A stretch of 64,000 nt of DNA from an uncultured Flavobacteriaceae bacterium (lineage in GTDB: Bacteria; Bacteroidota; Bacteroidia; Flavobacteriales; Flavobacteriaceae): NCBI GenBank assembly GCA_947494565.1, contig CANLVG010000005.1, forward strand, positions 310,001-374,000, given 5' to 3'. The position numbers were made by a program, and so were the translations under genes. Below are positions 1-64,000 of this stretch, in pieces (positions within the stretch are counted from its first letter, which is position 1; each line of letters opens with the position of its first letter). The notes beneath the pieces were generated by a model. That model made no database searches and was not told the origin of the DNA. It saw only the letters and a list, made by a program, of their open reading frames with translations.

Positions 1-1232
1 GAATAACACCAAAAATGTTGGTGAAACAAGGTGCCGAGGTCAAGGCCGGGGAAGCCCTTTTTTACAACAAAAACATTGAAGGTATGTTGTTCGTGTCACC
101 TGTGAGTGGAGAACTGATCGAAATCGAAAGAGGGGCGAGAAGACGGATTTTGACTTTGAAAATATTAGCCGATAAAGAGCAACAAGTCTTGGAGCACTCC
201 AAGCTGGATATCCAGGCAGCGACCTCGCAAGATATCAAGGCCCATTTATTGAAAGGCGGATGTTGGCCTTTTATCAAGCAACGGCCCTATGACGTCATTG
301 CCGATCCGGATACCAATCCGAAATCCATTTTTGTTTCCGGATACATCACCGCACCCCTAGCTGCCGATTTGGATTATGTGTTACAAGGAAAGGAAGCGGA
401 GTTACAAGCGGCAATTTCAGCACTTTCTAAACTTACCGCCGGAAAAGTGCATGTTTCCGTAGGTAAAAATGGCAATTCGCCTTTGGGCGGAATTCAGGGA
501 ATCGAACTTCATAAGGTTTCCGGACCACACCCTGCGGGACTTGTAGGTACCCAAATTAATAAAATAGACCCAATTAATAAGGGAGAGCTGGTTTGGACGG
601 TTACCCCGCAAGACTTGGTGATCATCGGAGAATATTTACTGACCGGTGTTTTCAATGCGGAGCGGACCATTGCTTTGGTAGGTTCATCCGTTAAGACTCC
701 AAAATACTACACCACCAAAATCGGGACTGAAATCTCAACATTCTTGTATGGTAGTGGCGTTCATTCTGAAAATATCAGAGTGATCAATGGCGATGTGCTT
801 ACCGGTGCGAAAAGTAGTCCTGATGGATATCTAGGGTATTATAACAACACCGTGACGGCTATTCCCGAAGGAGATGATTATGAGTTGTTCGGATGGAACA
901 AGCCGGTTTTCAATAAAATTTCTACTACAAGGGCGCTGACCTTTTCATGGTTGCAACCCAAGAAAAAGTACGATCTAAACACCAACACGAACGGTGAACA
1001 TCGTGCATTTGTCTTGACTGGACAATACGAGCAGGTTTTTCCGCTGGATATTTATCCGATGCAATTGCTGAAGGCATGTATGGTCAAAGATCTGGATGAA
1101 ATGGAGCAATTGGGCTTATACGAGGTCGCCCCCGAGGACTTCTCATTGACGGAATTCATTTGTGTTTCCAAACAACCACACCAACAGATTATCCGTGAAG
1201 GATTGGATTTACTACAACAAGAAATAGGATAA
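1..1232 (+). CDS. nqrA: NQR subunit A (5' partial)
   Basis: Subunit A of the Na+-translocating NADH:quinone reductase, a peripheral cytoplasmic subunit of the sodium pump linked to quinone handling. The reading frame is open from base 3 to the stop at 1230-1232, giving about 409 visible codons. The family is usually near 450 residues, so roughly 40 N-terminal residues lie outside the window. The ATG at 15 is internal: the preceding codons read I-T-P-K, matching the conserved stretch before MLVKQGAEVKAGEALFYNK. nqrB starts 3 bp after the stop. Subunit order A-B-C-D-E-F, as in other NQR operons, makes the identification firm. Confidence 0.95.
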   Translation, partial: ITPKMLVKQGAEVKAGEALFYNKNIEGMLFVSPVSGELIEIERGARRRILTLKILADKEQQVLEHSKLDIQAATSQDIKAHLLKGGCWPFIKQRPYDVIADPDTNPKSIFVSGYITAPLAADLDYVLQGKEAELQAAISALSKLTAGKVHVSVGKNGNSPLGGIQGIELHKVSGPHPAGLVGTQINKIDPINKGELVWTVTPQDLVIIGEYLLTGVFNAERTIALVGSSVKTPKYYTTKIGTEISTFLYGSGVHSENIRVINGDVLTGAKSSPDGYLGYYNNTVTAIPEGDDYELFGWNKPVFNKISTTRALTFSWLQPKKKYDLNTNTNGEHRAFVLTGQYEQVFPLDIYPMQLLKACMVKDLDEMEQLGLYEVAPEDFSLTEFICVSKQPHQQIIREGLDLLQQEIG

Positions 1233-1235
1233 GTT

Positions 1236-2513
1236 ATGAGCATAAAAAGCAAAATGCATGAGTTGAAGATGAAGTATCAGGGCAAAAAAATGGCTCCAGC
1301 CTTCAATGCCTTTCATACTTTTCTTTTTTCTCCTAACGAAACCACTCATGCCGGTGGTACCCATGTAAAGGGAGCTGACGATCTGAAGCGTACCATGAAC
1401 ACGGTAATTATGGCGTTGATACCGGTGTTGATATTCTCAATGTTCAACGCAGGGTACCAACACTACTCGGCTATCAACGGTTTTCCGGAGAACTTTTCTG
1501 TAATGGAACATTTCTTAACCTGGGATAATTTTTGGATAGGAATTGTCAAAGTATTGCCTTTGGTGGTGGTTTCCTATGGTGTAGGCCTTTTGGTGGAGTT
1601 CATTTTCGCTGTGATCAAAGGCCACGAAGTTGAAGAAGGATATCTGGTAACGGGAATGTTGGTGCCATTGATTATGCCTATAGATACTCCGCTTTGGATG
1701 CTGTCGGTAGCCGTTGTTTTTGGTGTAGTCATTGGAAAAGAAGTTTTTGGAGGAACGGGAATGAATATTTTGAATCCTGCCCTGACGATTCGGGCCTTTT
1801 TGTTCTTTGCCTATCCTACTTGGATGAGCGGTGATAAGGTTTGGGTACACGGCGCTAAGGATGGGGTTACGCAGGCCGGTTCGGTGGATGCGATTTCCGG
1901 AGAGACCATATTGGGTTATTTGGCCCAAGGTAATGAAGCTGCGTATCAGGCCAAGTATAGTCTCTCTGACATGTTTTTCGGTTTTATTCCCGGCTCGGTA
2001 GGGGAGACCTCTACTTTTTTGATCCTACTTGGAGGCCTTTTCTTGATATTTACAAAAATTGCCAGCTGGCGTATTATGGTCAGTGCCGTTATCGGTTCTT
2101 TGGCAATGGGTCTTATCTTCAATGGAATTGTCGATGCGGGATGGATTGCGGAGTACAGTAAGTTTTACGGCTTGATGCAATTTGATTTTTGGAAGCATTT
2201 ACTTGTCGGTGGATTGGCCTTCGGTATCGTCTATATGGCGACCGATCCTGTAACAGGTTCACAAACCAATCGCGGAAAATGGATTTATGGTTTTTTCATC
2301 GGGTTCATGTCGGTGATGATCCGAGTGTTCAACCCTGGATATCCAGAGGGTGTTTTCTTGGCTATTCTATTGATGAACGTTTTTGCACCAACCATCGATC
2401 ATTACGTGATTCGAGGTAATGTAAAACGAAGAATGAAAAGATTAAAGAACGCTGTCGTCTTGCCAAAAGATAGTGACAGTGCGGCTAAAGAACTAAAAGC
2501 GGAAACAGTTTAG
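1236..2513 (+). CDS. nqrB: NQR subunit B
   Basis: Integral membrane subunit B of the sodium-pumping NADH:quinone reductase, 425 residues with about ten hydrophobic segments. It is expected to carry riboflavin and a covalently bound FMN. Supporting stretches are GTGMNILNPALTIRAF and the C-terminal GLAFGIVYMATDPVTGS. The flavinylation region reads DAISGET, whereas the usual ApbE acceptor signature is D-x-x-S-G-A-T; the acceptor threonine is kept but the alanine before it is glutamate. The gene lies 3 bp after nqrA and 2 bp before nqrC, so translation is probably coupled along the operon. Confidence 0.95.
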   Translation: MSIKSKMHELKMKYQGKKMAPAFNAFHTFLFSPNETTHAGGTHVKGADDLKRTMNTVIMALIPVLIFSMFNAGYQHYSAINGFPENFSVMEHFLTWDNFWIGIVKVLPLVVVSYGVGLLVEFIFAVIKGHEVEEGYLVTGMLVPLIMPIDTPLWMLSVAVVFGVVIGKEVFGGTGMNILNPALTIRAFLFFAYPTWMSGDKVWVHGAKDGVTQAGSVDAISGETILGYLAQGNEAAYQAKYSLSDMFFGFIPGSVGETSTFLILLGGLFLIFTKIASWRIMVSAVIGSLAMGLIFNGIVDAGWIAEYSKFYGLMQFDFWKHLLVGGLAFGIVYMATDPVTGSQTNRGKWIYGFFIGFMSVMIRVFNPGYPEGVFLAILLMNVFAPTIDHYVIRGNVKRRMKRLKNAVVLPKDSDSAAKELKAETV

Positions 2514-2515
2514 AG

Positions 2516-3265
2516 ATGGCAATAGATACGGATAAAAACGGATACACTATTTTGTTTGCGGTGGTCATGGTGATCGTCGTAGGTTCTGTGTTGGCCTTTT
2601 TGGCCTCGGGACTCAGTGAAAGAATAAAGGAGAATGAACGGTTTGAGAAACAGCAGAATATTCTCTATGCCATGGGTGTGAACGAGAATACGCCGGATAG
2701 CGGTGTGAATTTCATACCTACCGATGTCGTGGAAGATAAGTTTATCGAGCGAATCAAAACGCAGTACGTTTTGGTCAATGGCAAGGTAAACGAAGACGAG
2801 ACGGCGTTCGCGATAGATGTAAAGAAACAATTAGCTGCATTAAAAGCCGGAGACGAAGCTCGGCTACCGATTTTTGTAGGTGAGAAAGAGGGGAAAGAGA
2901 TCTATGTCTTGCCAATGTACGGTAAGGGCTTATGGGATGCCATTTGGGGCTTTATCTCAGTCGATAAGGAAATGGTGGTTCAAGGGGTTTATTTTGACCA
3001 CAAAGCGGAAACGGCAGGTTTGGGTGCCAACATCAAGATGCGTTTCTTCATGGATGATTTTATAGGGGAATCGCTTTTAGATGGTAAGAGTTATTCCGGT
3101 ATCACTGTATCGAAAACGAACAATGACCCCCTAAATGATGATAAACAAGATAACGAGGTCGATGCCATTGCAGGTGCGACGATAACGGGCAACGGCGTTT
3201 CCAGCATGATCAAGGAGACTTTAAAAGCCTACAAGCCTTATTTAGAAACGATAAGAAACAATTAA
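2516..3265 (+). CDS. nqrC: NQR subunit C (FMN-binding)
   Basis: Subunit C of NQR, 249 residues. It has one N-terminal membrane helix (about residues 11-32) followed by an FMN-binding domain facing the outside of the inner membrane. The covalent FMN site is visible as DAIAGATIT with the acceptor threonine near residue 222, close to the C-terminus as is usual. ApbE, encoded at 6500-7537, is the expected flavin transferase. The gene lies 2 bp from nqrB and 1 bp from nqrD. Confidence 0.95.
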   Translation: MAIDTDKNGYTILFAVVMVIVVGSVLAFLASGLSERIKENERFEKQQNILYAMGVNENTPDSGVNFIPTDVVEDKFIERIKTQYVLVNGKVNEDETAFAIDVKKQLAALKAGDEARLPIFVGEKEGKEIYVLPMYGKGLWDAIWGFISVDKEMVVQGVYFDHKAETAGLGANIKMRFFMDDFIGESLLDGKSYSGITVSKTNNDPLNDDKQDNEVDAIAGATITGNGVSSMIKETLKAYKPYLETIRNN

Positions 3266-3266
3266 G

Positions 3267-3914
3267 ATGGCATTACTTTCAAAAAAAGATACAAATCTGA
3301 TTCTCGATCCCTTAGCGGACAATAATCCGATTACGATTCAAGTATTGGGTATTTGTTCTGCCTTGGCGATTACGGCCGAGCTAAAGGCCTCCTTGGTAAT
3401 GGCGGTATCGGTAATTTTTGTTATGGGCGTAGGTAACGTGGTTATTTCGTTGATGCGAAATATCATTCCTTCTAAGATCCGGATTATTGCCCAGCTTATT
3501 GTGGTGGCGACTTTGGTAATTGTAGTAGATCAAGTTTTGAAGGCCTATCAATATGAGTTGAGTAAAACCTTATCGGTATTTGTGGGACTGATCATTACCA
3601 ATTGTATTATCATGGGGCGATTTGAAGCCTTTGCGCTAGGTAATGGCGTCTGGAGATCTTTTCTAGACGGTATCGGAAATGCCTTGGGGTACGGTGTTAT
3701 ATTGATTATCATCGGGTTTTTCAGGGAACTTTTGGGATCCGGCACCTTGTTCGGAATACAGGTCTTGGGCGATCCTATTGCTAAGACGGGCCTATATGCC
3801 ATAGGTTATGAAAACAACGGATTTATGATTATTCCTCCAGCGGCGTTGATCGTTGTGGGGATTATCATATGGGTACAGCGCTCAAGGAATCCGGCATTGG
3901 TAGAAGAAAATTAA
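3267..3914 (+). CDS. nqrD: NQR subunit D
   Basis: Integral membrane subunit D of NQR, 215 residues with six predicted membrane helices. With NqrE it forms the membrane core through which electrons pass to the NqrB/C flavins. The segments QVLGICSALAIT and GFFRELLGSGTLFG are typical of NqrD/RnfE-type proteins; the NQR assignment follows from the operon. Start 1 bp after the nqrC stop; 22 bp before nqrE. Confidence 0.93.
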   Translation: MALLSKKDTNLILDPLADNNPITIQVLGICSALAITAELKASLVMAVSVIFVMGVGNVVISLMRNIIPSKIRIIAQLIVVATLVIVVDQVLKAYQYELSKTLSVFVGLIITNCIIMGRFEAFALGNGVWRSFLDGIGNALGYGVILIIIGFFRELLGSGTLFGIQVLGDPIAKTGLYAIGYENNGFMIIPPAALIVVGIIIWVQRSRNPALVEEN

Positions 3915-3936
3915 TTAGGCTTTTAAGGATACGATT

Positions 3937-4680
3937 ATGTTAGAACATTTAGAATTATTTTTTAAGTCGATTTTTATAGATAACATGGTATTTGCCGTGT
4001 TCTTGGGCATGTGTTCCTACCTTGCGGTTTCAAAGAAAGTTGCCACGGCCGTCGGCCTGGGAGCTGCGGTAATATTCGTTCTTGCGGTGACAGTACCCTT
4101 AAATTGGTTGCTTGATCAGTATTTACTCCGCGATGGGGCCTTGGCATGGTTAGGACCTGAATATGCCGATTATAACTTAGGCTTTTTGTCCTTCATCCTC
4201 TTTATAGCCACGATTGCTACAATGGTGCAATTGGTAGAGATAGTGGTTGAGAAATTTTCACCTTCACTGTATAATTCCTTAGGGATCTTTTTGCCATTGA
4301 TTGCCGTAAACTGCGCGATTCTTGGTGGGTCTTTGTTTATGCAGGCTAGGGATATACCTTCTTTGGGCTTGGCGCTGAATTACGGTATAAGTTCAGGTAT
4401 CGGTTGGTTTCTTGCCATCTTGGCGATTGCCGCGATTCGTGAAAAGATACGATATTCCAATGTTCCGCCACCTCTGAGAGGATTGGGTATCACCTTTATT
4501 ATTACGGGCTTGATGGGTATTGGTTTTCAAAGTTTTGGAGGCATGTTAACAGGAGATAACGAGCCACCCGAGGATACGACTCCTACCACAGTAGAGGAAA
4601 CCGAAGGAAAAGAACGAATTGAAGAAGGGATTGAAGACGATGAAAAAGCAGTCTCTTATAACGATGTAATAAACGAATAA
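3937..4680 (+). CDS. nqrE: NQR subunit E with acidic C-terminal tail
   Basis: Integral membrane subunit E of NQR, paralogous to NqrD, with six membrane helices. The core is recognisable (FIDNMVFAVFLGMCSYLAVS near the N-terminus, LPLIAVNCAILGGSLFM in the middle). The protein has 247 residues against about 200 in well-studied relatives. The excess is a hydrophilic, mostly acidic tail of about 40 residues starting near GDNEPPEDTT. The function of the tail is unknown; it could contact NqrF or other cytoplasmic partners. Confidence 0.93.
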   Translation: MLEHLELFFKSIFIDNMVFAVFLGMCSYLAVSKKVATAVGLGAAVIFVLAVTVPLNWLLDQYLLRDGALAWLGPEYADYNLGFLSFILFIATIATMVQLVEIVVEKFSPSLYNSLGIFLPLIAVNCAILGGSLFMQARDIPSLGLALNYGISSGIGWFLAILAIAAIREKIRYSNVPPPLRGLGITFIITGLMGIGFQSFGGMLTGDNEPPEDTTPTTVEETEGKERIEEGIEDDEKAVSYNDVINE

Positions 4681-4682
4681 AA

Positions 4683-5990
4683 ATGATATTAGCTACAAGT
4701 ACCGGTGGTACCATTCTAATAACGGTAATTGCGTTTCTGATTTTGACATTACTACTGGTAGCAATTCTACTGTTTACCAAACAAAAACTCTCTCCATCTG
4801 GTCCAGTGACCTTGACGATCAACGGTGAGAAGAAAATCGAGGTGGCCTCGGGTTCGACCCTATTGTCCACTTTGGGTAATCAAAAAGTTTTTCTTCCATC
4901 TGCTTGTGGAGGCGGGGGAACTTGTATTCAATGCGAATGTCACGTGCTATCCGGTGGTGGCGAGGCGCTACCTACTGAAACACCACATTTTTCCCGTAAA
5001 GAATTGCAACATGGTGCACGTTTGGCCTGTCAGGTCAAGGTGAAGCAAGATATGGAAATCACCATTCCTGAAGAGGTATTCGGAATTAAGAAATGGCCCG
5101 CCAAAGTAGTTCGTAATTACAATGTAGCCTCTTTCATCAAGGAGTTTGTAGTTGAGATTCCTGAGGATATGGGGTATAAGGCAGGTGGCTATATTCAAAT
5201 TGAGATTCCTGAATGCGAGGTCAAGTTCTCTGAAATGGATATCACCGCACACCCCGAAGAACATGAGACACCGGATAAATTTCAAGCGGAATGGGACAAG
5301 TTCAATCTTTGGCCCTTGGTGATGAAAAATCCCGAGACGGTTGAAAGAGCCTACTCCATGGCTTCTTTTCCGGCTGAAGGTCGAGAGATTATGTTGAATG
5401 TGCGTATTGCAACGCCACCTTGGGATCGTTCCAAAAACGGTTGGATGGATGTCAACCCGGGTGTTGCTTCTTCGTATATTTTCAATTTAAAGCCTGGTGA
5501 CGATGTTATTATTTCAGGCCCCTATGGTGAGTTCTTTATCAATGAATCGGACTCTGAAATGTTATATGTAGGCGGAGGTGCAGGAATGGCGCCCATGCGT
5601 TCACATTTGTATCATTTATTCAAAACGTTGAAAACCAACCGAAAGGTGTCTTACTGGTATGGCGGACGCTCTAAACGAGAACTCTTCTACCTAGACCACT
5701 TTTATGAGTTGGAAAAGGAGTTTCCAAATTTCAAGTTCTACTTGGCCCTTTCCGAACCCTTGGAAGAAGATAATTGGAAGGTAAAAGAGGATATAGATGC
5801 CCCTGGAGACGGTTTCGTTGGTTTTATACACAATTGTGTTATTGACAACTATTTAAACCACCATGAATCTCCCGAAGATATTGAGCTCTATTTTTGTGGT
5901 CCGCCATTAATGAACAAGGCGGTACAGAAGATGGGTGAAGACTTCGGTATCCCAGATGAACATATCCGTTTTGATGATTTCGGTGGCTAA
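4683..5990 (+). CDS. nqrF: NQR subunit F (NADH dehydrogenase subunit)
   Basis: Electron-input subunit of NQR, 435 residues. Order of parts: an N-terminal membrane helix (about 8-30); a 2Fe-2S ferredoxin-like domain with CGGGGTCIQC and a later ACQ supplying the four cysteines; then an FAD-binding domain (RAYSMAS) and an NADH-binding domain (YVGGGAGMAPMRSH, and YFCGPPLMN near the C-terminus). It oxidises cytoplasmic NADH and passes electrons to the membrane subunits. It is the last gene of the operon; a strong terminator follows at 6040-6067. Confidence 0.95.
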   Translation: MILATSTGGTILITVIAFLILTLLLVAILLFTKQKLSPSGPVTLTINGEKKIEVASGSTLLSTLGNQKVFLPSACGGGGTCIQCECHVLSGGGEALPTETPHFSRKELQHGARLACQVKVKQDMEITIPEEVFGIKKWPAKVVRNYNVASFIKEFVVEIPEDMGYKAGGYIQIEIPECEVKFSEMDITAHPEEHETPDKFQAEWDKFNLWPLVMKNPETVERAYSMASFPAEGREIMLNVRIATPPWDRSKNGWMDVNPGVASSYIFNLKPGDDVIISGPYGEFFINESDSEMLYVGGGAGMAPMRSHLYHLFKTLKTNRKVSYWYGGRSKRELFYLDHFYELEKEFPNFKFYLALSEPLEEDNWKVKEDIDAPGDGFVGFIHNCVIDNYLNHHESPEDIELYFCGPPLMNKAVQKMGEDFGIPDEHIRFDDFGG

Positions 5991-6039
5991 AGGCCGGTTG
6001 TGGTGAATTTAGGACCATACCTGATGCAAATAAGAATTG

Positions 6040-6067
6040 AAACCGATAGCGTGCTATCGGTTTTTTT
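6040..6067 (+). terminator. Rho-independent terminator of the nqr operon
   Basis: A hairpin with arms ACCGATAGC and GCTATCGGT and a two-base loop is followed by seven T. It sits 50 bp after the nqrF stop and before the small gene at 6112, so that gene and apbE probably have their own promoter or depend on read-through. Confidence 0.85.
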
Positions 6068-6111
6068 ATGAATCGATGCCACATTCTAAGAGGCATTAAA
6101 TTACGTATAAA

Positions 6112-6474
6112 ATGCAATCGCTAACAGAACAAGAACTACATAACCTGGCCATGAACATTGTCGGTAAACAGTTGGAATCTGAGGGGTTTGAATTCATGGC
6201 AGTCAATAGCGAACTCAAAAAGAACCCTCAGTTTGTTTGCCTCCGGGAGAAAAAGTTGCATTTCATCGTGGTAAAAAGTATTGAATATCCTGGTGATCCT
6301 AAGGATATCGAGTTGTATCGGTCCGACTTGAACAAGATGAAAGAGCATGCCCTAAAGTTCGAAGCGGATACCTATTACGCTGGGGTCGGTTTGGTGAACG
6401 CAGCAGACTACAACCTACCTGTATACCTGAATGAGGAATATATTGTGGATTATGATGGACTTGTTAAGATTTAG
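6112..6474 (+). CDS. Small conserved-looking protein between nqr and apbE
   Basis: A 120-residue soluble protein with no signal peptide or membrane segment. I do not assign it to a named family. It is an alpha/beta-looking protein with a run (QFVCLREKKLHFIVVKS) resembling the strand-strand-lysine layout of small restriction-endonuclease-like folds, which is a weak structural guess. It starts at ATG 6112, 44 bp after the nqr terminator, and ends 25 bp before apbE. The position suggests a link to NQR maturation. I have a recollection of close flavobacterial relatives being labelled as an NQR subunit F; it has none of the NqrF motifs, so such a label would be wrong. Confidence 0.8.
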   Translation: MQSLTEQELHNLAMNIVGKQLESEGFEFMAVNSELKKNPQFVCLREKKLHFIVVKSIEYPGDPKDIELYRSDLNKMKEHALKFEADTYYAGVGLVNAADYNLPVYLNEEYIVDYDGLVKI

Positions 6475-6499
6475 TACGCGATTAGGGCGAATGCGATTG

Positions 6500-7537
6500 A
6501 TGCACAACAGTGAAGTCTTACGTATTTGCAACATGGCTTTAACCCTTGTGTTGGCAGTCGCTACATTCTACGCTTGTACGGAAGATGCGCCCAAGATCAT
6601 ACAGAACGCCAATTCAGGAGGAGCTCTGGGGACCTCCTATCATCTGATTTACCAATCTGAAACCCAGCTGGATTTTCAAAAAGAGATCGATTCCGTTTTT
6701 GAGGTGGTAAATCGATCCTTGTCGACCTACCTACCCGATTCGGATATATCAAAGATCAACGAAGGTGATTCAACGATTGTAGTTGACATAATGTTCAAAG
6801 GGGTTTTCGAACTTTCTAAAGAGATACATGGGAAGACTAAGGGCTTTTTCGATCCCACTGTAGGCGTTTTGGTCAATGCCTGGGGGTTTGGACCAGGGAA
6901 TCGCTTACAAATGGATAGCACTGTTGTGGATAGCCTGATGCAGTATGTTGGTTTTGAGAAAGTAACACTGACTGATACCCGTACGATCCAGAAGAGCGAT
7001 CCCCAACTGCGGTTTGATTTCAATGCGATCGCCAAGGGATATGCTATCGATAGGCTTGCCGTACTGATGGACGAAAAGGGGATAGAGAACTACCTACTGG
7101 AAGTCGGTGGGGAAGTAGTGGCCAAGGGCGAAAATAAGATCAAGAAGAAGCCTTGGACGGCAGGAATCGAAGATCCCCAAGCAGAAGCGGGTAGGAGGTT
7201 GAAACGTGCCATACATTTGAAAGACCGGGCCTTGGCCTCTTCAGGTAATTATCGAAAATTCAGAATAGACTCCCTAACCGGTAAAAAGTATGTACATACC
7301 ATAAATCCAAAAACAGGTTTTACCCAAAACTCCAGCACTTTGGGAACGAATGTGCTCGCAAAAACATGCGCAGAGGCAGATGCCTATGCCACTGCTTTTA
7401 TGGCCATGGATTTAGATGAGGTAATAGATCTGTTAAAAACCGAAAAAGAGCTGGATGCGTATATTGTTTATTTGAACGAGGCCGGCGAATCCAAAGAATA
7501 TATGACCGAAGGTTTTAGGAAGTTGATTCTGGACTAA
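6500..7537 (+). CDS. apbE: FAD:protein FMN transferase (ApbE), lipoprotein
   Basis: Transfers FMN from FAD to a threonine of target proteins such as NqrB and NqrC. Supporting segments are LGTSYHLIY near the mature N-terminus, the RFDFNAIAKGYAIDRL flavin-binding stretch, LLEVGGEV, and HTINPKTGF. The N-terminus has a hydrophobic stretch ending TFYAC, a lipobox, so the enzyme is probably anchored facing the periplasm, where NQR flavinylation happens. The frame is open back to 6431, but that start overlaps the preceding gene; ATG 6500 (or 6533, or 6491) gives a normal lipoprotein signal. The last 23 bp overlap the convergent methyltransferase gene. Confidence 0.9.
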   Translation: MHNSEVLRICNMALTLVLAVATFYACTEDAPKIIQNANSGGALGTSYHLIYQSETQLDFQKEIDSVFEVVNRSLSTYLPDSDISKINEGDSTIVVDIMFKGVFELSKEIHGKTKGFFDPTVGVLVNAWGFGPGNRLQMDSTVVDSLMQYVGFEKVTLTDTRTIQKSDPQLRFDFNAIAKGYAIDRLAVLMDEKGIENYLLEVGGEVVAKGENKIKKKPWTAGIEDPQAEAGRRLKRAIHLKDRALASSGNYRKFRIDSLTGKKYVHTINPKTGFTQNSSTLGTNVLAKTCAEADAYATAFMAMDLDEVIDLLKTEKELDAYIVYLNEAGESKEYMTEGFRKLILD

Positions 7538-8300
7538 GCTTTTTTACCAGCGGAATAATTTCACCTTTGGCCAATCGATATCGCGAAACTTCTTCCGGTG
7601 TTAGTACGGAAGTATAGTCTACTTCTTCTACCTGGAACCCGATACTTCGAAGCTTGTCAAAATAGTCCAGACCGTAAATACGCACATGGTCATACTGACC
7701 GAATATCTTGGCCCGTTCCTTTTTATCGGTAATCGAGTTGTCTTCAAAGGTGACCGTTCGATTCAAATCTTGGGGAATCTGAAAAATACCCCAACCTCCC
7801 GGTTTTAGAATACGATACAATTCTTGCATAGCCTTGGTATGATCGGGAATATGCTCTAGTACATGGTTGCAAAAAATGACGTCATAGGAATTATCATCGA
7901 AAGGCAAATTGCAGATATCCGCCTTCACATTGGCCAATGGTGAATTCAAATCGGTTGTAGTGTAATCAAGGTTCCTTAATTTTCGGAAACGCTTGTAGAA
8001 TGCTTGTTCTGGGGCAAAATGAAGGACTTTATGTCGGGCAGTAAAAAAGTCGGTTTCGTTTTTCAGGTAAATCCATAACAAGCGGTGTCGTTCCAAGGAG
8101 AGTGTGGAGGGTGATAGTACATTCGCTCTAGGATTTTCATAACCGTAGGGAAGAAAACTTCTGAATCTTCTGCCGTCAATCGGGTCGGTATGGTTTTTTC
8201 CTCGCATGGCAAATGCGAGTATAGGCCGAATGAAATAGCTTAACCTGATCAGAAGAGGCCTAGGAAGGCTATTTAGGATGAGCTTAAAGAGTTTTTTCAT
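7515..8300 (-). CDS. Class I SAM-dependent methyltransferase
   Basis: A 261-residue methyltransferase of the type 11 fold. Motif I is degenerate (KVLHFAPEQ), followed by YTTTDLNSP and DICNLPFDDNSYDVIFCNH, then VLEHIPD and LKPGGWGIFQIP. The N-terminal 40 residues are basic and hydrophobic (PRPLLIRLSYFIRP), hinting at membrane association. The substrate is not predictable from the sequence. Its stop lies inside the 3' end of apbE on the opposite strand. It lies 12 bp downstream of map on the same strand, so the two are probably cotranscribed. Confidence 0.85.
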   Translation of the reverse strand: MKKLFKLILNSLPRPLLIRLSYFIRPILAFAMRGKNHTDPIDGRRFRSFLPYGYENPRANVLSPSTLSLERHRLLWIYLKNETDFFTARHKVLHFAPEQAFYKRFRKLRNLDYTTTDLNSPLANVKADICNLPFDDNSYDVIFCNHVLEHIPDHTKAMQELYRILKPGGWGIFQIPQDLNRTVTFEDNSITDKKERAKIFGQYDHVRIYGLDYFDKLRSIGFQVEEVDYTSVLTPEEVSRYRLAKGEIIPLVKKLSPESTS

Positions 8301-8312
8301 CCCCTTGTGCGT

Positions 8313-9131
8313 CTATAATTGCGGGCTTTTCTGCCGAAATTCCTCTTCTTCGTCACTTACAATGCCCAGCGCTTCATAGATATAGGCGAAAGTGGATAAT
8401 AATTCGGGTTTACCATCGATTAAGGCCACATCGTGTTCAAAGTGTGCACTTGGTTTGCCATCGCCTGTCAAAATGGTCCAACCATCATTCAATTGCTTAA
8501 TACGTCGGGTTCCCATATTGGTCATCGGTTCAATAGCGACGACCATGCCCTCAACAAACTTCTTTCCTCGACCTCGTCTACCGTAATTCGGCATTTCCGG
8601 ATCTTCATGCATTTTTCGACCCAAACCATGACCTACCAACTCTCTGACTACCCCGTACCCGCGGTTCTCAGTATATTTTTGTATGGCATAGCCTACATCA
8701 CCCACGCGGTTGCCTATCTTGAACTCTCGAATTCCGACATAGAGGGATTCTTTGGTAACCTGCAGCAGTTTCTTTACTTCTGGCTGTACTTCACCGACTT
8801 CAAAGGTATACGCATGGTCACCGTAGAATTCGTTTTTTAGAACACCACAATCAATGGAGATGATATCACCCTCTTGCAACGGGGTGTCATTAGGAATACC
8901 GTGAACCACTTGGGCATTCGGACTCATGCAAAGCGAATTGGGAAAGTCATAAAGACCGAGAAAGCCCGGTACGCCACCATGATCGCGAATAAAGGTTTCG
9001 GCAAGGGCATCCAACTGCAAGGTCGTGACTCCTGGTTTTACCTCTTTGGCGAGCATACCTAAGGTCTTTGAGACAATCAATGCACTTTCGCGCATCAGTT
9101 CAATTTCTTCTGCTGTTTTGACGATAATCAT
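8313..9131 (-). CDS. map: Methionine aminopeptidase, type I
   Basis: Removes the initiator methionine from new proteins. The 272-residue product has the five metal ligands of the family in expected contexts: the aspartates in DCGVLKNEFYGDHAY, the histidine in GHGLGRKMHE, and the glutamates in AIEPM and FEHDVAL. An upstream TTG at 9140 is in frame, but ATG 9131 gives the usual start IIVKTAEEIELMRE. A TAnnTTTG element at 9138-9145 would put transcription start at or beside this ATG, so the message may have almost no leader. Confidence 0.95.
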   Translation of the reverse strand: MIIVKTAEEIELMRESALIVSKTLGMLAKEVKPGVTTLQLDALAETFIRDHGGVPGFLGLYDFPNSLCMSPNAQVVHGIPNDTPLQEGDIISIDCGVLKNEFYGDHAYTFEVGEVQPEVKKLLQVTKESLYVGIREFKIGNRVGDVGYAIQKYTENRGYGVVRELVGHGLGRKMHEDPEMPNYGRRGRGKKFVEGMVVAIEPMTNMGTRRIKQLNDGWTILTGDGKPSAHFEHDVALIDGKPELLSTFAYIYEALGIVSDEEEEFRQKSPQL

Positions 9132-9137
9132 AGCCCG

Positions 9138-9145
9138 CAAAGGTA
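9138..9145 (-). promoter_or_regulatory. Bacteroidota -7 element before map
   Basis: TACCTTTG on the minus strand matches TAnnTTTG. Its end is only 7 bp from the map ATG. No TTG at the usual distance was found upstream, so only half the promoter signature is present. Confidence 0.4.
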
Positions 9146-9164
9146 AAGATTTGAAATCAGTTAT

Positions 9165-10682
9165 CTAAATTAACGACTTGCAGCTCATTAATTCGGGCTG
9201 GTCGATTCCCATAAGTTTTAGAATGGTAGGCGCAATATCCCCTAGTACGCCGTCTTTGATTTCCTTTAATTCTTGGTCCACTAAAATTAGGGGTACCGGA
9301 TTGGTGGTGTGCGCTGTATTCGGAGATCCATCAGGATTGATCATCGTCTCACAATTACCGTGATCTGCGATTACAATAGTACTATATCCGCTTTTTAATC
9401 CGGCCGAAATGACCGATTCGGCACAGCTATCCACAGTTTCGCAGGCCTTGATCGCCGCGTTCATGTCACCGGTGTGTCCAACCATATCAGGGTTTGCAAA
9501 GTTCAAGCAGACGAAGTCGACTTCGCTTTTTTCAAGCTCGGGAATGATGGCGTCCCGAATTTCGAAAGCGCTCATTTCGGGTTTAAGATCATAGGTGGCC
9601 ACCTTTGGGGAAGGGCAAAGAATACGTTCTTCCCCCTCGAAAGGTACTTCTCTTCCCCCATTGAAAAAGAAGGTTACGTGCGGGTATTTCTCAGTTTCCG
9701 CAATCCGTATCTGTTTCTTGCCATGACTTGACAGTACCTCACCCAAGGTATCTTGAATATTATCCTTGTCATAGACCACATGTACATTTTCGAAGGAATC
9801 ATCATAATTGGTCAAGGTTACATAGTGCAGGTTTAACCTATGGGTATTTTGTTCATGAAAGTCGGCTTGACTCAACATTTGGGTCAACTCACGACCACGG
9901 TCGGTCCTGAAATTAAAAAAGACCACAACATCATCTTCCGAGATTTTCGTTGATTCCATGTCCAAGTCATTTACCACCGAAATAGGCTTGATGAACTCAT
10001 CGGTAATGCCATCATCATAACTTTCTTGAAGGGCAGCAGAAACATCGGTGGTCTTTGTGCCAGCGCCATTGACCAATAGATCATAAGCGAGTTTCACACG
10101 TTCCCAGCGTTTATCCCGATCCATGGCATAGTACCTTCCAATGACCGAGGCCAGGGAAGCATTCTTATCTTGGCAGAACTGTTTTAGATTTTCTACATAT
10201 CCCTTACCGCTTTTGGGATCCACATCCCGTCCGTCGGTAAAGGCATGAACGAACATTTTTTTAACCCCGGCTGATTCGCCGGCTTCGATTAGGCCTCTTA
10301 GGTGTGAGGTATGACTATGTACCCCACCATCACTTAGCAAACCTAAAAAATGAATGGCCTTGTCTTCCTTTTTTGCATAGGCAAAGGCATCTTGAAGCAC
10401 CGGCTCATCTCTTAAAGTATTCTCCTTTACGGCCAAATTGATTTTGGCGAGGTCTTGATATACGATTCTACCGGCCCCTAAGTTCATATGACCCACTTCG
10501 CTATTGCCCATTTGGCCTTCCGGCAATCCTACGTTCATGCCATCGGTCAATAAATTGGCATTCGGATAGTTGCGGTAAAGGGAATCTACAAAAGGAGTAT
10601 TCGCGTTTTCGATTGCAGACACTTTTGGGTCGGGAGATTTACCCCACCCATCTAATATCATTAGGATCACTTTTTTTTTCAT
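9165..10682 (-). CDS. gpmI: 2,3-bisphosphoglycerate-independent phosphoglycerate mutase
   Basis: Interconverts 3- and 2-phosphoglycerate in glycolysis and gluconeogenesis; Mn-dependent member of the alkaline phosphatase superfamily. At 505 residues it is full length. Motifs: LMILDGWG at the N-terminus, the catalytic serine in MGNSEVGHMN (about residue 61), AFTDGRDVDPKSG, NFRTDRGRELT, and the metal-binding FANPDMVGHTGD and IADHGNCE near the C-terminus. ATG at 10682 follows a purine-poor leader. It lies 33 bp upstream of map on the same strand and may share its transcript. Confidence 0.96.
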   Translation of the reverse strand: MKKKVILMILDGWGKSPDPKVSAIENANTPFVDSLYRNYPNANLLTDGMNVGLPEGQMGNSEVGHMNLGAGRIVYQDLAKINLAVKENTLRDEPVLQDAFAYAKKEDKAIHFLGLLSDGGVHSHTSHLRGLIEAGESAGVKKMFVHAFTDGRDVDPKSGKGYVENLKQFCQDKNASLASVIGRYYAMDRDKRWERVKLAYDLLVNGAGTKTTDVSAALQESYDDGITDEFIKPISVVNDLDMESTKISEDDVVVFFNFRTDRGRELTQMLSQADFHEQNTHRLNLHYVTLTNYDDSFENVHVVYDKDNIQDTLGEVLSSHGKKQIRIAETEKYPHVTFFFNGGREVPFEGEERILCPSPKVATYDLKPEMSAFEIRDAIIPELEKSEVDFVCLNFANPDMVGHTGDMNAAIKACETVDSCAESVISAGLKSGYSTIVIADHGNCETMINPDGSPNTAHTTNPVPLILVDQELKEIKDGVLGDIAPTILKLMGIDQPELMSCKSLI

Positions 10683-10997
10683 CGGCCTATTTTAAATCGT
10701 CGAAAGAGTTTCAGTTGTTTGTCCCCTTCATTTCTTAATGGTCAAAAACGAATGAGGTTGAATTTCAAAAGTAGTACGATTTGTCAAGTAACACTAGAAA
10801 TAGCCAAACCTTTTTAGGTATTTCATAAAGGAGAATCAATCTGTTAAATATTTTAAGTTAAAATCGCCCAAGTTGTTAAACTTTAGTTATTTAACTGTTA
10901 ATCATGAAACAAAAAGCTATTGGGGTCGTCTATATTTATATAGGTAAAATCTATTCATCAATCTATCTGCCATTTGGCAGATTTTAAATCACTCATC
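10683..10997. other. Intergenic region between divergent gpmI and ankyrin gene
   Basis: About 315 bp, AT-rich, no convincing ORF. On the minus strand TACTTTTG at 10766-10773 matches the -7 element and lies about 83 bp before gpmI, without a well-spaced TTG. On the plus strand there is only a near match (TATATTTA at 10931). A perfect short palindrome sits just before the ankyrin gene and is listed separately. Confidence 0.5.
10965..10982 (+). promoter_or_regulatory. Leader hairpin or operator before the ankyrin gene
   Basis: ATCTGCCA, two T, TGGCAGAT: a perfect 8-bp inverted repeat ending 15 bp before the ATG at 10998. It could be an RNA hairpin over the ribosome landing site or a protein-binding site. 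No function is shown by sequence alone. Confidence 0.45.
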
Positions 10998-11387
10998 ATG
11001 AAAAAAACTGTTCTCACCGTAGCTACAGCACTATTGCTAATGGCTACTGCCTCTGTGGAGGCAAATCACGATCAAAGGGAAACTAACGCAGTTACGGTCA
11101 CTGCGCTCGCCAAAGCCGAATTGAGTTCTTTTTGCAAAGCTATTATGAAAGGCGAGTTAGAGACCGTTAAGAAACTGATCAACCTCGGGGAAGATGTGAA
11201 CAAGAAATCCTTGGGAATGACTCCCGCTATTTTTGCAGCACGCTACAATAAGGCAGAAATCTTGGAACTTCTCATTGAAAATGGAGCGGATCTGAAAAAA
11301 CGCTGCAACAAGGGCTGGAGCATTGAAAAACATGCGAAACTATCAAATGCCCAAGATGTATTGGCAGTGCTCAATGCACAGACGTAA
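10998..11387 (+). CDS. Secreted ankyrin-repeat protein
   Basis: A 129-residue protein with a clean signal peptide (MKKTVLTVATALLLMATASV, cleavage near VEA) and about two ankyrin units: FCKAIMKGELETVKKLINLG then MTPAIFAARYNKAEILELL followed by IENGADLKKR. Ankyrin repeats mediate protein binding; this one should act in the periplasm or outside. An in-frame TTG at 10974 is discarded because it would put hydrophilic residues before the signal peptide. A strong terminator follows at 11441. Confidence 0.85.
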   Translation: MKKTVLTVATALLLMATASVEANHDQRETNAVTVTALAKAELSSFCKAIMKGELETVKKLINLGEDVNKKSLGMTPAIFAARYNKAEILELLIENGADLKKRCNKGWSIEKHAKLSNAQDVLAVLNAQT

Positions 11388-11440
11388 GTACTGACGAAGA
11401 ATTCATCAATCAAGCAACCTTGTCAAAACCGACGAGAATT

Positions 11441-11478
11441 AAAAAGCCCATTCGGGAATTCCCGAATGGGCTTTTTTT
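11441..11478 (+). terminator. Terminator after the ankyrin gene
   Basis: Near-perfect palindrome: AAAAAGCCCATTCGGGAATT followed by its complement and seven T. Both ends carry A/T runs, so it could also stop transcripts coming from the small minus-strand gene at 11534-11701. Confidence 0.85.
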
Positions 11479-11533
11479 AAATCCATTTTTCACTTCATAT
11501 AGTGTTCAGGTAAAGGAGCAAAAAAGGTGTTTT

Positions 11534-11701
11534 TTAGAAATCCCAGCCATTTAAGGCCCTATCGGATAAGGCATAAATTGCCATAAAGATCATCAACGCA
11601 CAAAATACGGAATATATTTTCAATACTACTACAACTATTTCAGGCTTGCAATCTTCGAATGCCTGCGCGTAGAGGTTTTTAAAATGCAGAAGAGCTCCCA
11701 T
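11534..11701 (-). CDS. Small single-pass membrane protein, 55 residues
   Basis: An unlisted short gene: ATG at 11701, stop TAA at 11534. It has an amphipathic N-terminus (GALLHFKNLYAQAFEDCK), a hydrophobic helix (about residues 22-45, containing CALMIFMAIYAL), and a short tail ending LNGWDF. The composition and layout are those of a real small membrane protein. I recall similar flavobacterial proteins grouped as DUF6747, but I cannot confirm membership. The 11441 terminator lies just downstream in its orientation. Confidence 0.65.
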   Translation of the reverse strand: MGALLHFKNLYAQAFEDCKPEIVVVVLKIYSVFCALMIFMAIYALSDRALNGWDF

Positions 11702-11821
11702 ATAGATTTATTTTGAATTCATATAAAGCTACAAGGGTTAAATTTGGGTCGCGATAAGTTCTTGGGATACCCTAAATTACGAAAAAATGCCTGATTTACA
11801 AGCTTTTGGAGCGAATTAACA

Positions 11822-12592
11822 TTATTGCTGACCGCGGTATTTGGCGATGGATTCCTTTATTTTTTGAATGCGATTCTCTGGATCCGGATGCGTACTTTGA
11901 AATTCCGGCACGCGATTGGGTCCGGCGGCGGCCTTCAGAATTTGCATTACTTTGATCATTTCATTTGGGTCATAACCCGATCGCATCATGATCAAGACCC
12001 CTAAATCATCACTTTCTAGCTCATCTCCCCTTCCATTTTTAAGTAGGGTGTTTTGACCGATTCCACCAACAACATTGCCAATATCCCCAGCACCTACGGT
12101 AGCCCCCATGGTGGCCGTTCTCCAAAATTCGCTAGAAGCGATTCTCTCCGCGGAATGCCGACCAATTACATGACCTATTTCATGGCCCAAAACCCCGGCA
12201 AGTTGTGCCTCATTTAACTGTGAAAACAAAGCGTAGGTAATAAAACATTGGCCACCAGGTAGTGCAAAAGCATTGATCGTACGGTCATCTGCCAACAAGT
12301 GAAAATCGTATTTATAGGGTGTCTCTCTGGCAAGACTATTCTGAACCAGTTTATTGCCTACCGCATCGACGAAGGATTGCAGACGTTCGTCCGGGTAGAG
12401 TCCTCCGTGCTGTTGCGCCATCTGCGGAGCACTTTCAAGACCGATGGCAATCTCTTGATCAGCATTCATGGTGATATGCTGTGATCTGCCGGTATACGGG
12501 TTTTCTTCGGTATTGTTACACTTTTTGACGAAGGCGAATGCGACGATTGCCAAGCCGATAAAGATCCGGATTTTCCAGCTTCCTCTTCTCAT
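11822..12592 (-). CDS. M48 family metallopeptidase, membrane-anchored
   Basis: A 256-residue zinc peptidase. The HEIGH motif lies near residues 136-140, within LGHEIGHVIGRHSAERIA, and the third zinc ligand is expected in GDELESDDLGVLIM. The N-terminal hydrophobic segment (IRIFIGLAIVAFAFVKKC) ends in a cysteine but lacks a standard lipobox, so it is either a membrane anchor or an atypical lipoprotein signal. Secreted M48 proteins of this size (BepA/LoiP-like) degrade or refold outer-membrane and periplasmic proteins. No clear operon partner. Confidence 0.88.
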   Translation of the reverse strand: MRRGSWKIRIFIGLAIVAFAFVKKCNNTEENPYTGRSQHITMNADQEIAIGLESAPQMAQQHGGLYPDERLQSFVDAVGNKLVQNSLARETPYKYDFHLLADDRTINAFALPGGQCFITYALFSQLNEAQLAGVLGHEIGHVIGRHSAERIASSEFWRTATMGATVGAGDIGNVVGGIGQNTLLKNGRGDELESDDLGVLIMMRSGYDPNEMIKVMQILKAAAGPNRVPEFQSTHPDPENRIQKIKESIAKYRGQQ

Positions 12593-12652
12593 GATGACTA
12601 GTGTTTAGTTAGTCATGGAAGATACAAAAAGACTCAGAAATCAAAAGCGTTT

Positions 12653-13393
12653 TTAAAGAAGTTCTTTGTTGACCCCTAAAATGTTGTTCTGAATATAATT
12701 AGTGATAAACCCATTGGTAAAATGCTCACAACCGAGAAATTCTTCTTGTTGCAATAGTTGCATGATATTTTTTCGGCGAAATTCGGTCAGCATAGGTACT
12801 GATATAGGCGCAAAACTATAGTGCCAAGGTTCGTATTTGAATCCCTTTCTCTTTGGGTCATTAGTATACACTAGATAAAAATCAAAGGTATTGGCATTCT
12901 CGTCCATCCATTTTTTAAAATCTTCATACGGTCCTCCGGATTCGAATTTTGATGGTAGCAGAACATCTCCTTCTACTTTGCGGTAGCCGTCGACGATATC
13001 CACATCGGTTCCCCAATGATGCCGACTGGTGCCTGGTACTGTAGAATACTCGATAATCTTATCGATTGCTTCGAGTGGTTCCATACCGTTTTCTTGCGTA
13101 TATCGTTCATATTTGCGCTCCCAAATGGCCTCTTGTCTGCCAAAATTACGATAGCTAGATACAATTTTAAGGTCAATACCATCACTATAGGCGGCCTTTT
13201 TCATTTCAACAAACGCGTCATGTGCTAAGGGCCTAAGGTTGATTCCTTTACCGACCAATTCGATATCGGTTTTTCCCATTAGCTCTAGTATGGAGTACTC
13301 GAAGTCTTTGTTCGATGAAAAGGAAATGTTCGGGGCAAGGGCCAAGGTAAACCCCGATATACCCGTTTTTTTAATGAATGATCTACGTTTCAT
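12653..13393 (-). CDS. M15 family D-alanyl-D-alanine carboxypeptidase-like protein
   Basis: A 246-residue VanY-type peptidase. The zinc site is seen in SRHHWGTDVDIVDG (first His and Asp ligands) and EPWHYSF (second His). The family trims peptidoglycan stem peptides. The N-terminus (KRRSFIKKTGISG) resembles a Tat-type signal with RR and the SFIKK pattern, so export in folded form is possible. On the minus strand TACCTTTG at 13436-13443 is a candidate -7 element about 43 bp before the start. Confidence 0.85.
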   Translation of the reverse strand: MKRRSFIKKTGISGFTLALAPNISFSSNKDFEYSILELMGKTDIELVGKGINLRPLAHDAFVEMKKAAYSDGIDLKIVSSYRNFGRQEAIWERKYERYTQENGMEPLEAIDKIIEYSTVPGTSRHHWGTDVDIVDGYRKVEGDVLLPSKFESGGPYEDFKKWMDENANTFDFYLVYTNDPKRKGFKYEPWHYSFAPISVPMLTEFRRKNIMQLLQQEEFLGCEHFTNGFITNYIQNNILGVNKELL

Positions 13394-13435
13394 AAATGCT
13401 AATTTCGTTCACTGGTCACCTATACAAAACGCGAG

Positions 13436-13443
13436 CAAAGGTA
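13436..13443 (-). promoter_or_regulatory. Bacteroidota -7 element before the M15 peptidase gene
   Basis: TACCTTTG on the minus strand matches TAnnTTTG. No TTG at the usual distance was found. Confidence 0.35.
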
Positions 13444-13521
13444 TTGTATTATATGGATGCCGTTTTAAAGGTAAATAAATATTACCGGAGATGGAAAAAT
13501 GGGACCTCAACCGCGGTATGG

Positions 13522-14661
13522 TTACTCGTTGATGTACAGATATCCCTGATGGGAGGTATCGAGGTCTTTCAGTTCAATGACGTAAAAATAGAGGCCAATA
13601 GGAAGGTTTTTGCTTTTTTTTAGTGCTACGTCGGTATTATTTTTTCCATTAAAGTCGTTGCGATAATTTTCGTCAATATAGACTGCTCGGCCCCAGCGAT
13701 TAAATATTTTAAGCAGGTTATTTGGAGACTGCTCCACTGCTGGTATGACCAGATAGTCGTTGATACCGTCATTATTCAAGGTAATTAAATAATTGTCGCG
13801 TAACGGTTGCATTGGGGTGGTATTTCTTCCGAAAGTCAGAATGGGATATACTGCGAGATCGAAGTAGTCGGAAACCATTCTGCCGAAAGCCATATCCCCA
13901 TTTTGTGCAGCAATGCCCAGATCATGCCATTCTTTTTTACCAACATGCCAACCTACTATGGTTAGCTGTTCAATGCGATCAACGAAGTTGCCGATAGTAC
14001 TCCGGTCATCCCATTGGATCTCTACCTTACCGGAGGAGATACCTTTCAAATGCCAGAACTCGGCAGTACTGACGGCCTGTACATTATCGCCTAGAATTTG
14101 GGTGTCAAAGTTATCAATCAGGATTTTGGGTGTATTGGGATTTTCAAAGAAATAGGCACATGTAGCGGTTATGGAGTCGTTTGCTAACTCTAGCTGAAGG
14201 GGTCGAAGGCGTTCCGTATCTCCTACAGGAAATAGAAACTGCTGTTTTTCGACCATCGCGGCGTAACCATCTACCTTGGCGGCGTCACGTTGACCGGAAT
14301 AGATAGCTTCCTCTAAGAAGTCGGTGGTCACATCCGGTATAGCTCTAGGAGTTGTAATCGTGCCGTCGATAAAATTGAGATGCCTCTCGATTCCTATCCC
14401 TACTTCAAGGAAAAGATCTTGTCTCACCATGACCTCCAGATCATTAAAAACAGGACGAAACGTTCCGGAAATGGATGTGCTGGTGCCATTGAAAAATCCC
14501 GCTAAACCCAAGTTTTCATCGAAGGAACCATTATTGATAAGGTTGGAATGAAAACCAATAGCCCCGTTCTCGTGTATCTTGAGATTTCCCATGTTGTGAA
14601 GGGATTCCTGGGCCCCTATGACTTGACTAAACAGTGCGAGTACAATTGGTAGTTTTTTCAT
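13522..14661 (-). CDS. T9SS type B sorting-domain surface protein, paralog 2
   Basis: A 379-residue secreted protein. It has a signal peptide ending IGAQ, an N-terminal beta-rich region beginning HNMGNLKIHENGAIGFHSNL, and a C-terminal type B (CHU_C-like) sorting domain from about residue 285: NNDGINDYLVIPAVEQSP, LLKIFNRWGRAVY, and YFYVIELKD near the end. The domain directs passage across the outer membrane by the type IX system. It is clearly paralogous over its full length to the protein at 18439-19587 (shared KVDGY, FPVGD and LRPLQL/LRPLVL blocks). It starts 12 bp after the fibre-like gene at 14674, so the two are probably cotranscribed. Confidence 0.9.
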   Translation of the reverse strand: MKKLPIVLALFSQVIGAQESLHNMGNLKIHENGAIGFHSNLINNGSFDENLGLAGFFNGTSTSISGTFRPVFNDLEVMVRQDLFLEVGIGIERHLNFIDGTITTPRAIPDVTTDFLEEAIYSGQRDAAKVDGYAAMVEKQQFLFPVGDTERLRPLQLELANDSITATCAYFFENPNTPKILIDNFDTQILGDNVQAVSTAEFWHLKGISSGKVEIQWDDRSTIGNFVDRIEQLTIVGWHVGKKEWHDLGIAAQNGDMAFGRMVSDYFDLAVYPILTFGRNTTPMQPLRDNYLITLNNDGINDYLVIPAVEQSPNNLLKIFNRWGRAVYIDENYRNDFNGKNNTDVALKKSKNLPIGLYFYVIELKDLDTSHQGYLYINE

Positions 14662-14673
14662 GGTTGTTGGTTA

Positions 14674-15435
14674 TCAATTCGACACGGAAGTCACAATGGT
14701 CATCTTTTCTACGGCGATCAAGGAAATAGGGGAAAGGCTCGTTATGGTAGGAGTGTTCATGACCCGATTGTCGTCTTGAAGTGTGGTAAAGGTGCACATA
14801 GGATCCGTACCTGGTGCAGTATCGACCAAAACGGTTGTGGTTGCTATCGTTTGTTCCAAGAAAGCTCCATCGTCCGATCCAACGGTAATCGAATTATTGG
14901 CATTTGCTGAGACTACGTTGGCCGTCGAGGTACTGCCTGATTCGCTTGTATAGGTAAGGATACCTGAGCCATTGTCCTGGGTCAGATTGGTTTCGGTTTC
15001 CGTAATAGAACCCCCTCCATTGCTTAAGATAATACTGGTTCCGTTTTTGGAGAGCAATTGAATCTCGTTAGCAGTATCAAGATCTAGGGTGCTAGGAACG
15101 TTCGTTATATTGTTCCATTCCGGTGCAATAACCGCATTGTTCACTGCAAAAAGAGTATCATTTAAAAGTAGCCCATTACCTGCCGTGTAGATGGTGTTGT
15201 CATCGCCGTCGAGAAGGTCTGATGCTAGTACTATCGGTTCTGCCCATCCATTTCCATTGAAGAGCATGACTTTTTTTTCCGTGCTATTATATAATAGTGA
15301 CCCTTCGATGGCATTAACGATAGTGCTGGTCTCCGCTGTAGTTGCGTGGGTCAAACCCAATAGTAGGTTTCCATCTATCTGTGCTTTGCAGATAAGTGGT
15401 AGTGCAAAGAGAACAGCAAGAATTGTTTTTTTCAT
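14674..15435 (-). CDS. Secreted tail-fibre-like protein, short member
   Basis: A 253-residue secreted protein with signal peptide ending LICKAQ. The N-terminal module EGSLLYNSTEKKVMLFNG, then GWAEPI, is the same short repeat seen at the start of the 17360 and 19598 proteins (pattern: G-x-hydrophobic-x-Y-N-T/S, then a W). The middle is low-complexity Ser/Thr/Asn-rich sequence typical of fibrous shafts. No knob, coiled coil or sorting domain is visible at its C-terminus, so it may depend on its neighbour at 13522 for surface attachment. It lies 5 bp from the upstream gene and 12 bp from the downstream one. Confidence 0.75.
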   Translation of the reverse strand: MKKTILAVLFALPLICKAQIDGNLLLGLTHATTAETSTIVNAIEGSLLYNSTEKKVMLFNGNGWAEPIVLASDLLDGDDNTIYTAGNGLLLNDTLFAVNNAVIAPEWNNITNVPSTLDLDTANEIQLLSKNGTSIILSNGGGSITETETNLTQDNGSGILTYTSESGSTSTANVVSANANNSITVGSDDGAFLEQTIATTTVLVDTAPGTDPMCTFTTLQDDNRVMNTPTITSLSPISLIAVEKMTIVTSVSN

Positions 15436-15440
15436 TTGTA

Positions 15441-16445
15441 CTATAAATCAAGGACCGTAAACATGAATTCTGAATTGAATCTTGCCCTATTTGAACCTCC
15501 ATTATCGTTATCTCCAATAATGACCTCAAAACTTGTTGTGGTCTGATTGGAGTACGATATGCCTGGATCATCGTTTCCAGCGCCTCCTCTTCCCGGTTGG
15601 GTGAGTTGAATGATGTAATCAGCATCTGAAACCAGACCTGCGGGGAGGTTTACCCGATAATATCCGTTACCGGCAAGCTTGGTGACGGTTATACCGGTTG
15701 TAGCTTTGGTAACTGATCCATTTGCCGCAATTTTTCCGTAGGCTCTAATGGGTTGCGATGACCAGGCGGTTCCTGTCGTAGTCGCTATGAGCACTTGTCC
15801 TGCCGTCCCTGCCGTATCATTCTCGTCCCATAGTTGCCCTTCCAATTCTAGGATTTCGTTGATTTGAACACTGGTGGAACCTGAGTTTTCGTCGAAACGA
15901 ATGGCTTCAATACCTCCGACACTAAAAGCTATCTCATCGTCCGCAGGGCTGAACATGCCCGTATTGGAATCACTGGTAAATCTATAAGAAGGTTCTACTA
16001 AGCTACCGTTGGAATTGCGAATACCTTGAGATCGAATAGCGCCGGTCACTTCTAATTTGCTCGAGGGGGCGTTTGTACCGACCCCTAAGCGATTATTCGT
16101 GTCGTCCCAGAACAGTTCGGTATGATCTTCATTTGGTCGACCGTCGGCCGCAGCAAAAAAAAGAGATCCACTCGTTCCCTCATGAATCACCTCCTGCCAA
16201 GCAGTTCCATCCCAAACCGATGTGATCCGCTGATTTGGATCAGTGGTGTCAAACCACACATCACCTTCTATCGGGCTAGTTGGGGCACTAGTGCCGGTGG
16301 TCACTACATTGTTCTTTACGGTGATGATATTGCCCTTATTGTCAATAACGGTTTCTTCCTGAGCTGTAACTCTTACACACCCAGAGAGGGCCAATAAGAT
16401 CACTATCAAATTTTTTAAAGTAGCTATGTTGCAGGAATCTGACAT
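15441..16445 (-). CDS. Secreted tail-fibre-like protein with C-terminal knob
   Basis: A 334-residue secreted protein. The N-terminal signal contains LSGC, so it may be a lipoprotein; cleavage after VTAQ is the alternative. Then come IDNKGNIITV, a W-containing module (GDVWFDTTDPNQR, SVWDGTAWQEV), and a fibre repeat (LGVGTNAPSSKLEVTGAIRS, then YRFTSDSNTGMFSPADDEIA) of the sort common in phage tail fibres. The last 100 residues look like a compact beta-sandwich knob ending FNSEFMFTVLDL. Same fibre repeat occurs twice in the 19598 protein. Probably a surface adhesin or fibre component; ligand unknown. Confidence 0.78.
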   Translation of the reverse strand: MSDSCNIATLKNLIVILLALSGCVRVTAQEETVIDNKGNIITVKNNVVTTGTSAPTSPIEGDVWFDTTDPNQRITSVWDGTAWQEVIHEGTSGSLFFAAADGRPNEDHTELFWDDTNNRLGVGTNAPSSKLEVTGAIRSQGIRNSNGSLVEPSYRFTSDSNTGMFSPADDEIAFSVGGIEAIRFDENSGSTSVQINEILELEGQLWDENDTAGTAGQVLIATTTGTAWSSQPIRAYGKIAANGSVTKATTGITVTKLAGNGYYRVNLPAGLVSDADYIIQLTQPGRGGAGNDDPGISYSNQTTTSFEVIIGDNDNGGSNRARFNSEFMFTVLDL

Positions 16446-16542
16446 TACAATGATTGATTCAGGGTGTGATCGATTTGTTTTGAACCCTGAAGAATAAGAT
16501 GCAAAGAGGGTCGCATAGGCCGTTTCTTGAAATCCGGAATAT

Positions 16543-16571
16543 ATTTAGGCGTACGAGACGGACGCCTAAAT
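16543..16571. repeat. Inverted repeat between fibre-like genes
   Basis: Perfect 10-bp arms ATTTAGGCGT and ACGCCTAAAT separated by nine bases, in the 169-bp gap between the genes at 16615 and 15441. It lacks a T run on the minus strand, so it is a weak terminator, attenuator or an mRNA stability hairpin splitting the cluster. Confidence 0.55.
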
Positions 16572-16614
16572 ACCTTCCTTTGTATGTACACTTTTGAACT
16601 TCTTACAGTACCTT

Positions 16615-17310
16615 TTACTTGACATACTGTACTTCAATGACATCTCCGGCATATACCGTCCAGTCATTGGGAACGACCATATTGGGTACAAGGGTAACCG
16701 TAGATCCAGAAACGGTATAGTCGACATTTGAAATTAGTTTCGCACCGTTTCTATATACCCATATTTGGCTGAATGCAGGTAAGACAGGGCTTCCGGTCAA
16801 GGGATAAGAGACCTGTGCGGCAGCCGCTGTAAAGCTTTCCTGTCCGCTTTGTAGCAAATCAGAGGCCAATAGTTTCTTTGTGGCTCCTGTGGCTTCATCC
16901 CGAACAAGGATGGTATAGCCGGTGCCCGTTCCATGATCTGATTCGGTGGTGGCATCGGTTGAAGGCAGTTCCGTGGTAACCAGTTCAATACCGTCTAGGC
17001 CGAAAACGTTGCCATTTGCGTCGATAAAAGTATCGTCGGTCAATGTGCCTCCCAATTGCCAGGTTGTGGTGGTCACATCTGCTGTCGTATTCGATAACAT
17101 CGTGATACCATTTTTAGATTGGAGGTACTTAATGGTACCCTTATTGTCAATGACCCTGACCGATCCACCTAGATTGGTAACTCCCGGCTGAATATCGGCT
17201 TCTTTTGCCGAGTCTCCCGCTGTTTGTTGGGCAGTCGTGATGCCAAAAGTCATTAAGGCAATGGCAAACATGCCTGTTTTTACAAATTTTTGATACGTTA
17301 AGATTTTCAT
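16615..17310 (-). CDS. Secreted fibre-like protein with VYRNG C-terminal domain
   Basis: A 231-residue secreted protein with signal peptide ending GITTAQ. VRVIDNKGTIKYLQSKNG and WQLGGTLTDDTFIDANGN match the layout of other locus members (compare IDNKGNI in the 15441 protein and ELGGSLTRATEITTDANY in the 17360 protein). LLASDLLQSG is close to VLASDLLDGD of the 14674 protein. The C-terminal domain contains IWVYRNGAKLISNVDYTVSG and ends AGDVIEVQYVK, a small beta-domain also found at the end of the 17360 protein. It has no sorting domain. Confidence 0.75.
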   Translation of the reverse strand: MKILTYQKFVKTGMFAIALMTFGITTAQQTAGDSAKEADIQPGVTNLGGSVRVIDNKGTIKYLQSKNGITMLSNTTADVTTTTWQLGGTLTDDTFIDANGNVFGLDGIELVTTELPSTDATTESDHGTGTGYTILVRDEATGATKKLLASDLLQSGQESFTAAAAQVSYPLTGSPVLPAFSQIWVYRNGAKLISNVDYTVSGSTVTLVPNMVVPNDWTVYAGDVIEVQYVK

Positions 17311-17359
17311 GATAAAGGGGATTTGATTTAATTATTACTATTCTTATTTGAAAGGTTCC

Positions 17360-18280
17360 TTAATAAAATTGTACGATTCTGATTTCGTCATTTTGAAAAC
17401 AGACCACCGGATTCTCGAGTTCGATGGTCGTATCATCGACTACAGTAAAACCTAGCTTAATGCCATTACGATAGACATTTATTTTTTTTGAGTTGGAAAT
17501 GGTCAATGGTGGTGTGAATCGGTTTTGGCTGTCATTTGCAAGGATAACGACCTCCTCTTGTTGTACTAATCCGAATATGGATGATTTTCTTAGGACTCCA
17601 CTTGTTTCATCCACCATTACTATAGAGTTGGTCGGATCCGTGTTTTCTTCTAGACCACGGATAGCCAATGTGTAGTTGGCATCTGTTGTGATTTCGGTTG
17701 CCCTGGTCAAGGAACCACCGAGCTCCATGTTGCCCGCACCTTTGGTGAGTCCGTTTGTAGCATTGACAGTCTGTAGGATCCAAGTGGTGCCGTCGTATGC
17801 ATAAATCGTACCGGTGTTGCGGTCTACATAAAGTGTCCCTCTGACCGGATTAGGAGCTGTAATGGCACTGGGCACTCCATCACCGTTCGAAATCTGGGAG
17901 GGAAGAGGGATCCAAGTCGCTCCATCCCATAAGTTCACTGACGAATCCATATCGTTGAACCAAATATCACCTGTATTAGGGTTTAAAGGAGCATTCGCAG
18001 CTGTCGTAACCAACGCTTGTGAATGGCAAAGACTTTTCCATGCCGCTCCTTCAAAAATGAAAAGACATTCCTCATCCGTATTATAGACCATTGCCCCTTC
18101 CAATGGAGCAAGTACATTCATTTGTTTTGTGGTCATTCGGGTAGGTACGAATACTTTATTCGAACTTTCGAGCTCCAAAATAGAAGAGCCATCGATGGTA
18201 TTGATGTTATCACCTACCTTGACTTGAGCCCATGCGCTATACGCGGATAGCAAAAGCAAAGTCCATAAAAGTTGTTTCAT
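17360..18280 (-). CDS. Secreted fibre-like protein with N-terminal YNTD module
   Basis: A 306-residue secreted protein with signal peptide ending SAWAQ. It starts with VKVGDNINTIDGSSILELES and LEGAMVYNTDEECLFIFEG, nearly the same module as the 1136-residue fibre protein upstream (VKIGENPQSLDGASVLELES). Two W-containing repeats follow (GDIWFNDMDSSVNLWDGATW; GTIYAYDGTTWILQ), then ELGGSLTRATEIT, and a C-terminal beta-domain with INVYRNGIKLGFTVVDD. A 49-bp gap separates it from the next gene; a 158-bp gap lies upstream. Confidence 0.78.
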   Translation of the reverse strand: MKQLLWTLLLLSAYSAWAQVKVGDNINTIDGSSILELESSNKVFVPTRMTTKQMNVLAPLEGAMVYNTDEECLFIFEGAAWKSLCHSQALVTTAANAPLNPNTGDIWFNDMDSSVNLWDGATWIPLPSQISNGDGVPSAITAPNPVRGTLYVDRNTGTIYAYDGTTWILQTVNATNGLTKGAGNMELGGSLTRATEITTDANYTLAIRGLEENTDPTNSIVMVDETSGVLRKSSIFGLVQQEEVVILANDSQNRFTPPLTISNSKKINVYRNGIKLGFTVVDDTTIELENPVVCFQNDEIRIVQFY

Positions 18281-18438
18281 AAGTATCGGTCAATGAATGC
18301 CGAAAGTAGTATGGAATAGGAGAATTACATAGTAAATGTTGTGAATTTGTAAGAAAAGTATGTAGTATTATATATTTTTGTTGTAAGAAAAAAAATAAGA
18401 TGTTATCAAATACGCTTTTGAAGCCCAGTAGTGTGGGT

Positions 18439-19587
18439 TTATCGCGTTAAATAGAGAAATCCTTGAAAATCAAGCCCTAGATCTCTCATTTCAACAATAA
18501 AGAAGTACACCCCTGTGGGTAGTCCTTTTTCTTTATCCATTACAATGGTGCCCGTATTGGCAAAGCCACGAAACTCGTCGGTATAGTTTTCCATTTCAAA
18601 AACCTTCAACCCGAATCGGTCAAAAATCTGAAGTGAATTGCTGGGTGATTGCTCCAGTTCTGGAATGATCAAGGAGTCATTGTTTCCATCACCATTGGCG
18701 GTCACCAAGAAATTGTCAACGCTGATGAACTCTTGAGGTTCGCCTAGGGTACTTGCCAAGGTCAGAATTTCATACTCATCGGGTACGAAACTCGACGAAC
18801 TCACGAACCCTTGGGTGATATCACCCACTGCCGGAGCGCCTGCAAGGGATTCCCATTGATTAGCGGCCTTGCTCCAGCCCACAACAATTAGGGCCAGGGG
18901 GTCGTCGGTGAGCAGTGCTATGGCGCTTCGTTCATTCCAGCTCAATTGCACGGTAGAAGGGATGTTTCCCTCCAGACGCCAAAACTCCGTGGCACTTACT
19001 AAATCAACACCTTCTCCCTTCGAAGCCGTATTAAAAGAAGGAAGGGTAGACGGACTATTGGCACTTTCGAAAAAATAAGCGCATTTGGCCAATTGATTGA
19101 CTTGCTCGGAGTTCAATACCAGCGGGCGCAATTGAACTGCATCGCCGACCGGAAAAGTGAAGTTCTGTTTGCCTGTAATGGCCACATAGCCATCAACTTT
19201 ACTGATATCGCTACTATTGGTCGAAGCGGCGTCAAATATGAAATTCAAATAACTATCGGTGAAAGTGCGAGGGGTCTCGAAATTTCCTGAGATGAAGTTG
19301 GCGTTGTTTAGGGTGTTGATGGCGGTATTCAACAGCACATGGTTGGGGTTGGCGATTTCAAGATCAAAAAATGTGGTTGCAAAAGCGCCGGAAACGGTTA
19401 ACTGGCTATCCCCATAAAAACCTACCAGCCCCAGATTATCATCCAAGACGCCATCATTGATGAGGTTGGTATGTAGGCCCAATTGTCCATTTTCATGTAC
19501 CTCTAAGTTGCCAATGTTGTAGAGGGCACTTTGGGCGTTTACCCATGCGCTACAACATACTGCTATATAACCGATGTATTTCCTCAA
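18439..19587 (-). CDS. T9SS type B sorting-domain surface protein, paralog 1
   Basis: A 382-residue secreted protein with signal peptide ending WVNAQ, starting from a TTG at 19587 (no ATG in frame upstream before the stop). The N-terminal block YNIGNLEVHENGQLGLHTNL matches paralog 2 at 13522. The C-terminal type B sorting domain reads ANGDGNNDSLIIPELEQSP, LQIFDRFGLKVFEMENY, and PTGVYFFIVEMRD. It should be secreted by the type IX system. It starts 10 bp after the stop of the giant fibre gene, so both are read from one message and the products probably act together. Confidence 0.9.
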   Translation of the reverse strand: MRKYIGYIAVCCSAWVNAQSALYNIGNLEVHENGQLGLHTNLINDGVLDDNLGLVGFYGDSQLTVSGAFATTFFDLEIANPNHVLLNTAINTLNNANFISGNFETPRTFTDSYLNFIFDAASTNSSDISKVDGYVAITGKQNFTFPVGDAVQLRPLVLNSEQVNQLAKCAYFFESANSPSTLPSFNTASKGEGVDLVSATEFWRLEGNIPSTVQLSWNERSAIALLTDDPLALIVVGWSKAANQWESLAGAPAVGDITQGFVSSSSFVPDEYEILTLASTLGEPQEFISVDNFLVTANGDGNNDSLIIPELEQSPSNSLQIFDRFGLKVFEMENYTDEFRGFANTGTIVMDKEKGLPTGVYFFIVEMRDLGLDFQGFLYLTR

Positions 19588-19597
19588 ATCGATGCGA

Positions 19598-22500
19598 TTA
19601 GTTGTTTTTTAACAAGGCTTTAATTTCCTCAAGATCTCTTTTCAACGATTGTAATTCTTCCGATAAGTTCTGGTTTTCGGATTGTAATGTTTTGATTTTA
19701 TGCTCTTGTTCGATGGTATGTAAAAAGAGCTCCTCGATTTTTTCAAGGTTTTGAATGTTGGATTCACTAAGATTCCATACACCTTCATCTTTTACCTGTT
19801 GGGCCGATTTGATACCCGGTAGGTGCTTGTATCTTTTAACAAAAGCTTCGATTGCTTGCAGACTTTTGAACTCATAGTCTGATTTTAATTCTGAACTTCC
19901 TAAAAAATACTTTTGAAAAACATAATCGGGAATAACTTGAGTGCCACCTATCCAAATCTCTGTATCCACTTGTAAGTCTCCCGCCACATGAAGTTTTCGC
20001 GCTGGGGTATTTGTTCCAATACCTACTCTCTGATCGTCTCCTAAATATAAGACTTCGATACCAGCAGTGGAGAAATTTAGAACATCTGCTCCATCAGAAT
20101 ACATGCCTGTGTTCAAATCACCTTCGAATGTATAGCTTGGGGCCGCCACACCACCAATAATATTTTTAATAACATTTTCCGTTCTGATGCTACCATTTAC
20201 ATGTAGTGTCTCAGCAGGATTTGTAAGCCCAATCCCAACATTTTGATTTCCAATAATTCTCAAGGCTTCGTTACCGCCACTGACCAAACCAAGTTGACCG
20301 ACCCCAGGTCTATACATACCAGTGGATGATTCGGCCGAAAAGCTATAACCAGGTTCACCAACAGATCCGTTATTTGATGCAAAACCAATTCTGGCTTGAA
20401 TCTGTCCATCTACATCAAGCTTACTTTGAGGAGCGCCAGGCAATGTTCCTATTGCGATATTGCCAGATCCTCCAAATACCAAGTTATTATTATTTAAATC
20501 ATGTGTTCTATTGGCTGCGAGTACAAGATTATTAACACTGAATAAATTACCTCCCAGAGCTGCAAGAGTTGTAATGGCTTCTTGAACATTTGTCTCATCG
20601 GGGGTACCAAGATCATTATCAAGGTCCAATGCTGGATTTAATGTTACTTCGGTAGCCTTAGCATAAGTCCATGATAAGGTGCCCGCACCGTCGGTAGTTA
20701 GCATTTGTAGGTTTGTACCACCATTTGGCAAAGTACTGTCTGGTAAATCTTCCCAACCAACGTTTCCAGTGTCTTTGTCAGTAACCAGAATTCGATCTTT
20801 TGGTGTAGCTGCAGAAATTGCCCCAGGCTTTATTCGAATGACATCTGCACCAATATTGGCAGCTTCTAAAGTAATATTGTCTAACTGTATGGAAGAATTG
20901 ATTGCGGTTCCATTTCCGCGCAATAAATCAATTTTGTTATTGGCAACATCAAGTTTGACGGATTGGGGTTTTGAAGAGATATAAGTGCTATTTGTCGGAT
21001 TGGCTAAATCAGGTTCCCAAGTCACAATATCCCATTCGTCCGTTCCTGCGGGTAAGCCTGATGGGTTCACCCATTGTACCTTATTTTCAAATCCTCCAGA
21101 AGCCAATACCTGACCAGCCGTCCCAAATCCAACACCATCAATATCAATACCTCTATAAAGACGAATGTCCTTATCCTCGGTAATTGTAAAGGCCTTATCG
21201 GTATCCAACGCCGGGTTGGCGTTGTCGTTATCGGTATCCTGTAAAAAGTGAAAATCGCCACTTCCTGTTGTGGTCATACGTTCAAATACCAAGGAGCCCT
21301 TGCCATGGTCTCCCGCTCGCTCGACCGCAAATAACATGCCGACCGCTGAAGGGTTTACTGCGGTTTCAACAGCTCGATTTTGTATTTGAAGGGGGTAGGC
21401 CAATTGTCCATTTAAGTTTTCTAATATTTGAACTTTTGCTTCCGTGGATTTACTTTGGGTAAAACCATCCAATCCCACAAACAGGGCACCTGTGCCAAAA
21501 CGTGAAGTCGGATCCCAAAGCAATCCGCCATTGGCACTCACAACTGGTTCACCTGTGGTTGCATCCGCAAAGAAGATGTGGTCAGCAGTGCCCGTAATGG
21601 TTGTAGAGGCTCCTAGTTCCCAGCCAGCATCAGTACCAGGTCCGGGACCATCTAAGTCCGTATTCCATTGGATGATTTGGCCATCAGTTGTCGCCCCATT
21701 GGGGGCTATTTTTTCTAAAGTTACCGCATTGTCGGCAAGCCCAAGCGCCGTAGCGATACTGCTTCCATCCCCATCTAAGGTATTGTCCGAAATCACCGCT
21801 CCTCCCGTGGGTAAGGGAACCCAAGTCACTGCATCACCAGCGGGGTTCGTTCTTAAAATCTGGTCGGCGCCACCTGGCGCAATGGTAAACGGGTCCCCAG
21901 CAGTTCCGGCTCCCGTAAGTAAGGTGCCGTCAACTACTTCGGTAGTTCCTCCTCCAGGGGTAACTGTTTCCCAACTAACGGCACCTGTGCCATCTGTGGT
22001 CAGAAATTGCCCATTGCCGCCGGGCTCTATTTTAAAGGGGTCTCCAGCAGTTCCAACACCAGTAATCGTAGTTTGATCGGCAACTTCGGTGCTGCCCCCT
22101 CCACCGGATAAACTCGCCAAAGGTACCGTGAAATCGGTTCCGGCTTCGGTGATCACTAAATCCGTTCCATTCAGTACGGCATCGGTTATCAATTCATTAT
22201 CATCAATCTCACCCGTAGTACTAGGTAAGGTAACGGTATTACTCCCTGAAATGGTCAAGTCATTACCATTTAATTGTAAATTCTGTATCTCGTTGTTTGG
22301 ATTTGCATCGTTGTCTAGGTTAATGGCATCTGTATTGTCTTGTATGGCATTGATCAAAGGGGTTTCGTCATAATAGGCACCATCGTCGGTTCCTACTTGC
22401 AAGGCATTGCCCCCGTCAAGGCTAACGACATTGGCACTAGTGATGTACCCTACATCGTTGGTAAAGGCACTCACCCCGATATTGGCATTGTCCAATTCTA

Positions 22501-23008
22501 TAGGTCCTACCGAATTTTCGGATAGCTCGAATTGTGTAATAACATCTTCGCCAAATTTGCCAGTACCGATAGAGCCATCTAAAATATCTTCGGTACCATT
22601 GATACTAAAATCTCGAATTTGCGTCGTACCGATACTGTTTTCAGCTACCTCCAGATTATTTCCTGTACCTGTAGGAGTGATGACTATCGTGCTGATATCA
22701 TTGACGATGGGGTCTGCAGTAAGTGGGCCATCTGTACTACCACTTCCTCCGATGTTTACCCACTGGGTACCATCATAGTAGTGTACGCTTTGAACATCGG
22801 TATTGTAGACCAAAGCACCTTGAAGTGGAGTGATAGCATTCATCTCAGCAGTACTCACCCGCGTGATTACCAAAACCTTGTCCGTACTCTCCAGTTCCAA
22901 TACCGAAGCGCCATCTAAAGATTGTGGATTCTCGCCAATTTTCACCTGGGCCTTAACCAGATGAACCATACAAATACCGAAAAAAAGTAGGAAGATAATT
23001 CGTTTCAT
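19598..23008 (-). CDS. Large tail-fibre-like surface protein with C-terminal coiled coil
   Basis: A 1136-residue secreted protein, signal peptide ending VKAQ. Parts in order: N-terminal YNTD/W module (ITPLQGALVYNTD, then YYDGTQWVNIGG); long shaft of Asn/Asp/Gly-rich repeats, with two clear copies of a unit containing GTAGDPF and PGG (about residues 310-400); two copies of a tail-fibre unit (STGMYRPGVGQLGLVSGG; NTGMYSDGADVLNFSTAG) each followed by VGIG; then a terminal segment (YVFQKYFLGSSEL, KRYKHLPGIKSAQQV) and a coiled coil of about 60 residues ending LKNN. The coiled coil suggests trimerisation. No sorting domain is present; the partner at 18439 has one. Confidence 0.85.
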   Translation of the reverse strand: MKRIIFLLFFGICMVHLVKAQVKIGENPQSLDGASVLELESTDKVLVITRVSTAEMNAITPLQGALVYNTDVQSVHYYDGTQWVNIGGSGSTDGPLTADPIVNDISTIVITPTGTGNNLEVAENSIGTTQIRDFSINGTEDILDGSIGTGKFGEDVITQFELSENSVGPIELDNANIGVSAFTNDVGYITSANVVSLDGGNALQVGTDDGAYYDETPLINAIQDNTDAINLDNDANPNNEIQNLQLNGNDLTISGSNTVTLPSTTGEIDDNELITDAVLNGTDLVITEAGTDFTVPLASLSGGGGSTEVADQTTITGVGTAGDPFKIEPGGNGQFLTTDGTGAVSWETVTPGGGTTEVVDGTLLTGAGTAGDPFTIAPGGADQILRTNPAGDAVTWVPLPTGGAVISDNTLDGDGSSIATALGLADNAVTLEKIAPNGATTDGQIIQWNTDLDGPGPGTDAGWELGASTTITGTADHIFFADATTGEPVVSANGGLLWDPTSRFGTGALFVGLDGFTQSKSTEAKVQILENLNGQLAYPLQIQNRAVETAVNPSAVGMLFAVERAGDHGKGSLVFERMTTTGSGDFHFLQDTDNDNANPALDTDKAFTITEDKDIRLYRGIDIDGVGFGTAGQVLASGGFENKVQWVNPSGLPAGTDEWDIVTWEPDLANPTNSTYISSKPQSVKLDVANNKIDLLRGNGTAINSSIQLDNITLEAANIGADVIRIKPGAISAATPKDRILVTDKDTGNVGWEDLPDSTLPNGGTNLQMLTTDGAGTLSWTYAKATEVTLNPALDLDNDLGTPDETNVQEAITTLAALGGNLFSVNNLVLAANRTHDLNNNNLVFGGSGNIAIGTLPGAPQSKLDVDGQIQARIGFASNNGSVGEPGYSFSAESSTGMYRPGVGQLGLVSGGNEALRIIGNQNVGIGLTNPAETLHVNGSIRTENVIKNIIGGVAAPSYTFEGDLNTGMYSDGADVLNFSTAGIEVLYLGDDQRVGIGTNTPARKLHVAGDLQVDTEIWIGGTQVIPDYVFQKYFLGSSELKSDYEFKSLQAIEAFVKRYKHLPGIKSAQQVKDEGVWNLSESNIQNLEKIEELFLHTIEQEHKIKTLQSENQNLSEELQSLKRDLEEIKALLKNN

Positions 23009-23319
23009 AATCTAAAAGCGGTGTTAAGGGTTACCGTTGGCAGCAAAATTAAAACTATCAAGCCACATACCTAATTTTAATAGGCGAAATACAACTTATC
23101 AAGACAACTGGGTCTAATCTTCGTTGAACTACTGAAATCGGTTAAAATTCGTTTCCTAGTACCTACGGTTATGTTTTCAATTTGGATGACCACCGACGAA
23201 TTAACAAAAGTTTAGTGGCAGCCGTTTTTTTAAGAACCAAACTTATATTTTCTTTATGAACTATATGACGGAGTTTTAGCATACGGAATATCCATAAAAC
23301 TTCAGTAACTTAAGAACAT
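23009..23319. other. Divergent intergenic region upstream of the fibre locus
   Basis: About 310 bp between the fibre gene and the plus-strand pair at 23320. On the minus strand TAATTTTG at 23044-23051 matches the -7 element 36 bp before the fibre start. I found no correctly spaced TTG and no clear promoter for the plus strand. No ORF or repeat stands out. Confidence 0.45.
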
Positions 23320-24072
23320 ATGAGGTCAGTTTTACCCTACTTGTTGATTTTTCTTTTTGGTACGCTCTGCTGGTCACAGGATGATGGGAGACGTATATTG
23401 AGGGGGCAAGTGCTCTACAGGAATACCATTGTACCGAATGAAAACGTTATCAATGCCACCAGTGAAATGGCTACTATTACCAATAGTAGAGGTGAATTCG
23501 CCATCATGGTCAAGCAGGGTGACGAATTGGTCTTCACGGCAGTGAATTATCAGCTAAGGGTAGTGACCATTACCGATGCCATTCTCGAAAATAACCGCTT
23601 GGTAGTAGAGGTGAACGAGAAAATCACCGAATTGGATGAGGTCATCGTCACCCCGGATCAGCAAGAGCGGTTCATTCAACTCAAGAACAAAATACTGAAA
23701 GAAGAATTTGTATATGAAACGGACAGGTCTACAGAGGTCGAGAACATCGCTTTTTCCGATGCAGAGCGCGGTATGCGGAATGGACTGAACTTTGTAGGTA
23801 TCTACAAGGCCTTGGCCAAGATCATCAAAAAGGACAAGGAAGAGGAAAAGGCCCCTCTAAAGATGAGCGAGGTGCTAAGACAGGTGTATGATGATGAATT
23901 TTTTGTGCTCGATTTACAGGTTCCACAAGATAAAATAGAAGCTTTTCTTTTTTATTGTGATGCGCAGATGCCCGCGCAATCCTTGTTAAAGAAAGACAAC
24001 GAATTTCAGTTGATCGATTTTTTGGTAACCCATAGTAAAACATTCCTTCAAGAGATAAATGCTGAAAAATAG
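23320..24072 (+). CDS. Carboxypeptidase-regulatory-like domain protein, tandem copy 1
   Basis: A 250-residue secreted protein with signal peptide ending LCWSQ. Residues about 25-105 form a beta-sandwich of the carboxypeptidase-regulatory-like type (RILRGQVLYRNTIVPNENV, ITNSRGEFAIMV, GDELVFTAVNY) ending with ELDEVIVTP, the motif that leads into the plug of TonB-dependent receptors. No plug or barrel follows; the C-terminal 130 residues are helical and charged. It shares this layout with the next gene, which it overlaps by 14 bp. Possibly a periplasmic or surface partner of a receptor; function not known. Confidence 0.8.
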   Translation: MRSVLPYLLIFLFGTLCWSQDDGRRILRGQVLYRNTIVPNENVINATSEMATITNSRGEFAIMVKQGDELVFTAVNYQLRVVTITDAILENNRLVVEVNEKITELDEVIVTPDQQERFIQLKNKILKEEFVYETDRSTEVENIAFSDAERGMRNGLNFVGIYKALAKIIKKDKEEEKAPLKMSEVLRQVYDDEFFVLDLQVPQDKIEAFLFYCDAQMPAQSLLKKDNEFQLIDFLVTHSKTFLQEINAEK

Positions 24073-24847
24073 ACTTCTTTTCATAGCGTTTTTATCTTTT
24101 TCGGCTTTTTCGACTGCTCAGAACTTTTTTTCAAGACAACTGGAGGGTAAGGTGTCCAGTGCCGATGGCGATGTCGCCGCGACCCATGTGTTGAACACGA
24201 CGACTAAGAAAGCTACCATTACCGATATCGATGGGTACTTTTCCATCAAGGCCAATTTGAACGATACCCTGGTCTTTTCGGCGGTACAGTACAAGAAGAA
24301 AGAGCTGGTCATCACTACGGCCATTTTAGCGCAGAAGCTGGTACGCGTTTCTTTGGAGGAATCACTGACGGTGCTCGATGAAGTTGTTGTGACGCCCTAT
24401 AACCTTTCAGGTAATATTGCAAAAGATCTGCAGGTCATCAAAACCGAAAAAGTGGTTACGGCCCACACCGTTGGGTTGCCCAATGCCTATGCTAGGGTTC
24501 CGTCAAAAGCTGAACGAGAACTATTTGAAGCCACAACCGGTGCAGGAATCATTCCTCTCAACCCTATTCTAAACGGCATAAGTGGTCGTACCAAGATGTT
24601 GAAGAAACGAATAGCTCGAAATAAGCTGTATTCCAGAACAGAACGGGTGAAGGAGTTTTATCCTGATTCCATCTTTCGGACCGAACTGAACATACCTGAA
24701 AACAAAATAGATGATCTGCTCTATTTCTGTGAAGTGGATTCCGCTTTTCAGACCATTGTGGATACCCATGATCGATTGAAGATATGGGACTTTATAAAAT
24801 CAAAAAGTGTTGCTTACCGCAAAAATAATGAGATGGACCCCAATTGA
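24059..24847 (+). CDS. Carboxypeptidase-regulatory-like domain protein, tandem copy 2
   Basis: A 262-residue secreted protein, signal peptide ending FSTAQ. The beta-sandwich is visible as LEGKVSSADGDVAATHV, ITDIDGYFSIKA, NDTLVFSAVQY and VLDEVVVTP. The rest is a helical C-terminal region with PDSIFRTELNIPENKIDDLL, which lines up with LQVPQDKIEAFL of copy 1. The ATG lies inside the 3' end of copy 1, so translation is coupled. The pair arose by tandem duplication. Confidence 0.8.
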   Translation: MLKNRLLFIAFLSFSAFSTAQNFFSRQLEGKVSSADGDVAATHVLNTTTKKATITDIDGYFSIKANLNDTLVFSAVQYKKKELVITTAILAQKLVRVSLEESLTVLDEVVVTPYNLSGNIAKDLQVIKTEKVVTAHTVGLPNAYARVPSKAERELFEATTGAGIIPLNPILNGISGRTKMLKKRIARNKLYSRTERVKEFYPDSIFRTELNIPENKIDDLLYFCEVDSAFQTIVDTHDRLKIWDFIKSKSVAYRKNNEMDPN

Positions 24848-24992
24848 TTCCGACGTTCCGATGACCTGTAATTGGGTAAGTGTAGTTTACGATCGACCTG
24901 CAGAACTGGGCACCGGAAAAAATGAAAACGACTGACTTTCGAAACATTTTTTCTGATGTTGATCGAATCGTTTGTAAAGACTATCATGCCGA

Positions 24993-25028
24993 TTGATTCA
25001 TAACTGGCACGCGATTTGTTTATTTTTG
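24993..25028 (+). promoter_or_regulatory. Candidate promoter for the DUF6702-like gene
   Basis: TTG at 24993-24995 and TATTTTTG at 25021-25028. The spacing of 25 bp is longer than the usual 17-23, so the -7 half is the stronger part. It would give a leader of about 12 nt. Confidence 0.45.
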
Positions 25029-25046
25029 TTCCTCTAAAAAGATACT

Positions 25047-25553
25047 ATGCATCATTTAAAGAAATGTTTCCTCTTGGTGTTCTTGCCTTTACTTGCATTT
25101 ACCACCGTGCATAAATTTTATGTTAGCGTTACCAATGTCGGATACTCCGAAAAAGAAGATGCCTTACAGATTACTTCACGGGTGTTTATCGATGATATGG
25201 ATGCCGTTATGAAAGAACGTTATGATATCTATACGGAATTGGACACGGAACGGGAATCGCCCCTAGCTGAGGAGTATTTGGAAAAATACCTGCGGACCAA
25301 GTTCGTAGTAGAGGTGAACGGAGAACCCCGAACCTATGACTACATCGGCAAGAAATATGACAATGATGTTGTCATATTTTATCTCGAAATACCTCAGTTA
25401 AAGTATCCGGAAGTAAGCAGCATCCAGATACAAAATGAGATGCTTACTGACCTTTTCGATGACCAACAAAACATTGTTCACTTCAAAATCGATGGGAAGA
25501 AGAAGAGTTTTGTGCTCATGAAGGAGAATACTAAAGGAGTGTTAAACTTGTAA
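25047..25553 (+). CDS. DUF6702-like secreted protein
   Basis: A 168-residue protein with a hydrophobic N-terminal segment (CFLLVFLPLLAFTTV) followed by HKFYVSVTNVGYSEKEDALQ, VFIDDMDAVMKERY and FVLMKENTKGVLNL. This pattern matches what I remember of the flavobacterial DUF6702 family, which often lies next to an M1 peptidase gene, as here (63 bp upstream of it). No catalytic motif is visible; a periplasmic or lipid-anchored accessory role is a guess. Confidence 0.8.
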   Translation: MHHLKKCFLLVFLPLLAFTTVHKFYVSVTNVGYSEKEDALQITSRVFIDDMDAVMKERYDIYTELDTERESPLAEEYLEKYLRTKFVVEVNGEPRTYDYIGKKYDNDVVIFYLEIPQLKYPEVSSIQIQNEMLTDLFDDQQNIVHFKIDGKKKSFVLMKENTKGVLNL

Positions 25554-25615
25554 CATTTCTTAACAATTTCTTGAAAAAACTTTACTTTTCGAATTACTAC
25601 TAATTAAATAAGAAA

Positions 25616-27916
25616 ATGACGAAACTCAAGTATTGTTTGGCGTCCCTACTGTTTGTTTTCACGGCAGTACTGAGCGCTCAAGAAGAAGAAAAAGTAAAAG
25701 AACCAGGGCATACCAATCAGAGCAAGTTCCAACAGTTATATGAAGAATTTGCGACTCCGAACACCTTTCGCTCTGCATCCGGAGCCCCTGGTCCGGATTA
25801 CTACCAACAGCAAGCGGATTATGTAATGGATATCGAGCTTGATGATGCGAATCATAAAATTTATGGTGAGGAAACGATTACGTACACCAATAATTCTCCG
25901 GATGATCTAGAATACCTTTGGGTGCAATTAGATCAGAACATTCGAACAAAAGACTCCAAAGCCCGATTGAAAAACGGTGGGGGAGTACCTTTGGCCGAGC
26001 AGCCCGGATCTTTTGCCAGCAAATATATGGGCGAACCTTTTGATGGCGGTTTTGTCATCGAAGAAGTAAAGGATGCCGCTGGAAAACCGCTGTCGCATAC
26101 TGTTAACTTTACCATGATGCGCGTCAATTTGCCTACTCCTCTAAAAAGCAAGGAAAAGGTGTCGTTTTCAATCAAATGGAATTTCAATATTCCGGATCAT
26201 ACGGTAAATCGGGCCCGTTCAGGATACGAGGAATTCGCAGATGGCCATCGCGCCTATGTCATCGCTCAATTTTTTCCACGAATGGCGGTTTATAATGATG
26301 TCGAAGGATGGCAGAACCATCAATTTTGGGGCAATGGCGAATTCGCGTTGAATTTCGGAAACTATGATGTGAATATTACCGTACCTGCCGATCACGTCTT
26401 AGATGCAACCGGAACCCTCCAAAACAGAAAGGAAGTCTTTACAAAAGACATGATGAAGCGCTATGAGAAGGCAAAAAAATCATACGACAAGCCGGTAATC
26501 ATTGTGACACAAGAAGAGGCGGAAGAAGCTTCAAAAGAAGCTTCCCAGAAGAAAAAAACCTGGAAGTTTAGAGCGGAGAATGTACGCGACTACGGTTTTG
26601 CAACGTCAAGAAGGTTCATTTGGGACATGCAGGCGGTAAAAATGGGAAACAAGGATGTTATGGCGGTTTCATTATACCCCAAAGAGGGAAACCCCCTGTG
26701 GGAAGAGTATTCTACAAAGGCAGTCGCCCATACCTTGAAATCTTATTCTAGTCACACTTTTGATTATCCATATCCCAAAGCAATCTCGGTACATGCCAAA
26801 AACCAAGGAATGGAGTACCCGATGATTTGTTGGAACTACGGTCGTCCGAATCCCGATGGAACGTATTCAGACCGTGTAAAATATGGAATGATAAGTGTTA
26901 TTATTCATGAGGTCGGTCATAATTTTTTCCCGATGATCGTGAATTCCGATGAACGCCAATGGGGCTGGATGGATGAAGGTCTAGATACTTTTATGCAATA
27001 TATGGCCGAACAGGAATTCGGAGAAGCATATCCTGAAGCAGTGGCACCTAATGACGCGTATCCTTCCCGAAGGGGCGCACCATCGAAGATAGTTCCTTAT
27101 ATGAGTGGAGATCAGAGTACGATTTCACCAATCATGAGCAATCCTGAAAATGTATTTCAACTCGGACCGAACGCTTACGCCAAGCCTGCGACCGCTTTGA
27201 ATATCCTTAGGGAAACGGTGATGGGACGCGAATTGTTTGATCACGCGTTCAAGACCTATTCCCAACGCTGGAAATTTAAGCATCCGACACCCGAGGACTT
27301 TTTTAGAACGATGGAAGATGCTTCTGCCGTTGATTTGGACTGGTATTGGAGAGGGTGGTTCTATACGACCGATTATGTGGATATAGGCGTTAAGGGCATC
27401 AAAAAGTACTATGTGACGAACAAACCCACTAAGAAAATGGAGGAATATATGGCGGCTCGTAACCTGACCGAAGCTGATTTACCTCCACTGGTATACTTGG
27501 CCGAAGAAGGCAGCGAGGATTTTGATGAGAGTATGAAAGGAAAGGCACCATCGGAAAGCTCACAGACCTTAAAAGAGTTTATGATGGACAATATGACCGC
27601 CGCTGAACGTGCCAACGTAAAAGAGCCTAAGTATTTTTATGAGGTTACCTATGATAAGCCAGGCGGTATTCCAATGCCGTTGATTGTAGAGTATACCTAT
27701 GCAGATGGCTCAAAGGAGAACATTACCTATCCACCGGAGATTTGGAGAAAGAACGATAAGGAAGTCAGTGTAGTCTTGTCTTCAGAAAAAGAATTGACCG
27801 GAATCATCATCGATCCAAAGGCCGAAACGGCTGATATCGATACCACCAATAACGGCTGGCCAAGAAAAGAAGAAAAGTCCGATTTTGACCAAATGAAAGA
27901 AAAAATCAAAGGTTAG
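25616..27916 (+). CDS. M1 family metallopeptidase, secreted
   Basis: A 766-residue aminopeptidase-type zinc enzyme with signal peptide ending VLSAQ. The zinc motif HEVGH near residue 431 is followed 18 residues later by E in WMDEGLDTF, exactly the M1 spacing. The exopeptidase-like GMEYP segment precedes it. A beta-sandwich N-terminal domain (VMDIELDDANHKIYGEETIT) is typical of the family. It should cleave N-terminal residues from peptides in the periplasm or outside. It is followed by a strong terminator. Confidence 0.93.
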   Translation: MTKLKYCLASLLFVFTAVLSAQEEEKVKEPGHTNQSKFQQLYEEFATPNTFRSASGAPGPDYYQQQADYVMDIELDDANHKIYGEETITYTNNSPDDLEYLWVQLDQNIRTKDSKARLKNGGGVPLAEQPGSFASKYMGEPFDGGFVIEEVKDAAGKPLSHTVNFTMMRVNLPTPLKSKEKVSFSIKWNFNIPDHTVNRARSGYEEFADGHRAYVIAQFFPRMAVYNDVEGWQNHQFWGNGEFALNFGNYDVNITVPADHVLDATGTLQNRKEVFTKDMMKRYEKAKKSYDKPVIIVTQEEAEEASKEASQKKKTWKFRAENVRDYGFATSRRFIWDMQAVKMGNKDVMAVSLYPKEGNPLWEEYSTKAVAHTLKSYSSHTFDYPYPKAISVHAKNQGMEYPMICWNYGRPNPDGTYSDRVKYGMISVIIHEVGHNFFPMIVNSDERQWGWMDEGLDTFMQYMAEQEFGEAYPEAVAPNDAYPSRRGAPSKIVPYMSGDQSTISPIMSNPENVFQLGPNAYAKPATALNILRETVMGRELFDHAFKTYSQRWKFKHPTPEDFFRTMEDASAVDLDWYWRGWFYTTDYVDIGVKGIKKYYVTNKPTKKMEEYMAARNLTEADLPPLVYLAEEGSEDFDESMKGKAPSESSQTLKEFMMDNMTAAERANVKEPKYFYEVTYDKPGGIPMPLIVEYTYADGSKENITYPPEIWRKNDKEVSVVLSSEKELTGIIIDPKAETADIDTTNNGWPRKEEKSDFDQMKEKIKG

Positions 27917-27936
27917 AAAACCGGTTTTTACAATTC

Positions 27937-27964
27937 AAAGCCCCGTATTTCACGGGGCTTTTTT
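27937..27964 (+). terminator. Terminator after the M1 peptidase gene
   Basis: AAAGCCCCGT, loop ATTTC-like, ACGGGGCTTTTTT: a GC-rich stem and six T, 20 bp after the stop. Confidence 0.88.
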
Positions 27965-27985
27965 CATGGGGTATGTAAACTTCAT

Positions 27986-27993
27986 TATATTTG
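27986..27993 (+). promoter_or_regulatory. -7 element directly before the tatA-like gene
   Basis: TATATTTG matches TAnnTTTG and ends 5 bp before the ATG at 27999. This supports the downstream start and suggests a message with no or a very short leader. No TTG was found at the usual distance. Confidence 0.45.
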
Positions 27994-27998
27994 TATCT

Positions 27999-28325
27999 AT
28001 GTTTTTGACGCATTTTTTATTTATCAGCGGAGCCGAGATATTCTTTATTATGTTTATCGTGGTCATGGTTTTTGGGGCCGATAAGATACCGGGAATAGCA
28101 AAGGGTCTTGGAAAAGGCATGCGCCAGCTGAAAGATGCGACGGAAGATATTAAACAAGAGATTCAAAAGAGCGCGGACAAACAAGGCATCGATACTAGTT
28201 TCGTTTCGGATATCAAAAAAGATATCGATGAGGTAAAGGAAAACATGACCTCAGGTCTGACCAAAGAAATCGGTGAAGTCAAAGATGGGGTCGAAAAGAT
28301 TACGGGCACCATCAAAAGAGACTGA
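27999..28325 (+). CDS. TatA/TatB-like twin-arginine translocase subunit
   Basis: A 108-residue protein with one N-terminal membrane helix (FISGAEIFFIMFIVVMVFGA), the short hinge DKIPGIAKGLGKG, and a long amphipathic, charged C-terminal helix region (MRQLKDATEDIKQEIQKSA). This is the TatA/B layout for export of folded proteins. The frame is open from 27966, but that ATG lies on the tail of the terminator and upstream of the -7 element; ATG 27999 fits better. The PAP2 gene starts 1 bp after its stop. Confidence 0.85.
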   Translation: MFLTHFLFISGAEIFFIMFIVVMVFGADKIPGIAKGLGKGMRQLKDATEDIKQEIQKSADKQGIDTSFVSDIKKDIDEVKENMTSGLTKEIGEVKDGVEKITGTIKRD

Positions 28326-28326
28326 A

Positions 28327-28899
28327 ATGCTTGAACGATTGTTGGAATGGGATAGGGATACCTTTATCTATCTGAACAATTTAGGGGTCGATGAATATGA
28401 TTGGTTTTGGACGACCATCACCAACTTTCCGACTTGGATACCACTTTTCATTTTTTTTATCGTTGCCATCTTTCTAAAGTATCCCAGAAAGGAAGCGTTT
28501 TATATTTTGCTGACCGTGGCCCTATTGATCGTTTTCATTTCGGCGGCTACTGATTTGACCAAAAACTATTTCGCCCGATTGAGACCCAATAATGATGCGA
28601 CGGTGAATACCCTGATCCGTATTCTGAAAAATCCTGGAACTTACAGTTTCTTTTCAGGCCATGCGGCCAGCTCCTTTTCAATTACGACACTCGTATTCCT
28701 CTTTTTAAGAAAACGCTTCAAGTGGGCCTGGTTCTTTTACATTTGGCCGTTACTTTTTGCCACCAGTCGAATTTTTGTGGGAGTCCATTATCCATTGGAT
28801 ATTATCGTGGGCACCTTGGTCGGTATTTTGACCGCACTGTTGTTTTATAAATCGTATACCGCAATTATCGCACCCTACAGAGGGTTAAGCCATCCCTGA
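28327..28899 (+). CDS. PAP2 superfamily membrane phosphatase
   Basis: A 190-residue integral membrane phosphatase with about five helices. The three PAP2 signature motifs are present: KNYFARLRPNND, FFSGHAASS, and SRIFVGVHYPLDIIVG. It probably dephosphorylates lipid pyrophosphates or phosphatidic-acid-type lipids (undecaprenyl pyrophosphate recycling is one possibility). The start at ATG 28327 follows the tatA stop by 1 bp; a longer frame from 28273 lies inside tatA. The 3' end overlaps the convergent O-methyltransferase gene by 35 bp. Confidence 0.9.
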   Translation: MLERLLEWDRDTFIYLNNLGVDEYDWFWTTITNFPTWIPLFIFFIVAIFLKYPRKEAFYILLTVALLIVFISAATDLTKNYFARLRPNNDATVNTLIRILKNPGTYSFFSGHAASSFSITTLVFLFLRKRFKWAWFFYIWPLLFATSRIFVGVHYPLDIIVGTLVGILTALLFYKSYTAIIAPYRGLSHP

Positions 28900-29506
28900 T
28901 AGGCAATAACACTGTTTCTACCCTTGGGTCTTCCTTCAGTTTTCGGTTATAGTTCAGCAGTATTTGGGTTACCTTGTCCTTAGGATCCAATGGGGTCACT
29001 ACCTTCCCTGACCATAAGACATTGTCGGACAAAATGATACTGCCACTGGTCGTCCTTTGTAGTACTGCTTCGAAATAGGCGTCATAACTCAGTTTTTCGG
29101 CATCGATAAACACAAGGTCGAAAACTTGTTCTAAACGGGGAATTATCTCTAGGGCATCCCCCAGGTGTTGTACAATTTGTTCACCAAAGCCGCTTTGGTC
29201 GAAATAACGGCGTTGCATATCGGTAAGTTCTGGGTTGATGTCGATGGTATGTAACATTCCGGTTTTTCGAAGCCCTTCGGCCAAGCAAAGGGCCGAATAA
29301 CCCGTGTATGTGCCTATTTCCAGTATATATTTAGGGTTGATGAGTTTTGAGAGTATGCTTAATACTCTTCCCTGAAAATGCCCGGTGATCATACGCGGAC
29401 GAACCACTTTCAAGTGGGTTTCGCGGGTAAGCTCTTGAAGTAGTTTGGGCTCGGCTTCGGAATGTTCTTGAATATAGGTTTCCAAAACCTCGGATAGAAA
29501 ATGCAT
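28865..29506 (-). CDS. SAM-dependent O-methyltransferase
   Basis: A 213-residue enzyme of the YrrM/catechol O-methyltransferase-like family. Motifs: YILEIGTYTGYSALCLAEGL (SAM binding), MLHTIDINPE, VFDLVFIDAEKLSYDAYFE (metal-binding aspartate), and SIILSDNVLWSGKV. Catechol-like substrates are typical, but the substrate is not shown. On the minus strand TACTTTTG at 29554-29561 is a candidate -7 element 48 bp upstream. Confidence 0.92.
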   Translation of the reverse strand: MHFLSEVLETYIQEHSEAEPKLLQELTRETHLKVVRPRMITGHFQGRVLSILSKLINPKYILEIGTYTGYSALCLAEGLRKTGMLHTIDINPELTDMQRRYFDQSGFGEQIVQHLGDALEIIPRLEQVFDLVFIDAEKLSYDAYFEAVLQRTTSGSIILSDNVLWSGKVVTPLDPKDKVTQILLNYNRKLKEDPRVETVLLPIRDGLTLCRVR

Positions 29507-29553
29507 TGCTCTATTTTTTTGTAAATATATAGTACTTTAGGCGTATTGTCTAT

Positions 29554-29561
29554 CAAAAGTA
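29554..29561 (-). promoter_or_regulatory. -7 element before the O-methyltransferase gene
   Basis: TACTTTTG on the minus strand matches TAnnTTTG. No correctly spaced TTG was seen. Confidence 0.3.
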
Positions 29562-29573
29562 AGCAGTGAACCT

Positions 29574-30032
29574 ATGGAAGAATTTCTCGTAAGAGCGGCC
29601 ACGAGTGAAGATTTAAAAACCCTTCTGAAGTTTGAACAAGGGGTGATTCTTGCGGAAAGGCCCTTTGATACCACTTTGGCCGAAGATCCGATAACCTATT
29701 ATGACCTTGACGAGCTTATTCATTCTGAAGATGCCCAAGTTATTGTGGTGACCTATGATACCAAAATAGTTGCATCCGGTTATGCCCTGAAAAAGCGGGC
29801 AAGACCTTATTTAGACCATGAGTTTTACTCGTATCTTGGTTTTATGTATACGCACCCTGATTATAGAGGAAAGGGACTCAATGCCCTTGTTATCAAGGAA
29901 CTCAAAATATGGTCAACGGAAAAGGGATTGAACGAAATTCGTTTGACTGTATACGATGGTAATATGCCAGCAATCAAGGCGTATGAAAAGATAGGATTCA
30001 GAAAGCATATTATTGAGATGAGATTGGCGTAG
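29574..30032 (+). CDS. GNAT family N-acetyltransferase
   Basis: A 152-residue acetyltransferase. The acetyl-CoA pyrophosphate loop is YRGKGLNALVIKEL, preceded by the beta-4 strand YSYLGFMYTHPD, and the C-terminal NMPAIKAYEKIGFRKH is typical. Substrate not predictable. It stands 50 bp upstream of kynU on the same strand, with a possible promoter between them. Confidence 0.9.
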   Translation: MEEFLVRAATSEDLKTLLKFEQGVILAERPFDTTLAEDPITYYDLDELIHSEDAQVIVVTYDTKIVASGYALKKRARPYLDHEFYSYLGFMYTHPDYRGKGLNALVIKELKIWSTEKGLNEIRLTVYDGNMPAIKAYEKIGFRKHIIEMRLA

Positions 30033-30060
30033 ACCATAGCAAGATCTCATGCCTTTGTCG

Positions 30061-30068
30061 TATTTTTG
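30061..30068 (+). promoter_or_regulatory. -7 element before kynU
   Basis: TATTTTTG matches TAnnTTTG and lies 15 bp before the ATG. No well-placed TTG was found. Confidence 0.4.
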
Positions 30069-30082
30069 GGAAAAATCATGCT

Positions 30083-31351
30083 ATGGATTTTCAGAATACC
30101 TTGGAATATGCGCAACAATTAGATCAGGCAGATGAGTTAAGAGCATATCGCGATGCCTTTAACTTTCCAAAAATCGACGGAAAACAGGTCATTTATTTCA
30201 CAGGAAACTCGTTAGGACTACAACCTAAAAATACGCAACACTATATCGATGAGGTGATGACCGATTGGGCCGAACTTGCCGTTGAAGGTCATTTTCATGC
30301 GGAAAAACCCTGGTGGGATTACCACGAACGACTTGCAGCACCCCTGGCCAAAGTAGTAGGGGCAAAAAAAGAAGAAGTATCCGTTATGAATACACTGACG
30401 GTGAACCTACACTTCTTGATGGTCTCGTTTTACAGACCCACGGCAAAACGATTCAAGATTATCTGTGAAGAAAAGGCCTTTCCTTCGGATCAATATATGT
30501 TTCAGAGTCAGGTGAAGTTTCATGGGTTGGATCCCAAGAAGGTCATCGTTGAAGTGCAGAAACGAGAGGGTGAGCATAGTTGGAGAACCGCGGATATTCT
30601 AGAGAAAATCAATGAGGTAGGTGACGAATTGGCTTTGGTGCTTATCGGTGGCGTGAACTACTATAACGGACAGGTCTTTGATATGGAGACCATTACTGAG
30701 GCTGCCAAATCCGTTGGTGCCAAGGTCGGTTGGGATTTGGCGCATGCCGTAGGAAACATTGATTTACAACTTCATGACTGGGGAGTCGATTTTGCAGCTT
30801 GGTGCAGTTACAAATATATGAACAGCGGTCCGGGTAACGCGTCAGGGATCTTTGTGCATGAGAAATATTTGAACCGGAAGGACGTACCCCGTTTTGAAGG
30901 TTGGTGGGGAACTAAGAAGGAAACCCGCTTTTTGATGAAGCCCGAATTCGAACCCATGCATAACGCAGATGCTTGGCAGGTCAGTAATCCTCCCGTTTTG
31001 AGCTTAGCCCCGTATTTGGCCTCTTTAAAAATGTTCGAAGAAGTAGGAATGGAAGCCTTGATCACAAAAAGGGAAAAACTCACGGCTTATTTAGAGTTCA
31101 TTCTGCAGGAAGTGGAGCGTTATACGAAAGGTAAGTTCGAAATCATTACCCCAAAAGATCGTGGATGCCAACTATCCGTTTTTTTACACGGGTATGGGAG
31201 ACCGTTGTTCAATTTTTTAATGAAAAATGGAGTCGTTGTAGATTGGCGTGAACCCAATGTCATCCGGCTAGCTCCGGCACCTTTTTATTGTTCCTATGAA
31301 GATATGTATCGTTTTGGATGCATATTAGAGGAGGGCATTCACCAAAATTAA
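30083..31351 (+). CDS. kynU: Kynureninase
   Basis: PLP enzyme that cleaves kynurenine or 3-hydroxykynurenine to anthranilate or 3-hydroxyanthranilate plus alanine. At 422 residues it is full length. Diagnostic stretches: YFTGNSLGLQP, MNTLTVNLHFLMVSFYRP, CEEKAFPSDQY, GWDLAHAVGN, and the PLP lysine in WCSYKYMNSGPG. The C-terminal part has VDWREPNVIRLAPAPFYCS. kmo lies 12 kb downstream on the same strand, so both steps are encoded but not as one operon. Confidence 0.96.
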   Translation: MDFQNTLEYAQQLDQADELRAYRDAFNFPKIDGKQVIYFTGNSLGLQPKNTQHYIDEVMTDWAELAVEGHFHAEKPWWDYHERLAAPLAKVVGAKKEEVSVMNTLTVNLHFLMVSFYRPTAKRFKIICEEKAFPSDQYMFQSQVKFHGLDPKKVIVEVQKREGEHSWRTADILEKINEVGDELALVLIGGVNYYNGQVFDMETITEAAKSVGAKVGWDLAHAVGNIDLQLHDWGVDFAAWCSYKYMNSGPGNASGIFVHEKYLNRKDVPRFEGWWGTKKETRFLMKPEFEPMHNADAWQVSNPPVLSLAPYLASLKMFEEVGMEALITKREKLTAYLEFILQEVERYTKGKFEIITPKDRGCQLSVFLHGYGRPLFNFLMKNGVVVDWREPNVIRLAPAPFYCSYEDMYRFGCILEEGIHQN

Positions 31352-31390
31352 AGTACACATCAATTAACAAGACACCGGTTTCCTGTAAGT

Positions 31391-31426
31391 GATTTCGGTT
31401 ATTTTCCGATAACTTTTATCGAAATC
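31391..31426. repeat. Nested inverted repeat after kynU
   Basis: Outer arms GATTTCG and CGAAATC enclose inner arms GTTAT and ATAAC. There is no T run, so it is a poor terminator; it may be an mRNA 3' hairpin. The rest of the gap (31352-31626) shows no ORF or clear promoter. Confidence 0.4.
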
Positions 31427-31626
31427 TGCGTTTAGCATACAGTTTGGTGTTCGCTAAAAAGCATCCAAAACTTTTCCTCCTTTTCCAATCGATCTAAGAC
31501 CGGATTCTATACGTATCTATTTATAGAAAGTGAACAGGTCATTGTGCTGTCCTTTTAAGACCCTCCCGATTTTAGATACATCTAGGTAATTCTTGGATTA
31601 CTGAAAATTTTAACCCCAAAATTAAG

Positions 31627-32688
31627 ATGATTATGAACCCTAAAATCGAAAGAATGCAGTGTACAACAAAGAGAAACCGTCTGTTGCCATTAGTACTGGC
31701 AATTTTTTTATGCCTCGCAGCATGTAATAAAGATGATGAAGCACTAGAGATTAATGACCCCGAAACGTCACAAGAGCTTGGCGAAGAATCAAAGTTTATT
31801 ACGAAGTACTTTTTAGGCGATGCCGTAAAAGTGCAACTAGAGGATGACGGCACCTATAGTTTAGCCGGTAGTGATGCGCGCCTATTTGAAAATCAACTGT
31901 CCGATACCGCCGATGCGTACGAAGAGAACCCTGAACCCGTCGATAGTCGTGCTGCACTGGCCCTGGGTGGCGGTATTCGAAAATGGACGAATAGTACTGT
32001 AGTGTATCGCATTTCGGGTCTGAGCTCCACGGTAAGATCGGAACTTCAAAAATCCTTCAATGAGTGGACGAGTAAAACCAATGTCCGTTTCAAGAAATGG
32101 ACCAATGAATCCAATTATGTGACTATTTCCTCGTCTGGGTCAAATAGTAATTCTGGTGTTGCCACCTTGGGAATGAATGGTTCTAGAGGTTTCATTCGCT
32201 TGGGTACCCGGGCCACGGCAGTTGTCATCATCCATGAAATAGGGCATACATTGGGCTATATTCATGAGCAGAACCGAAGGGACCGGGATAATTTCATTCG
32301 TATCAATTTTGATAATATTCAAAACAATGCGAAGGATCAATTTTATAAGAGTAATTCGGCAACTTTGGTGACGAATCAATTTGATGTCAACTCTACGATG
32401 ATGTATGGTAGCTATACTTTCAGCAAAAATGGGCGCCCCACAATTACGGACTTAAATGGCAATGTACTGCCAAGACGACAGGCGCAATTATCCACCTTAG
32501 ATGTTCGAGGTACCAATTCAATTTACCCAAAAAAAGGCGGTGATACAGGAGGTACAACGGATGCCTGTGATGGAGTAGCACCTTGGTCTCCAAATCAAAT
32601 ATACTTCGTAGGAGATCGTGTTACCTATAGAGGCTACTTGTTTGAAAGGGACTTCACCAGATGGAATTTTATAAAGCAATGTGGATAA
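31627..32688 (+). CDS. Astacin-like (M12A) metallopeptidase lipoprotein with carbohydrate-binding tail
   Basis: A 353-residue secreted zinc protease. The N-terminus ends in a lipobox (IFLCLAAC). The catalytic site reads HEIGHTLGYIHEQNRRDRD near residues 203-221, the astacin signature, with a Met-turn at NSTMMYGSYTF. The last 45 residues, starting near DACDGVAPWSPNQIYFVGD and continuing VTYRGYLFERD, resemble a chitin-binding type 3 (CBM5/12) module joined by a Gly/Thr linker. It probably digests extracellular protein while bound to a polysaccharide surface. Chosen start is ATG 31627; ATGs at 31633 and 31654 are alternatives. Followed by a terminator at 32755. Confidence 0.9.
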   Translation: MIMNPKIERMQCTTKRNRLLPLVLAIFLCLAACNKDDEALEINDPETSQELGEESKFITKYFLGDAVKVQLEDDGTYSLAGSDARLFENQLSDTADAYEENPEPVDSRAALALGGGIRKWTNSTVVYRISGLSSTVRSELQKSFNEWTSKTNVRFKKWTNESNYVTISSSGSNSNSGVATLGMNGSRGFIRLGTRATAVVIIHEIGHTLGYIHEQNRRDRDNFIRINFDNIQNNAKDQFYKSNSATLVTNQFDVNSTMMYGSYTFSKNGRPTITDLNGNVLPRRQAQLSTLDVRGTNSIYPKKGGDTGGTTDACDGVAPWSPNQIYFVGDRVTYRGYLFERDFTRWNFIKQCG

Positions 32689-32754
32689 GTGCTAAAGTCT
32701 AGATGGATTAGTGACTGGCCAATACCAAAAAAAGGCGATATAAAATGCAATGAA

Positions 32755-32782
32755 GGCCGTCAAAAGACGGTCTTTATTGTTT
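32755..32782 (+). terminator. Terminator after the astacin gene
   Basis: GGCCGTC, loop AAAA, GACGGTC with one G-T pair, followed by a T-rich tail. It lies 67 bp after the stop. Confidence 0.7.
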
Positions 32783-32858
32783 TATTGCCGAAGGTTGGGA
32801 AACCTGGAAATTTGAAGTCGACGTACTAATTTTTTGGACTCCGTAAAGTGACCAAGAG

Positions 32859-33707
32859 CTATATCTGTAGCATATATGCCGATGGTGTTTTCCCTTGATA
32901 TTTTTTAAACTGCCTTGTAAAGTATGAAGGGTCATTAAACCCGCATTTGTACATAACCTCGGATACCGGTAATGTGTTTTCATTGAAAAATTCCACTGCT
33001 TTTCCTATTCTGAACTCGTTCACAAATTGGACAAATGTTTTTTTGGTCATTTTTTTAAAAAACCGACAAAAAGAATTTTGGGTCAACCCGATTTGTTTGG
33101 CAAGTTTTTCGGTACTGATCTGTTTGTCGTAATGTTCATTCACAAACTGAAATATCGTCTCAAGACGGTTTGCGTCAACGGTTTTGTGGATGATATTGTT
33201 TTCTTTACAAACTATTCGTTCATATGGGTCGGTGTCGGAAAGACGTTCTAAAATGGCAAGGAAACCAACTAGTTTTTTAAGTTCACTGGCATAGGCTAGC
33301 GATTCAAAGGCGTTGGTAAGTTCATCTTTTATAGTAGTACTGAATACCAGTCCGCTGTGTGATGCTTGAATCAGCTTCTTCAGTCTTCTTAGCTCTGGAA
33401 AAACGGTCAATTTTTCCATGACGAAACCCTTGGTAAATTGGATGACTACTTCAAAATTATCCGTAAAATCCTTGTTGCCAAAATCTGCATGAGGAATATT
33501 CGGTCCTAAAAATAGTAGTGCTCCATTATGGTAGGGTAGTGTTTTCGAATCGATTTGCAATTTTCCGGAACCATTTCTGATATATACGAGTTCATATTCG
33601 GGATGGATATGCCAATTGGATGTTGGACAGTCTTTTTCGTGTGTGTAGGTCGCTACCTTTAACGAGGTGTTCGCAGCTACCTCAATATGCTCATAAATAG
33701 GATTCAT
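32859..33707 (-). CDS. AraC family transcriptional regulator
   Basis: A 282-residue regulator. The N-terminal cupin (CPTSNWHIHPEYELVYIRNG, ALLFLGPNIPHADFG) should bind a sugar-like ligand. The C-terminal two helix-turn-helix units are visible as STEKLAKQIGLTQNSFCRFF and VSEVMYKCGFNDPSYFTRQF, ending KKYQGKTPSAY. It is divergent from the MFS transporter at 33845, 137 bp away, and is the likely regulator of that gene. Confidence 0.93.
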   Translation of the reverse strand: MNPIYEHIEVAANTSLKVATYTHEKDCPTSNWHIHPEYELVYIRNGSGKLQIDSKTLPYHNGALLFLGPNIPHADFGNKDFTDNFEVVIQFTKGFVMEKLTVFPELRRLKKLIQASHSGLVFSTTIKDELTNAFESLAYASELKKLVGFLAILERLSDTDPYERIVCKENNIIHKTVDANRLETIFQFVNEHYDKQISTEKLAKQIGLTQNSFCRFFKKMTKKTFVQFVNEFRIGKAVEFFNENTLPVSEVMYKCGFNDPSYFTRQFKKYQGKTPSAYMLQI

Positions 33708-33844
33708 GGGTCAATATTACCATTTTTAACCCTAAAAAGCATATCCAAGGAATAATTTGTCATATAATTGGAACACCTGCACCAAGAAGTTTATCTTGAT
33801 ATTGGATTACTTTGTTACCGGAATCGATTAAACCAAACCAATTC

Positions 33845-34993
33845 ATGAAATCGCTTAAACTCATCTTATCAAATCCGAGATACTTTGCACCGGCATGGAT
33901 TTTTGCCAGTTTAAACATACTTTTTGGTACTTGGGCCATTTATATACCCACTGTCAAAGAAAACCTTGGTATCGACAAATCGCAATTGGGTATTGCCATT
34001 TTCTTTTTGTCTCTGGGGGTCTTTACAGTATTTCCGATTGCTGCGAAAATCATCAATAGAATAGGGGTGGGCAAAGCAACGTGGTATGGCCTTATTCTCA
34101 TATGTATATCCGGAGTTTTACCGCTCTTAGCGCCAAATTACTATACGCTTATGGCGGCACTTTTCGTTTTTGGGGCAACACACGGGTTTACCGATATTGC
34201 GATGAATACCTTGGTGACAGAAGTAGAGAAAGCCGATAAGCAAAACTTCATGTCGGCAGCCCATGGTTTTTTCAGTTTGGGAGGCGTTTTGGCGGGCCTT
34301 GGCATTTTCTTGATCCCCGTACTGTCAAATCCGGCCCTACATATGTTACTGGCCATAGGTGTTGTATTATTCATCAATTTACTGTTTCGCAAGCGTTACT
34401 TTCATATAGTTGCTGCCCCGGTCGAGAAAGAGCCATTTAGTTTGAAATTATTTAGACCGCTGTTGATTATAGGATTGGTGTCGTTTATGGTCATGGGTGG
34501 CGAAGGAGCTATTGTGGATTGGAGCGGGCTTTATTTAAAAGAGGTCAGTCAGGCTCCTGAAGTACTTTGGGGTGCGGGTTTTTTGACATTTTCAATAACA
34601 ATGACCTTAGGTCGATTCTTAGGGGATGGTATTAGTCAGAAAATAGGCTCTACAAAAATTGTGGCCTTAGGTGCCATTTTATCTGTCTTAGGATATATTG
34701 CCGTATTGAGTACGCAAGTTTACTTGGCGATTTTAGGTTTTGCCTGTATCGGTCTGGGGTTTTCGGTCATCATACCCGAACTTTTTCGAATAGGGGGGAC
34801 TATAAAAGGTATCGAATCTTCTCAAGGGGTCTCTTTTATAGCCGGTACGGGTTACTCGGGCTTTTTAGCAGCACCTCCGATTTTAGGCTTTTTGGCCGAA
34901 CGTTCTTCCCTGACTACCAGTTTTATCGTGTTGCTCTGCTGTTCGATCTTGGTATTCTTATCCACATTTATCCTGCGAAGAAATAAGAGCTAA
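33845..34993 (+). CDS. MFS transporter, YbjJ-like
   Basis: A 382-residue integral membrane transporter with about 12 helices. The pattern NFMSAAHGFFSLGGVLAG and GFSVIIPELFRIGG fits the YbjJ-type branch of the major facilitator superfamily, with no known substrate. Divergent from the AraC regulator, suggesting carbohydrate or a related small ligand. The frame opens at a TTG (33812), but ATG 33845 gives the natural start MKSLKLILSNPRYFAPAWIF. Confidence 0.88.
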   Translation: MKSLKLILSNPRYFAPAWIFASLNILFGTWAIYIPTVKENLGIDKSQLGIAIFFLSLGVFTVFPIAAKIINRIGVGKATWYGLILICISGVLPLLAPNYYTLMAALFVFGATHGFTDIAMNTLVTEVEKADKQNFMSAAHGFFSLGGVLAGLGIFLIPVLSNPALHMLLAIGVVLFINLLFRKRYFHIVAAPVEKEPFSLKLFRPLLIIGLVSFMVMGGEGAIVDWSGLYLKEVSQAPEVLWGAGFLTFSITMTLGRFLGDGISQKIGSTKIVALGAILSVLGYIAVLSTQVYLAILGFACIGLGFSVIIPELFRIGGTIKGIESSQGVSFIAGTGYSGFLAAPPILGFLAERSSLTTSFIVLLCCSILVFLSTFILRRNKS

Positions 34994-35124
34994 AGAAAAT
35001 CAACAGACTGGTTCGGATTTCTACTCACCACATGTACTTTGTCCTTTTCGTTGATTCTAATCATAAAGACCCCATCTTGGGTCTCAAAAGAGTTTCGTAT
35101 GCTAAATTCTGATAAGATGGTCAA
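34990..35124 (-). CDS. Possible 44-residue small protein
   Basis: A short frame reads from a TTG at 35124, directly after the TAA of the 35125 gene, to a TAG at 34990, overlapping the MFS stop by 4 bp. The translation looks protein-like (FETQDGVFMIRINEKDKV followed by HVVSRN). Start TTG is common in this genome, and the zero spacing would allow translational coupling. An inner ATG would give only 24 residues. Without comparison I hold this at low confidence. Confidence 0.3.
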   Translation of the reverse strand: MTILSEFSIRNSFETQDGVFMIRINEKDKVHVVSRNPNQSVDFL

Positions 35125-35796
35125 TTATTTTACCTCCAATCCTGTGAAGTACAACTTAAAGGAGCCATCTCCTGTTTGGTGCATAGTTGCTACTTTAAGC
35201 CCCTTCGTCTCTTCATAAGTTTCAAAAGAGGTAATCAATGACGGTTCTTTTTGATTGGCTTTTCGAAAGACCCATTCTCGAATGATATAATCCTCACCAA
35301 AGTAAAAATCATAGGCGTCACCGGGAGTATATCCGCCCTCCGAACCATATGCAATAGTCAATTTCTGCATGGGCTTTTTGCTTATGGGTGCTTCTGAAAC
35401 CAGTATATGTTCGTGGGTGACATTGTCTGCATCCCATTGGAGTTGAAAAGGGGCAAGAAGCCAGAATTTATCATTGATGAACCCTCCGTTGGTCTTGTAG
35501 GCCACACTATCCATGTCGGCCCAATTATAGGTTAGGGTTTTTTCGGGGGTTATGGCAGTGATGTCATTGGTTCTTGGTTTCCATATCCAAGTGCGCTCAA
35601 AATGACTGGTATCACGGTCAACGTTAAAAGTAAACTTGATTTCCTTTACATTGCCCCAATTCTGAAAACCATGGGCGTTGGCTACTTTTTCTAGAATACC
35701 TTCTTCTTGGGTCAAGTTCTTGACCACTTTCTTGGTTAGTATAAAACTGGTGGTGGTTACGAAAACAACCAGAGCGAAGGGTACGATTTTTTTCAT
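35125..35796 (-). CDS. Secreted protein of unknown function
   Basis: A 223-residue protein with an N-terminal hydrophobic segment (IVPFALVVFVTTTSFIL). The rest is beta-rich with many aromatic residues (TWIWKPRTNDITAITP, FWLLAPFQLQWDADN, YDFYFGEDYIIREWVFRK), consistent with a LolA/LolB-like half-barrel that binds lipid; this is a guess from strand pattern. I do not recognise a family. A promoter with both elements lies just upstream at 35813-35846. Confidence 0.8.
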   Translation of the reverse strand: MKKIVPFALVVFVTTTSFILTKKVVKNLTQEEGILEKVANAHGFQNWGNVKEIKFTFNVDRDTSHFERTWIWKPRTNDITAITPEKTLTYNWADMDSVAYKTNGGFINDKFWLLAPFQLQWDADNVTHEHILVSEAPISKKPMQKLTIAYGSEGGYTPGDAYDFYFGEDYIIREWVFRKANQKEPSLITSFETYEETKGLKVATMHQTGDGSFKLYFTGLEVK

Positions 35797-35812
35797 GATT
35801 CCTGAATTTAAT

Positions 35813-35846
35813 CAAATATAACTGCTTTTACCCACCTAATTTTCAA
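35813..35846 (-). promoter_or_regulatory. Promoter for the 35125 gene
   Basis: On the minus strand TTG (35846-35844), 23 bp, then TATATTTG (35820-35813). Spacing is within the Bacteroidota range. Start of transcription would fall about 10 nt before the ATG at 35796. Confidence 0.6.
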
Positions 35847-35953
35847 ATGGGGGCTTTTTTGAGCAACAAGTTCGTTTCTTTCTTAAAATACCGCAGTAGG
35901 AAGATGGTATCCTCGAGTTAAGGTAAAGTCTAAGTAAAGACTTTTTGATAGCC

Positions 35954-35989
35954 TTGCACAGGGAGTATCCGATTATTTCCTTAATTTTG
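35954..35989 (+). promoter_or_regulatory. Candidate promoter for clpP
   Basis: TTG at 35954-35956 and TAATTTTG at 35982-35989; the 25-bp spacing is slightly long. It lies inside the upstream extension of the clpP frame, which supports the downstream start at 36011. Confidence 0.45.
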
Positions 35990-36010
35990 AAGCCTAACAA
36001 AAATCTAACA

Positions 36011-36559
36011 ATGAGCGCTAAAAAAGGAAAAGTACAAGCAGCGATAGATGAAAAATTATTGGAAGAAAGAAAGGTATTTCTTTGGGGAATGGTCGACGAT
36101 GACTCGGCCAAACATGTAATCGATCGTTTGTTGTATCTAGATATGCAGAACAACAAGGAGATTCAACTGTTCATTAATAGCCCAGGAGGTTATGTGACTT
36201 CGGGTTTTGCAATGTATGATACAATTAAGTCCTTGAAGAGCCCGGTATCGACTATATGCACCGGATTGGCCGCTTCAATGGGTTCTATATTACTATCTGT
36301 CGGTAAAAAGGGAAGACGTTTCATTCAACCACATGCTCAAGTGATGATTCATCAGCCGAGTGGAGGAGCGCGCGGGCAAGCGTCGAATATTGAAATTCAA
36401 GCAAAGGAAATCATAAAGACCAAAGAATTAAGTGCCCAGATATTAGCTGATAACTGTGGCCAGAAATTTGAGAAAGTACTGAAGGATTTCGATCGTGATT
36501 ATTGGATGAACGCGGCTGAATCAGTTGAATATGGAATTGTGGATGGAATTCTAGAGTAA
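36011..36559 (+). CDS. clpP: ATP-dependent Clp protease proteolytic subunit
   Basis: Serine peptidase subunit that degrades unfolded proteins with a Clp ATPase. The 182-residue product has the catalytic triad in family contexts: Ser89 in GLAASMGSILLS, His114 in QVMIHQPSGG, and Asp163 in DFDRDYWMNA. FINSPGGYVTSG is the oxyanion-side glycine motif. No tig or clpX gene is adjacent, so this is probably a second, stand-alone ClpP. The frame continues back to a TTG at 35945 but ATG 36011 gives the normal length. Confidence 0.94.
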   Translation: MSAKKGKVQAAIDEKLLEERKVFLWGMVDDDSAKHVIDRLLYLDMQNNKEIQLFINSPGGYVTSGFAMYDTIKSLKSPVSTICTGLAASMGSILLSVGKKGRRFIQPHAQVMIHQPSGGARGQASNIEIQAKEIIKTKELSAQILADNCGQKFEKVLKDFDRDYWMNAAESVEYGIVDGILE

Positions 36560-36582
36560 CAACTCTTCATTATTTACATATC

Positions 36583-36622
36583 AAAAAGCCCTCTCCAAGA
36601 TTCCTTGTTGAGGGCTTTTTTT
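36583..36622. terminator. Bidirectional terminator between clpP and the OmpA gene
   Basis: AAAAAGCCCTC ... GAGGGCTTTTTTT with an inner CAAG/CTTG pairing. A and T runs on both sides let it serve clpP (plus) and the convergent OmpA-like gene (minus). Confidence 0.85.
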
Positions 36623-36641
36623 AAACACACATGGAAAAAAA

Positions 36642-38586
36642 CTATTTTAGTGCAACTCCTTCTTTAATCTGTAAAATCGGGAATTCAGTTCTTCTATTCA
36701 GTTCCAGTTCTTCCGCGGAACAGTCTTTTTGATCGGTGCAACTATTTACGGGCATTCGCTTGCCAAAACCTTTGTACGAGATAATATGCTCAATAGGAAC
36801 TCCGTTCGCGATGAGATATTCGTAGGTAGATTTCGCTCTTGCCTCCGATAATTTGTCATTATATACATGGCTCCCGATCGGGTCGGTATGAGCTTCCAAC
36901 TTGATAATCATATCCGGATAGGTTTTCGTCATCAATTTGACTACTTTATTTAACTCGGTAGCTGCATCCGGTCGGATATCACTTTGGTCGAAATCGAAAT
37001 AGATTTTGTTCAAATTGGCCAACAGTTTTAGGTCTAGAACCGGTTGTAAAACGATATCCCTTCGCATCATTTTTGTTTGGGGCGAAGTATGATAAGTGTT
37101 GAAGAATTGTGTCTCGGTCGGGTGGGTATTCCTAGACGCTTCAATACGATAATTGGACTTTCTATTCACGGGAAGTCTGTAGTACCCATTCGAGTCGGTC
37201 GTCGTTTCCATGACCAAGGTCTTAGTTCGTTGATCGAATAGTTTTATGCGAACATTATCTAGGGGCTGGTTGTTGACTCCATCGCTAACGAAGCCTTCCA
37301 TATCTAAAGCCGGCGTGAATTTGAACTCATAAATATCGTCACTACCGACACCGCCCTCTCTATTGGAACTTACATAGCCCGTAATTCCGTTTTTATGCCC
37401 GTAAAATGCGAAATCGTCCGCGGGACTGTTCAAGGGATACCCCAAGTTAATAACGTCTATTACTTCGCCTTTTTCATTTGAAATGGTTGAGAAAACATCT
37501 AATTGACCATAACCAACGTGCCCATCCGAAGAGAAGAACAATTTGTTTTCCGTATTTATGAATGGAAACATTTCATTACCCTCCGTATTTATGACTGGCC
37601 CTGCATTTATGGGGTTTCCAATTCCACCTCGTTCGTGAATTTCAGAATAGTAGATATCAGTCCCGCCAAACCCGCCTGGTCGGTCCGATGTATAGTAAAT
37701 TCTTTTTCGGTCTGGTGTGATGGTTGGATGTCCGGTCGAGTGGTAATCGCTATTGATTCGTAAACTGCGGTCTACCTTCCATTGGTCATGATTTTTAATC
37801 GCGGTAAAAATCTTTAAATTGATTTCGTGCTCTGCGCCGTAGGCTTTCTTTTTTTTATAATAGTTATTTCTTGTGAAGTAGATAATCGTATCGTTTTTAT
37901 AATCGGTAGAGCATACCAGATTACTCTCATGGAATTTCGTGTTTACATCTCCTTTTATTTTTTTCGGTCTGGAGAGCGGATCATCTTCTCGAACCACAAA
38001 GAGATCCAACCATGGCTGGTCATTCCAGCCGTAAGAGCCTCCGTTTACTTCATCCGTTCTGGAAGAAGCGAAAAAGAAATCACCTCCTCTGGTAAATGCC
38101 CCAAAATCACTCTGCTCAGAATTGAAGTGAACGGGTTTTACCTCGTATCGCTGTCTACTGTTAAATACAATAGAAGCTAAATTGCCATCTTTAAGAAAGC
38201 GTTTCAGACGCGAATCGTTCTTATTGTACTTCTTGTATAGTTTTAGCCATTTCGCTGATTGTTTTCGTTGTCCATTGGCATATAGGGCCATGGCGTACTT
38301 AAATAAGTAATCAGGTGGTAAACTGGCATCATTGATAGTCATCTGAAAATGTGGAATTGACTTCTTGAATTCCCGAAGTAAAAGATAGCATTCCGCTAAT
38401 TGGCGATTCGCATGTTCCGGATTCAAATTACCCTTCAGCATTTTCTGATATTCAGGAATAGCTTTAGCATAGTCAAATTGTCCAAAATAGTAATCTCCCT
38501 TTTTTTTGCGCATTGTACTGTGCACTTATCAGTTGAATTGATAGGAGGAACACTGACAGCATTGTATATGGTTTTCTGTAACTCAT
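36642..38586 (-). CDS. OmpA/PorE-like T9SS protein, apparent frameshift at signal-peptide junction
   Basis: The main frame (38525 to 36642, 627 codons) has TPR-like repeats at the N-terminus (KAIPEYQKMLKGNLNPEHAN), a PD40-type beta-propeller (HPTITPDRKRIYYTSDRPGG, about residues 110-400), a carboxypeptidase-regulatory-like domain (about 400-490), and a C-terminal OmpA peptidoglycan-binding domain (IYFDFDQSDIRPDAATELN). It has no signal peptide as it stands. A separate frame starting at ATG 38586 encodes a good signal peptide ending LLSIQLISAQYNAQKKG; removing one A from the eight-A run (T8 at 38500-38507) joins the two perfectly. So the gene is either sequenced with an error, phase-variable, or read by slippage. 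It lies 19 bp after the PorP/SprF gene. Confidence 0.8.
38500..38507 (-). repeat. Eight-A homopolymer at the frameshift
   Basis: A8 in the coding strand (T8 on the plus strand) where the signal-peptide frame and the mature frame of the OmpA-like gene meet. Seven A would keep one reading frame. Such runs are prone to slipped-strand changes, polymerase slippage and sequencing error. Confidence 0.75.
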
Positions 38587-38605
38587 GTATGGTAAATTGT
38601 ATGTG

Positions 38606-39511
38606 TTAAAAGTATCTTGGGGATTTCACGCCGCCTAATCGTCTTTTGAAGAGTTCGTAAATCAAGATGATTTCATGGGTGCCCCCAGTGTAGGGACGAA
38701 TGGTAGCGGTAGGAAGATCATAAGCATAGCCAATTCTGAAATCCCTAGCTACTTGGTAATCCATCATAACCCCGAAATTGGAAGCATCATTAAAACGATA
38801 TGAAGCACCTAACCAGAATTTTTCATTGAAGAGAAAACTGGCTGTAATGTCGTAAGTTGCCGGCGCCCCATTGGTGAATTTGGCGATTATAGTGGGTTTG
38901 AACTTCACTGTTTCGGAAATATCTAGAACGACCCCACCGATGGCATAATAACTATTTCGCTCCAAAGCTTCAAATTCTCCTTCATTCAAATCCGTATTGA
39001 GAATTCGAGGTACAGAGGCACCGATATACCATTTGTTAGAACCAATAAAAGCTCCGGCCCCAAAATTTGGGTTCCAACTGTTGAAATTGGAGTTAAAGAA
39101 AGGGTCGTTAAGATCAGGATTATCAAGCCTGTAATTGGTGAAACCGGCTTTTAGACCGAGCGATAGCTTTACTTCTCGGCCCAGAAGTACGGAATATGAA
39201 AAATCTCCGTAGACATAATTCGTTTTTTCGAACCCGAGTTGATCCCCGATATAAGAGATTCCCAGACCGATATTATCGTTACGTAACGGTGTATGGACGG
39301 ATAAGGTACTGGTCGTCGGATTTCCTTCAAGACCGACCCATTGGTTTCGATGTAGGGCGGTTACATTCAGCGTTTCACGACTTCCTGCATACGCAGGGTT
39401 GACAGAAATTGTATTGTACATATATTGCGTGAACTGGGGTAACTGCTGGGCATATATGCCAGCGCTCATGACCACGAACATCACGCAAGTGAGTTTGATT
39501 GAATTTTCCAT
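38606..39511 (-). CDS. PorP/SprF family T9SS outer-membrane protein
   Basis: A 301-residue outer-membrane beta-barrel protein, signal peptide ending GIYAQ. Typical stretches are LPQFTQYMYNTISVNPAYAG, VTALHRNQWVGLEGNP and LGISYIGDQLGFEK, and the C-terminal strand-rich FRIGYAYDLPTATI. PorP/SprF proteins bind or anchor type B cargo proteins at the cell surface; the cargo here is probably the neighbouring 897-residue protein. Middle gene of a three-gene operon. Confidence 0.94.
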   Translation of the reverse strand: MENSIKLTCVMFVVMSAGIYAQQLPQFTQYMYNTISVNPAYAGSRETLNVTALHRNQWVGLEGNPTTSTLSVHTPLRNDNIGLGISYIGDQLGFEKTNYVYGDFSYSVLLGREVKLSLGLKAGFTNYRLDNPDLNDPFFNSNFNSWNPNFGAGAFIGSNKWYIGASVPRILNTDLNEGEFEALERNSYYAIGGVVLDISETVKFKPTIIAKFTNGAPATYDITASFLFNEKFWLGASYRFNDASNFGVMMDYQVARDFRIGYAYDLPTATIRPYTGGTHEIILIYELFKRRLGGVKSPRYF

Positions 39512-39546
39512 TTGGGGGTGTTTTAAATGTATGTGTGTTTGAACCT

Positions 39547-42240
39547 TTATTTGGTACCTAAATAGATATAACCGTTAATAGGTTTTAAATCGATCCTATT
39601 GCTGATATTGATGATATAGTAGTAGGTGCCCGCAGGAAGAAGGCCATTCGAGCCAAATGAACTTTCAGGCGAAGTGCCGGCCCAATTATTTTGATAATCT
39701 TCAGCTTGATATACTTTCTTGCCCCATCGGTTGAATATCATGACATCGTAGATAAAGAAACAGTCTTCTCCGCCCAATACGGTAAATACATCGTTAATGC
39801 CATCACCATTTGGTGTCACAGTGGTAGAAACCGTGATGTCTTCTTCGTTACAGTCCACACAGTCGGCATTCACTTCTATGATGAATTGGACCAAGTAGGA
39901 ACAACGACCCATTGTCGAGCTATAAGAGATACCATAGGTGCCGGGTTCAAGGTCTGCAGGGTCAAATGTGGTTCCGTTTAGCGTTGCAACTCCTTGGGTG
40001 ACGGTAAATGTTCCATTGGTATCGAAATTTTCTGGCAAATATGATATGAGGTCGATAGGATTGTCGGCAGTACATGCGGTTATCGTACTAATGACTTCTT
40101 CCAATTGCATAATGAAAACGATCTGCTCGAAAGAAGCGGAATTTCCACAGCTATCCGTGACATCCCAAGTTCTAACGATCATGAAGTCACCACTGGTGGT
40201 CGACGGTTCTTCAATCTCCGTAAAGTCGACTTGATAATTTCCGCAACCCCCTGAGAAAGTGAGTTCTGGAACAGCGGGTATCTCATCTCCGCAAGACAAC
40301 ATATATTCCTGTGTATAGTCCTCTACGATAATGACTGACATATCATTGTCAATAATGCTTCCAATGGCCCTATTGTCTAAAATGGTAATCGGGTCACTTG
40401 AGGCAATACTGATTTCAAAGGTTTCCGTGGACTCTGTTAGAAGGTCTTCGATGGTCGGAATGTTCAGTATGGTCGTACCTGTACCTTCCGGAACCGTAAA
40501 ACTGACTAATTGGGTATAATCGGCGTCTGTTGTTGTCTGGTGGGTATAGGCCAAATTCAAGGAGGCATCTTCGGCCAAGAGGTGAGAAGATGTGATGCCG
40601 AATGAAAGGTCGGTTCCTTCATTTCCCGAGGCATCTGCAATAGACAGAACCGGAATAACATAGAGATAAGTTGGGTCATGGTTCCCTAGGCCACAAGCAT
40701 CCACTGTTCCTGAGCTCAAGGTACCGACCATGGCGGGGTTTGTCTCTCCAGTAAAAGTTGCCAAAGCTTGAAGAGCGATTACCACACTACAGGTGACGCA
40801 CTCCTGGTTCACGAACAAATTGAAGTCAAGTGCGTATTCCGGATCGTTTACATCAGTATATCCATCCGCTACAAAAAAGCGCAGTTCCCTTGTTCCATTA
40901 TCGAGCGTATAGGTGACTCCGGGAGGTAACGGATCCGTATTGGCCAACTCTACCTGGGGTGGTAAGGTAAGGGCAATCTCCAGATTTCTGATATTGTCAT
41001 TTCCCACATTCTTCAATCGTATCTCCACCGGTGCGGTGTCTCCCGGATCGAAAGTGGCCCCGACGACACTGGTAGTGAAGTTGAGAGCCCCTAGACTGGG
41101 TTCAAAGATCTCTACACTTAGGCCTAGAAGGTAAAGACCATAAGTCTCTTGATTTGAGGTCATGCGTACCGTTGCAGAGGTTTGGTCGTTATCTATAAGC
41201 TGATTCCCATTATTAGCGAGTTCGAACAACGCCGCATCATATCCGAGTGTATTGGTGCTGGTGGGGTTACGATCCAAAAATTGATTCCCATTAACGGTGA
41301 TCTTACTATTAAAGAAGTTATTCGCATCGCGTTGGGTGGTTGAGAGTGATGCCCAGTTACCATTGGTGTCCAAAATCTGGAGTTGATCCCCCGAAATACC
41401 ACGATCACCCTCAAGAGAGCCTATCAACATATTCGCGTTAACCGGACCATTTGGAACGGTCTGGAAACCGTCAAACAAGATATCAAATGAATTAGAGCTC
41501 TGAGTAATGTTGGCATAGCCGTCGAAAAGGGTAATATTCCTTCGTTTTAATTGAGGGCTCTCATAAATGAACACGATTTGCCAGCCACCTGAAGTACCCG
41601 TGTTACCCCCATCATCATGAGAAAAAAGATCTCCCTCGGTGGCCTTGACATTGGCCACTTGATAAGTGCCATAAGGGCTAGCGGTTTCCTGTACCAATGA
41701 GGTAATATCCTTTATGCCGATGTATGGATCGTTTACGAAATGTGCCGCACGTCCATCGTAGATCAGTTCATCCGCGGTCAGCATAGTATAAATACTTGTA
41801 CCGGGCAGCATCAATTTCACCTGATTAGAAGGCCAGTTGACTTCAGTTCCGCCGTTGCCGGTCAAATTTCCCGAACTGTCAACACCATATTCTTTATTTG
41901 CGGCAGCCCAATATAAAAAGGCTTTTTTAATGCTCAGGCAAGCACTTGAAGGTGCAGGGTTTACCAAATTGGCGCTACTCGAGTTGAAGGTGGTCGGATC
42001 TGAGTCGATGTCGACATAGGTAGAGGCCAAAAAGTGGTTATCACTAGTACCTGTATAGTCCAGCGTCGCGTGTTCTGAAACCATATTGTTGGCAATCATG
42101 ACAAAATCACCATTGACAGCATCTGAAAATCTAGGACTGAAGGTGCGTTGAATCTGTGCTACCGCAGTAGAGGACGAAATGGCACAGATAATGAACAGAA
42201 AAGACCTTAAGAAGTTCTTACTTGAGGTATAATTGTGCAT
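39547..42240 (-). CDS. Large T9SS type B cargo protein with Calx-beta and HYR-like domains
   Basis: An 897-residue secreted protein, signal peptide ending TAVAQ. Order: an N-terminal conserved region (SPRFSDAVNGDFVMIANNMV, AFLYWAAANKEYG) up to about residue 380; a DUF11-like repeat (VGNDNIRNLEIALTLPPQVE); a Calx-beta domain at about 537-635 (SGNEGTDLSFGITSSHLL, NIPTIEDLLTESTETFEISI); an HYR-like domain (DYTQEYMLSCGDEIPAVPEL); and a type B sorting domain from about residue 800 (VTPNGDGINDVFTV, MIFNRWGKKVYQAEDYQNNW). SprB-like gliding adhesins have a similar gene neighbourhood with PorP/SprF, though this protein is much shorter. Confidence 0.92.
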   Translation of the reverse strand: MHNYTSSKNFLRSFLFIICAISSSTAVAQIQRTFSPRFSDAVNGDFVMIANNMVSEHATLDYTGTSDNHFLASTYVDIDSDPTTFNSSSANLVNPAPSSACLSIKKAFLYWAAANKEYGVDSSGNLTGNGGTEVNWPSNQVKLMLPGTSIYTMLTADELIYDGRAAHFVNDPYIGIKDITSLVQETASPYGTYQVANVKATEGDLFSHDDGGNTGTSGGWQIVFIYESPQLKRRNITLFDGYANITQSSNSFDILFDGFQTVPNGPVNANMLIGSLEGDRGISGDQLQILDTNGNWASLSTTQRDANNFFNSKITVNGNQFLDRNPTSTNTLGYDAALFELANNGNQLIDNDQTSATVRMTSNQETYGLYLLGLSVEIFEPSLGALNFTTSVVGATFDPGDTAPVEIRLKNVGNDNIRNLEIALTLPPQVELANTDPLPPGVTYTLDNGTRELRFFVADGYTDVNDPEYALDFNLFVNQECVTCSVVIALQALATFTGETNPAMVGTLSSGTVDACGLGNHDPTYLYVIPVLSIADASGNEGTDLSFGITSSHLLAEDASLNLAYTHQTTTDADYTQLVSFTVPEGTGTTILNIPTIEDLLTESTETFEISIASSDPITILDNRAIGSIIDNDMSVIIVEDYTQEYMLSCGDEIPAVPELTFSGGCGNYQVDFTEIEEPSTTSGDFMIVRTWDVTDSCGNSASFEQIVFIMQLEEVISTITACTADNPIDLISYLPENFDTNGTFTVTQGVATLNGTTFDPADLEPGTYGISYSSTMGRCSYLVQFIIEVNADCVDCNEEDITVSTTVTPNGDGINDVFTVLGGEDCFFIYDVMIFNRWGKKVYQAEDYQNNWAGTSPESSFGSNGLLPAGTYYYIINISNRIDLKPINGYIYLGTK

Positions 42241-42829
42241 AGGCTCATGTTTAAGTTCAAATTACAGCTCAGGTATTCCTTTGCTTTGATTTGGGTATAA
42301 GATTTGGGACATGAACCTTATTAATTACTCGTCAAAGAAACTTCAATAGGGTACAAAGGCATACTTTACTGGCTAAAAAGACCTGTTTTTTCGATTATGG
42401 ACTACAAAATCGGTAAAGTGTGAAATTTGTGGGGCAACCGTTTCTGGGAAAAAGACCCTAGAGCCCGGTAAATGGATTAAAACTAGCTACGAATGAGTAA
42501 GTTATGATCTTGATGCTGCTGTCTGAAAATACCATATTGTAGTGAGAAATATAGCGCGGACTGTTGAGTTCAACTAAAAATTCCTACAAAAAAAGTCCTT
42601 CACAATCGTGTTGTGAAGGACTTTTTGGAATATATATAGACGCTCTCGCGGAATGTTCAATATATTTACGCGACAAAGGTGTTTCATAGACGTTCACCTA
42701 TCGTTAAAAAAGTATTAAATGCGTTTTAAGGTTTAGGAGACCTGTTTGCTCAATTCGCTTTAAGATGGATAAATCATTCAAATAGGCTTTTTGATTTTTT
42801 TGAGAATCTACAGCTGATAAACAGCACTT
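42241..42829. other. 588-bp gap between the T9SS operon and kmo
   Basis: No coding frame of note on either strand and no full-match promoter. It contains a very strong terminator-like hairpin at 42588-42626, which no annotated gene needs, so an unannotated short RNA is possible (see findings). The rest is AT-rich with no repeats I can support. Confidence 0.5.
42588..42626. terminator. Orphan strong hairpin terminator
   Basis: AAAAAGTCCTTCACAA, five-base loop TCGTG, TTGTGAAGGACTTTTT: perfect 16-bp arms with an A run before and a T run after, so it can act in both directions. It lies between divergent genes, with nothing identified upstream of it on either strand. Confidence 0.8.
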
Positions 42830-44170
42830 ATGATACAGACTTCAAAGAACATTGCCATTATCGGTTCAGGATTAGTTGGCTCACTTTTGGCTATTTACCT
42901 AAAAAAACTGGGACATCAAATTACTGTTTTCGATAGAAGACCGGATATCAGGAATGTGGAGTTTTCCGGTCGTTCCATAAACCTGGCGATGAGCAATAGG
43001 GGTTGGCGCGCTCTAAAAGAGGTAGGTCTTGAAGATGAAATCAAAAAAATCGCAATCCCTCTTGATAAGAGGGCAATGCACGTCATCGATAAAGAGGTGT
43101 ACTACCAGAAATATGGGAAGGACGGGGAGGCTATTTGGTCGATTTCTCGAGGTGTTTTAAACCGAAAGATGATCGACTTGGCAGAAGGTAAGGGAGTGGA
43201 ATTTAGGTTTGAGGAAAAAGTATGGGATGTAGAACTTCCGGAGGCCAAGTTATTTACGGGGGAAACGGAAAAAGGAGAGTGGAAAGAATATCAATATGAT
43301 ATGATATTCGGATGTGACGGGGCCTTCTCTAGGGTACGTCATAAAATGCAAAGGCGCAGCCGATTTGACTATTCGCAGGACTTTATCGATGTGGGATATA
43401 AGGAATTGACCATTCCGCCAAATGCGGATGGCACTCATAAATTGGAGAAAAACTCATTTCATATTTGGCCCAGGGGAAATTTCATGTTCATCGCCATGCC
43501 CAATCTCGATGGTAGCTTTACCTGTACACTTTTTATGCCTTTTGAAGGCGAAGTGTCCTTTGAGGGCATTACTACGGAGGAAGAGGCCAAAACCTTTTTC
43601 AAAACCTATTTTCCGAATGTTACAAAGGATATCGAAAACTTGACCAGGGATTTTTTCAAAAACCCTACTAGTGCCATGGTAACGATGAAATGCTACCCTT
43701 GGACATATTGGGACAAGGTTGCCCTAGTCGGGGATTCTGCCCATGCCATTGTACCTTTCTATGGACAAGGAATGAATGCCGGATTTGAAGACATTTTCAT
43801 ACTTCATAAAATCATTGCAAAACATGGGAACGACTGGGAGGCTATCTTTCAGGAGTATCAGAAAGAACGGAAGCCCAACGCGGATGCCATTGCTGAATTA
43901 AGTTATCGGAACTTTATTGAAATGAGCAGTAAAACGGCCGACCCCAAGTTCTTGTTGCAAAAAAAAATCGAAAAGCACTTTGCGTCGAAATATCCTGAGA
44001 AATGGATTCCCGCATATTCTCGTGTTACATTTTCAGAGCGTCCTTATTCGGAGGCTTTGGCTATTGGAGACCATCAGGAAACTATCATGCAAGAGGTATT
44101 GAAAATACCGGATTTAGCTTTGAAATGGGATAGTGAGGAGGTTGAGAGGGCTATACTAGAATTACTATAG
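42830..44170 (+). CDS. kmo: Kynurenine 3-monooxygenase
   Basis: FAD-dependent aromatic hydroxylase converting kynurenine to 3-hydroxykynurenine with NADPH and oxygen. The 446-residue protein has the Rossmann FAD motif IGSGLVGSLLAIYLKKLG, VFDRRPDIR, SGRSINLAMSNRG, and the second FAD motif GDSAHAIVPFYGQGMNAGFED. A hydrophobic C-terminal membrane tail is absent. It ends 1 bp before the convergent DUF4174 gene. Together with kynU it feeds the 3-hydroxyanthranilate branch. Confidence 0.95.
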   Translation: MIQTSKNIAIIGSGLVGSLLAIYLKKLGHQITVFDRRPDIRNVEFSGRSINLAMSNRGWRALKEVGLEDEIKKIAIPLDKRAMHVIDKEVYYQKYGKDGEAIWSISRGVLNRKMIDLAEGKGVEFRFEEKVWDVELPEAKLFTGETEKGEWKEYQYDMIFGCDGAFSRVRHKMQRRSRFDYSQDFIDVGYKELTIPPNADGTHKLEKNSFHIWPRGNFMFIAMPNLDGSFTCTLFMPFEGEVSFEGITTEEEAKTFFKTYFPNVTKDIENLTRDFFKNPTSAMVTMKCYPWTYWDKVALVGDSAHAIVPFYGQGMNAGFEDIFILHKIIAKHGNDWEAIFQEYQKERKPNADAIAELSYRNFIEMSSKTADPKFLLQKKIEKHFASKYPEKWIPAYSRVTFSERPYSEALAIGDHQETIMQEVLKIPDLALKWDSEEVERAILELL

Positions 44171-44171
44171 A

Positions 44172-44597
44172 CTACCGATTTTGTGTTTCTGCCTGTCGCA
44201 TGGGCATACTATCGATGAGTTCGAAAATTATTTTCGGATTCACAATAAAGTCTTCTTTCATCTTGATTCCACCATCTTTCCCAATAAGTGCCAAGCCATT
44301 GAACATATCAAGACCATAGTGTTCAACTATAGTCTGGGCGTTCAAATCGACCAGGTTTTTTTCAATATCATAGACCGACTCATTGGAAATGATGAAAACC
44401 AATAGCTGCCGCTCGTTTAACTTACCCATATCCGATTGTAACCTCTTGACCTGGGCCTTAAGCCAATCTGAGTCCATATCGGATTCTTTTAACAAGATGA
44501 TTCGATTTTTCCATTGATAGGTATCCAAATCTTGGGCGGTAACAAACGAGGTCAAAAGAATCAGCAAAAGAATTAGCAAAGGGGTAAAGGAACGCAT
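44172..44597 (-). CDS. DUF4174-like secreted protein
   Basis: A 141-residue protein from ATG 44597, with signal peptide (SFTPLLILLLILLTSFVTAQ). The mature part reads WKNRIILLKESDMDSDWLK, LVFIISNESVY and GLALIGKDGGIKMKED, ending DSMPMRQAE; this thioredoxin-like layout with the terminal MPMRQAE matches what I know of DUF4174. The function is unknown. The frame continues to an ATG at 44633, but that lies within the terminator of the upstream gene, so it is not used. Confidence 0.85.
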   Translation of the reverse strand: MRSFTPLLILLLILLTSFVTAQDLDTYQWKNRIILLKESDMDSDWLKAQVKRLQSDMGKLNERQLLVFIISNESVYDIEKNLVDLNAQTIVEHYGLDMFNGLALIGKDGGIKMKEDFIVNPKIIFELIDSMPMRQAETQNR

Positions 44598-44622
44598 TGA
44601 GATGGCTTTGCATAAAAGTATA

Positions 44623-44656
44623 AAAAAAGCCATCCGTTCACAACAGATGGCTTTTT
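44623..44656 (-). terminator. Terminator after the zinc-ribbon-remnant gene
   Basis: AAAAAGCCATC ... GATGGCTTTTT; on the minus strand the U run follows the stem. It lies about 20 bp after the stop at 44676. Confidence 0.8.
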
Positions 44657-44675
44657 ATAGTTCGTAGTTATGGTC

Positions 44676-45455
44676 TTATAACTTGGCAAACATCTTTGAC
44701 ATTTTTTCCTGCTCTTCTTCCGCGAGAACAGGGTCGACCAAAATACGTCCACTGTGTTCGTCAGTGATGATTTTTTTGCGTGAAGCAATCTCTACTTGCA
44801 CCTGGGGAGGGATTGTGAAAAACGAACCACCTGAAGCTCCTCGTTCAATAGGTACGACCGCTAGACCGTTCTTTACGTTCTTCCGTATGCGTATATATGC
44901 TTTTACTAGACGCTCTTCGATTTCTTTTTGAAATTTTTCCGATTTGCCTAGCAACGCCTTTTCTTCTTTCTCGGTTTCGGCAAGAATTGCATCCAGTTCG
45001 CTTTTTTTATGTTTGAGGTGTGTTTCCCTCTCGTTCAAACGCTCTTTAGTCTCCGAGACGACCATTTTCTTCTGTTCGATCTGTGCCTTGAACTCCTTGA
45101 TGTTCTTTTCGGCCAATTGAATTTCAAGTTCTTGAAACTCGAGCTCCTTGGTAATGGAATTGAATTCTCGGCTGTTCCTTACATTTTTTTGCTGCTCGGT
45201 ATATTTTTTAATGAGTGCTTTGGACTCATCGATCAAATTCTTTTTGGCCGTAATTTCGAAATTTATGGTCTCTACGTCCGTCTTCAACTTGTCCATTCTG
45301 GTTTTGAGGCCAAGAACTTCATCTTCCAAATCTTCCACTTCTAAAGGAAGTTCACCACGCACGTTGCGAATCTCATCAACTCGAGAATCAATTAATTGTA
45401 AATCATACAATGCTCTTAATTTCTCTTCTACCGTTGCTTCCGCTTTTTTTGCCAT
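44676..45455 (-). CDS. Coiled-coil protein with cysteine-less zinc-ribbon remnant (zf-RING_7-like)
   Basis: A 259-residue soluble protein. Residues about 10-185 form a long antiparallel coiled coil (ALYDLQLIDSRVDEIRNVRG, QKNVRNSREFNSITKELEFQ). The C-terminal part (RGASGGSFFTIPPQVQ, KIITDEHSGRILVDP) aligns with the C4 zinc ribbon of the family, but all four cysteine positions are Ser, Thr or other residues. So no zinc is expected. Relatives elsewhere are linked to nucleic-acid or ring-shaped assemblies. It is directly downstream of the Nif3 gene (2 bp), a pairing widely seen in bacteria. Confidence 0.88.
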   Translation of the reverse strand: MAKKAEATVEEKLRALYDLQLIDSRVDEIRNVRGELPLEVEDLEDEVLGLKTRMDKLKTDVETINFEITAKKNLIDESKALIKKYTEQQKNVRNSREFNSITKELEFQELEIQLAEKNIKEFKAQIEQKKMVVSETKERLNERETHLKHKKSELDAILAETEKEEKALLGKSEKFQKEIEERLVKAYIRIRKNVKNGLAVVPIERGASGGSFFTIPPQVQVEIASRKKIITDEHSGRILVDPVLAEEEQEKMSKMFAKL

Positions 45456-45457
45456 AT

Positions 45458-46552
45458 CTATAAATACTTGATTGGATTGGTTTTACTCTCCGATAATCGG
45501 ATGGCAAAATTAGGAATTTTTTTCGTAAGATAATCAACTAATAGGTTTTTTGTAAACTGCTCAGTTTCATAGTGTCCTATGTCCGCAATAATCAATTTTC
45601 CTTCGGCCTCATAGAATTGGTGGTATTTGATGTCGGCAGTAATAAAAATATCCGCTCCAGATGCCTTGGCGGCAGCAATAGCAAATGCCCCGCTGCCCCC
45701 TAAAACAGCGATTTTTTTCACTGGACTATTCCGAAGTCTTGAATGCCTAATGCAACTGGCTTTCATTTTTTTCTTGATGTATTCTAGGCTCTCCAGTTCA
45801 TCCATGGGTTTTTCCAGCTCACCTATCATCCCCATTCCGATATCTTGATTGCGATTCTCCAAGGTGCTTATCTCATAAGCCACCTCCTCGTAGGGGTGAT
45901 GTTCAAATAGGGCTGCTATCACTTGTCTTTCCACCGCCTTTGGGTAGGTGATATGAAGTTGGGTCTCTTTTTCATGGTGTACTTCGCTAACAACCCCCTT
46001 AACGGGTCGGGCCTGTTCATTGGCTTTGTAGCTGCCAATACCCTTATTGGTAAAACTGCAATCGCTATAGTTGCCAATACTTCCGGCACCTGCTTCAAAA
46101 AGCCTGTCTTTAAGTAGGGCTGCCTCCGCCCTCGGAACGTAAGTAACCAGTTTTTTGATCGTACCCTTTTGCGGAATTAGTATCTTGGTGTTTTTAAGTC
46201 CTAGAATTTCACATATTTTCGCATTCACTCCATACTTGTTATTGTCCAGAGCCGTATGCATACTATAGATTGCGATGTCATTTTTGATGGCCTTGATAAC
46301 CACACGTTCTACATAGGTCGCCCCGGTGAGTCTTTTTAACCCTCCGAAAATAATGGGGTGGAAACTCACAATAAGGTTACAATTGTTGGTAATGGCTTCG
46401 TCTACAACATTCCCTAAAGTGTCTAACGTCACTAAGACCCCTGAAACCTTAGTGTTCGCGTCACCCACCAATAATCCTACATTGTCAAAATCTTCAGCAT
46501 AGGCCAACGGGGCCAATTCTTCGAGTGTAGTTATAACTTCTTTTACTTTCAT
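45458..46552 (-). CDS. Nif3-like dinuclear metal protein
   Basis: A 364-residue member of the Nif3/YbgI family, often labelled GTP cyclohydrolase I type 2-like. Metal-binding segments are VSFHPIIFGG, MHTALDN, and DIGHYETEQ near the C-terminus. The inserted domain in the middle (residues about 130-230, including TKLHITYP-like HITYPKAVERQVIAAL) is the PII-like insertion common in this longer form. The biochemical role is unsettled. A -7 element, TATCTTTG, at 46579-46572 lies 20 bp before the start. Confidence 0.92.
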   Translation of the reverse strand: MKVKEVITTLEELAPLAYAEDFDNVGLLVGDANTKVSGVLVTLDTLGNVVDEAITNNCNLIVSFHPIIFGGLKRLTGATYVERVVIKAIKNDIAIYSMHTALDNNKYGVNAKICEILGLKNTKILIPQKGTIKKLVTYVPRAEAALLKDRLFEAGAGSIGNYSDCSFTNKGIGSYKANEQARPVKGVVSEVHHEKETQLHITYPKAVERQVIAALFEHHPYEEVAYEISTLENRNQDIGMGMIGELEKPMDELESLEYIKKKMKASCIRHSRLRNSPVKKIAVLGGSGAFAIAAAKASGADIFITADIKYHQFYEAEGKLIIADIGHYETEQFTKNLLVDYLTKKIPNFAIRLSESKTNPIKYL

Positions 46553-46559
46553 TGAGCGA

Positions 46560-46593
46560 TTGTAAGGTCACCAAAGATAAAATATTATATTTT
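46560..46593 (+). promoter_or_regulatory. Promoter immediately before lpxK
   Basis: TTG at 46560-46562, 23 bp, then TATATTTT at 46586-46593 (one mismatch from TAnnTTTG). Transcription would begin at about the GTG at 46601, so the message may be leaderless. On the opposite strand TATCTTTG (46579-46572) is a -7 element for the Nif3 gene, so the two promoters overlap. Confidence 0.45.
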
Positions 46594-46600
46594 CGTTCTT

Positions 46601-47608
46601 GTGTGGCTCCTCAGAAAAATAGCGTTCCCATTTTCGTTGATATATGCTCTTGCCGTATATGTAAGGAACAAATTGTATGATATAGGCGTTCTTACTTCAG
46701 AACACTATGAAACCCCCACCATCTGTGTTGGAAACCTAAGTGTTGGCGGTACTGGTAAAACCCCAATGATAGAGTATCTTATTCGCTATTTTGGGCATTC
46801 GCATCAAATTGCCGTACTAAGTAGAGGCTACCGCCGAAAATCAAAAGGTTTCGTTCTAGCTGCTTCTACTTCTACGGTTGAGGAGTTGGGCGATGAACCT
46901 TATCAAATACATTTCAAATTTCCTGAAGTTCGCGTTGCGGTCGATAGCGATAGGCGGAACGGCATCGTACAACTTCAAAAGCGGGTGGGACCGGATTTGA
47001 TTTTATTGGATGATGCGTTTCAACATCGAAGGGTGAAGGCCGATATGAACATTTTACTGACTTCTTTCGAGAGTCTTTATATAGATGATTGGTATCTTCC
47101 GAGCGGAAATCTCAGAGATGGGCTTTCACAAGTAAATAGGGCTCAATATGTTGTTGTAACCAAGTGTCCTGAGAACTTGTCCTTAAGCGAAAAGGACCAA
47201 ATTAAAAGGAAGTTGGGCGTCCAAGACACCAAAACGATTTTGTTCAGTTATCTCAAGTATGATGGGGAATTACGATCAGAAGGGGCTCCGCTACCGTTGC
47301 AAGCCCTTAGCGGAAAGCGGGTAACCCTAGTCACGGGAATCGCCAACCCTGAACCCTTCGTACACTATTTGAAATCAAAAGGCATCACAATAGATCATAT
47401 GGCGTTTAAAGACCATCATTTTTTTACGTCTAGGGAGATAGCAAGTTTTAAGACAAAAGAGTTATTGGTGACTACCGAGAAAGATTATGTTCGGTTAAAA
47501 GGTAAAGTTGCGAATCTGTATTATTTGCCTATACGTCACGTATTTTTTGAGGAGGATGAGGCAGTGCTGCTCTCCGGTTTAGAAGACTTTATGATGCCGA
47601 ATCCTTAA
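46601..47608 (+). CDS. lpxK: Tetraacyldisaccharide 4'-kinase
   Basis: Phosphorylates the 4' position of the lipid A precursor, late in lipid A synthesis, at the inner membrane. The 335-residue protein has an N-terminal hydrophobic helix (AFPFSLIYALAVYVRNKLYD) and the Walker A loop in VGNLSVGGTGKTPMIEYL, then DLILLDDAFQHRRVKAD. Start is GTG at 46601; no in-frame ATG precedes it. The last 20 bp overlap the convergent histidine kinase gene. Confidence 0.95.
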   Translation: MWLLRKIAFPFSLIYALAVYVRNKLYDIGVLTSEHYETPTICVGNLSVGGTGKTPMIEYLIRYFGHSHQIAVLSRGYRRKSKGFVLAASTSTVEELGDEPYQIHFKFPEVRVAVDSDRRNGIVQLQKRVGPDLILLDDAFQHRRVKADMNILLTSFESLYIDDWYLPSGNLRDGLSQVNRAQYVVVTKCPENLSLSEKDQIKRKLGVQDTKTILFSYLKYDGELRSEGAPLPLQALSGKRVTLVTGIANPEPFVHYLKSKGITIDHMAFKDHHFFTSREIASFKTKELLVTTEKDYVRLKGKVANLYYLPIRHVFFEEDEAVLLSGLEDFMMPNP

Positions 47609-49835
47609 CGGTTTTGTTGAAAATGTTTTCACCTATTTTCTGGTAGAAAACTTCTGGTTTGAAAGGTTTTGTAACCACATCGTTACATCCTGCTGCGTAG
47701 AAACTTTCCAGACTATCGTCCAAAGAAATAGCGGTCAGCGCTATAATCGGTGTTTCCTTATCGAACTCACGAATTTGAATGGTCGCCTCTTCACCGCTGA
47801 TACCCGGCATATGAATATCCATCAAAATAGCATCATACTTATTTGCTTTCGCCAACTCTACTGCCTCCATGCCATTGTTGGCAATATCACAGGTTATGTC
47901 TTTTTTGGTGAGCATCTTCTTGGTAATGACCTGGTTAATCTTGTTGTCTTCCACGATCATGAGATGCAACCCTTTAAAATCAAAGTCCTGCTCCGTGATT
48001 TCAAAAGGAATATCGTCTACTAAACTGTCCTTGCTCTTCAGGTGAAGTTCAAAAAAGAAGGTACTTCCCTTACCTAATTCACTTTGCAATTGAATTCGAC
48101 TATCGAATAATCCCAAGAGACTTTTTACAATGGTCAAACCTAGTCCAGTACCACCATATTCACGGTTTATTTGAATAGACCCTTGTTCAAACCCTTCAAA
48201 AATACTCTGCTGCTTTTCCTCTGAAATACCGATTCCGGTGTCCGAAACCTCAAAATACAAGGTGACATCTTCCTCTTCCTTTTTCAATAATTTAGCAATA
48301 ACGCGTACCTCGCCATCTTTCGTGAATTTCAGCGCATTACCAACGAGGTTCATAAACACTTGCGATAGTTTTATGGGGTCGCTCATCAAATGACTCGGTA
48401 TCTCCTCGTCATATTCAAGTTTGATTTTGGTATTATTGGCACTGGCGCTCTGCTGCAGTGAATCAATAACTTCTTGGAGGGTTCTTTTTAGATTGAAATC
48501 AATATTCAAGGGTTCAAGTTTGTCCGCATCGATTTTATTGATCTGCAAAATATCGTTAATGAAATTTAAAAGGTAATCACCTGAAAACTTCAATGCCTTG
48601 AGATGCTCTTTTTGATTTTCACTAGGGTTTTCCTCTAACAGCAAATGCGTAAGTCCGGTGACGGCATAGAGTGGGGTTCTCAGCTCATGGCTTACCGTTG
48701 ACAAGAAATTGGTCTTTGCATCCATGGCATTAACGGCCGCATCCCTTGCCGCTTGAAGCTCGTTGTTCTTGGTTTGTAATAAATCGTTGGTCTTTAGTTT
48801 AATTTGATTATTTCGATAGAGCGATACCGCCAAGAGTGAAATAATAATCAAAAAGGCGGATGTTAAGATAACGGCGACTTCAGAGCGGTTTTCAGATTCG
48901 GTCAGTTCCTCGATTTTTTCATCTTGCTGTTTGATTTGGCCTTCCATGAATTCGAACTGGATTTTCTCCGCGGTCTTTGTCTCGGTCTTTATTTTTTCGA
49001 TAGTAAAAATAGAATCCTTGATTCGTAGTAATTCCATGTTTCTTTCCAGGGCAAGGTCGAAGCTTCCAAGTTTCCCATAGCTTTCGGTCAATTGTACATT
49101 AGCCTCATAAATCTCCTTAAAGAAGTTATTGGCTTTGGCCAATTTCAATGCCTCTTCGGCATTTGAAGCGCTCACATCGTATTCCTCTGTTCTGAAATGT
49201 AATGCGGCCAAGCCAAGATAGGCCCTGGTTGCGAGATAGTCCTTTTCGTAAATATCGGTATTCACAATAAGGGAGTTGTAATTTTTTGAAGCAACATCGT
49301 ACTTCTCAAGACTGGTATAGATATCGCCCTCAACAAGTAATATTTTGTTGAAAAAGTTTCGATCATTATTCAGTTGCTTGGCCTGTTCCAGCATAAGAAG
49401 TGCCTGAAAGCTCTTTTCGTTCTTGAAAAGAACGAGGGCATCAACATAGCGGTATATGGCGTTTCCGTAGGGGTATTCTACATCTTTTAGCAATGTCTTG
49501 GATCGATCTAAAAAGAAAAGCGCACGGTCTTGGTCTTTACCCAGTTCCAGATATAGAATGGCAAACTTATTGTAGCTGTCGATCAGTGCCTTCACATCAT
49601 CATTGGTCTCGGCCACTTCTGCCGCCTTTTCTATCGACTTGATGGCGAGATCCAGTTTGTTTTGGTTCTTCAGTTTTCTGGCTTCATCGAAATAGTAGGT
49701 GAGACCCCTACCGAGGGAATCGACCTTTTGTGAGGTGGAGTCGACTTGTTGTCCATATGACAGTTGTGGACATATCAGGGTCATCCATATCAAAAGGATG
49801 ATTGCCCTACTTCTATGTAGTGTATCAACTATCAA
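47589..49835 (-). CDS. TPR-containing hybrid sensor histidine kinase / response regulator
   Basis: A 748-residue membrane sensor. Signal peptide ending LSYGQ; TPR repeats in the periplasm (about residues 45-290); a membrane helix (SAFLIIISLLAVSLY, about 322-340); a HisKA domain with phospho-acceptor His in TVSHELRTPLYAVTG (about residue 386); an ATPase domain (FEVSDTGIGISEEKQQS; GGTGLGLTIVKSLLGLF); and a receiver domain with aspartate near residue 673 in AILMDIHMPGISG. No DNA-binding domain is present, so phosphate must pass to another protein. The start TTG at 49835 overlaps the gap stop (TTGA), so translation is coupled. Confidence 0.93.
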   Translation of the reverse strand: MIVDTLHRSRAIILLIWMTLICPQLSYGQQVDSTSQKVDSLGRGLTYYFDEARKLKNQNKLDLAIKSIEKAAEVAETNDDVKALIDSYNKFAILYLELGKDQDRALFFLDRSKTLLKDVEYPYGNAIYRYVDALVLFKNEKSFQALLMLEQAKQLNNDRNFFNKILLVEGDIYTSLEKYDVASKNYNSLIVNTDIYEKDYLATRAYLGLAALHFRTEEYDVSASNAEEALKLAKANNFFKEIYEANVQLTESYGKLGSFDLALERNMELLRIKDSIFTIEKIKTETKTAEKIQFEFMEGQIKQQDEKIEELTESENRSEVAVILTSAFLIIISLLAVSLYRNNQIKLKTNDLLQTKNNELQAARDAAVNAMDAKTNFLSTVSHELRTPLYAVTGLTHLLLEENPSENQKEHLKALKFSGDYLLNFINDILQINKIDADKLEPLNIDFNLKRTLQEVIDSLQQSASANNTKIKLEYDEEIPSHLMSDPIKLSQVFMNLVGNALKFTKDGEVRVIAKLLKKEEEDVTLYFEVSDTGIGISEEKQQSIFEGFEQGSIQINREYGGTGLGLTIVKSLLGLFDSRIQLQSELGKGSTFFFELHLKSKDSLVDDIPFEITEQDFDFKGLHLMIVEDNKINQVITKKMLTKKDITCDIANNGMEAVELAKANKYDAILMDIHMPGISGEEATIQIREFDKETPIIALTAISLDDSLESFYAAGCNDVVTKPFKPEVFYQKIGENIFNKTVKDSAS

Positions 49836-50842
49836 ACGTAATTTTTATCGACAAGCAAATTGATAAGATCAATGATCCTGCTACTATAGCCGGTTTCGTT
49901 ATCATACCAGCCAATGATCTTGACCATTTTACCAATTACCGAAGTCATCTGTGAATCAAACGTACAAGAATGACAACTATTGTTTATATCGACCGATACT
50001 ATAGGGTCTTTCGTGTATTTTAGCACCTTTTTGAGCTCATTTTCGGAAACCTCTTTGAAAGTAGCGTTAATTTCCGTTATGCTGGTCTGGCGTTTGACGT
50101 TACAGGTAATATCGGTGAGTGAGCCATTGGGTACTGGTACACGAATGCCACAACCTCCGATAGCATCACCCAGTTCGGGGAATATTCGGGTCAATGCTTT
50201 TGCCGCCCCTGTGGTGGTAGGTACAATAGATTGAGATGCCGCACGAGCCCTTCTCAGGTCATGGTGAGGCTGATCGTGCAGACTTTGATCTGTGGTGTAC
50301 GAGTGTATGGTAGTGATGTACGCTTGCTCTATTCCGCAAAGTTCGTTCATCACCTTTATCATGGGTGCCGCATTATTGGTAGTGCATGAGGCGTTTGAAA
50401 TAATAGCGTCTTCGGCAGTTATACACTCCTCATTTACGCCGATAACTACCATTTTGACTGTATCGTCTGCTGGGGGTACGGAAAGAATCACTTTTTTAGC
50501 CCCATTTTCTAAATGGGCCGTCAGTTGCTCACGGGTTTTGAATTTCCCGGTAGCCTCTACGACAATATCGACGTCATGAGCAGACCAATCAATAGCTTCG
50601 GGTTGTGAATGGTTCAAAAGAACCGAAGTATTACCATTAACCGTAATGATGTTCTCAGAGTGTTGTATCTCGCCTTCGAAAACCCCATGAATGCTATCAT
50701 ACTTTAATAGATGTGCCAAAGTTCTGGCGTCGGCCAAATCATTAATGGCCACGACATTTAACTGTGGGTGTTTTTGAAGTAGTCTAAAAAGGGTTCGACC
50801 AATTCTTCCAAAACCATTGATGCCGATCGTTGTTTTTCCCAT
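49832..50842 (-). CDS. gap: Glyceraldehyde-3-phosphate dehydrogenase
   Basis: Glycolytic dehydrogenase, 336 residues. NAD motif INGFGRIGRTLFRLLQ, catalytic cysteine in SNASCTTNNAAP, PTTTGAAKALTRIFPEL and GWYDNETGYSSRI are all present. An internal NNSCHSCTF segment with extra cysteines replaces the more usual NSS/STxDA region and hints at a variant form. It lies 48 bp after lipA and overlaps the sensor kinase by 4 bp. Confidence 0.94.
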   Translation of the reverse strand: MGKTTIGINGFGRIGRTLFRLLQKHPQLNVVAINDLADARTLAHLLKYDSIHGVFEGEIQHSENIITVNGNTSVLLNHSQPEAIDWSAHDVDIVVEATGKFKTREQLTAHLENGAKKVILSVPPADDTVKMVVIGVNEECITAEDAIISNASCTTNNAAPMIKVMNELCGIEQAYITTIHSYTTDQSLHDQPHHDLRRARAASQSIVPTTTGAAKALTRIFPELGDAIGGCGIRVPVPNGSLTDITCNVKRQTSITEINATFKEVSENELKKVLKYTKDPIVSVDINNSCHSCTFDSQMTSVIGKMVKIIGWYDNETGYSSRIIDLINLLVDKNYV

Positions 50843-50890
50843 GTGTTAGAGTAGTTCCGTAATTCCGGAAAAAATCCCGAAATGAACGTG

Positions 50891-51766
50891 CTATAGAATA
50901 TGTTTATGGGCCTTGTATGAAGATCTGACCAAAGCTCCACTTTCCACATGGCGAAAGCCCATCTTCAGTCCTGCTTCCTCCAATCGCTTAAATTGTTCGG
51001 GTAGAATGAACTCTTTTACCGGTAAGTGTTTTTTAGATGGTTGCAAGTATTGTCCTATGGTGACGACATCAACATTGACCTTTCTAAGGTCTTCCATGGT
51101 TTCCAAAACCTCTTCTTCAAGCTCGCCTAGACCTAGCATGATGCCCGATTTGGTGCGGTTTACTCCTTGTGCCTTTATATACCTCAATACCTCAAGACTG
51201 CGTTCATACTTCGCTTGTATACGAACTTCTCGTGTCAGTCGCTTTACGGTCTCCATGTTATGCGATACTACCTCTGGGGATACCGCTACGATTCGGTCTA
51301 AATGTCTCTCGATTCCTTGAAAATCCGGAATCAATGTTTCAAGCGTGGTAGTCGGATTCATCCGTCGTATGGCCTGTACCGTTTCTGCCCAAATAATCGA
51401 CCCCATATCTTTCAGGTCGTCTCGATCTACAGAGGTAATTACGGCATGTTTGATTCCCATGATATGAATCGAACGGGCCACTTTTTCAGGTTCGCTCCAA
51501 TCGACCGTAGAAGGTCTACCGGTCTTCACGCCACAGAAACCACAAGAGCGGGTACAAATGTTTCCCAGAATCATAAAGGTTGCGGTTCCTTCTCCCCAAC
51601 ATTCACCCATGTTCGGGCAACTTCCTGAAGTGCAAATGGTATGTAGGTCATATTTATCGACCAAACCGCGAAGTTGTGTATATTTCTTGCCGGTAGGCAG
51701 TTTTACGCGTAACCATTTTGGTTTTCCCTTTGGTGGGGCAACACTTTTTGCTGTAGCTGTGCTCAT
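50891..51766 (-). CDS. lipA: Lipoyl synthase
   Basis: Radical-SAM enzyme that inserts two sulfur atoms into octanoyl groups on lipoyl domains of 2-oxoacid dehydrogenases. The auxiliary cluster [13 protein letters not shown] and the radical-SAM motif [10 protein letters not shown], plus GLGELEEEV and [14 protein letters not shown], are diagnostic. The 291-residue length is normal. An in-frame TTG at 51772 is ignored in favour of ATG 51766. Confidence 0.96.
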
Positions 51767-51900
51767 GAACAAATTTTAAACAAATATACGAACAAAAGCG
51801 GGGACGGTATCGGTGTTATCCTTACCGGTTTTTAAGAATTAAAATGGCCACTTGATGGACTTCCGACCTGTACTATCGATAGCGATGAGAAAACGAAAGA

Positions 51901-52461
51901 TCAAGTGCGATTGCCCTTAATGATTTCAGCCAAAAGCTTTTTGGCCCGTAAAAGCTTCACCTTCACATTGTTTACTGGTTCCTTCAGTTCGGTAGCAATA
52001 TCGGCATAACTCAACTCATTGAAATACCTGAGATTAATGACCTCTTGGTAGTGTGGTTTTAATTTTTTGATATGTTGTAATAGAGTGGCAAGGTTTTGCT
52101 CTGTAATGAGCTGGTCTTCAACGGAGGGAGAGGCATCGAGCACTTTTTTGATGTCGTCGTTGTTTCCGGCCCGATCAAGCGTACGTTTGCGTTTTCTTAA
52201 AAGGTCAACGTGGATGTTCTTTGAGATAGTGATGAGCCAGGTCTTGAATTCGTAGGCTGGGTCATAGGTGTCGATTTTGTCAAAAGCCTTTGAAAACGTC
52301 TGAATGGTGATGTCCTCGGCATCGTTTTCGTTTTCGGTGCGTTTGAGCTGAAATCCATACACATCGTTCCAAAACATGTCTAACAAGGTGCTAAAAGCGA
52401 TTTGATTGCCTGCTCTGGCCTTGTCGATAATCGATGGTATACTATTTTCTCTAGAATTCAA
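51901..52461 (-). CDS. ECF-type sigma-70 family RNA polymerase sigma factor
   Basis: A 186-residue sigma factor with region 2 (EDITIQTFSKAFDKIDTYDP, FKTWLITISKNIHVDLLRKR) and region 4 (LKPHYQEVINLRYFNELSYA followed by DIATEL). TTG at 52461 is the only reasonable start; there is no earlier ATG in frame and the next is at codon 29. No anti-sigma gene is adjacent on its own strand, so its control is unknown. It lies 134 bp upstream of lipA. Confidence 0.9.
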   Translation of the reverse strand: MNSRENSIPSIIDKARAGNQIAFSTLLDMFWNDVYGFQLKRTENENDAEDITIQTFSKAFDKIDTYDPAYEFKTWLITISKNIHVDLLRKRKRTLDRAGNNDDIKKVLDASPSVEDQLITEQNLATLLQHIKKLKPHYQEVINLRYFNELSYADIATELKEPVNNVKVKLLRAKKLLAEIIKGNRT

Positions 52462-52500
52462 AAAGGCCTATTAAAGCGGGGTGAATATATGCAGTTTCAG

Positions 52501-52710
52501 TTATTGCAGGTCAGGTGTGATATCTTTTCTGCAGTCTTGTTCGCTAGGAAGTTTTCCACACATACCACAGGCCTCTCCGTCTTTATTTAGAAACGGACTT
52601 TGACTTGCGCAGGTGCCGGCGAACTTACCATCTTTTTTTGACCATATTTTTATGGCGATTCCCGCAAAACAAAGCGCTAAAATACCTATGGTCAATACAA
52701 CTAACTTCAT
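52501..52710 (-). CDS. Small membrane or secreted cysteine-rich protein
   Basis: A 69-residue protein with an N-terminal hydrophobic helix (VVLTIGILALCFAGIAIKIW) followed by a short domain with five cysteines in all, four of them in KFAGTCASQ, GEACGMCGKLP and EQDC. The arrangement suggests a small metal- or disulfide-binding head. Members seem common in Flavobacteriaceae, but I do not know a function. On the minus strand TATCTTTG at 52732-52725 lies 15 bp before the ATG. Confidence 0.8.
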   Translation of the reverse strand: MKLVVLTIGILALCFAGIAIKIWSKKDGKFAGTCASQSPFLNKDGEACGMCGKLPSEQDCRKDITPDLQ

Positions 52711-52724
52711 AATCGAACTTTTGG

Positions 52725-52732
52725 CAAAGATA
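52725..52732 (-). promoter_or_regulatory. -7 element before the Cys-rich small gene
   Basis: TATCTTTG on the minus strand matches TAnnTTTG, just after the terminator of the upstream gene, giving a leader of about 8 nt. Confidence 0.45.
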
Positions 52733-52764
52733 CAAAAATAAAGCCCTGACGTAAAGGTCAGGGC
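52733..52764 (-). terminator. Terminator after the anti-sigma gene
   Basis: GCCCTGAC, loop CTTTAC on the minus strand, GTCAGGGC, then a T-rich tract; 28 bp after the anti-sigma stop. Confidence 0.85.
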
Positions 52765-52791
52765 CTCAAAAAACTTGTATTGCCTATGGTC

Positions 52792-53550
52792 TTAATACGC
52801 GATATTCGCCACGATGTTTTCAACTGTCGGAGTCATGTTTCCTCCTTCAGGTTCAATAGTAATATATCCTACCGCCTTATCTGAATAAGGAAGTGCCAAT
52901 AAATTATCTTGTTCCATTGATTCTTTGATGACTCCTAGATTGACCATTTCACCATTGACCTCGGCCCACATCTGAAAACATTGGTTTTCAGGTAGATTCG
53001 GAAGCTTGCTCACATTGATATAGGATAACTTCTTGACAGGGTTGATGTACGCCACGGCCTTCAGCTCTTTCGCTTTTTTATTTCCTTTAACGTTCAAACG
53101 CTTGGTTTGCGGATTGTTCAGCACAATAAATTGGTTTCTAACATCTTCCAACTGCTCCTTCATGTCTTGTTCTAACAATTTGATTTGGTTAGATACCATG
53201 TCGTTCTCTTCTTGAAGACTCTGGTTTTGAGAGTAGAAGAAGAATGCGGCACCAGCAAAAAGAAGGGCTGCAAAACTCGCGGCAATACTGTATTGGAAGA
53301 ATCGCTTTCTTCCTGCCTTTTCACCTCGAATACGGCCGATAATGCGCTCTTTTAACCCTTCAGGAGTCTTTATTGCATGCATTTTGGCGAAAGTCTCCAA
53401 GTTGTCTTGAAGCTCGTCATACGTTTCTTTTACCTTAGGATACATTGCAATGTACCGCTCTACCTGAAACGACTCTTCGTCCGTAGTTGTTCCCAAGAGA
53501 TATTTTTCCAATAAATCCGTATCCAGGAATATTTTTATTTTGTCTTTCAT
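52792..53550 (-). CDS. Anti-sigma factor, RskA-like
   Basis: A 252-residue membrane protein. The N-terminal cytoplasmic part (LLEKYLLGTTTDEESFQVER) is the sigma-binding zone, one membrane helix lies near residues 84-105 (SIAASFAALLFAGAAFFF), a short coiled coil follows, and the C-terminal periplasmic domain has NQCFQMWAEVNGEMVNLGVI, typical of the RskA/anti-sigma-K fold. Starts within the stop of the sigma gene (ATGA, 4-bp overlap), so the pair is made together and the sigma factor is held inactive until a signal arrives. Confidence 0.92.
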   Translation of the reverse strand: MKDKIKIFLDTDLLEKYLLGTTTDEESFQVERYIAMYPKVKETYDELQDNLETFAKMHAIKTPEGLKERIIGRIRGEKAGRKRFFQYSIAASFAALLFAGAAFFFYSQNQSLQEENDMVSNQIKLLEQDMKEQLEDVRNQFIVLNNPQTKRLNVKGNKKAKELKAVAYINPVKKLSYINVSKLPNLPENQCFQMWAEVNGEMVNLGVIKESMEQDNLLALPYSDKAVGYITIEPEGGNMTPTVENIVANIAY

Positions 53551-54113
53551 AACAATATACTTAAAGTTACTGCTGCTATCATTGTTGGTCCGTAAATCTT
53601 TTTTAATTCACGCAGTCCGATTTTCAATCTCGATTTAATCGTACCCAAGGGAATATCAAGTTCGTCACTCGCTTCTTGTTGGGTCATGCCCTTAAAAAAA
53701 AGGGCATCAAGCACAATTTGGTACTTTTCCTCTATTTTTTCGAGATTCTCCCGTACGTCCATGAACTCAGGTTTGATGCTATCGACACCTAAGTTATATA
53801 CGTCCGAAACATCCATTTGGATTTCCTTGTCGGTTTTTGTGTTGACACTTCTCAATTTATCTATAGCAGTATTCCTAGTAATACGAAAAAGCCAAGTAAA
53901 TAGTTTCGCCTTTGAAGAATCGTAAGAATCGGATTTCTTCCAGATTTTCACGAAACTTTCCTGTAAGACATCTTGTGCCAATTCTTCATTACGGACCACT
54001 TTATGGGCGACACCGAAAAGCGTATCGCCATAGTGTTCGTATAAGAGAGAAATCGCTTTCTCGTTTCGCTCTTGCAAGAGCTCAACAATATGTTTTTCAA
54101 GTAGTGTGCTCAT
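53547..54113 (-). CDS. ECF-type sigma factor, SigK-like
   Basis: A 188-residue sigma factor with region 2 (LAQDVLQESFVKIWKKSDSY, LFTWLFRITRNTAIDKLRSV) and region 4 (LDALFFKGMTQQEASDELDI, PLGTIKSRLKIGLRELKK). It overlaps the anti-sigma gene by 4 bp. Upstream, at about 135-165 bp, lie two similar palindromes (54247-54274) that could regulate it. Confidence 0.93.
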   Translation of the reverse strand: MSTLLEKHIVELLQERNEKAISLLYEHYGDTLFGVAHKVVRNEELAQDVLQESFVKIWKKSDSYDSSKAKLFTWLFRITRNTAIDKLRSVNTKTDKEIQMDVSDVYNLGVDSIKPEFMDVRENLEKIEEKYQIVLDALFFKGMTQQEASDELDIPLGTIKSRLKIGLRELKKIYGPTMIAAVTLSILL

Positions 54114-54246
54114 TCATTCAGGGAATTATGAAAAAAACCTCAGCTTGGGGCATCCAAATTAATCGTCTTCACCGTATATATGTTGATTAACGCTAATTTA
54201 TCAATTTGATTGTTGATTCGCCTTAATCTAAATTTTTTAATTAAAT

Positions 54247-54274
54247 AGATGTACATCTGGTAAATGTACATTTA
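54247..54274. promoter_or_regulatory. Paired ATGTACAT palindromes
   Basis: AGATGTACATCT (54247-54258) and TAAATGTACATTTA (54261-54274) are both perfect palindromes with the same ATGTACAT core, centres 15 bp apart. Read as DNA they could be a double operator for the sigma gene. Read as RNA on either strand, the two cores pair into an 8-bp stem with a 7-nt loop. Confidence 0.5.
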
Positions 54275-54297
54275 GTTTTTGGTTAGTTTGGTTTGGT

Positions 54298-54336
54298 ATA
54301 ATCCCTTCAAATTTAGGTTTGAAGGGATTATTTTTT
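54298..54336 (+). terminator. Terminator with plus-strand T run, near murB 3' end
   Basis: Perfect 14-bp arms ATAATCCCTTCAAA and TTTGAAGGGATTAT with a six-base loop, then six T on the plus strand. In the murB direction no T run follows. It may still stop murB, but its polarity fits a plus-strand transcript starting in the gap. Confidence 0.75.
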
Positions 54337-54344
54337 CTTTGAAC

Positions 54345-55361
54345 TTAGCCAATTATATTCACTTCTGGACTAATTTCAATCCCAAATTTTGTTTTTACGC
54401 TACCCATAATGGTATGGGCAAGTGTTAGAATTTCTGTCCCGGTCGCATCGGCATAGTTCACAAGTACCAATGCTTGTTTCTCATGAACACCTGCATCACC
54501 GTATCGTTTGCCTTTATACCCACATTGTTCGATAAGCCATCCGGCGGGAATTTTGTAGCTTTCCTCGGAGACTTTATAAAAAGGGGCTTCAGGGTGTGCT
54601 GCAGAAAACGCCTCGAATTCCGTACGGGTCACTACGGGATTCTTAAAAAAACTACCACTATTGCCCAATTCGGCCGGGTCGGGAAGCTTACTCCTGCGAA
54701 TGGCGATAACAGCCTCTGAAACATCGGTGATGGTCGGGCTGGTGATGCCCAGTTTTTCTAATTGGCTCTCGATAGCGCCGTAAGAAGTGTTCAGCAGATG
54801 GTTTTTTTTGGTCAAACGCAGGGTCACCGAGGTCAAGATGTACTTTCCTTTGCCTTCGTTCTTGAAGTACGAATCACGATACCCGAATTGACAGGCTTTC
54901 TTAGAAAACGATTGAATCTGACAAGTGTCTATTTCCATGGCCTCACAGCTTTCAAAAGTATCCTTGAGCTCCACACCATATGCGCCGATATTTTGAATCG
55001 GAGCAGTACCCGTATTGCCCGGAATCAATGACATATTTTCAAGCCCCCCGTAATCATGTTCGAGGGTCCATAAGACCATTTGATGCCAGTTTTCGCCGGC
55101 CATAATCTTTATCCAGACATGATGACCATCTTCTTTCAAAACCCGTATACCCTTCATGTTGATATGAAGCACAAGGGCTTCTATATCTTTGATGATCAGC
55201 ATATTGCTTCCACCACTCAGAATAAATTTATCGGGATAGTCATCTAACCCTAGTGCTTCTGAGAGGTCTTCTATCGAATTGATTTCACAGAAATACTTGG
55301 CCTTGGCGGCAATGCCGAATGTGTTGTATGGTTTAAGGGATATATTTTTCTGGATGTGCAT
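54345..55361 (-). CDS. murB: UDP-N-acetylenolpyruvoylglucosamine reductase
   Basis: FAD enzyme that makes UDP-MurNAc for peptidoglycan. The 338-residue protein is the longer type I form: ILSGGSNMLII (FAD), IPGNTGTAPIQNIGAYGVE, AIRRSKLPDPAELGNSGSFF with the catalytic serine region, and the C-terminal glutamate zone. An in-frame TTG at 55364 precedes ATG 55361; the ATG overlaps the TGA of the upstream aminotransferase gene by one base, so translation is coupled. Confidence 0.95.
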   Translation of the reverse strand: MHIQKNISLKPYNTFGIAAKAKYFCEINSIEDLSEALGLDDYPDKFILSGGSNMLIIKDIEALVLHINMKGIRVLKEDGHHVWIKIMAGENWHQMVLWTLEHDYGGLENMSLIPGNTGTAPIQNIGAYGVELKDTFESCEAMEIDTCQIQSFSKKACQFGYRDSYFKNEGKGKYILTSVTLRLTKKNHLLNTSYGAIESQLEKLGITSPTITDVSEAVIAIRRSKLPDPAELGNSGSFFKNPVVTRTEFEAFSAAHPEAPFYKVSEESYKIPAGWLIEQCGYKGKRYGDAGVHEKQALVLVNYADATGTEILTLAHTIMGSVKTKFGIEISPEVNIIG

Positions 55362-56551
55362 CAACCTATATAACTATTGAGCGCCTCCTTTAGTATGTGA
55401 ACTGCCCGTTTTAGCCGTTCTTTATCCAATACATAAGCAATTCGAATTTGGTTTTTTCCCAAACCTGGTGTGGCATAAAACCCGGCTGCCGGGGCAATCA
55501 TTACGGTTTCGTTGTTTACCCTAAAATCTTCAAGTAGCCATTGTGCAAAGTCATCCGCGTCCGAAATGGGAAGTTCGGCTATACAATAGAAGGCTCCTTT
55601 AGGAGTGGCCACCTGAACACCATCGATTTTTTTCAATTCATCGACCAACAGATTTCGGCGGGCCACATATTCCTCTTTCACATCATCAAAATAGCTTTGT
55701 GGGGTTTCCAGAGCCGCTTCTGCCGCTATTTGCGCATAGGTAGGTGGAGACAGGCGGGCTTGCGCAAATTTCATCGCTGTTCGTATGACGTTTTTGTTTT
55801 TTGAAACCAGACATCCGATACGTGCCCCGCACATGCTATACCGCTTTGAAACGGAGTCCACGATAATAGCGTGCTCCTCTAGACCTTCTTCTTGAAGTAC
55901 CGAATAGTGGGTTGCCCCATCATAGGTAAATTCGCGATAAACCTCGTCGGCAATCAAAAACAAGTCGTGTTTTTTGGCCAGGGCCGCCAGTTTTCGAATC
56001 TCTTCCTTGCTGTAAAGGTATCCTGTAGGATTCCCGGGATTACAGATTAAAATAGCTTTGGTTTTCGGAGTGACCAATGTTTCGAAAGATTCAATAGGAG
56101 GTAGGGCAAAATTGGTCTCGATTCGCGATACGACCGGTACCACTTTGACGCCTGACCCGGTGGCAAAACCATTGTAATTTGCGTAAAATGGCTCGGGAAT
56201 GATAATTTCGTCCCCTGAATCGGCAATGCTCCCCATAACGAAAGAAAGTGCTTCAGAACCACCCGTTGTAACGATAATATCAGCAGCCGATACCTGAATG
56301 TCGTTACCTGCATAATAGCGGGCAAGTTTCTCCCGGTACGTATCCGAACCTTCCGTTCTGCTGTAGGCCAAAACGTCAATTGTATTTTTTCGTACCGCCT
56401 CTAGAGCGATTTCAGGGGTTTTGATATCGGGTTGACCGATATTGAGGTGAATGACCTCGGCGCCTCTTTTTTTTGCGTCTTCGGCAAAAGGAACCAACTT
56501 ACGGATGGGCGATTCAGGCATCGCGGACCCTTTTTGGGAAATGGATGGCAT
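55361..56551 (-). CDS. PLP-dependent aminotransferase, class I (aspartate-type)
   Basis: A 396-residue fold type I aminotransferase. Visible motifs: HLNIGQPDIKTPE, TTGGSEALSFVMGSI, ICNPGNPTGYLYSKEE, FLIADEVYREF, and the PLP lysine in SVSKRYSMCGARIGCLV, then NQIRIAYVL. Likely transaminates aspartate or another acidic or aromatic amino acid; exact substrate unclear. The frame is open to a TTG at 56593, but ATG 56551 gives the normal start MPSISQKGSAMPESPIRKLV. Confidence 0.93.
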   Translation of the reverse strand: MPSISQKGSAMPESPIRKLVPFAEDAKKRGAEVIHLNIGQPDIKTPEIALEAVRKNTIDVLAYSRTEGSDTYREKLARYYAGNDIQVSAADIIVTTGGSEALSFVMGSIADSGDEIIIPEPFYANYNGFATGSGVKVVPVVSRIETNFALPPIESFETLVTPKTKAILICNPGNPTGYLYSKEEIRKLAALAKKHDLFLIADEVYREFTYDGATHYSVLQEEGLEEHAIIVDSVSKRYSMCGARIGCLVSKNKNVIRTAMKFAQARLSPPTYAQIAAEAALETPQSYFDDVKEEYVARRNLLVDELKKIDGVQVATPKGAFYCIAELPISDADDFAQWLLEDFRVNNETVMIAPAAGFYATPGLGKNQIRIAYVLDKERLKRAVHILKEALNSYIG

Positions 56552-56705
56552 AGGTAATTTATTTTGGCAAAAATCGTCAATAGAACCGGACAAACCAATA
56601 ATCGGTCGTTTTATTTAAGTTGCCTAAACGATGTTAATTTAAGCTTAAGCGTTCCAAAAATTTCGTATCTTAAAGCAATGAAATTGTCCAAAAGTTGTTC
56701 GAGAA

Positions 56706-58043
56706 ATGAATAAGGGAAGGGTTTTTATATGCGCTATTCTCCTGATCATTCCCTTTTGGGGTATGGCCCAGACTTTTGATTTGCCTCCTGGAAAAAAGCA
56801 TGAGAAGCTAAAATTCGATCTGATCAACAACTTGGTAATCGTTCCGATTGAAGTGAACGGCACGCGCTTGTCGTTCGTTTTGGATACTGGGGTGAGTACA
56901 CCCATACTATTCAATTTGTCCGATAAGGATTCTATTCAAATCAATGAAGTTTCCGAGATTACGATACGGGGTTTGGGTGAAGGTGATCCTATTCAGGCTT
57001 TGCGTTCAAAAAACAATACGTTTAAGTTAGGCAGTATTGAGAACAAATCGCAACGTCTATATGTTGTACTGGATAAGTCATTGAATTTTTCTCCTTCCCT
57101 AGGTATCCCCATTCACGGTATCATCGGTTATGATCTTTTTCGTGATTTTGTGGTGGAAATGAATTATGCCTCACAAAACATTAAGTTTCACGAGCCCAGA
57201 TCGTACAAGTACAAAACAAATAGAAAGCATCAAGAATTGCCCTTGACCATCATCAGAAAGAAAGCCTACGTTGATGGAGAGGTGTTCTTGAAAGATGATG
57301 AAAGTGTGGCTGTACGAATGTTATTGGATACCGGAAGCAGTGATGCCATCTGGCTTCTTGAGAATGAGGACATACGTGTTCCGGATACGTTTTATGAGGA
57401 TTTTTTAGGCCGTGGTTTAGGAGGTGATGTCTTTGGTAAACGAACCAGGGTCAAGAGCATGAAACTGGGTACTTTTGCCCTAAATAATGCAAAGGCTGCT
57501 TTTCCGGATAAGGAGTCGTTCAATGCCATCAAAAACTTGGGAAATAGAAACGGAAGCCTTGGTGGCGAAGTATTAAAGCGCTTCAATATCATTTTTGACT
57601 ATCGAAACGGTAAGGTCACCTTGCGGAAGAACGGTAATTTTAATATACCCTTTCAATACAACTTTAGCGGTATCGACTTGCAACATGATGGCGTGCGATA
57701 TGTCGCAGAGCGTCTTGCCAACCCTAGTGGTCTTGTGACGGAAAAGGAAGATACCTATGGCAATGTTCAAATTCTCATGGAAAATACAACACGCTTGAGT
57801 CTTGTACCTGAAATTATAGTTTCTGGAATTCGTGCTGGCAGTCCGGCAGATGAGGCCGGTTTGCAGGAAGGGGATGTGATTTTGGCCGTGAACGGCAAGA
57901 GCATTCACAGTTACAAGCTTCAAGAGGTATTGCAAATGCTCAACCAGAAAAAAGGCAAACGTATTCGTGTATTGATTGAACGCTATGATTCAGATTTGGC
58001 TTTTACCTTCGTGCTAAAGGATATGTTCGAGAAGAAACCTTGA
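56706..58043 (+). CDS. Secreted retropepsin-like aspartyl protease with PDZ domain
   Basis: A 445-residue secreted protein, signal peptide ending FWGMAQ. Two aspartyl-protease half-sites are seen, FVLDTGVSTPILF (about residue 60) and MLLDTGSSDAIWLL (about residue 210), so one chain probably forms the active-site pair. A C-terminal PDZ domain follows (VSGIRAGSPADEAGLQEGDV, ILAVNGKSIHSYKLQEVLQM). Such proteins are widespread in Bacteroidota; the substrates are unknown. Confidence 0.9.
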   Translation: MNKGRVFICAILLIIPFWGMAQTFDLPPGKKHEKLKFDLINNLVIVPIEVNGTRLSFVLDTGVSTPILFNLSDKDSIQINEVSEITIRGLGEGDPIQALRSKNNTFKLGSIENKSQRLYVVLDKSLNFSPSLGIPIHGIIGYDLFRDFVVEMNYASQNIKFHEPRSYKYKTNRKHQELPLTIIRKKAYVDGEVFLKDDESVAVRMLLDTGSSDAIWLLENEDIRVPDTFYEDFLGRGLGGDVFGKRTRVKSMKLGTFALNNAKAAFPDKESFNAIKNLGNRNGSLGGEVLKRFNIIFDYRNGKVTLRKNGNFNIPFQYNFSGIDLQHDGVRYVAERLANPSGLVTEKEDTYGNVQILMENTTRLSLVPEIIVSGIRAGSPADEAGLQEGDVILAVNGKSIHSYKLQEVLQMLNQKKGKRIRVLIERYDSDLAFTFVLKDMFEKKP

Positions 58044-58152
58044 ACCTCTTCTAATCGTACTAGAGTAGTGGTACTAGACTAAGTAGGGTATATTAGAACA
58101 AAAACCCCAACATTGCTGCTGAGGTTCTTCTTATTTGATAGCTTCGTTGAGA

Positions 58153-58539
58153 TTATTTCCCTTCCGACGCCTTGATTTCTCCTTTGATTTTCAAAACCTT
58201 TGTAGGTGTTTCGGCATTGGAAATCACCGTGATGGCTTTTCTGATCGGGCCGACTCTGTTGGTATCGTATTTTACCTGGATCTCTCCGGTCTTTCCAGGC
58301 ATAATTGGCTCTTCTGGCTTTTTAGGAATGGTACATCCACAACTTGAACTTACTTTGCTGATTATCAATGGAGCATTGCCGGTATTCGTAAACTCAAAAA
58401 CTCGAACCCCATCTGCACCTTTCGCTATCTCGCCATAATCGACCGTTTCCGTTTTGAATTCGATTTTTGCAGCCGTGTCTTGTGCGGTTAAGCTCATGCC
58501 CATAAGGCCGACAAATAATACAAGTACAATTTTCTTCAT
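58153..58539 (-). CDS. DUF1573 domain protein, secreted
   Basis: A 128-residue protein with signal peptide ending SLTAQ and one immunoglobulin-like DUF1573 domain: VRVFEFTNTGNAPLIISKVS, SSCGCTIPKKPEEPIMPG, GEIQVKYDTNRVGPIRKAIT. The conserved SSCGCT motif is intact. Function unknown. It has a full promoter directly upstream (58564-58594). Confidence 0.93.
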   Translation of the reverse strand: MKKIVLVLFVGLMGMSLTAQDTAAKIEFKTETVDYGEIAKGADGVRVFEFTNTGNAPLIISKVSSSCGCTIPKKPEEPIMPGKTGEIQVKYDTNRVGPIRKAITVISNAETPTKVLKIKGEIKASEGK

Positions 58540-58563
58540 GATTTTTTAGTTTTGGGTGAATCT

Positions 58564-58594
58564 CAAAAGTATAATGTTTTTAATGAACCTCCAA
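58564..58594 (-). promoter_or_regulatory. Promoter of the DUF1573 gene
   Basis: On the minus strand TTG (58594-58592), 20 bp, TACTTTTG (58571-58564): a full Bacteroidota match. Leader of about 18 nt. Confidence 0.7.
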
Positions 58595-58601
58595 AATTCT
58601 T

Positions 58602-58630
58602 TTGTTATCTACTAACGTTACTTATTTTTG
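58602..58630 (+). promoter_or_regulatory. Promoter of valS
   Basis: TTG (58602-58604), 18 bp, TATTTTTG (58623-58630): a full match. The leader would be about 105 nt and contains a GGGTG/CACCC hairpin at 58690-58709. The promoter lies downstream of the 58552 extension of the frame, so that extension is not translated. Confidence 0.7.
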
Positions 58631-58740
58631 TTTCGTATTCGGATTTCATTGAAAAACTAGGGAAATCCGATAATTTAACATTCATTTTTGGGTGTTTTTT
58701 TATGCACCCGTGTAGCTTAACCAAAAACTGTTCCAAAAAA

Positions 58741-61386
58741 ATGGAAATACCTTCTAAATACAATCCTGAAATCACAGAGAACCGCTGGTATGACTACTGG
58801 ATGGAGCAGAACTACTTTCATTCGGAGCCCGATGATAGGGAACCCTATACTATTATTATCCCACCCCCAAACGTGACGGGAGTACTGCATATGGGGCATA
58901 TGTTGAATAATACCATTCAAGATCTACTGACACGAAGGGCGCGGATGATGGGTAAAAATGCTTGTTGGGTACCTGGTATGGATCATGCTTCGATCGCTAC
59001 TGAGGCCAAAGTAGTGGCCAAATTGAAGGAAGAAGGTGTCAATAAGTCAGATTTGACCCGTGATGAATTTCTTAAACATGCTTGGGCATGGACAGACAAG
59101 TATGGAGGTGTCATTCTAGAACAATTAAAGAAACTGGGCTGTTCCTGTGATTGGGAGCGCACTGCGTTTACCATGGATGAAGAGCGTTATGCCAGTGTCA
59201 TCAAGGTATTTGTTGATTTATTCAACAAAGGATTGATTTATAGAGGCCACCGTATGGTAAACTGGGATCCAGAGGCACAGACGACACTCTCTGATGAAGA
59301 AGTGATCTATGAAGAGCGCCAAGGACTGCTGTATTACGTCTCTTATCAAATTGAAGGCTCCGATGAAAAAGTGACGATAGCTACAACTCGGCCGGAAACC
59401 ATATTGGGAGATACCGCTATTTGTATCAATCCTGTTGATGAGCGTTTCAGACATTTACAAGGTAAAAATGCCATTGTCCCGATTTGTGATAGGGTAATTC
59501 CGATAATCGAGGATACCTATGTCGATATCGAATTCGGTACGGGATGTTTGAAGGTGACCCCAGCCCATGATATCAATGACAAAACGTTGGGCGAAAAGCA
59601 TGATTTGCAGACTATCGATATTTTTAACGCAGATGCCACCTTGAATTCTTTCGGATTGCATTATGAGGGAAAAGACCGTTTTGTAGTTCGAAAAGAAATC
59701 GCAAAGGAATTAGAGGAAAAGGGTTTCTTGATAAAGACCGAGCAATATATGAACAATGTTGGTACCTCAGAGCGTACCAAAGCGGTCATCGAACCGCGTT
59801 TATCCGACCAATGGTTCTTGAAAATGGAAGATTTGGTCAAACCTGCTATTAAGGGGGTATTGGAAACCGATGATATCCAGTTTTTCCCGAAAAAGTTCGA
59901 CAATACCTATCGACACTGGATGGAGAATATTCGTGATTGGAATATTTCAAGACAGCTCTGGTGGGGCCAGCAGATTCCTGCGTACTATTATGGTGACGGT
60001 CAGGATGATTTTGTTGTTGCGGAGACCGCTGAGAAAGCCCTGCAACTGGCTAATGAAAAACGAGCGGCCACCACTGGAAATACTGAGTCTCTTGAAATCA
60101 AAGATCTTCGGCAAGACGAAGACGTACTCGATACCTGGTTTTCCTCTTGGTTGTGGCCGATGAGTGTCTTTAATGGGGTTACGAATCCAGATAATGACGA
60201 AGTAAAGTATTACTACCCGACCAATGACTTGGTAACCGGACCTGACATTATTTTCTTTTGGGTAGCCCGGATGATTATCGCGGGATATGAGTTGCGCGAC
60301 GAACGCCCTTTTGAAAATGTCTATTTCACCGGTTTGGTGCGTGACAAACAGCGCCGTAAGATGTCGAAGCAACTGGGAAACTCTCCTGATGCTCTAGAAC
60401 TGATGAGAAAATACGGTGCTGATGGGGTTCGCGTTGGCCTCTTGTTGAGTTCCGCGGCAGGTAATGATTTGATGTTCGATGAGGAGCTATGTCAGCAAGG
60501 CAAGAATTTTGCGAACAAAATCTGGAATGGTTTCCGTCTTATTAAAGGTTGGGAAGTAACCGATTTGCCTCAACCTGAAGCATCTAAACTGGGTATTTCA
60601 TGGTATCGATCTAAGTTTAATCAAACCTTAGCGCAAATCGAGGATCACTTTAGCAAGTATCGTATTTCAGATGCTTTAATGGCAATATATAAGTTGGTTT
60701 GGGACGACTATAGTTCTTCCTTATTGGAAATTATCAAGCCCGCATATCAGCAACCCATAGACAGAACCACATTTGATGCGCTGATTGACATTTTTGAACA
60801 AAACTTAAAACTTCTTCATCCTTTTATGCCGTTTTTGACCGAGGAGGTTTGGCACCGTATCGCCGATCGCTGTCCTGAGGAGGCTTTGATTGTAGCCAGT
60901 TGGCCAAATTATAAACCGGCGGATATCGAGCTGATCGAGGGCTTTGAATTTGCTGATAAGGTCATATCGGGTATCCGTACAATTCGTAAGGAAAAAAATA
61001 TTCCAATGAAAGAAGCTTTGGAAGTTTCGGTTTTGAATGAAGAGAATGTTGCCTCGGATTGGGATACCGTTATTCAAAAACTCACCAATGTTACTGAAAT
61101 ATCGTATGTAGATGCAACGGTTGAAGGTGCGCTATCGTTTCGTGTAAAGTCGAATGAATACTTTATACCCATCAGTGGAGCTATTGATGTGGAGGCGGAA
61201 ATTGCAAAAATTCAGGAAGAATTGAACTATACCAAGGGCTTTTTGAAGTCTGTTGAAAAGAAGCTTTCCAATGAGCGCTTTGTCAATAATGCCCCGGAAA
61301 AGGTCATTCAGATGGAGCGCAAAAAACAGGCGGATGCTGAAGCCAAGATCGAAACCTTGGAAAAGAGTTTGGCAAATTTGAATTAG
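58741..61386 (+). CDS. valS: Valyl-tRNA synthetase
   Basis: Charges tRNA-Val. The 881-residue protein has the class I HIGH motif as PPPNVTGVLHMGHMLNNT, the editing-domain TTRPETILGDTAICINP, the KMSKS motif as KMSKQLGNSPDALEL, and a C-terminal coiled coil (EIAKIQEELNYTKGFLKSVE; NAPEKVIQMERKKQADAEAK) typical of ValRS. The start at ATG 58741 gives EIPSKYNPEITENRWYDYW. The frame extends upstream to 58552 but includes the promoter. Confidence 0.97.
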   Translation: MEIPSKYNPEITENRWYDYWMEQNYFHSEPDDREPYTIIIPPPNVTGVLHMGHMLNNTIQDLLTRRARMMGKNACWVPGMDHASIATEAKVVAKLKEEGVNKSDLTRDEFLKHAWAWTDKYGGVILEQLKKLGCSCDWERTAFTMDEERYASVIKVFVDLFNKGLIYRGHRMVNWDPEAQTTLSDEEVIYEERQGLLYYVSYQIEGSDEKVTIATTRPETILGDTAICINPVDERFRHLQGKNAIVPICDRVIPIIEDTYVDIEFGTGCLKVTPAHDINDKTLGEKHDLQTIDIFNADATLNSFGLHYEGKDRFVVRKEIAKELEEKGFLIKTEQYMNNVGTSERTKAVIEPRLSDQWFLKMEDLVKPAIKGVLETDDIQFFPKKFDNTYRHWMENIRDWNISRQLWWGQQIPAYYYGDGQDDFVVAETAEKALQLANEKRAATTGNTESLEIKDLRQDEDVLDTWFSSWLWPMSVFNGVTNPDNDEVKYYYPTNDLVTGPDIIFFWVARMIIAGYELRDERPFENVYFTGLVRDKQRRKMSKQLGNSPDALELMRKYGADGVRVGLLLSSAAGNDLMFDEELCQQGKNFANKIWNGFRLIKGWEVTDLPQPEASKLGISWYRSKFNQTLAQIEDHFSKYRISDALMAIYKLVWDDYSSSLLEIIKPAYQQPIDRTTFDALIDIFEQNLKLLHPFMPFLTEEVWHRIADRCPEEALIVASWPNYKPADIELIEGFEFADKVISGIRTIRKEKNIPMKEALEVSVLNEENVASDWDTVIQKLTNVTEISYVDATVEGALSFRVKSNEYFIPISGAIDVEAEIAKIQEELNYTKGFLKSVEKKLSNERFVNNAPEKVIQMERKKQADAEAKIETLEKSLANLN

Positions 61387-61525
61387 GTTGTTCCCAAAGG
61401 ATTGCCTGAATCAGTTGTATCCATAGCCAATACGCAGTTGTTCACCCGCGGTAATTCATTGGGGATACATCACGGATAAGATCAAAAAGCTATGATATAG
61501 TGTCTTAGCTTTTGTATTTTTAGAA

Positions 61526-61927
61526 ATGCCTACGTTACTACAAAAATGGATCGCCAACCCCAAACAGCTCTTTTTTGTTGATGGGTTGGGGGCGTGGCTT
61601 ACGGCTTTTCTTTTGAGTGTGGTGCTGGCCAATTTCGAAAGTACTTTTGGTATGCCCATGCACATTCTTATTATTTTGGCGTTGATCGCCGGTTTTTTTG
61701 CTTTTTACTCTTTTGGCTGTTACTTTTTCTTAAAACACAACTGGAAACCCTATTTGCGAGCCATAGCCATAGCTAATTTTTGCTATTGTGGGCTCACTAT
61801 TTTTTTGGTCCTTCAACACTTTGAAGAATTGACATTTTGGGGAATAGGGTATTTCGTCATCGAACTGATTATACTTGTCATTTTAATTGTTTTGCAATTT
61901 AGGGTCACCTCAAGAACCAACGTATAA
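61526..61927 (+). CDS. Four-helix membrane protein of unknown function
   Basis: A 133-residue integral membrane protein. Hydrophobic helices lie near residues 23-43 (GAWLTAFLLSVVLANFES), 46-72 (HILIILALIAGFFAFYSFGC), 78-100 and 104-127 (IGYFVIELIILVILIVLQFR). No recognised motif. No operon partner is certain; the next small membrane protein follows 51 bp later. Confidence 0.75.
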   Translation: MPTLLQKWIANPKQLFFVDGLGAWLTAFLLSVVLANFESTFGMPMHILIILALIAGFFAFYSFGCYFFLKHNWKPYLRAIAIANFCYCGLTIFLVLQHFEELTFWGIGYFVIELIILVILIVLQFRVTSRTNV

Positions 61928-61978
61928 CTGTTTACCGGCATTCTACACTTTAAACCAAAAATTGTTTATTTTAGAGTT

Positions 61979-62164
61979 ATGGATATTAAAAAGATATTAG
62001 GTTTGGTACTGACCTTATTAGGTATTGGCGGGTTGATCTACGCAGCTGTTCTGTATGTGAATGGTACTGGTGACTTCAAAATATTGGCCGTGTATGGTGT
62101 GCTTGGTGCAATTTTCTTCTTTTCGGGGATGGGCCTGATCAAACGCACAGGTACGTCGAGCTAA
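61979..62164 (+). CDS. Small two-helix membrane protein, 61 residues
   Basis: Hydrophobic helices at about 7-27 (GLVLTLLGIGGLIYAAVLYV) and 34-54 (ILAVYGVLGAIFFFSGMGLI), with a short polar end. This is a common flavobacterial small-membrane-protein shape. Function unknown. The start is a clear ATG after an AT-rich leader. Confidence 0.75.
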   Translation: MDIKKILGLVLTLLGIGGLIYAAVLYVNGTGDFKILAVYGVLGAIFFFSGMGLIKRTGTSS

Positions 62165-62202
62165 GATGCAATTGCGATACGTTAATTTCAAAATCTGGAC
62201 TC

Positions 62203-62712
62203 GTGGAAATCCTGACATCTGATACGCACGACCTTGCCGTTATTTTTCGTCTTTATGGTTTGGCGACCGAGTATCAGAAACGCATATTTCCTGATAATAC
62301 TTGGCCTGAGTTTAAAAAGAGTTTGATTGAAACGGAAATTAGCGAAGAGCGACAATTTAAGTTGGTCATCGAAGAGCAAATCGCCTGTGTTTGGGCTATT
62401 GCCTTTGATGATCCGTATATTTGGGAAGAGCGGAATCGCGATCCTTCCCTTTATATTCATAGAATTGCTACCCACCCTGATTTTAGGGGGTTAGGCTTTG
62501 TTTCCAAAATTGTCGATTGGGCTAAGGAGTATGCTTCTTCCCACGGAAAGAACTTCATTCGTATGGATACCTGTGGAAACAATCAAAAATTGATTGGATA
62601 CTACACCAAGAGCGGATTTGACTTTTTAGGAATGGTTCGATTAAAACATACCGATGCGCTTCCAGCTCACTATCAAGATATGGATGTGTGTCTTTTTGAA
62701 ATTGGACTTTAA
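62203..62712 (+). CDS. GNAT family N-acetyltransferase (GTG start)
   Basis: A 169-residue acetyltransferase. The strand RDPSLYIHRIATHPDFRGL and the acetyl-CoA loop FRGLGFVSKIVDWAKEY fit the GNAT fold; the C-terminal GNNQKLIGYYTKSGFDFLG is typical. Start is GTG at 62203; no in-frame ATG near it. Substrate not predictable. The 267-bp gap after it holds no supported feature. Confidence 0.85.
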   Translation: MEILTSDTHDLAVIFRLYGLATEYQKRIFPDNTWPEFKKSLIETEISEERQFKLVIEEQIACVWAIAFDDPYIWEERNRDPSLYIHRIATHPDFRGLGFVSKIVDWAKEYASSHGKNFIRMDTCGNNQKLIGYYTKSGFDFLGMVRLKHTDALPAHYQDMDVCLFEIGL

Positions 62713-62979
62713 AACAAGTCGAACGAAGATTTAATTATCTTGATTTTACGCAAGGTGGGCTGAGGTCGGTCAATCCTTTGGTAATCTGTTCTCAAGGGTT
62801 TACCGTCTTTTACCTTGATCGCTCCAGTTCCGGAAAAGAAAATCATTAAGATGGGTTTTGGCGCTTTCATGGCTTAGCGCAATAGCCGTCGCTTGACGAA
62901 TCCCAAAACTGATGTACTGCTCATATGGCCCTTTCCCTTTATTCAGGGAATTTCCTATCTTTAGAAAAACAACAACATC

Positions 62980-63570
62980 ATGAAACATCTATTTTTGACC
63001 GCCCTCGCCTTATCAATATTCACAGCATGTGCACAGAAAGATAAGCCCGAGATTATGCCAAAGGAAATCCAAATAAAGACGGCCCTCTTACCGGCCCCGG
63101 ATGATAAGAAAGAGGGAGCCATGGTCTATGGCTACGATGAGGATGGCGAAGTTGTTGTTTTGCGTGAGGGAACCAATGATTTGGTATGCCTTGCGGACAA
63201 CCCCTATAATGACGGTATCAGTGTTTCCTGTTACTTTAAAGAATTGGATGGTTTTATGCACAGAGGTCGTGAGCTACGTAAAGAAGGTAAGGAAACCCCG
63301 GAAATCAGAAAAATACGGGGAGAGGAAGTGGCTTCTGGAAAATTGAAAATGCCCAAGGCGCCAAGTATGATGTATATCTTCTACGGAACGGAGGAAACCT
63401 ACGATAAAACTCAAGGTACCCTAGGTGATGGTCAGTTCAGATACGTCATTTATACACCTTTCGCCACTGCAGAGTCGACCGGACTGCCATTGAAGCCCCA
63501 TGCCAAGGGAATGCCGTGGTTAATGGATCCAGGTACGCACCGTGCGCACATTATGGTCGGGCCCAACTAA
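62980..63570 (+). CDS. Lipoprotein of unknown function
   Basis: A 196-residue predicted lipoprotein (lipobox SIFTAC; mature end AQKDKPEIMPKEIQ). The mature part has GAMVYGYDEDGEVVVLREGT, CLADNPYNDGISVSCYFKEL and GQFRYVIYTPFATAESTGLP, with a Cys pair. No catalytic motif recognised. It is 14 bp upstream of the truncated sterol-desaturase-family gene, probably on one transcript. Confidence 0.82.
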   Translation: MKHLFLTALALSIFTACAQKDKPEIMPKEIQIKTALLPAPDDKKEGAMVYGYDEDGEVVVLREGTNDLVCLADNPYNDGISVSCYFKELDGFMHRGRELRKEGKETPEIRKIRGEEVASGKLKMPKAPSMMYIFYGTEETYDKTQGTLGDGQFRYVIYTPFATAESTGLPLKPHAKGMPWLMDPGTHRAHIMVGPN

Positions 63571-63584
63571 ATTCAAGTTGCGCA

Positions 63585-64000
63585 ATGGAAACCTATGCAA
63601 AAGCACTGTTGTACGCTATTCCATTTTTTATTCTTCTTTTGGCAGTAGAGATGCTTTATGGGTACTTTGTCAAAGACCAAAAGTATCGCGTGATGGATAC
63701 CGTTTCGAGTATTAGCTCGGGCTTTACCAATATTCTGAAAGACTCTTTAGGCCTTGGTCTGATTTTGGTGACCTACCCATATTTAGTCGAACATCTGGCT
63801 TTAATGGAACTAAAGGCAACCTGGCTGGTTTGGCTGGTGGCATTTTTGGTCATCGATTTTGCTGGCTATTGGAATCACCGTTTAAGCCATGAGGTAAATT
63901 TTTTCTGGAACCAACATGTAATTCATCATAGCAGTGAGGAGTTCAATCTCGCTTGTGCACTTCGACAGTCCATATCAAATTTGATCGGCTATTTTCCGTT
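63585..64000 (+). CDS. Sterol desaturase / fatty acid hydroxylase family protein (3' partial)
   Basis: Begins at ATG 63585 and runs off the window, so it is seen only in part (about 138 residues). Three membrane segments (ALLYAIPFFILLLAVEMLYG; GLGLILVTYPYLVEHLALME; TWLVWLVAFLVIDFAGYW) precede the first histidine cluster NHRLSHEVNFFWNQHVIHHS, which has the HxxxH and HxxHH signature of the di-iron membrane hydroxylases. It may modify membrane lipids or sterol-like molecules. No stop is inside the window. Confidence 0.88.
   Translation, partial: METYAKALLYAIPFFILLLAVEMLYGYFVKDQKYRVMDTVSSISSGFTNILKDSLGLGLILVTYPYLVEHLALMELKATWLVWLVAFLVIDFAGYWNHRLSHEVNFFWNQHVIHHSSEEFNLACALRQSISNLIGYFP

Follow-up and report, generated by a model that had tools for sequence, protein, structure and literature searches.

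Type B proteins of the type IX secretion system (T9SS) need a carrier of the PorP/SprF family, and PorE can tie PorP to peptidoglycan (PMC9143113; PMC12618676; PMC12635249). Secretion as well as anchoring of type B proteins was found to be SprF-dependent (PMC12618676; PMC12635249), and a complex of PorE, PorP and a type B protein has been shown biochemically (PMC9143113). Fibres of phage-like build are represented by the mosaic adhesive trimer (MAT) proteins of Bdellovibrio, which are intertwined trimeric fibres with a beta-rich domain after the signal peptide and have an S74 domain at the C-terminus in 13 of 21 cases (PMC10769870). Type B substrates, mosaic trimeric fibres (MAT) and collagen-like surface proteins are each known already. 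A bacterial example of the latter is BclA. To our knowledge, the current view is that the substrates of type IX secretion are chains with a C-terminal sorting domain (CTD) of their own. No published description of a conserved pairing of fibre and type B genes was found in open papers, in agreement with a preliminary description of the locus treated here, which knew of no such pairing with a T9SS carrier as a system. The pairing suggests that adhesive fibres are put on the cell surface in a way not described before.

The locus lies in a stretch of 64,000 nucleotides, hereafter the window (G000:C5:310001-374000), within a 5.39-Mb Flavobacteriaceae-like genome. Seven minus-strand genes were reported between 13522 and 23008, and every open reading frame was recovered at its coordinates and on its strand. 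The genes and their pairing are real; their arrangement, initially regarded as one seven-gene locus, is that of two tandem units (1136 and 382 residues; 306, 231, 334, 253 and 379 residues). Unit A (18439..23008, minus strand) consists of the F1 fibre gene P0001 (19598-23008, minus strand, 1136 aa) and is closed by P0002 (18439-19587, minus strand, 382 aa, TTG start), a type B partner of what is here called the TB family. P0001 is composed, in this order, of a signal peptide, the F1 head (QVKIGENPQS...YNTD...YYDGTQW), a variable shaft with tail-fibre-like modules and a tip formed by a C-terminal helical coiled-coil (tip class 1). Unit B (13522..18280), likewise entirely on the minus strand, starts with the F1 fibre P0003 (17360-18280, 306 aa), continues with P0004 (16615-17310, 231 aa, secreted and weakly fibre-like) and the F2-type fibres P0005 (15441-16445, 334 aa, tip class 0) and P0006 (14674-15435, 253 aa, with the head IDGNLLLGLTHATTAE), and is closed by the TB protein P0007 (13522-14661, 379 aa). 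From P0001 through P0007 the intergenic gaps are 10, 158, 49, 169, 5 and 12 bp, the first and the last of which are the 10 and 12 bp originally noticed between each sorting-domain gene and the fibre-like gene before it (P0001/P0002 and P0006/P0007). The multi-fibre form of unit B was seen again in a related locus (L083), which has the same head gene, the same second gene and then a P0005-like gene; P0003 is 49% identical to the 312-aa F1 gene there from end to end, and P0004 is 43% identical to the gene after it. No match to the motif TAnnTTTG was present in the 158-bp gap preceding unit B, sigma-70-like promoters and terminators were not more frequent than in shuffled sequence, and an Rfam scan of the window gave no match. 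Elsewhere in the window (36642-42240, minus strand) a full conventional type B set is encoded, consisting of an 897-aa CHU_C protein, a PorP/SprF protein (301 aa) and a PorE-like OmpA/PD40/TPR protein (627 aa).

The five fibre-like proteins were said to share modules, and this is borne out by pairwise comparison: P0001 is 49% identical to P0003 over the first 70 mature residues, 33% to P0005 over 119 residues and 26% to P0006 over 232 residues, and three of the five match phage families (PHROGs). P0006 is called fibre-like because it is similar to P0001, and P0004 is the weakest case, as its fibre-like character comes solely from a C-terminal region weakly common with P0003. Residues 90-334 of P0005 share 60-66% identity with the distal end of the F1 fibres of L080 (2125 residues) and L060 (2211 residues). 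The absence of a sorting domain from the fibres, pointed out at the start, extends beyond the window: no T9SS CTD was detected in the five window proteins, nor at the C-termini of the 79 fibres that served for the counts of tips, GXY tracts and CTDs. S74 had no Pfam match in P0001-P0006 and was absent from the families listed for the 79 C-termini. These fibres fall into 11 shared tip families and seven singletons, with matches to BclA_C (4 members), Phage_tail_C_2 (2), TNF (1) and PHROG tail-fibre families. Domains of the BclA_C, TNF and phage-tail types are trimeric in known proteins. GXY tracts of 24 to 1734 residues occur in 16 of the 79 fibres, 13 of them longer than 100 residues. The longest, an unbroken tract of 1734 residues, belongs to a 1997-aa F1 gene of L050 upstream of a TB gene (3525-4682) and is very long for a bacterial collagen-like stretch. 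Collagen tracts of hundreds of residues together with BclA_C, TNF and phage-tail tips in homologues lend indirect support to putative trimeric shafts; since no GXY tract was found in the window fibres, trimerisation of the latter is what we infer. The AlphaFold monomer of P0003 was of low confidence except for the confidently modelled tip (residues 240-306), and its structural matches to tailspikes and tail fibres are for this reason only suggestive. PDB sequence searches with P0001, P0003, P0005, P0006 and the F1 head gave no credible relative.

Both partners, the 382- and 379-aa proteins, were assigned a type IX type B sorting domain from the beginning. PF13585 (CHU_C) was matched above the Pfam cut-off in both (1.8e-21 and 5.2e-25), at residues 289-380 of P0002 and 292-377 of P0007, and TIGR04131 scored 33.4 and 30.1 bits, slightly under its curated cut-off of 35. 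The modelled type B CTD has the fold of solved T9SS CTDs, as it matched those of NucA and PorZ with a middling score (Z 7.3, rmsd 2.6-3.2 over 73-84 residues). As read off the sequence, a Sec signal peptide is cleaved before Gln, between WVNA and QSALYN in P0002 and between VIGA and QESLHN in P0007, and Q18 is nearly invariant in 30 relatives. By CTD, signal peptide and the presence of SprA in the genome, P0002 and P0007 are T9SS type B substrates with predicted secretion. They are paralogues with 42% identity, and the partner gene is also found in Cellulophaga, Maribacter and Allomuricauda among the named relatives, on which the assignment of the genome to the family is based. A GAIN/UPA-like fold of the TB body was considered and set aside, the matches being weak (Z 5.4-5.9). 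A TB-like fragment at G000:C12:158019-158576 (L008, L189), next to a 1342-aa open reading frame, has a TAA stop inside the match and looks decayed.

Gene calling in 41 loci (the window and 40 regions of related genomes) gave 55 TB-family genes, 14 of which lie in units cut by contig ends. Upstream of each remaining TB gene the unit was walked to its first gene, and in 41 of 41 complete units this is an F1 fibre and the last is TB, either as F1-TB (35 units) or as F1-(F2 or other)-TB (6 units). The position of the type B gene downstream of a fibre gene, first noticed in the window, holds in all complete units; TB follows the gene before it at a median distance of 7 bp. The conserved F1 head is about 75 aa long and has the consensus VKIGDNPQxIDPASxLELESSxKVLVITRVTTAQMNxIxPLxGALVYNTDxxCVHYYDGxxWxNLC. 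Contig breaks in related drafts (L041-L078) often fall inside fibre genes, which is expected as the shafts are repetitive.

Many marine-type flavobacteria carry one to three such units at one fixed chromosomal site. In the window the flanks are M1 peptidase, VanY, M48 and GpmI genes; one side of the site has a CarbopepD_reg pair, DUF6702 and M1 peptidase, and the other VanY, M48 and GpmI. Flank genes were present on at least one side in 38 of the 40 relatives' loci and on both sides in 14. Among 15 genomes without an F1-TB pair, several show these neighbours side by side, free of any intervening fibre or TB gene (e.g. L192), and in others the site is rearranged or cut by a contig end. These observations bear on the idea that the genes are a prophage or contractile-injection remnant, i.e. 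phage tail fibres that have a host gene among them. The PHROG tail-fibre matches agree with such an origin, which is nevertheless scarcely credible given the housekeeping flanks, the signal peptides of the fibres, the host secretion signal of the partner, the relatives that have the site without the genes, and the maintenance of the locus over many genera. A plain prophage tail fibre was rejected, as neither phage structural genes in linkage nor marks of integration were seen and 38 of the 40 loci keep a flank.

To follow the two proteins separately, a set of 249 genomes, most genera being represented once, was searched with the TB body and with a profile of the F1 head, and calls were made at a clear score gap. 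With an F1 profile built from partner-adjacent genes and P0003, which divergent heads elsewhere could escape, 56 genomes had both, two TB only, two F1 only and 189 neither (Fisher p about 1e-50, kinship ignored). Fibre and type B genes therefore keep company beyond chance in dozens of genera, a question raised in the preliminary description. The TB-only genomes are G103 and G106, where the TB genes lie near contig ends; weaker F1 matches (49-86 bits) below the score gap fell for the most part in genomes that lack TB. The window locus holds the only two F1 heads of its genome. F1-head and TB-body distances were correlated (Mantel r 0.51, p 0.0005), with partial correlations of 0.62-0.63 when each of three flanking genes was controlled for and of 0.28 when the M48 gene stood in for the species (22 units). 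In the nine loci with two or more units the true pairing was better than the swapped one in 11 of 11 comparisons. The idea of a shared system survived these genomic checks, the partner pairs being conserved in other genomes. In 24 of the 41 units, the TB closest by sequence in any other genome is paired with another tip; same-tip units have closer TBs on average, tip class being partly tied to TB. The tip of P0005 is 80% identical to that of an F1 fibre in L054. F1 head and TB are co-inherited as pairs and tips and shafts, including collagen-like and BclA/TNF-like ones, are exchanged. Positional orthology of entire units, in place of co-adaptation, could account for this co-inheritance.

Fibre and TB could also be independent adhesins that are co-transcribed, with only regulation and an old neighbourhood in common. 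Most loci have a flank of one site, and co-inheritance can come from staying put. However, TB and F1 are almost never apart, the pairing is kept at L073 where neither canonical flank is present, the order of fibre and then TB is constant in complete units, and a like order of passenger and then TB recurs in a distant class at other sites, which makes independence very unlikely.

In this distant class (Flavobacterium, Polaribacter and others) a passenger gene is usually followed by TB (about 410 aa), then by PorP/SprF and a PorE-like OmpA protein. About half of the passengers are fibres with a like modular build and the rest are other secreted proteins; a T9SS CTD was found by Pfam in none of the 10 scanned. 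The distant class adds genes for PorP/SprF and PorE-like proteins, which make the known type B anchor complete and match the complex of PorE, PorP and a type B protein. CTD-less passengers before TB-SprF sets (L170, L171, L174, L175, L179; L176, L177) end in short shared motifs, xNP(M/H)xxxxxK-like (e.g. VITNPMLPSRAKQ, LITNPMIYQKVD) or YMRHGKYFxxxxxQPMEFG, which may be peptides for docking to the type B partner. No PorP/SprF gene adjoins the window locus. Orphan type B proteins of F. johnsoniae (Fjoh_1123, Fjoh_1720 and Fjoh_4934) use the unlinked shuttle Fjoh_1677 (PMC12618676). The window's own genome has a SprA match of 2825 bits, 13 PorP/SprF matches and at least one unpaired SprF-PorE pair. 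In the latter an unpaired PorP/SprF gene (L206 2296-3234, G000:C17) is followed by a PorE-like gene, which makes it a carrier candidate for type B proteins of the orphan kind. L219, L224 and L226 likewise contain SprF genes that are not preceded by a type B gene. A PorP/SprF query from the unpaired SprF-PorE pair was strongly enriched in TB-positive genomes; this carrier is not claimed, because most of the top matches carry other type B adhesins. PorP/SprF and PorE-like carriers, which did not figure in the preliminary description, are likely the missing parts.

Taken together, we favour with moderate confidence a bipartite system for surface-fibre display, in which TB serves fibres of exchangeable tip as adaptor for both export and anchoring. 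It builds on the grammar of the units, the near-exclusive occurrence of F1 and TB together, the inheritance of head and partner as pairs, exchange of tips and shafts, the CTD on the partner only, the fixed site, and SprA and unpaired PorP/SprF genes in the genome; binding, trimerisation, export route, surface location and adhesion are the parts that we infer. F1 fibres, sometimes followed by F2 fibres, would enter the periplasm by Sec, be cut before Gln and assemble, probably as trimers, with no T9SS signal of their own. The small TB, last in the unit, is read as an adaptor because the type B CTD sits on the partner alone, and would bind the conserved fibre head. TB would then take or anchor the fibre outside by means of SprA and a carrier of the PorP/SprF family, possibly also of a PorE-like protein as anchor to peptidoglycan. 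The exchangeable C-terminal tips would face outwards and make the fibres adhesins of interchangeable specificity, whose targets could be glycans of algae or bacteria, surfaces or neighbours, and shaft and tip would be free to vary once TB supplies the export and anchor signal. The poor monomer models of the fibres, the absence of a PorP/SprF gene next to the locus and the possible positional orthology of the units count against this display system, and no support was obtained for a contact weapon, an option offered earlier. A bolder version, which we put forward tentatively and at somewhat less than even confidence, is that the type B protein acts in trans, giving piggyback export of a pre-assembled CTD-less trimer through SprA, PorP/SprF anchoring and a swappable upstream gene; Bacteroidota would then have a general two-gene platform on which any fibre or other passenger is displayed by exchange of that gene. 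For export of one protein on the T9SS CTD of another, no precedent was found in the open-access literature.

Alternatively, TB could be a surface docking plate only, which anchors fibres that exit by another way and bind it at their base. The P. gingivalis type B protein PG1035 sits on PorP as a proposed cap (PMC9143113), and fibres that lack any CTD fit this picture; but no other outer-membrane route was seen in the locus, and an export gene should keep company as well, which renders a mere plate unlikely. As a sub-case of display with another purpose, the complex of fibre and TB could ride the gliding track on a SprF-type carrier like SprB. Some orphan type B CTDs do send cargo to the gliding machinery (PMC12618676), whereas the distant class has a PorE-like gene beside SprF, a layout tied to static anchoring (PMC9143113; PMC12618676), and a role in gliding is considered quite unlikely.

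If the display system holds true, a small type B protein paired with CTD-less mosaic fibres widens what T9SS puts on the surface and helps to explain how large tail-fibre-like and collagen-like Bacteroidota proteins could get outside. Flavobacteria would have a locus for altering binding specificity through tip exchange.

Among known systems, the MAT proteins are similar in their described architecture of signal peptide, conserved domain next to it (of which the F1 head would be a putative counterpart), phage-like fibre and varied C-terminal tips, whereas the window fibres are without S74 domain and paired with a T9SS type B partner. Proteins of the BclA type resemble homologous units in combining a GXY shaft with a BclA_C/TNF-like tip; the window fibres differ in having no GXY tract, a T9SS partner and a conserved F1 head. 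With phage tail fibres and tailspikes the fibres have in common a modular shaft and tip domains of PHROG tail-fibre families, but they are secreted host proteins of a stable host locus. GhpA of the Aureispira grappling hook (PDB 9flp) is alike in its C-terminal type B CTD, which matches P0007 residues 292-375; the match covers the CTD only, and GhpA is a single giant chain. In contrast to a type B adhesin of the single-chain, SprB-like kind, the CTD is here on another polypeptide than the putative adhesive part, TB having about 380 aa. The T9SS type B systems with PorP/SprF (SprB-SprF, PG1035-PorP-PorE, Fjoh_3952-3951-3950) share the PF13585 CTD and the signal peptide with the window partners, while no carrier gene adjoins the window locus and a gene of its own, upstream and for a fibre that lacks a CTD, encodes the putative adhesive part. 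The distant class, with its gene order TB-PorP/SprF-PorE, is laid out like these known type B systems.
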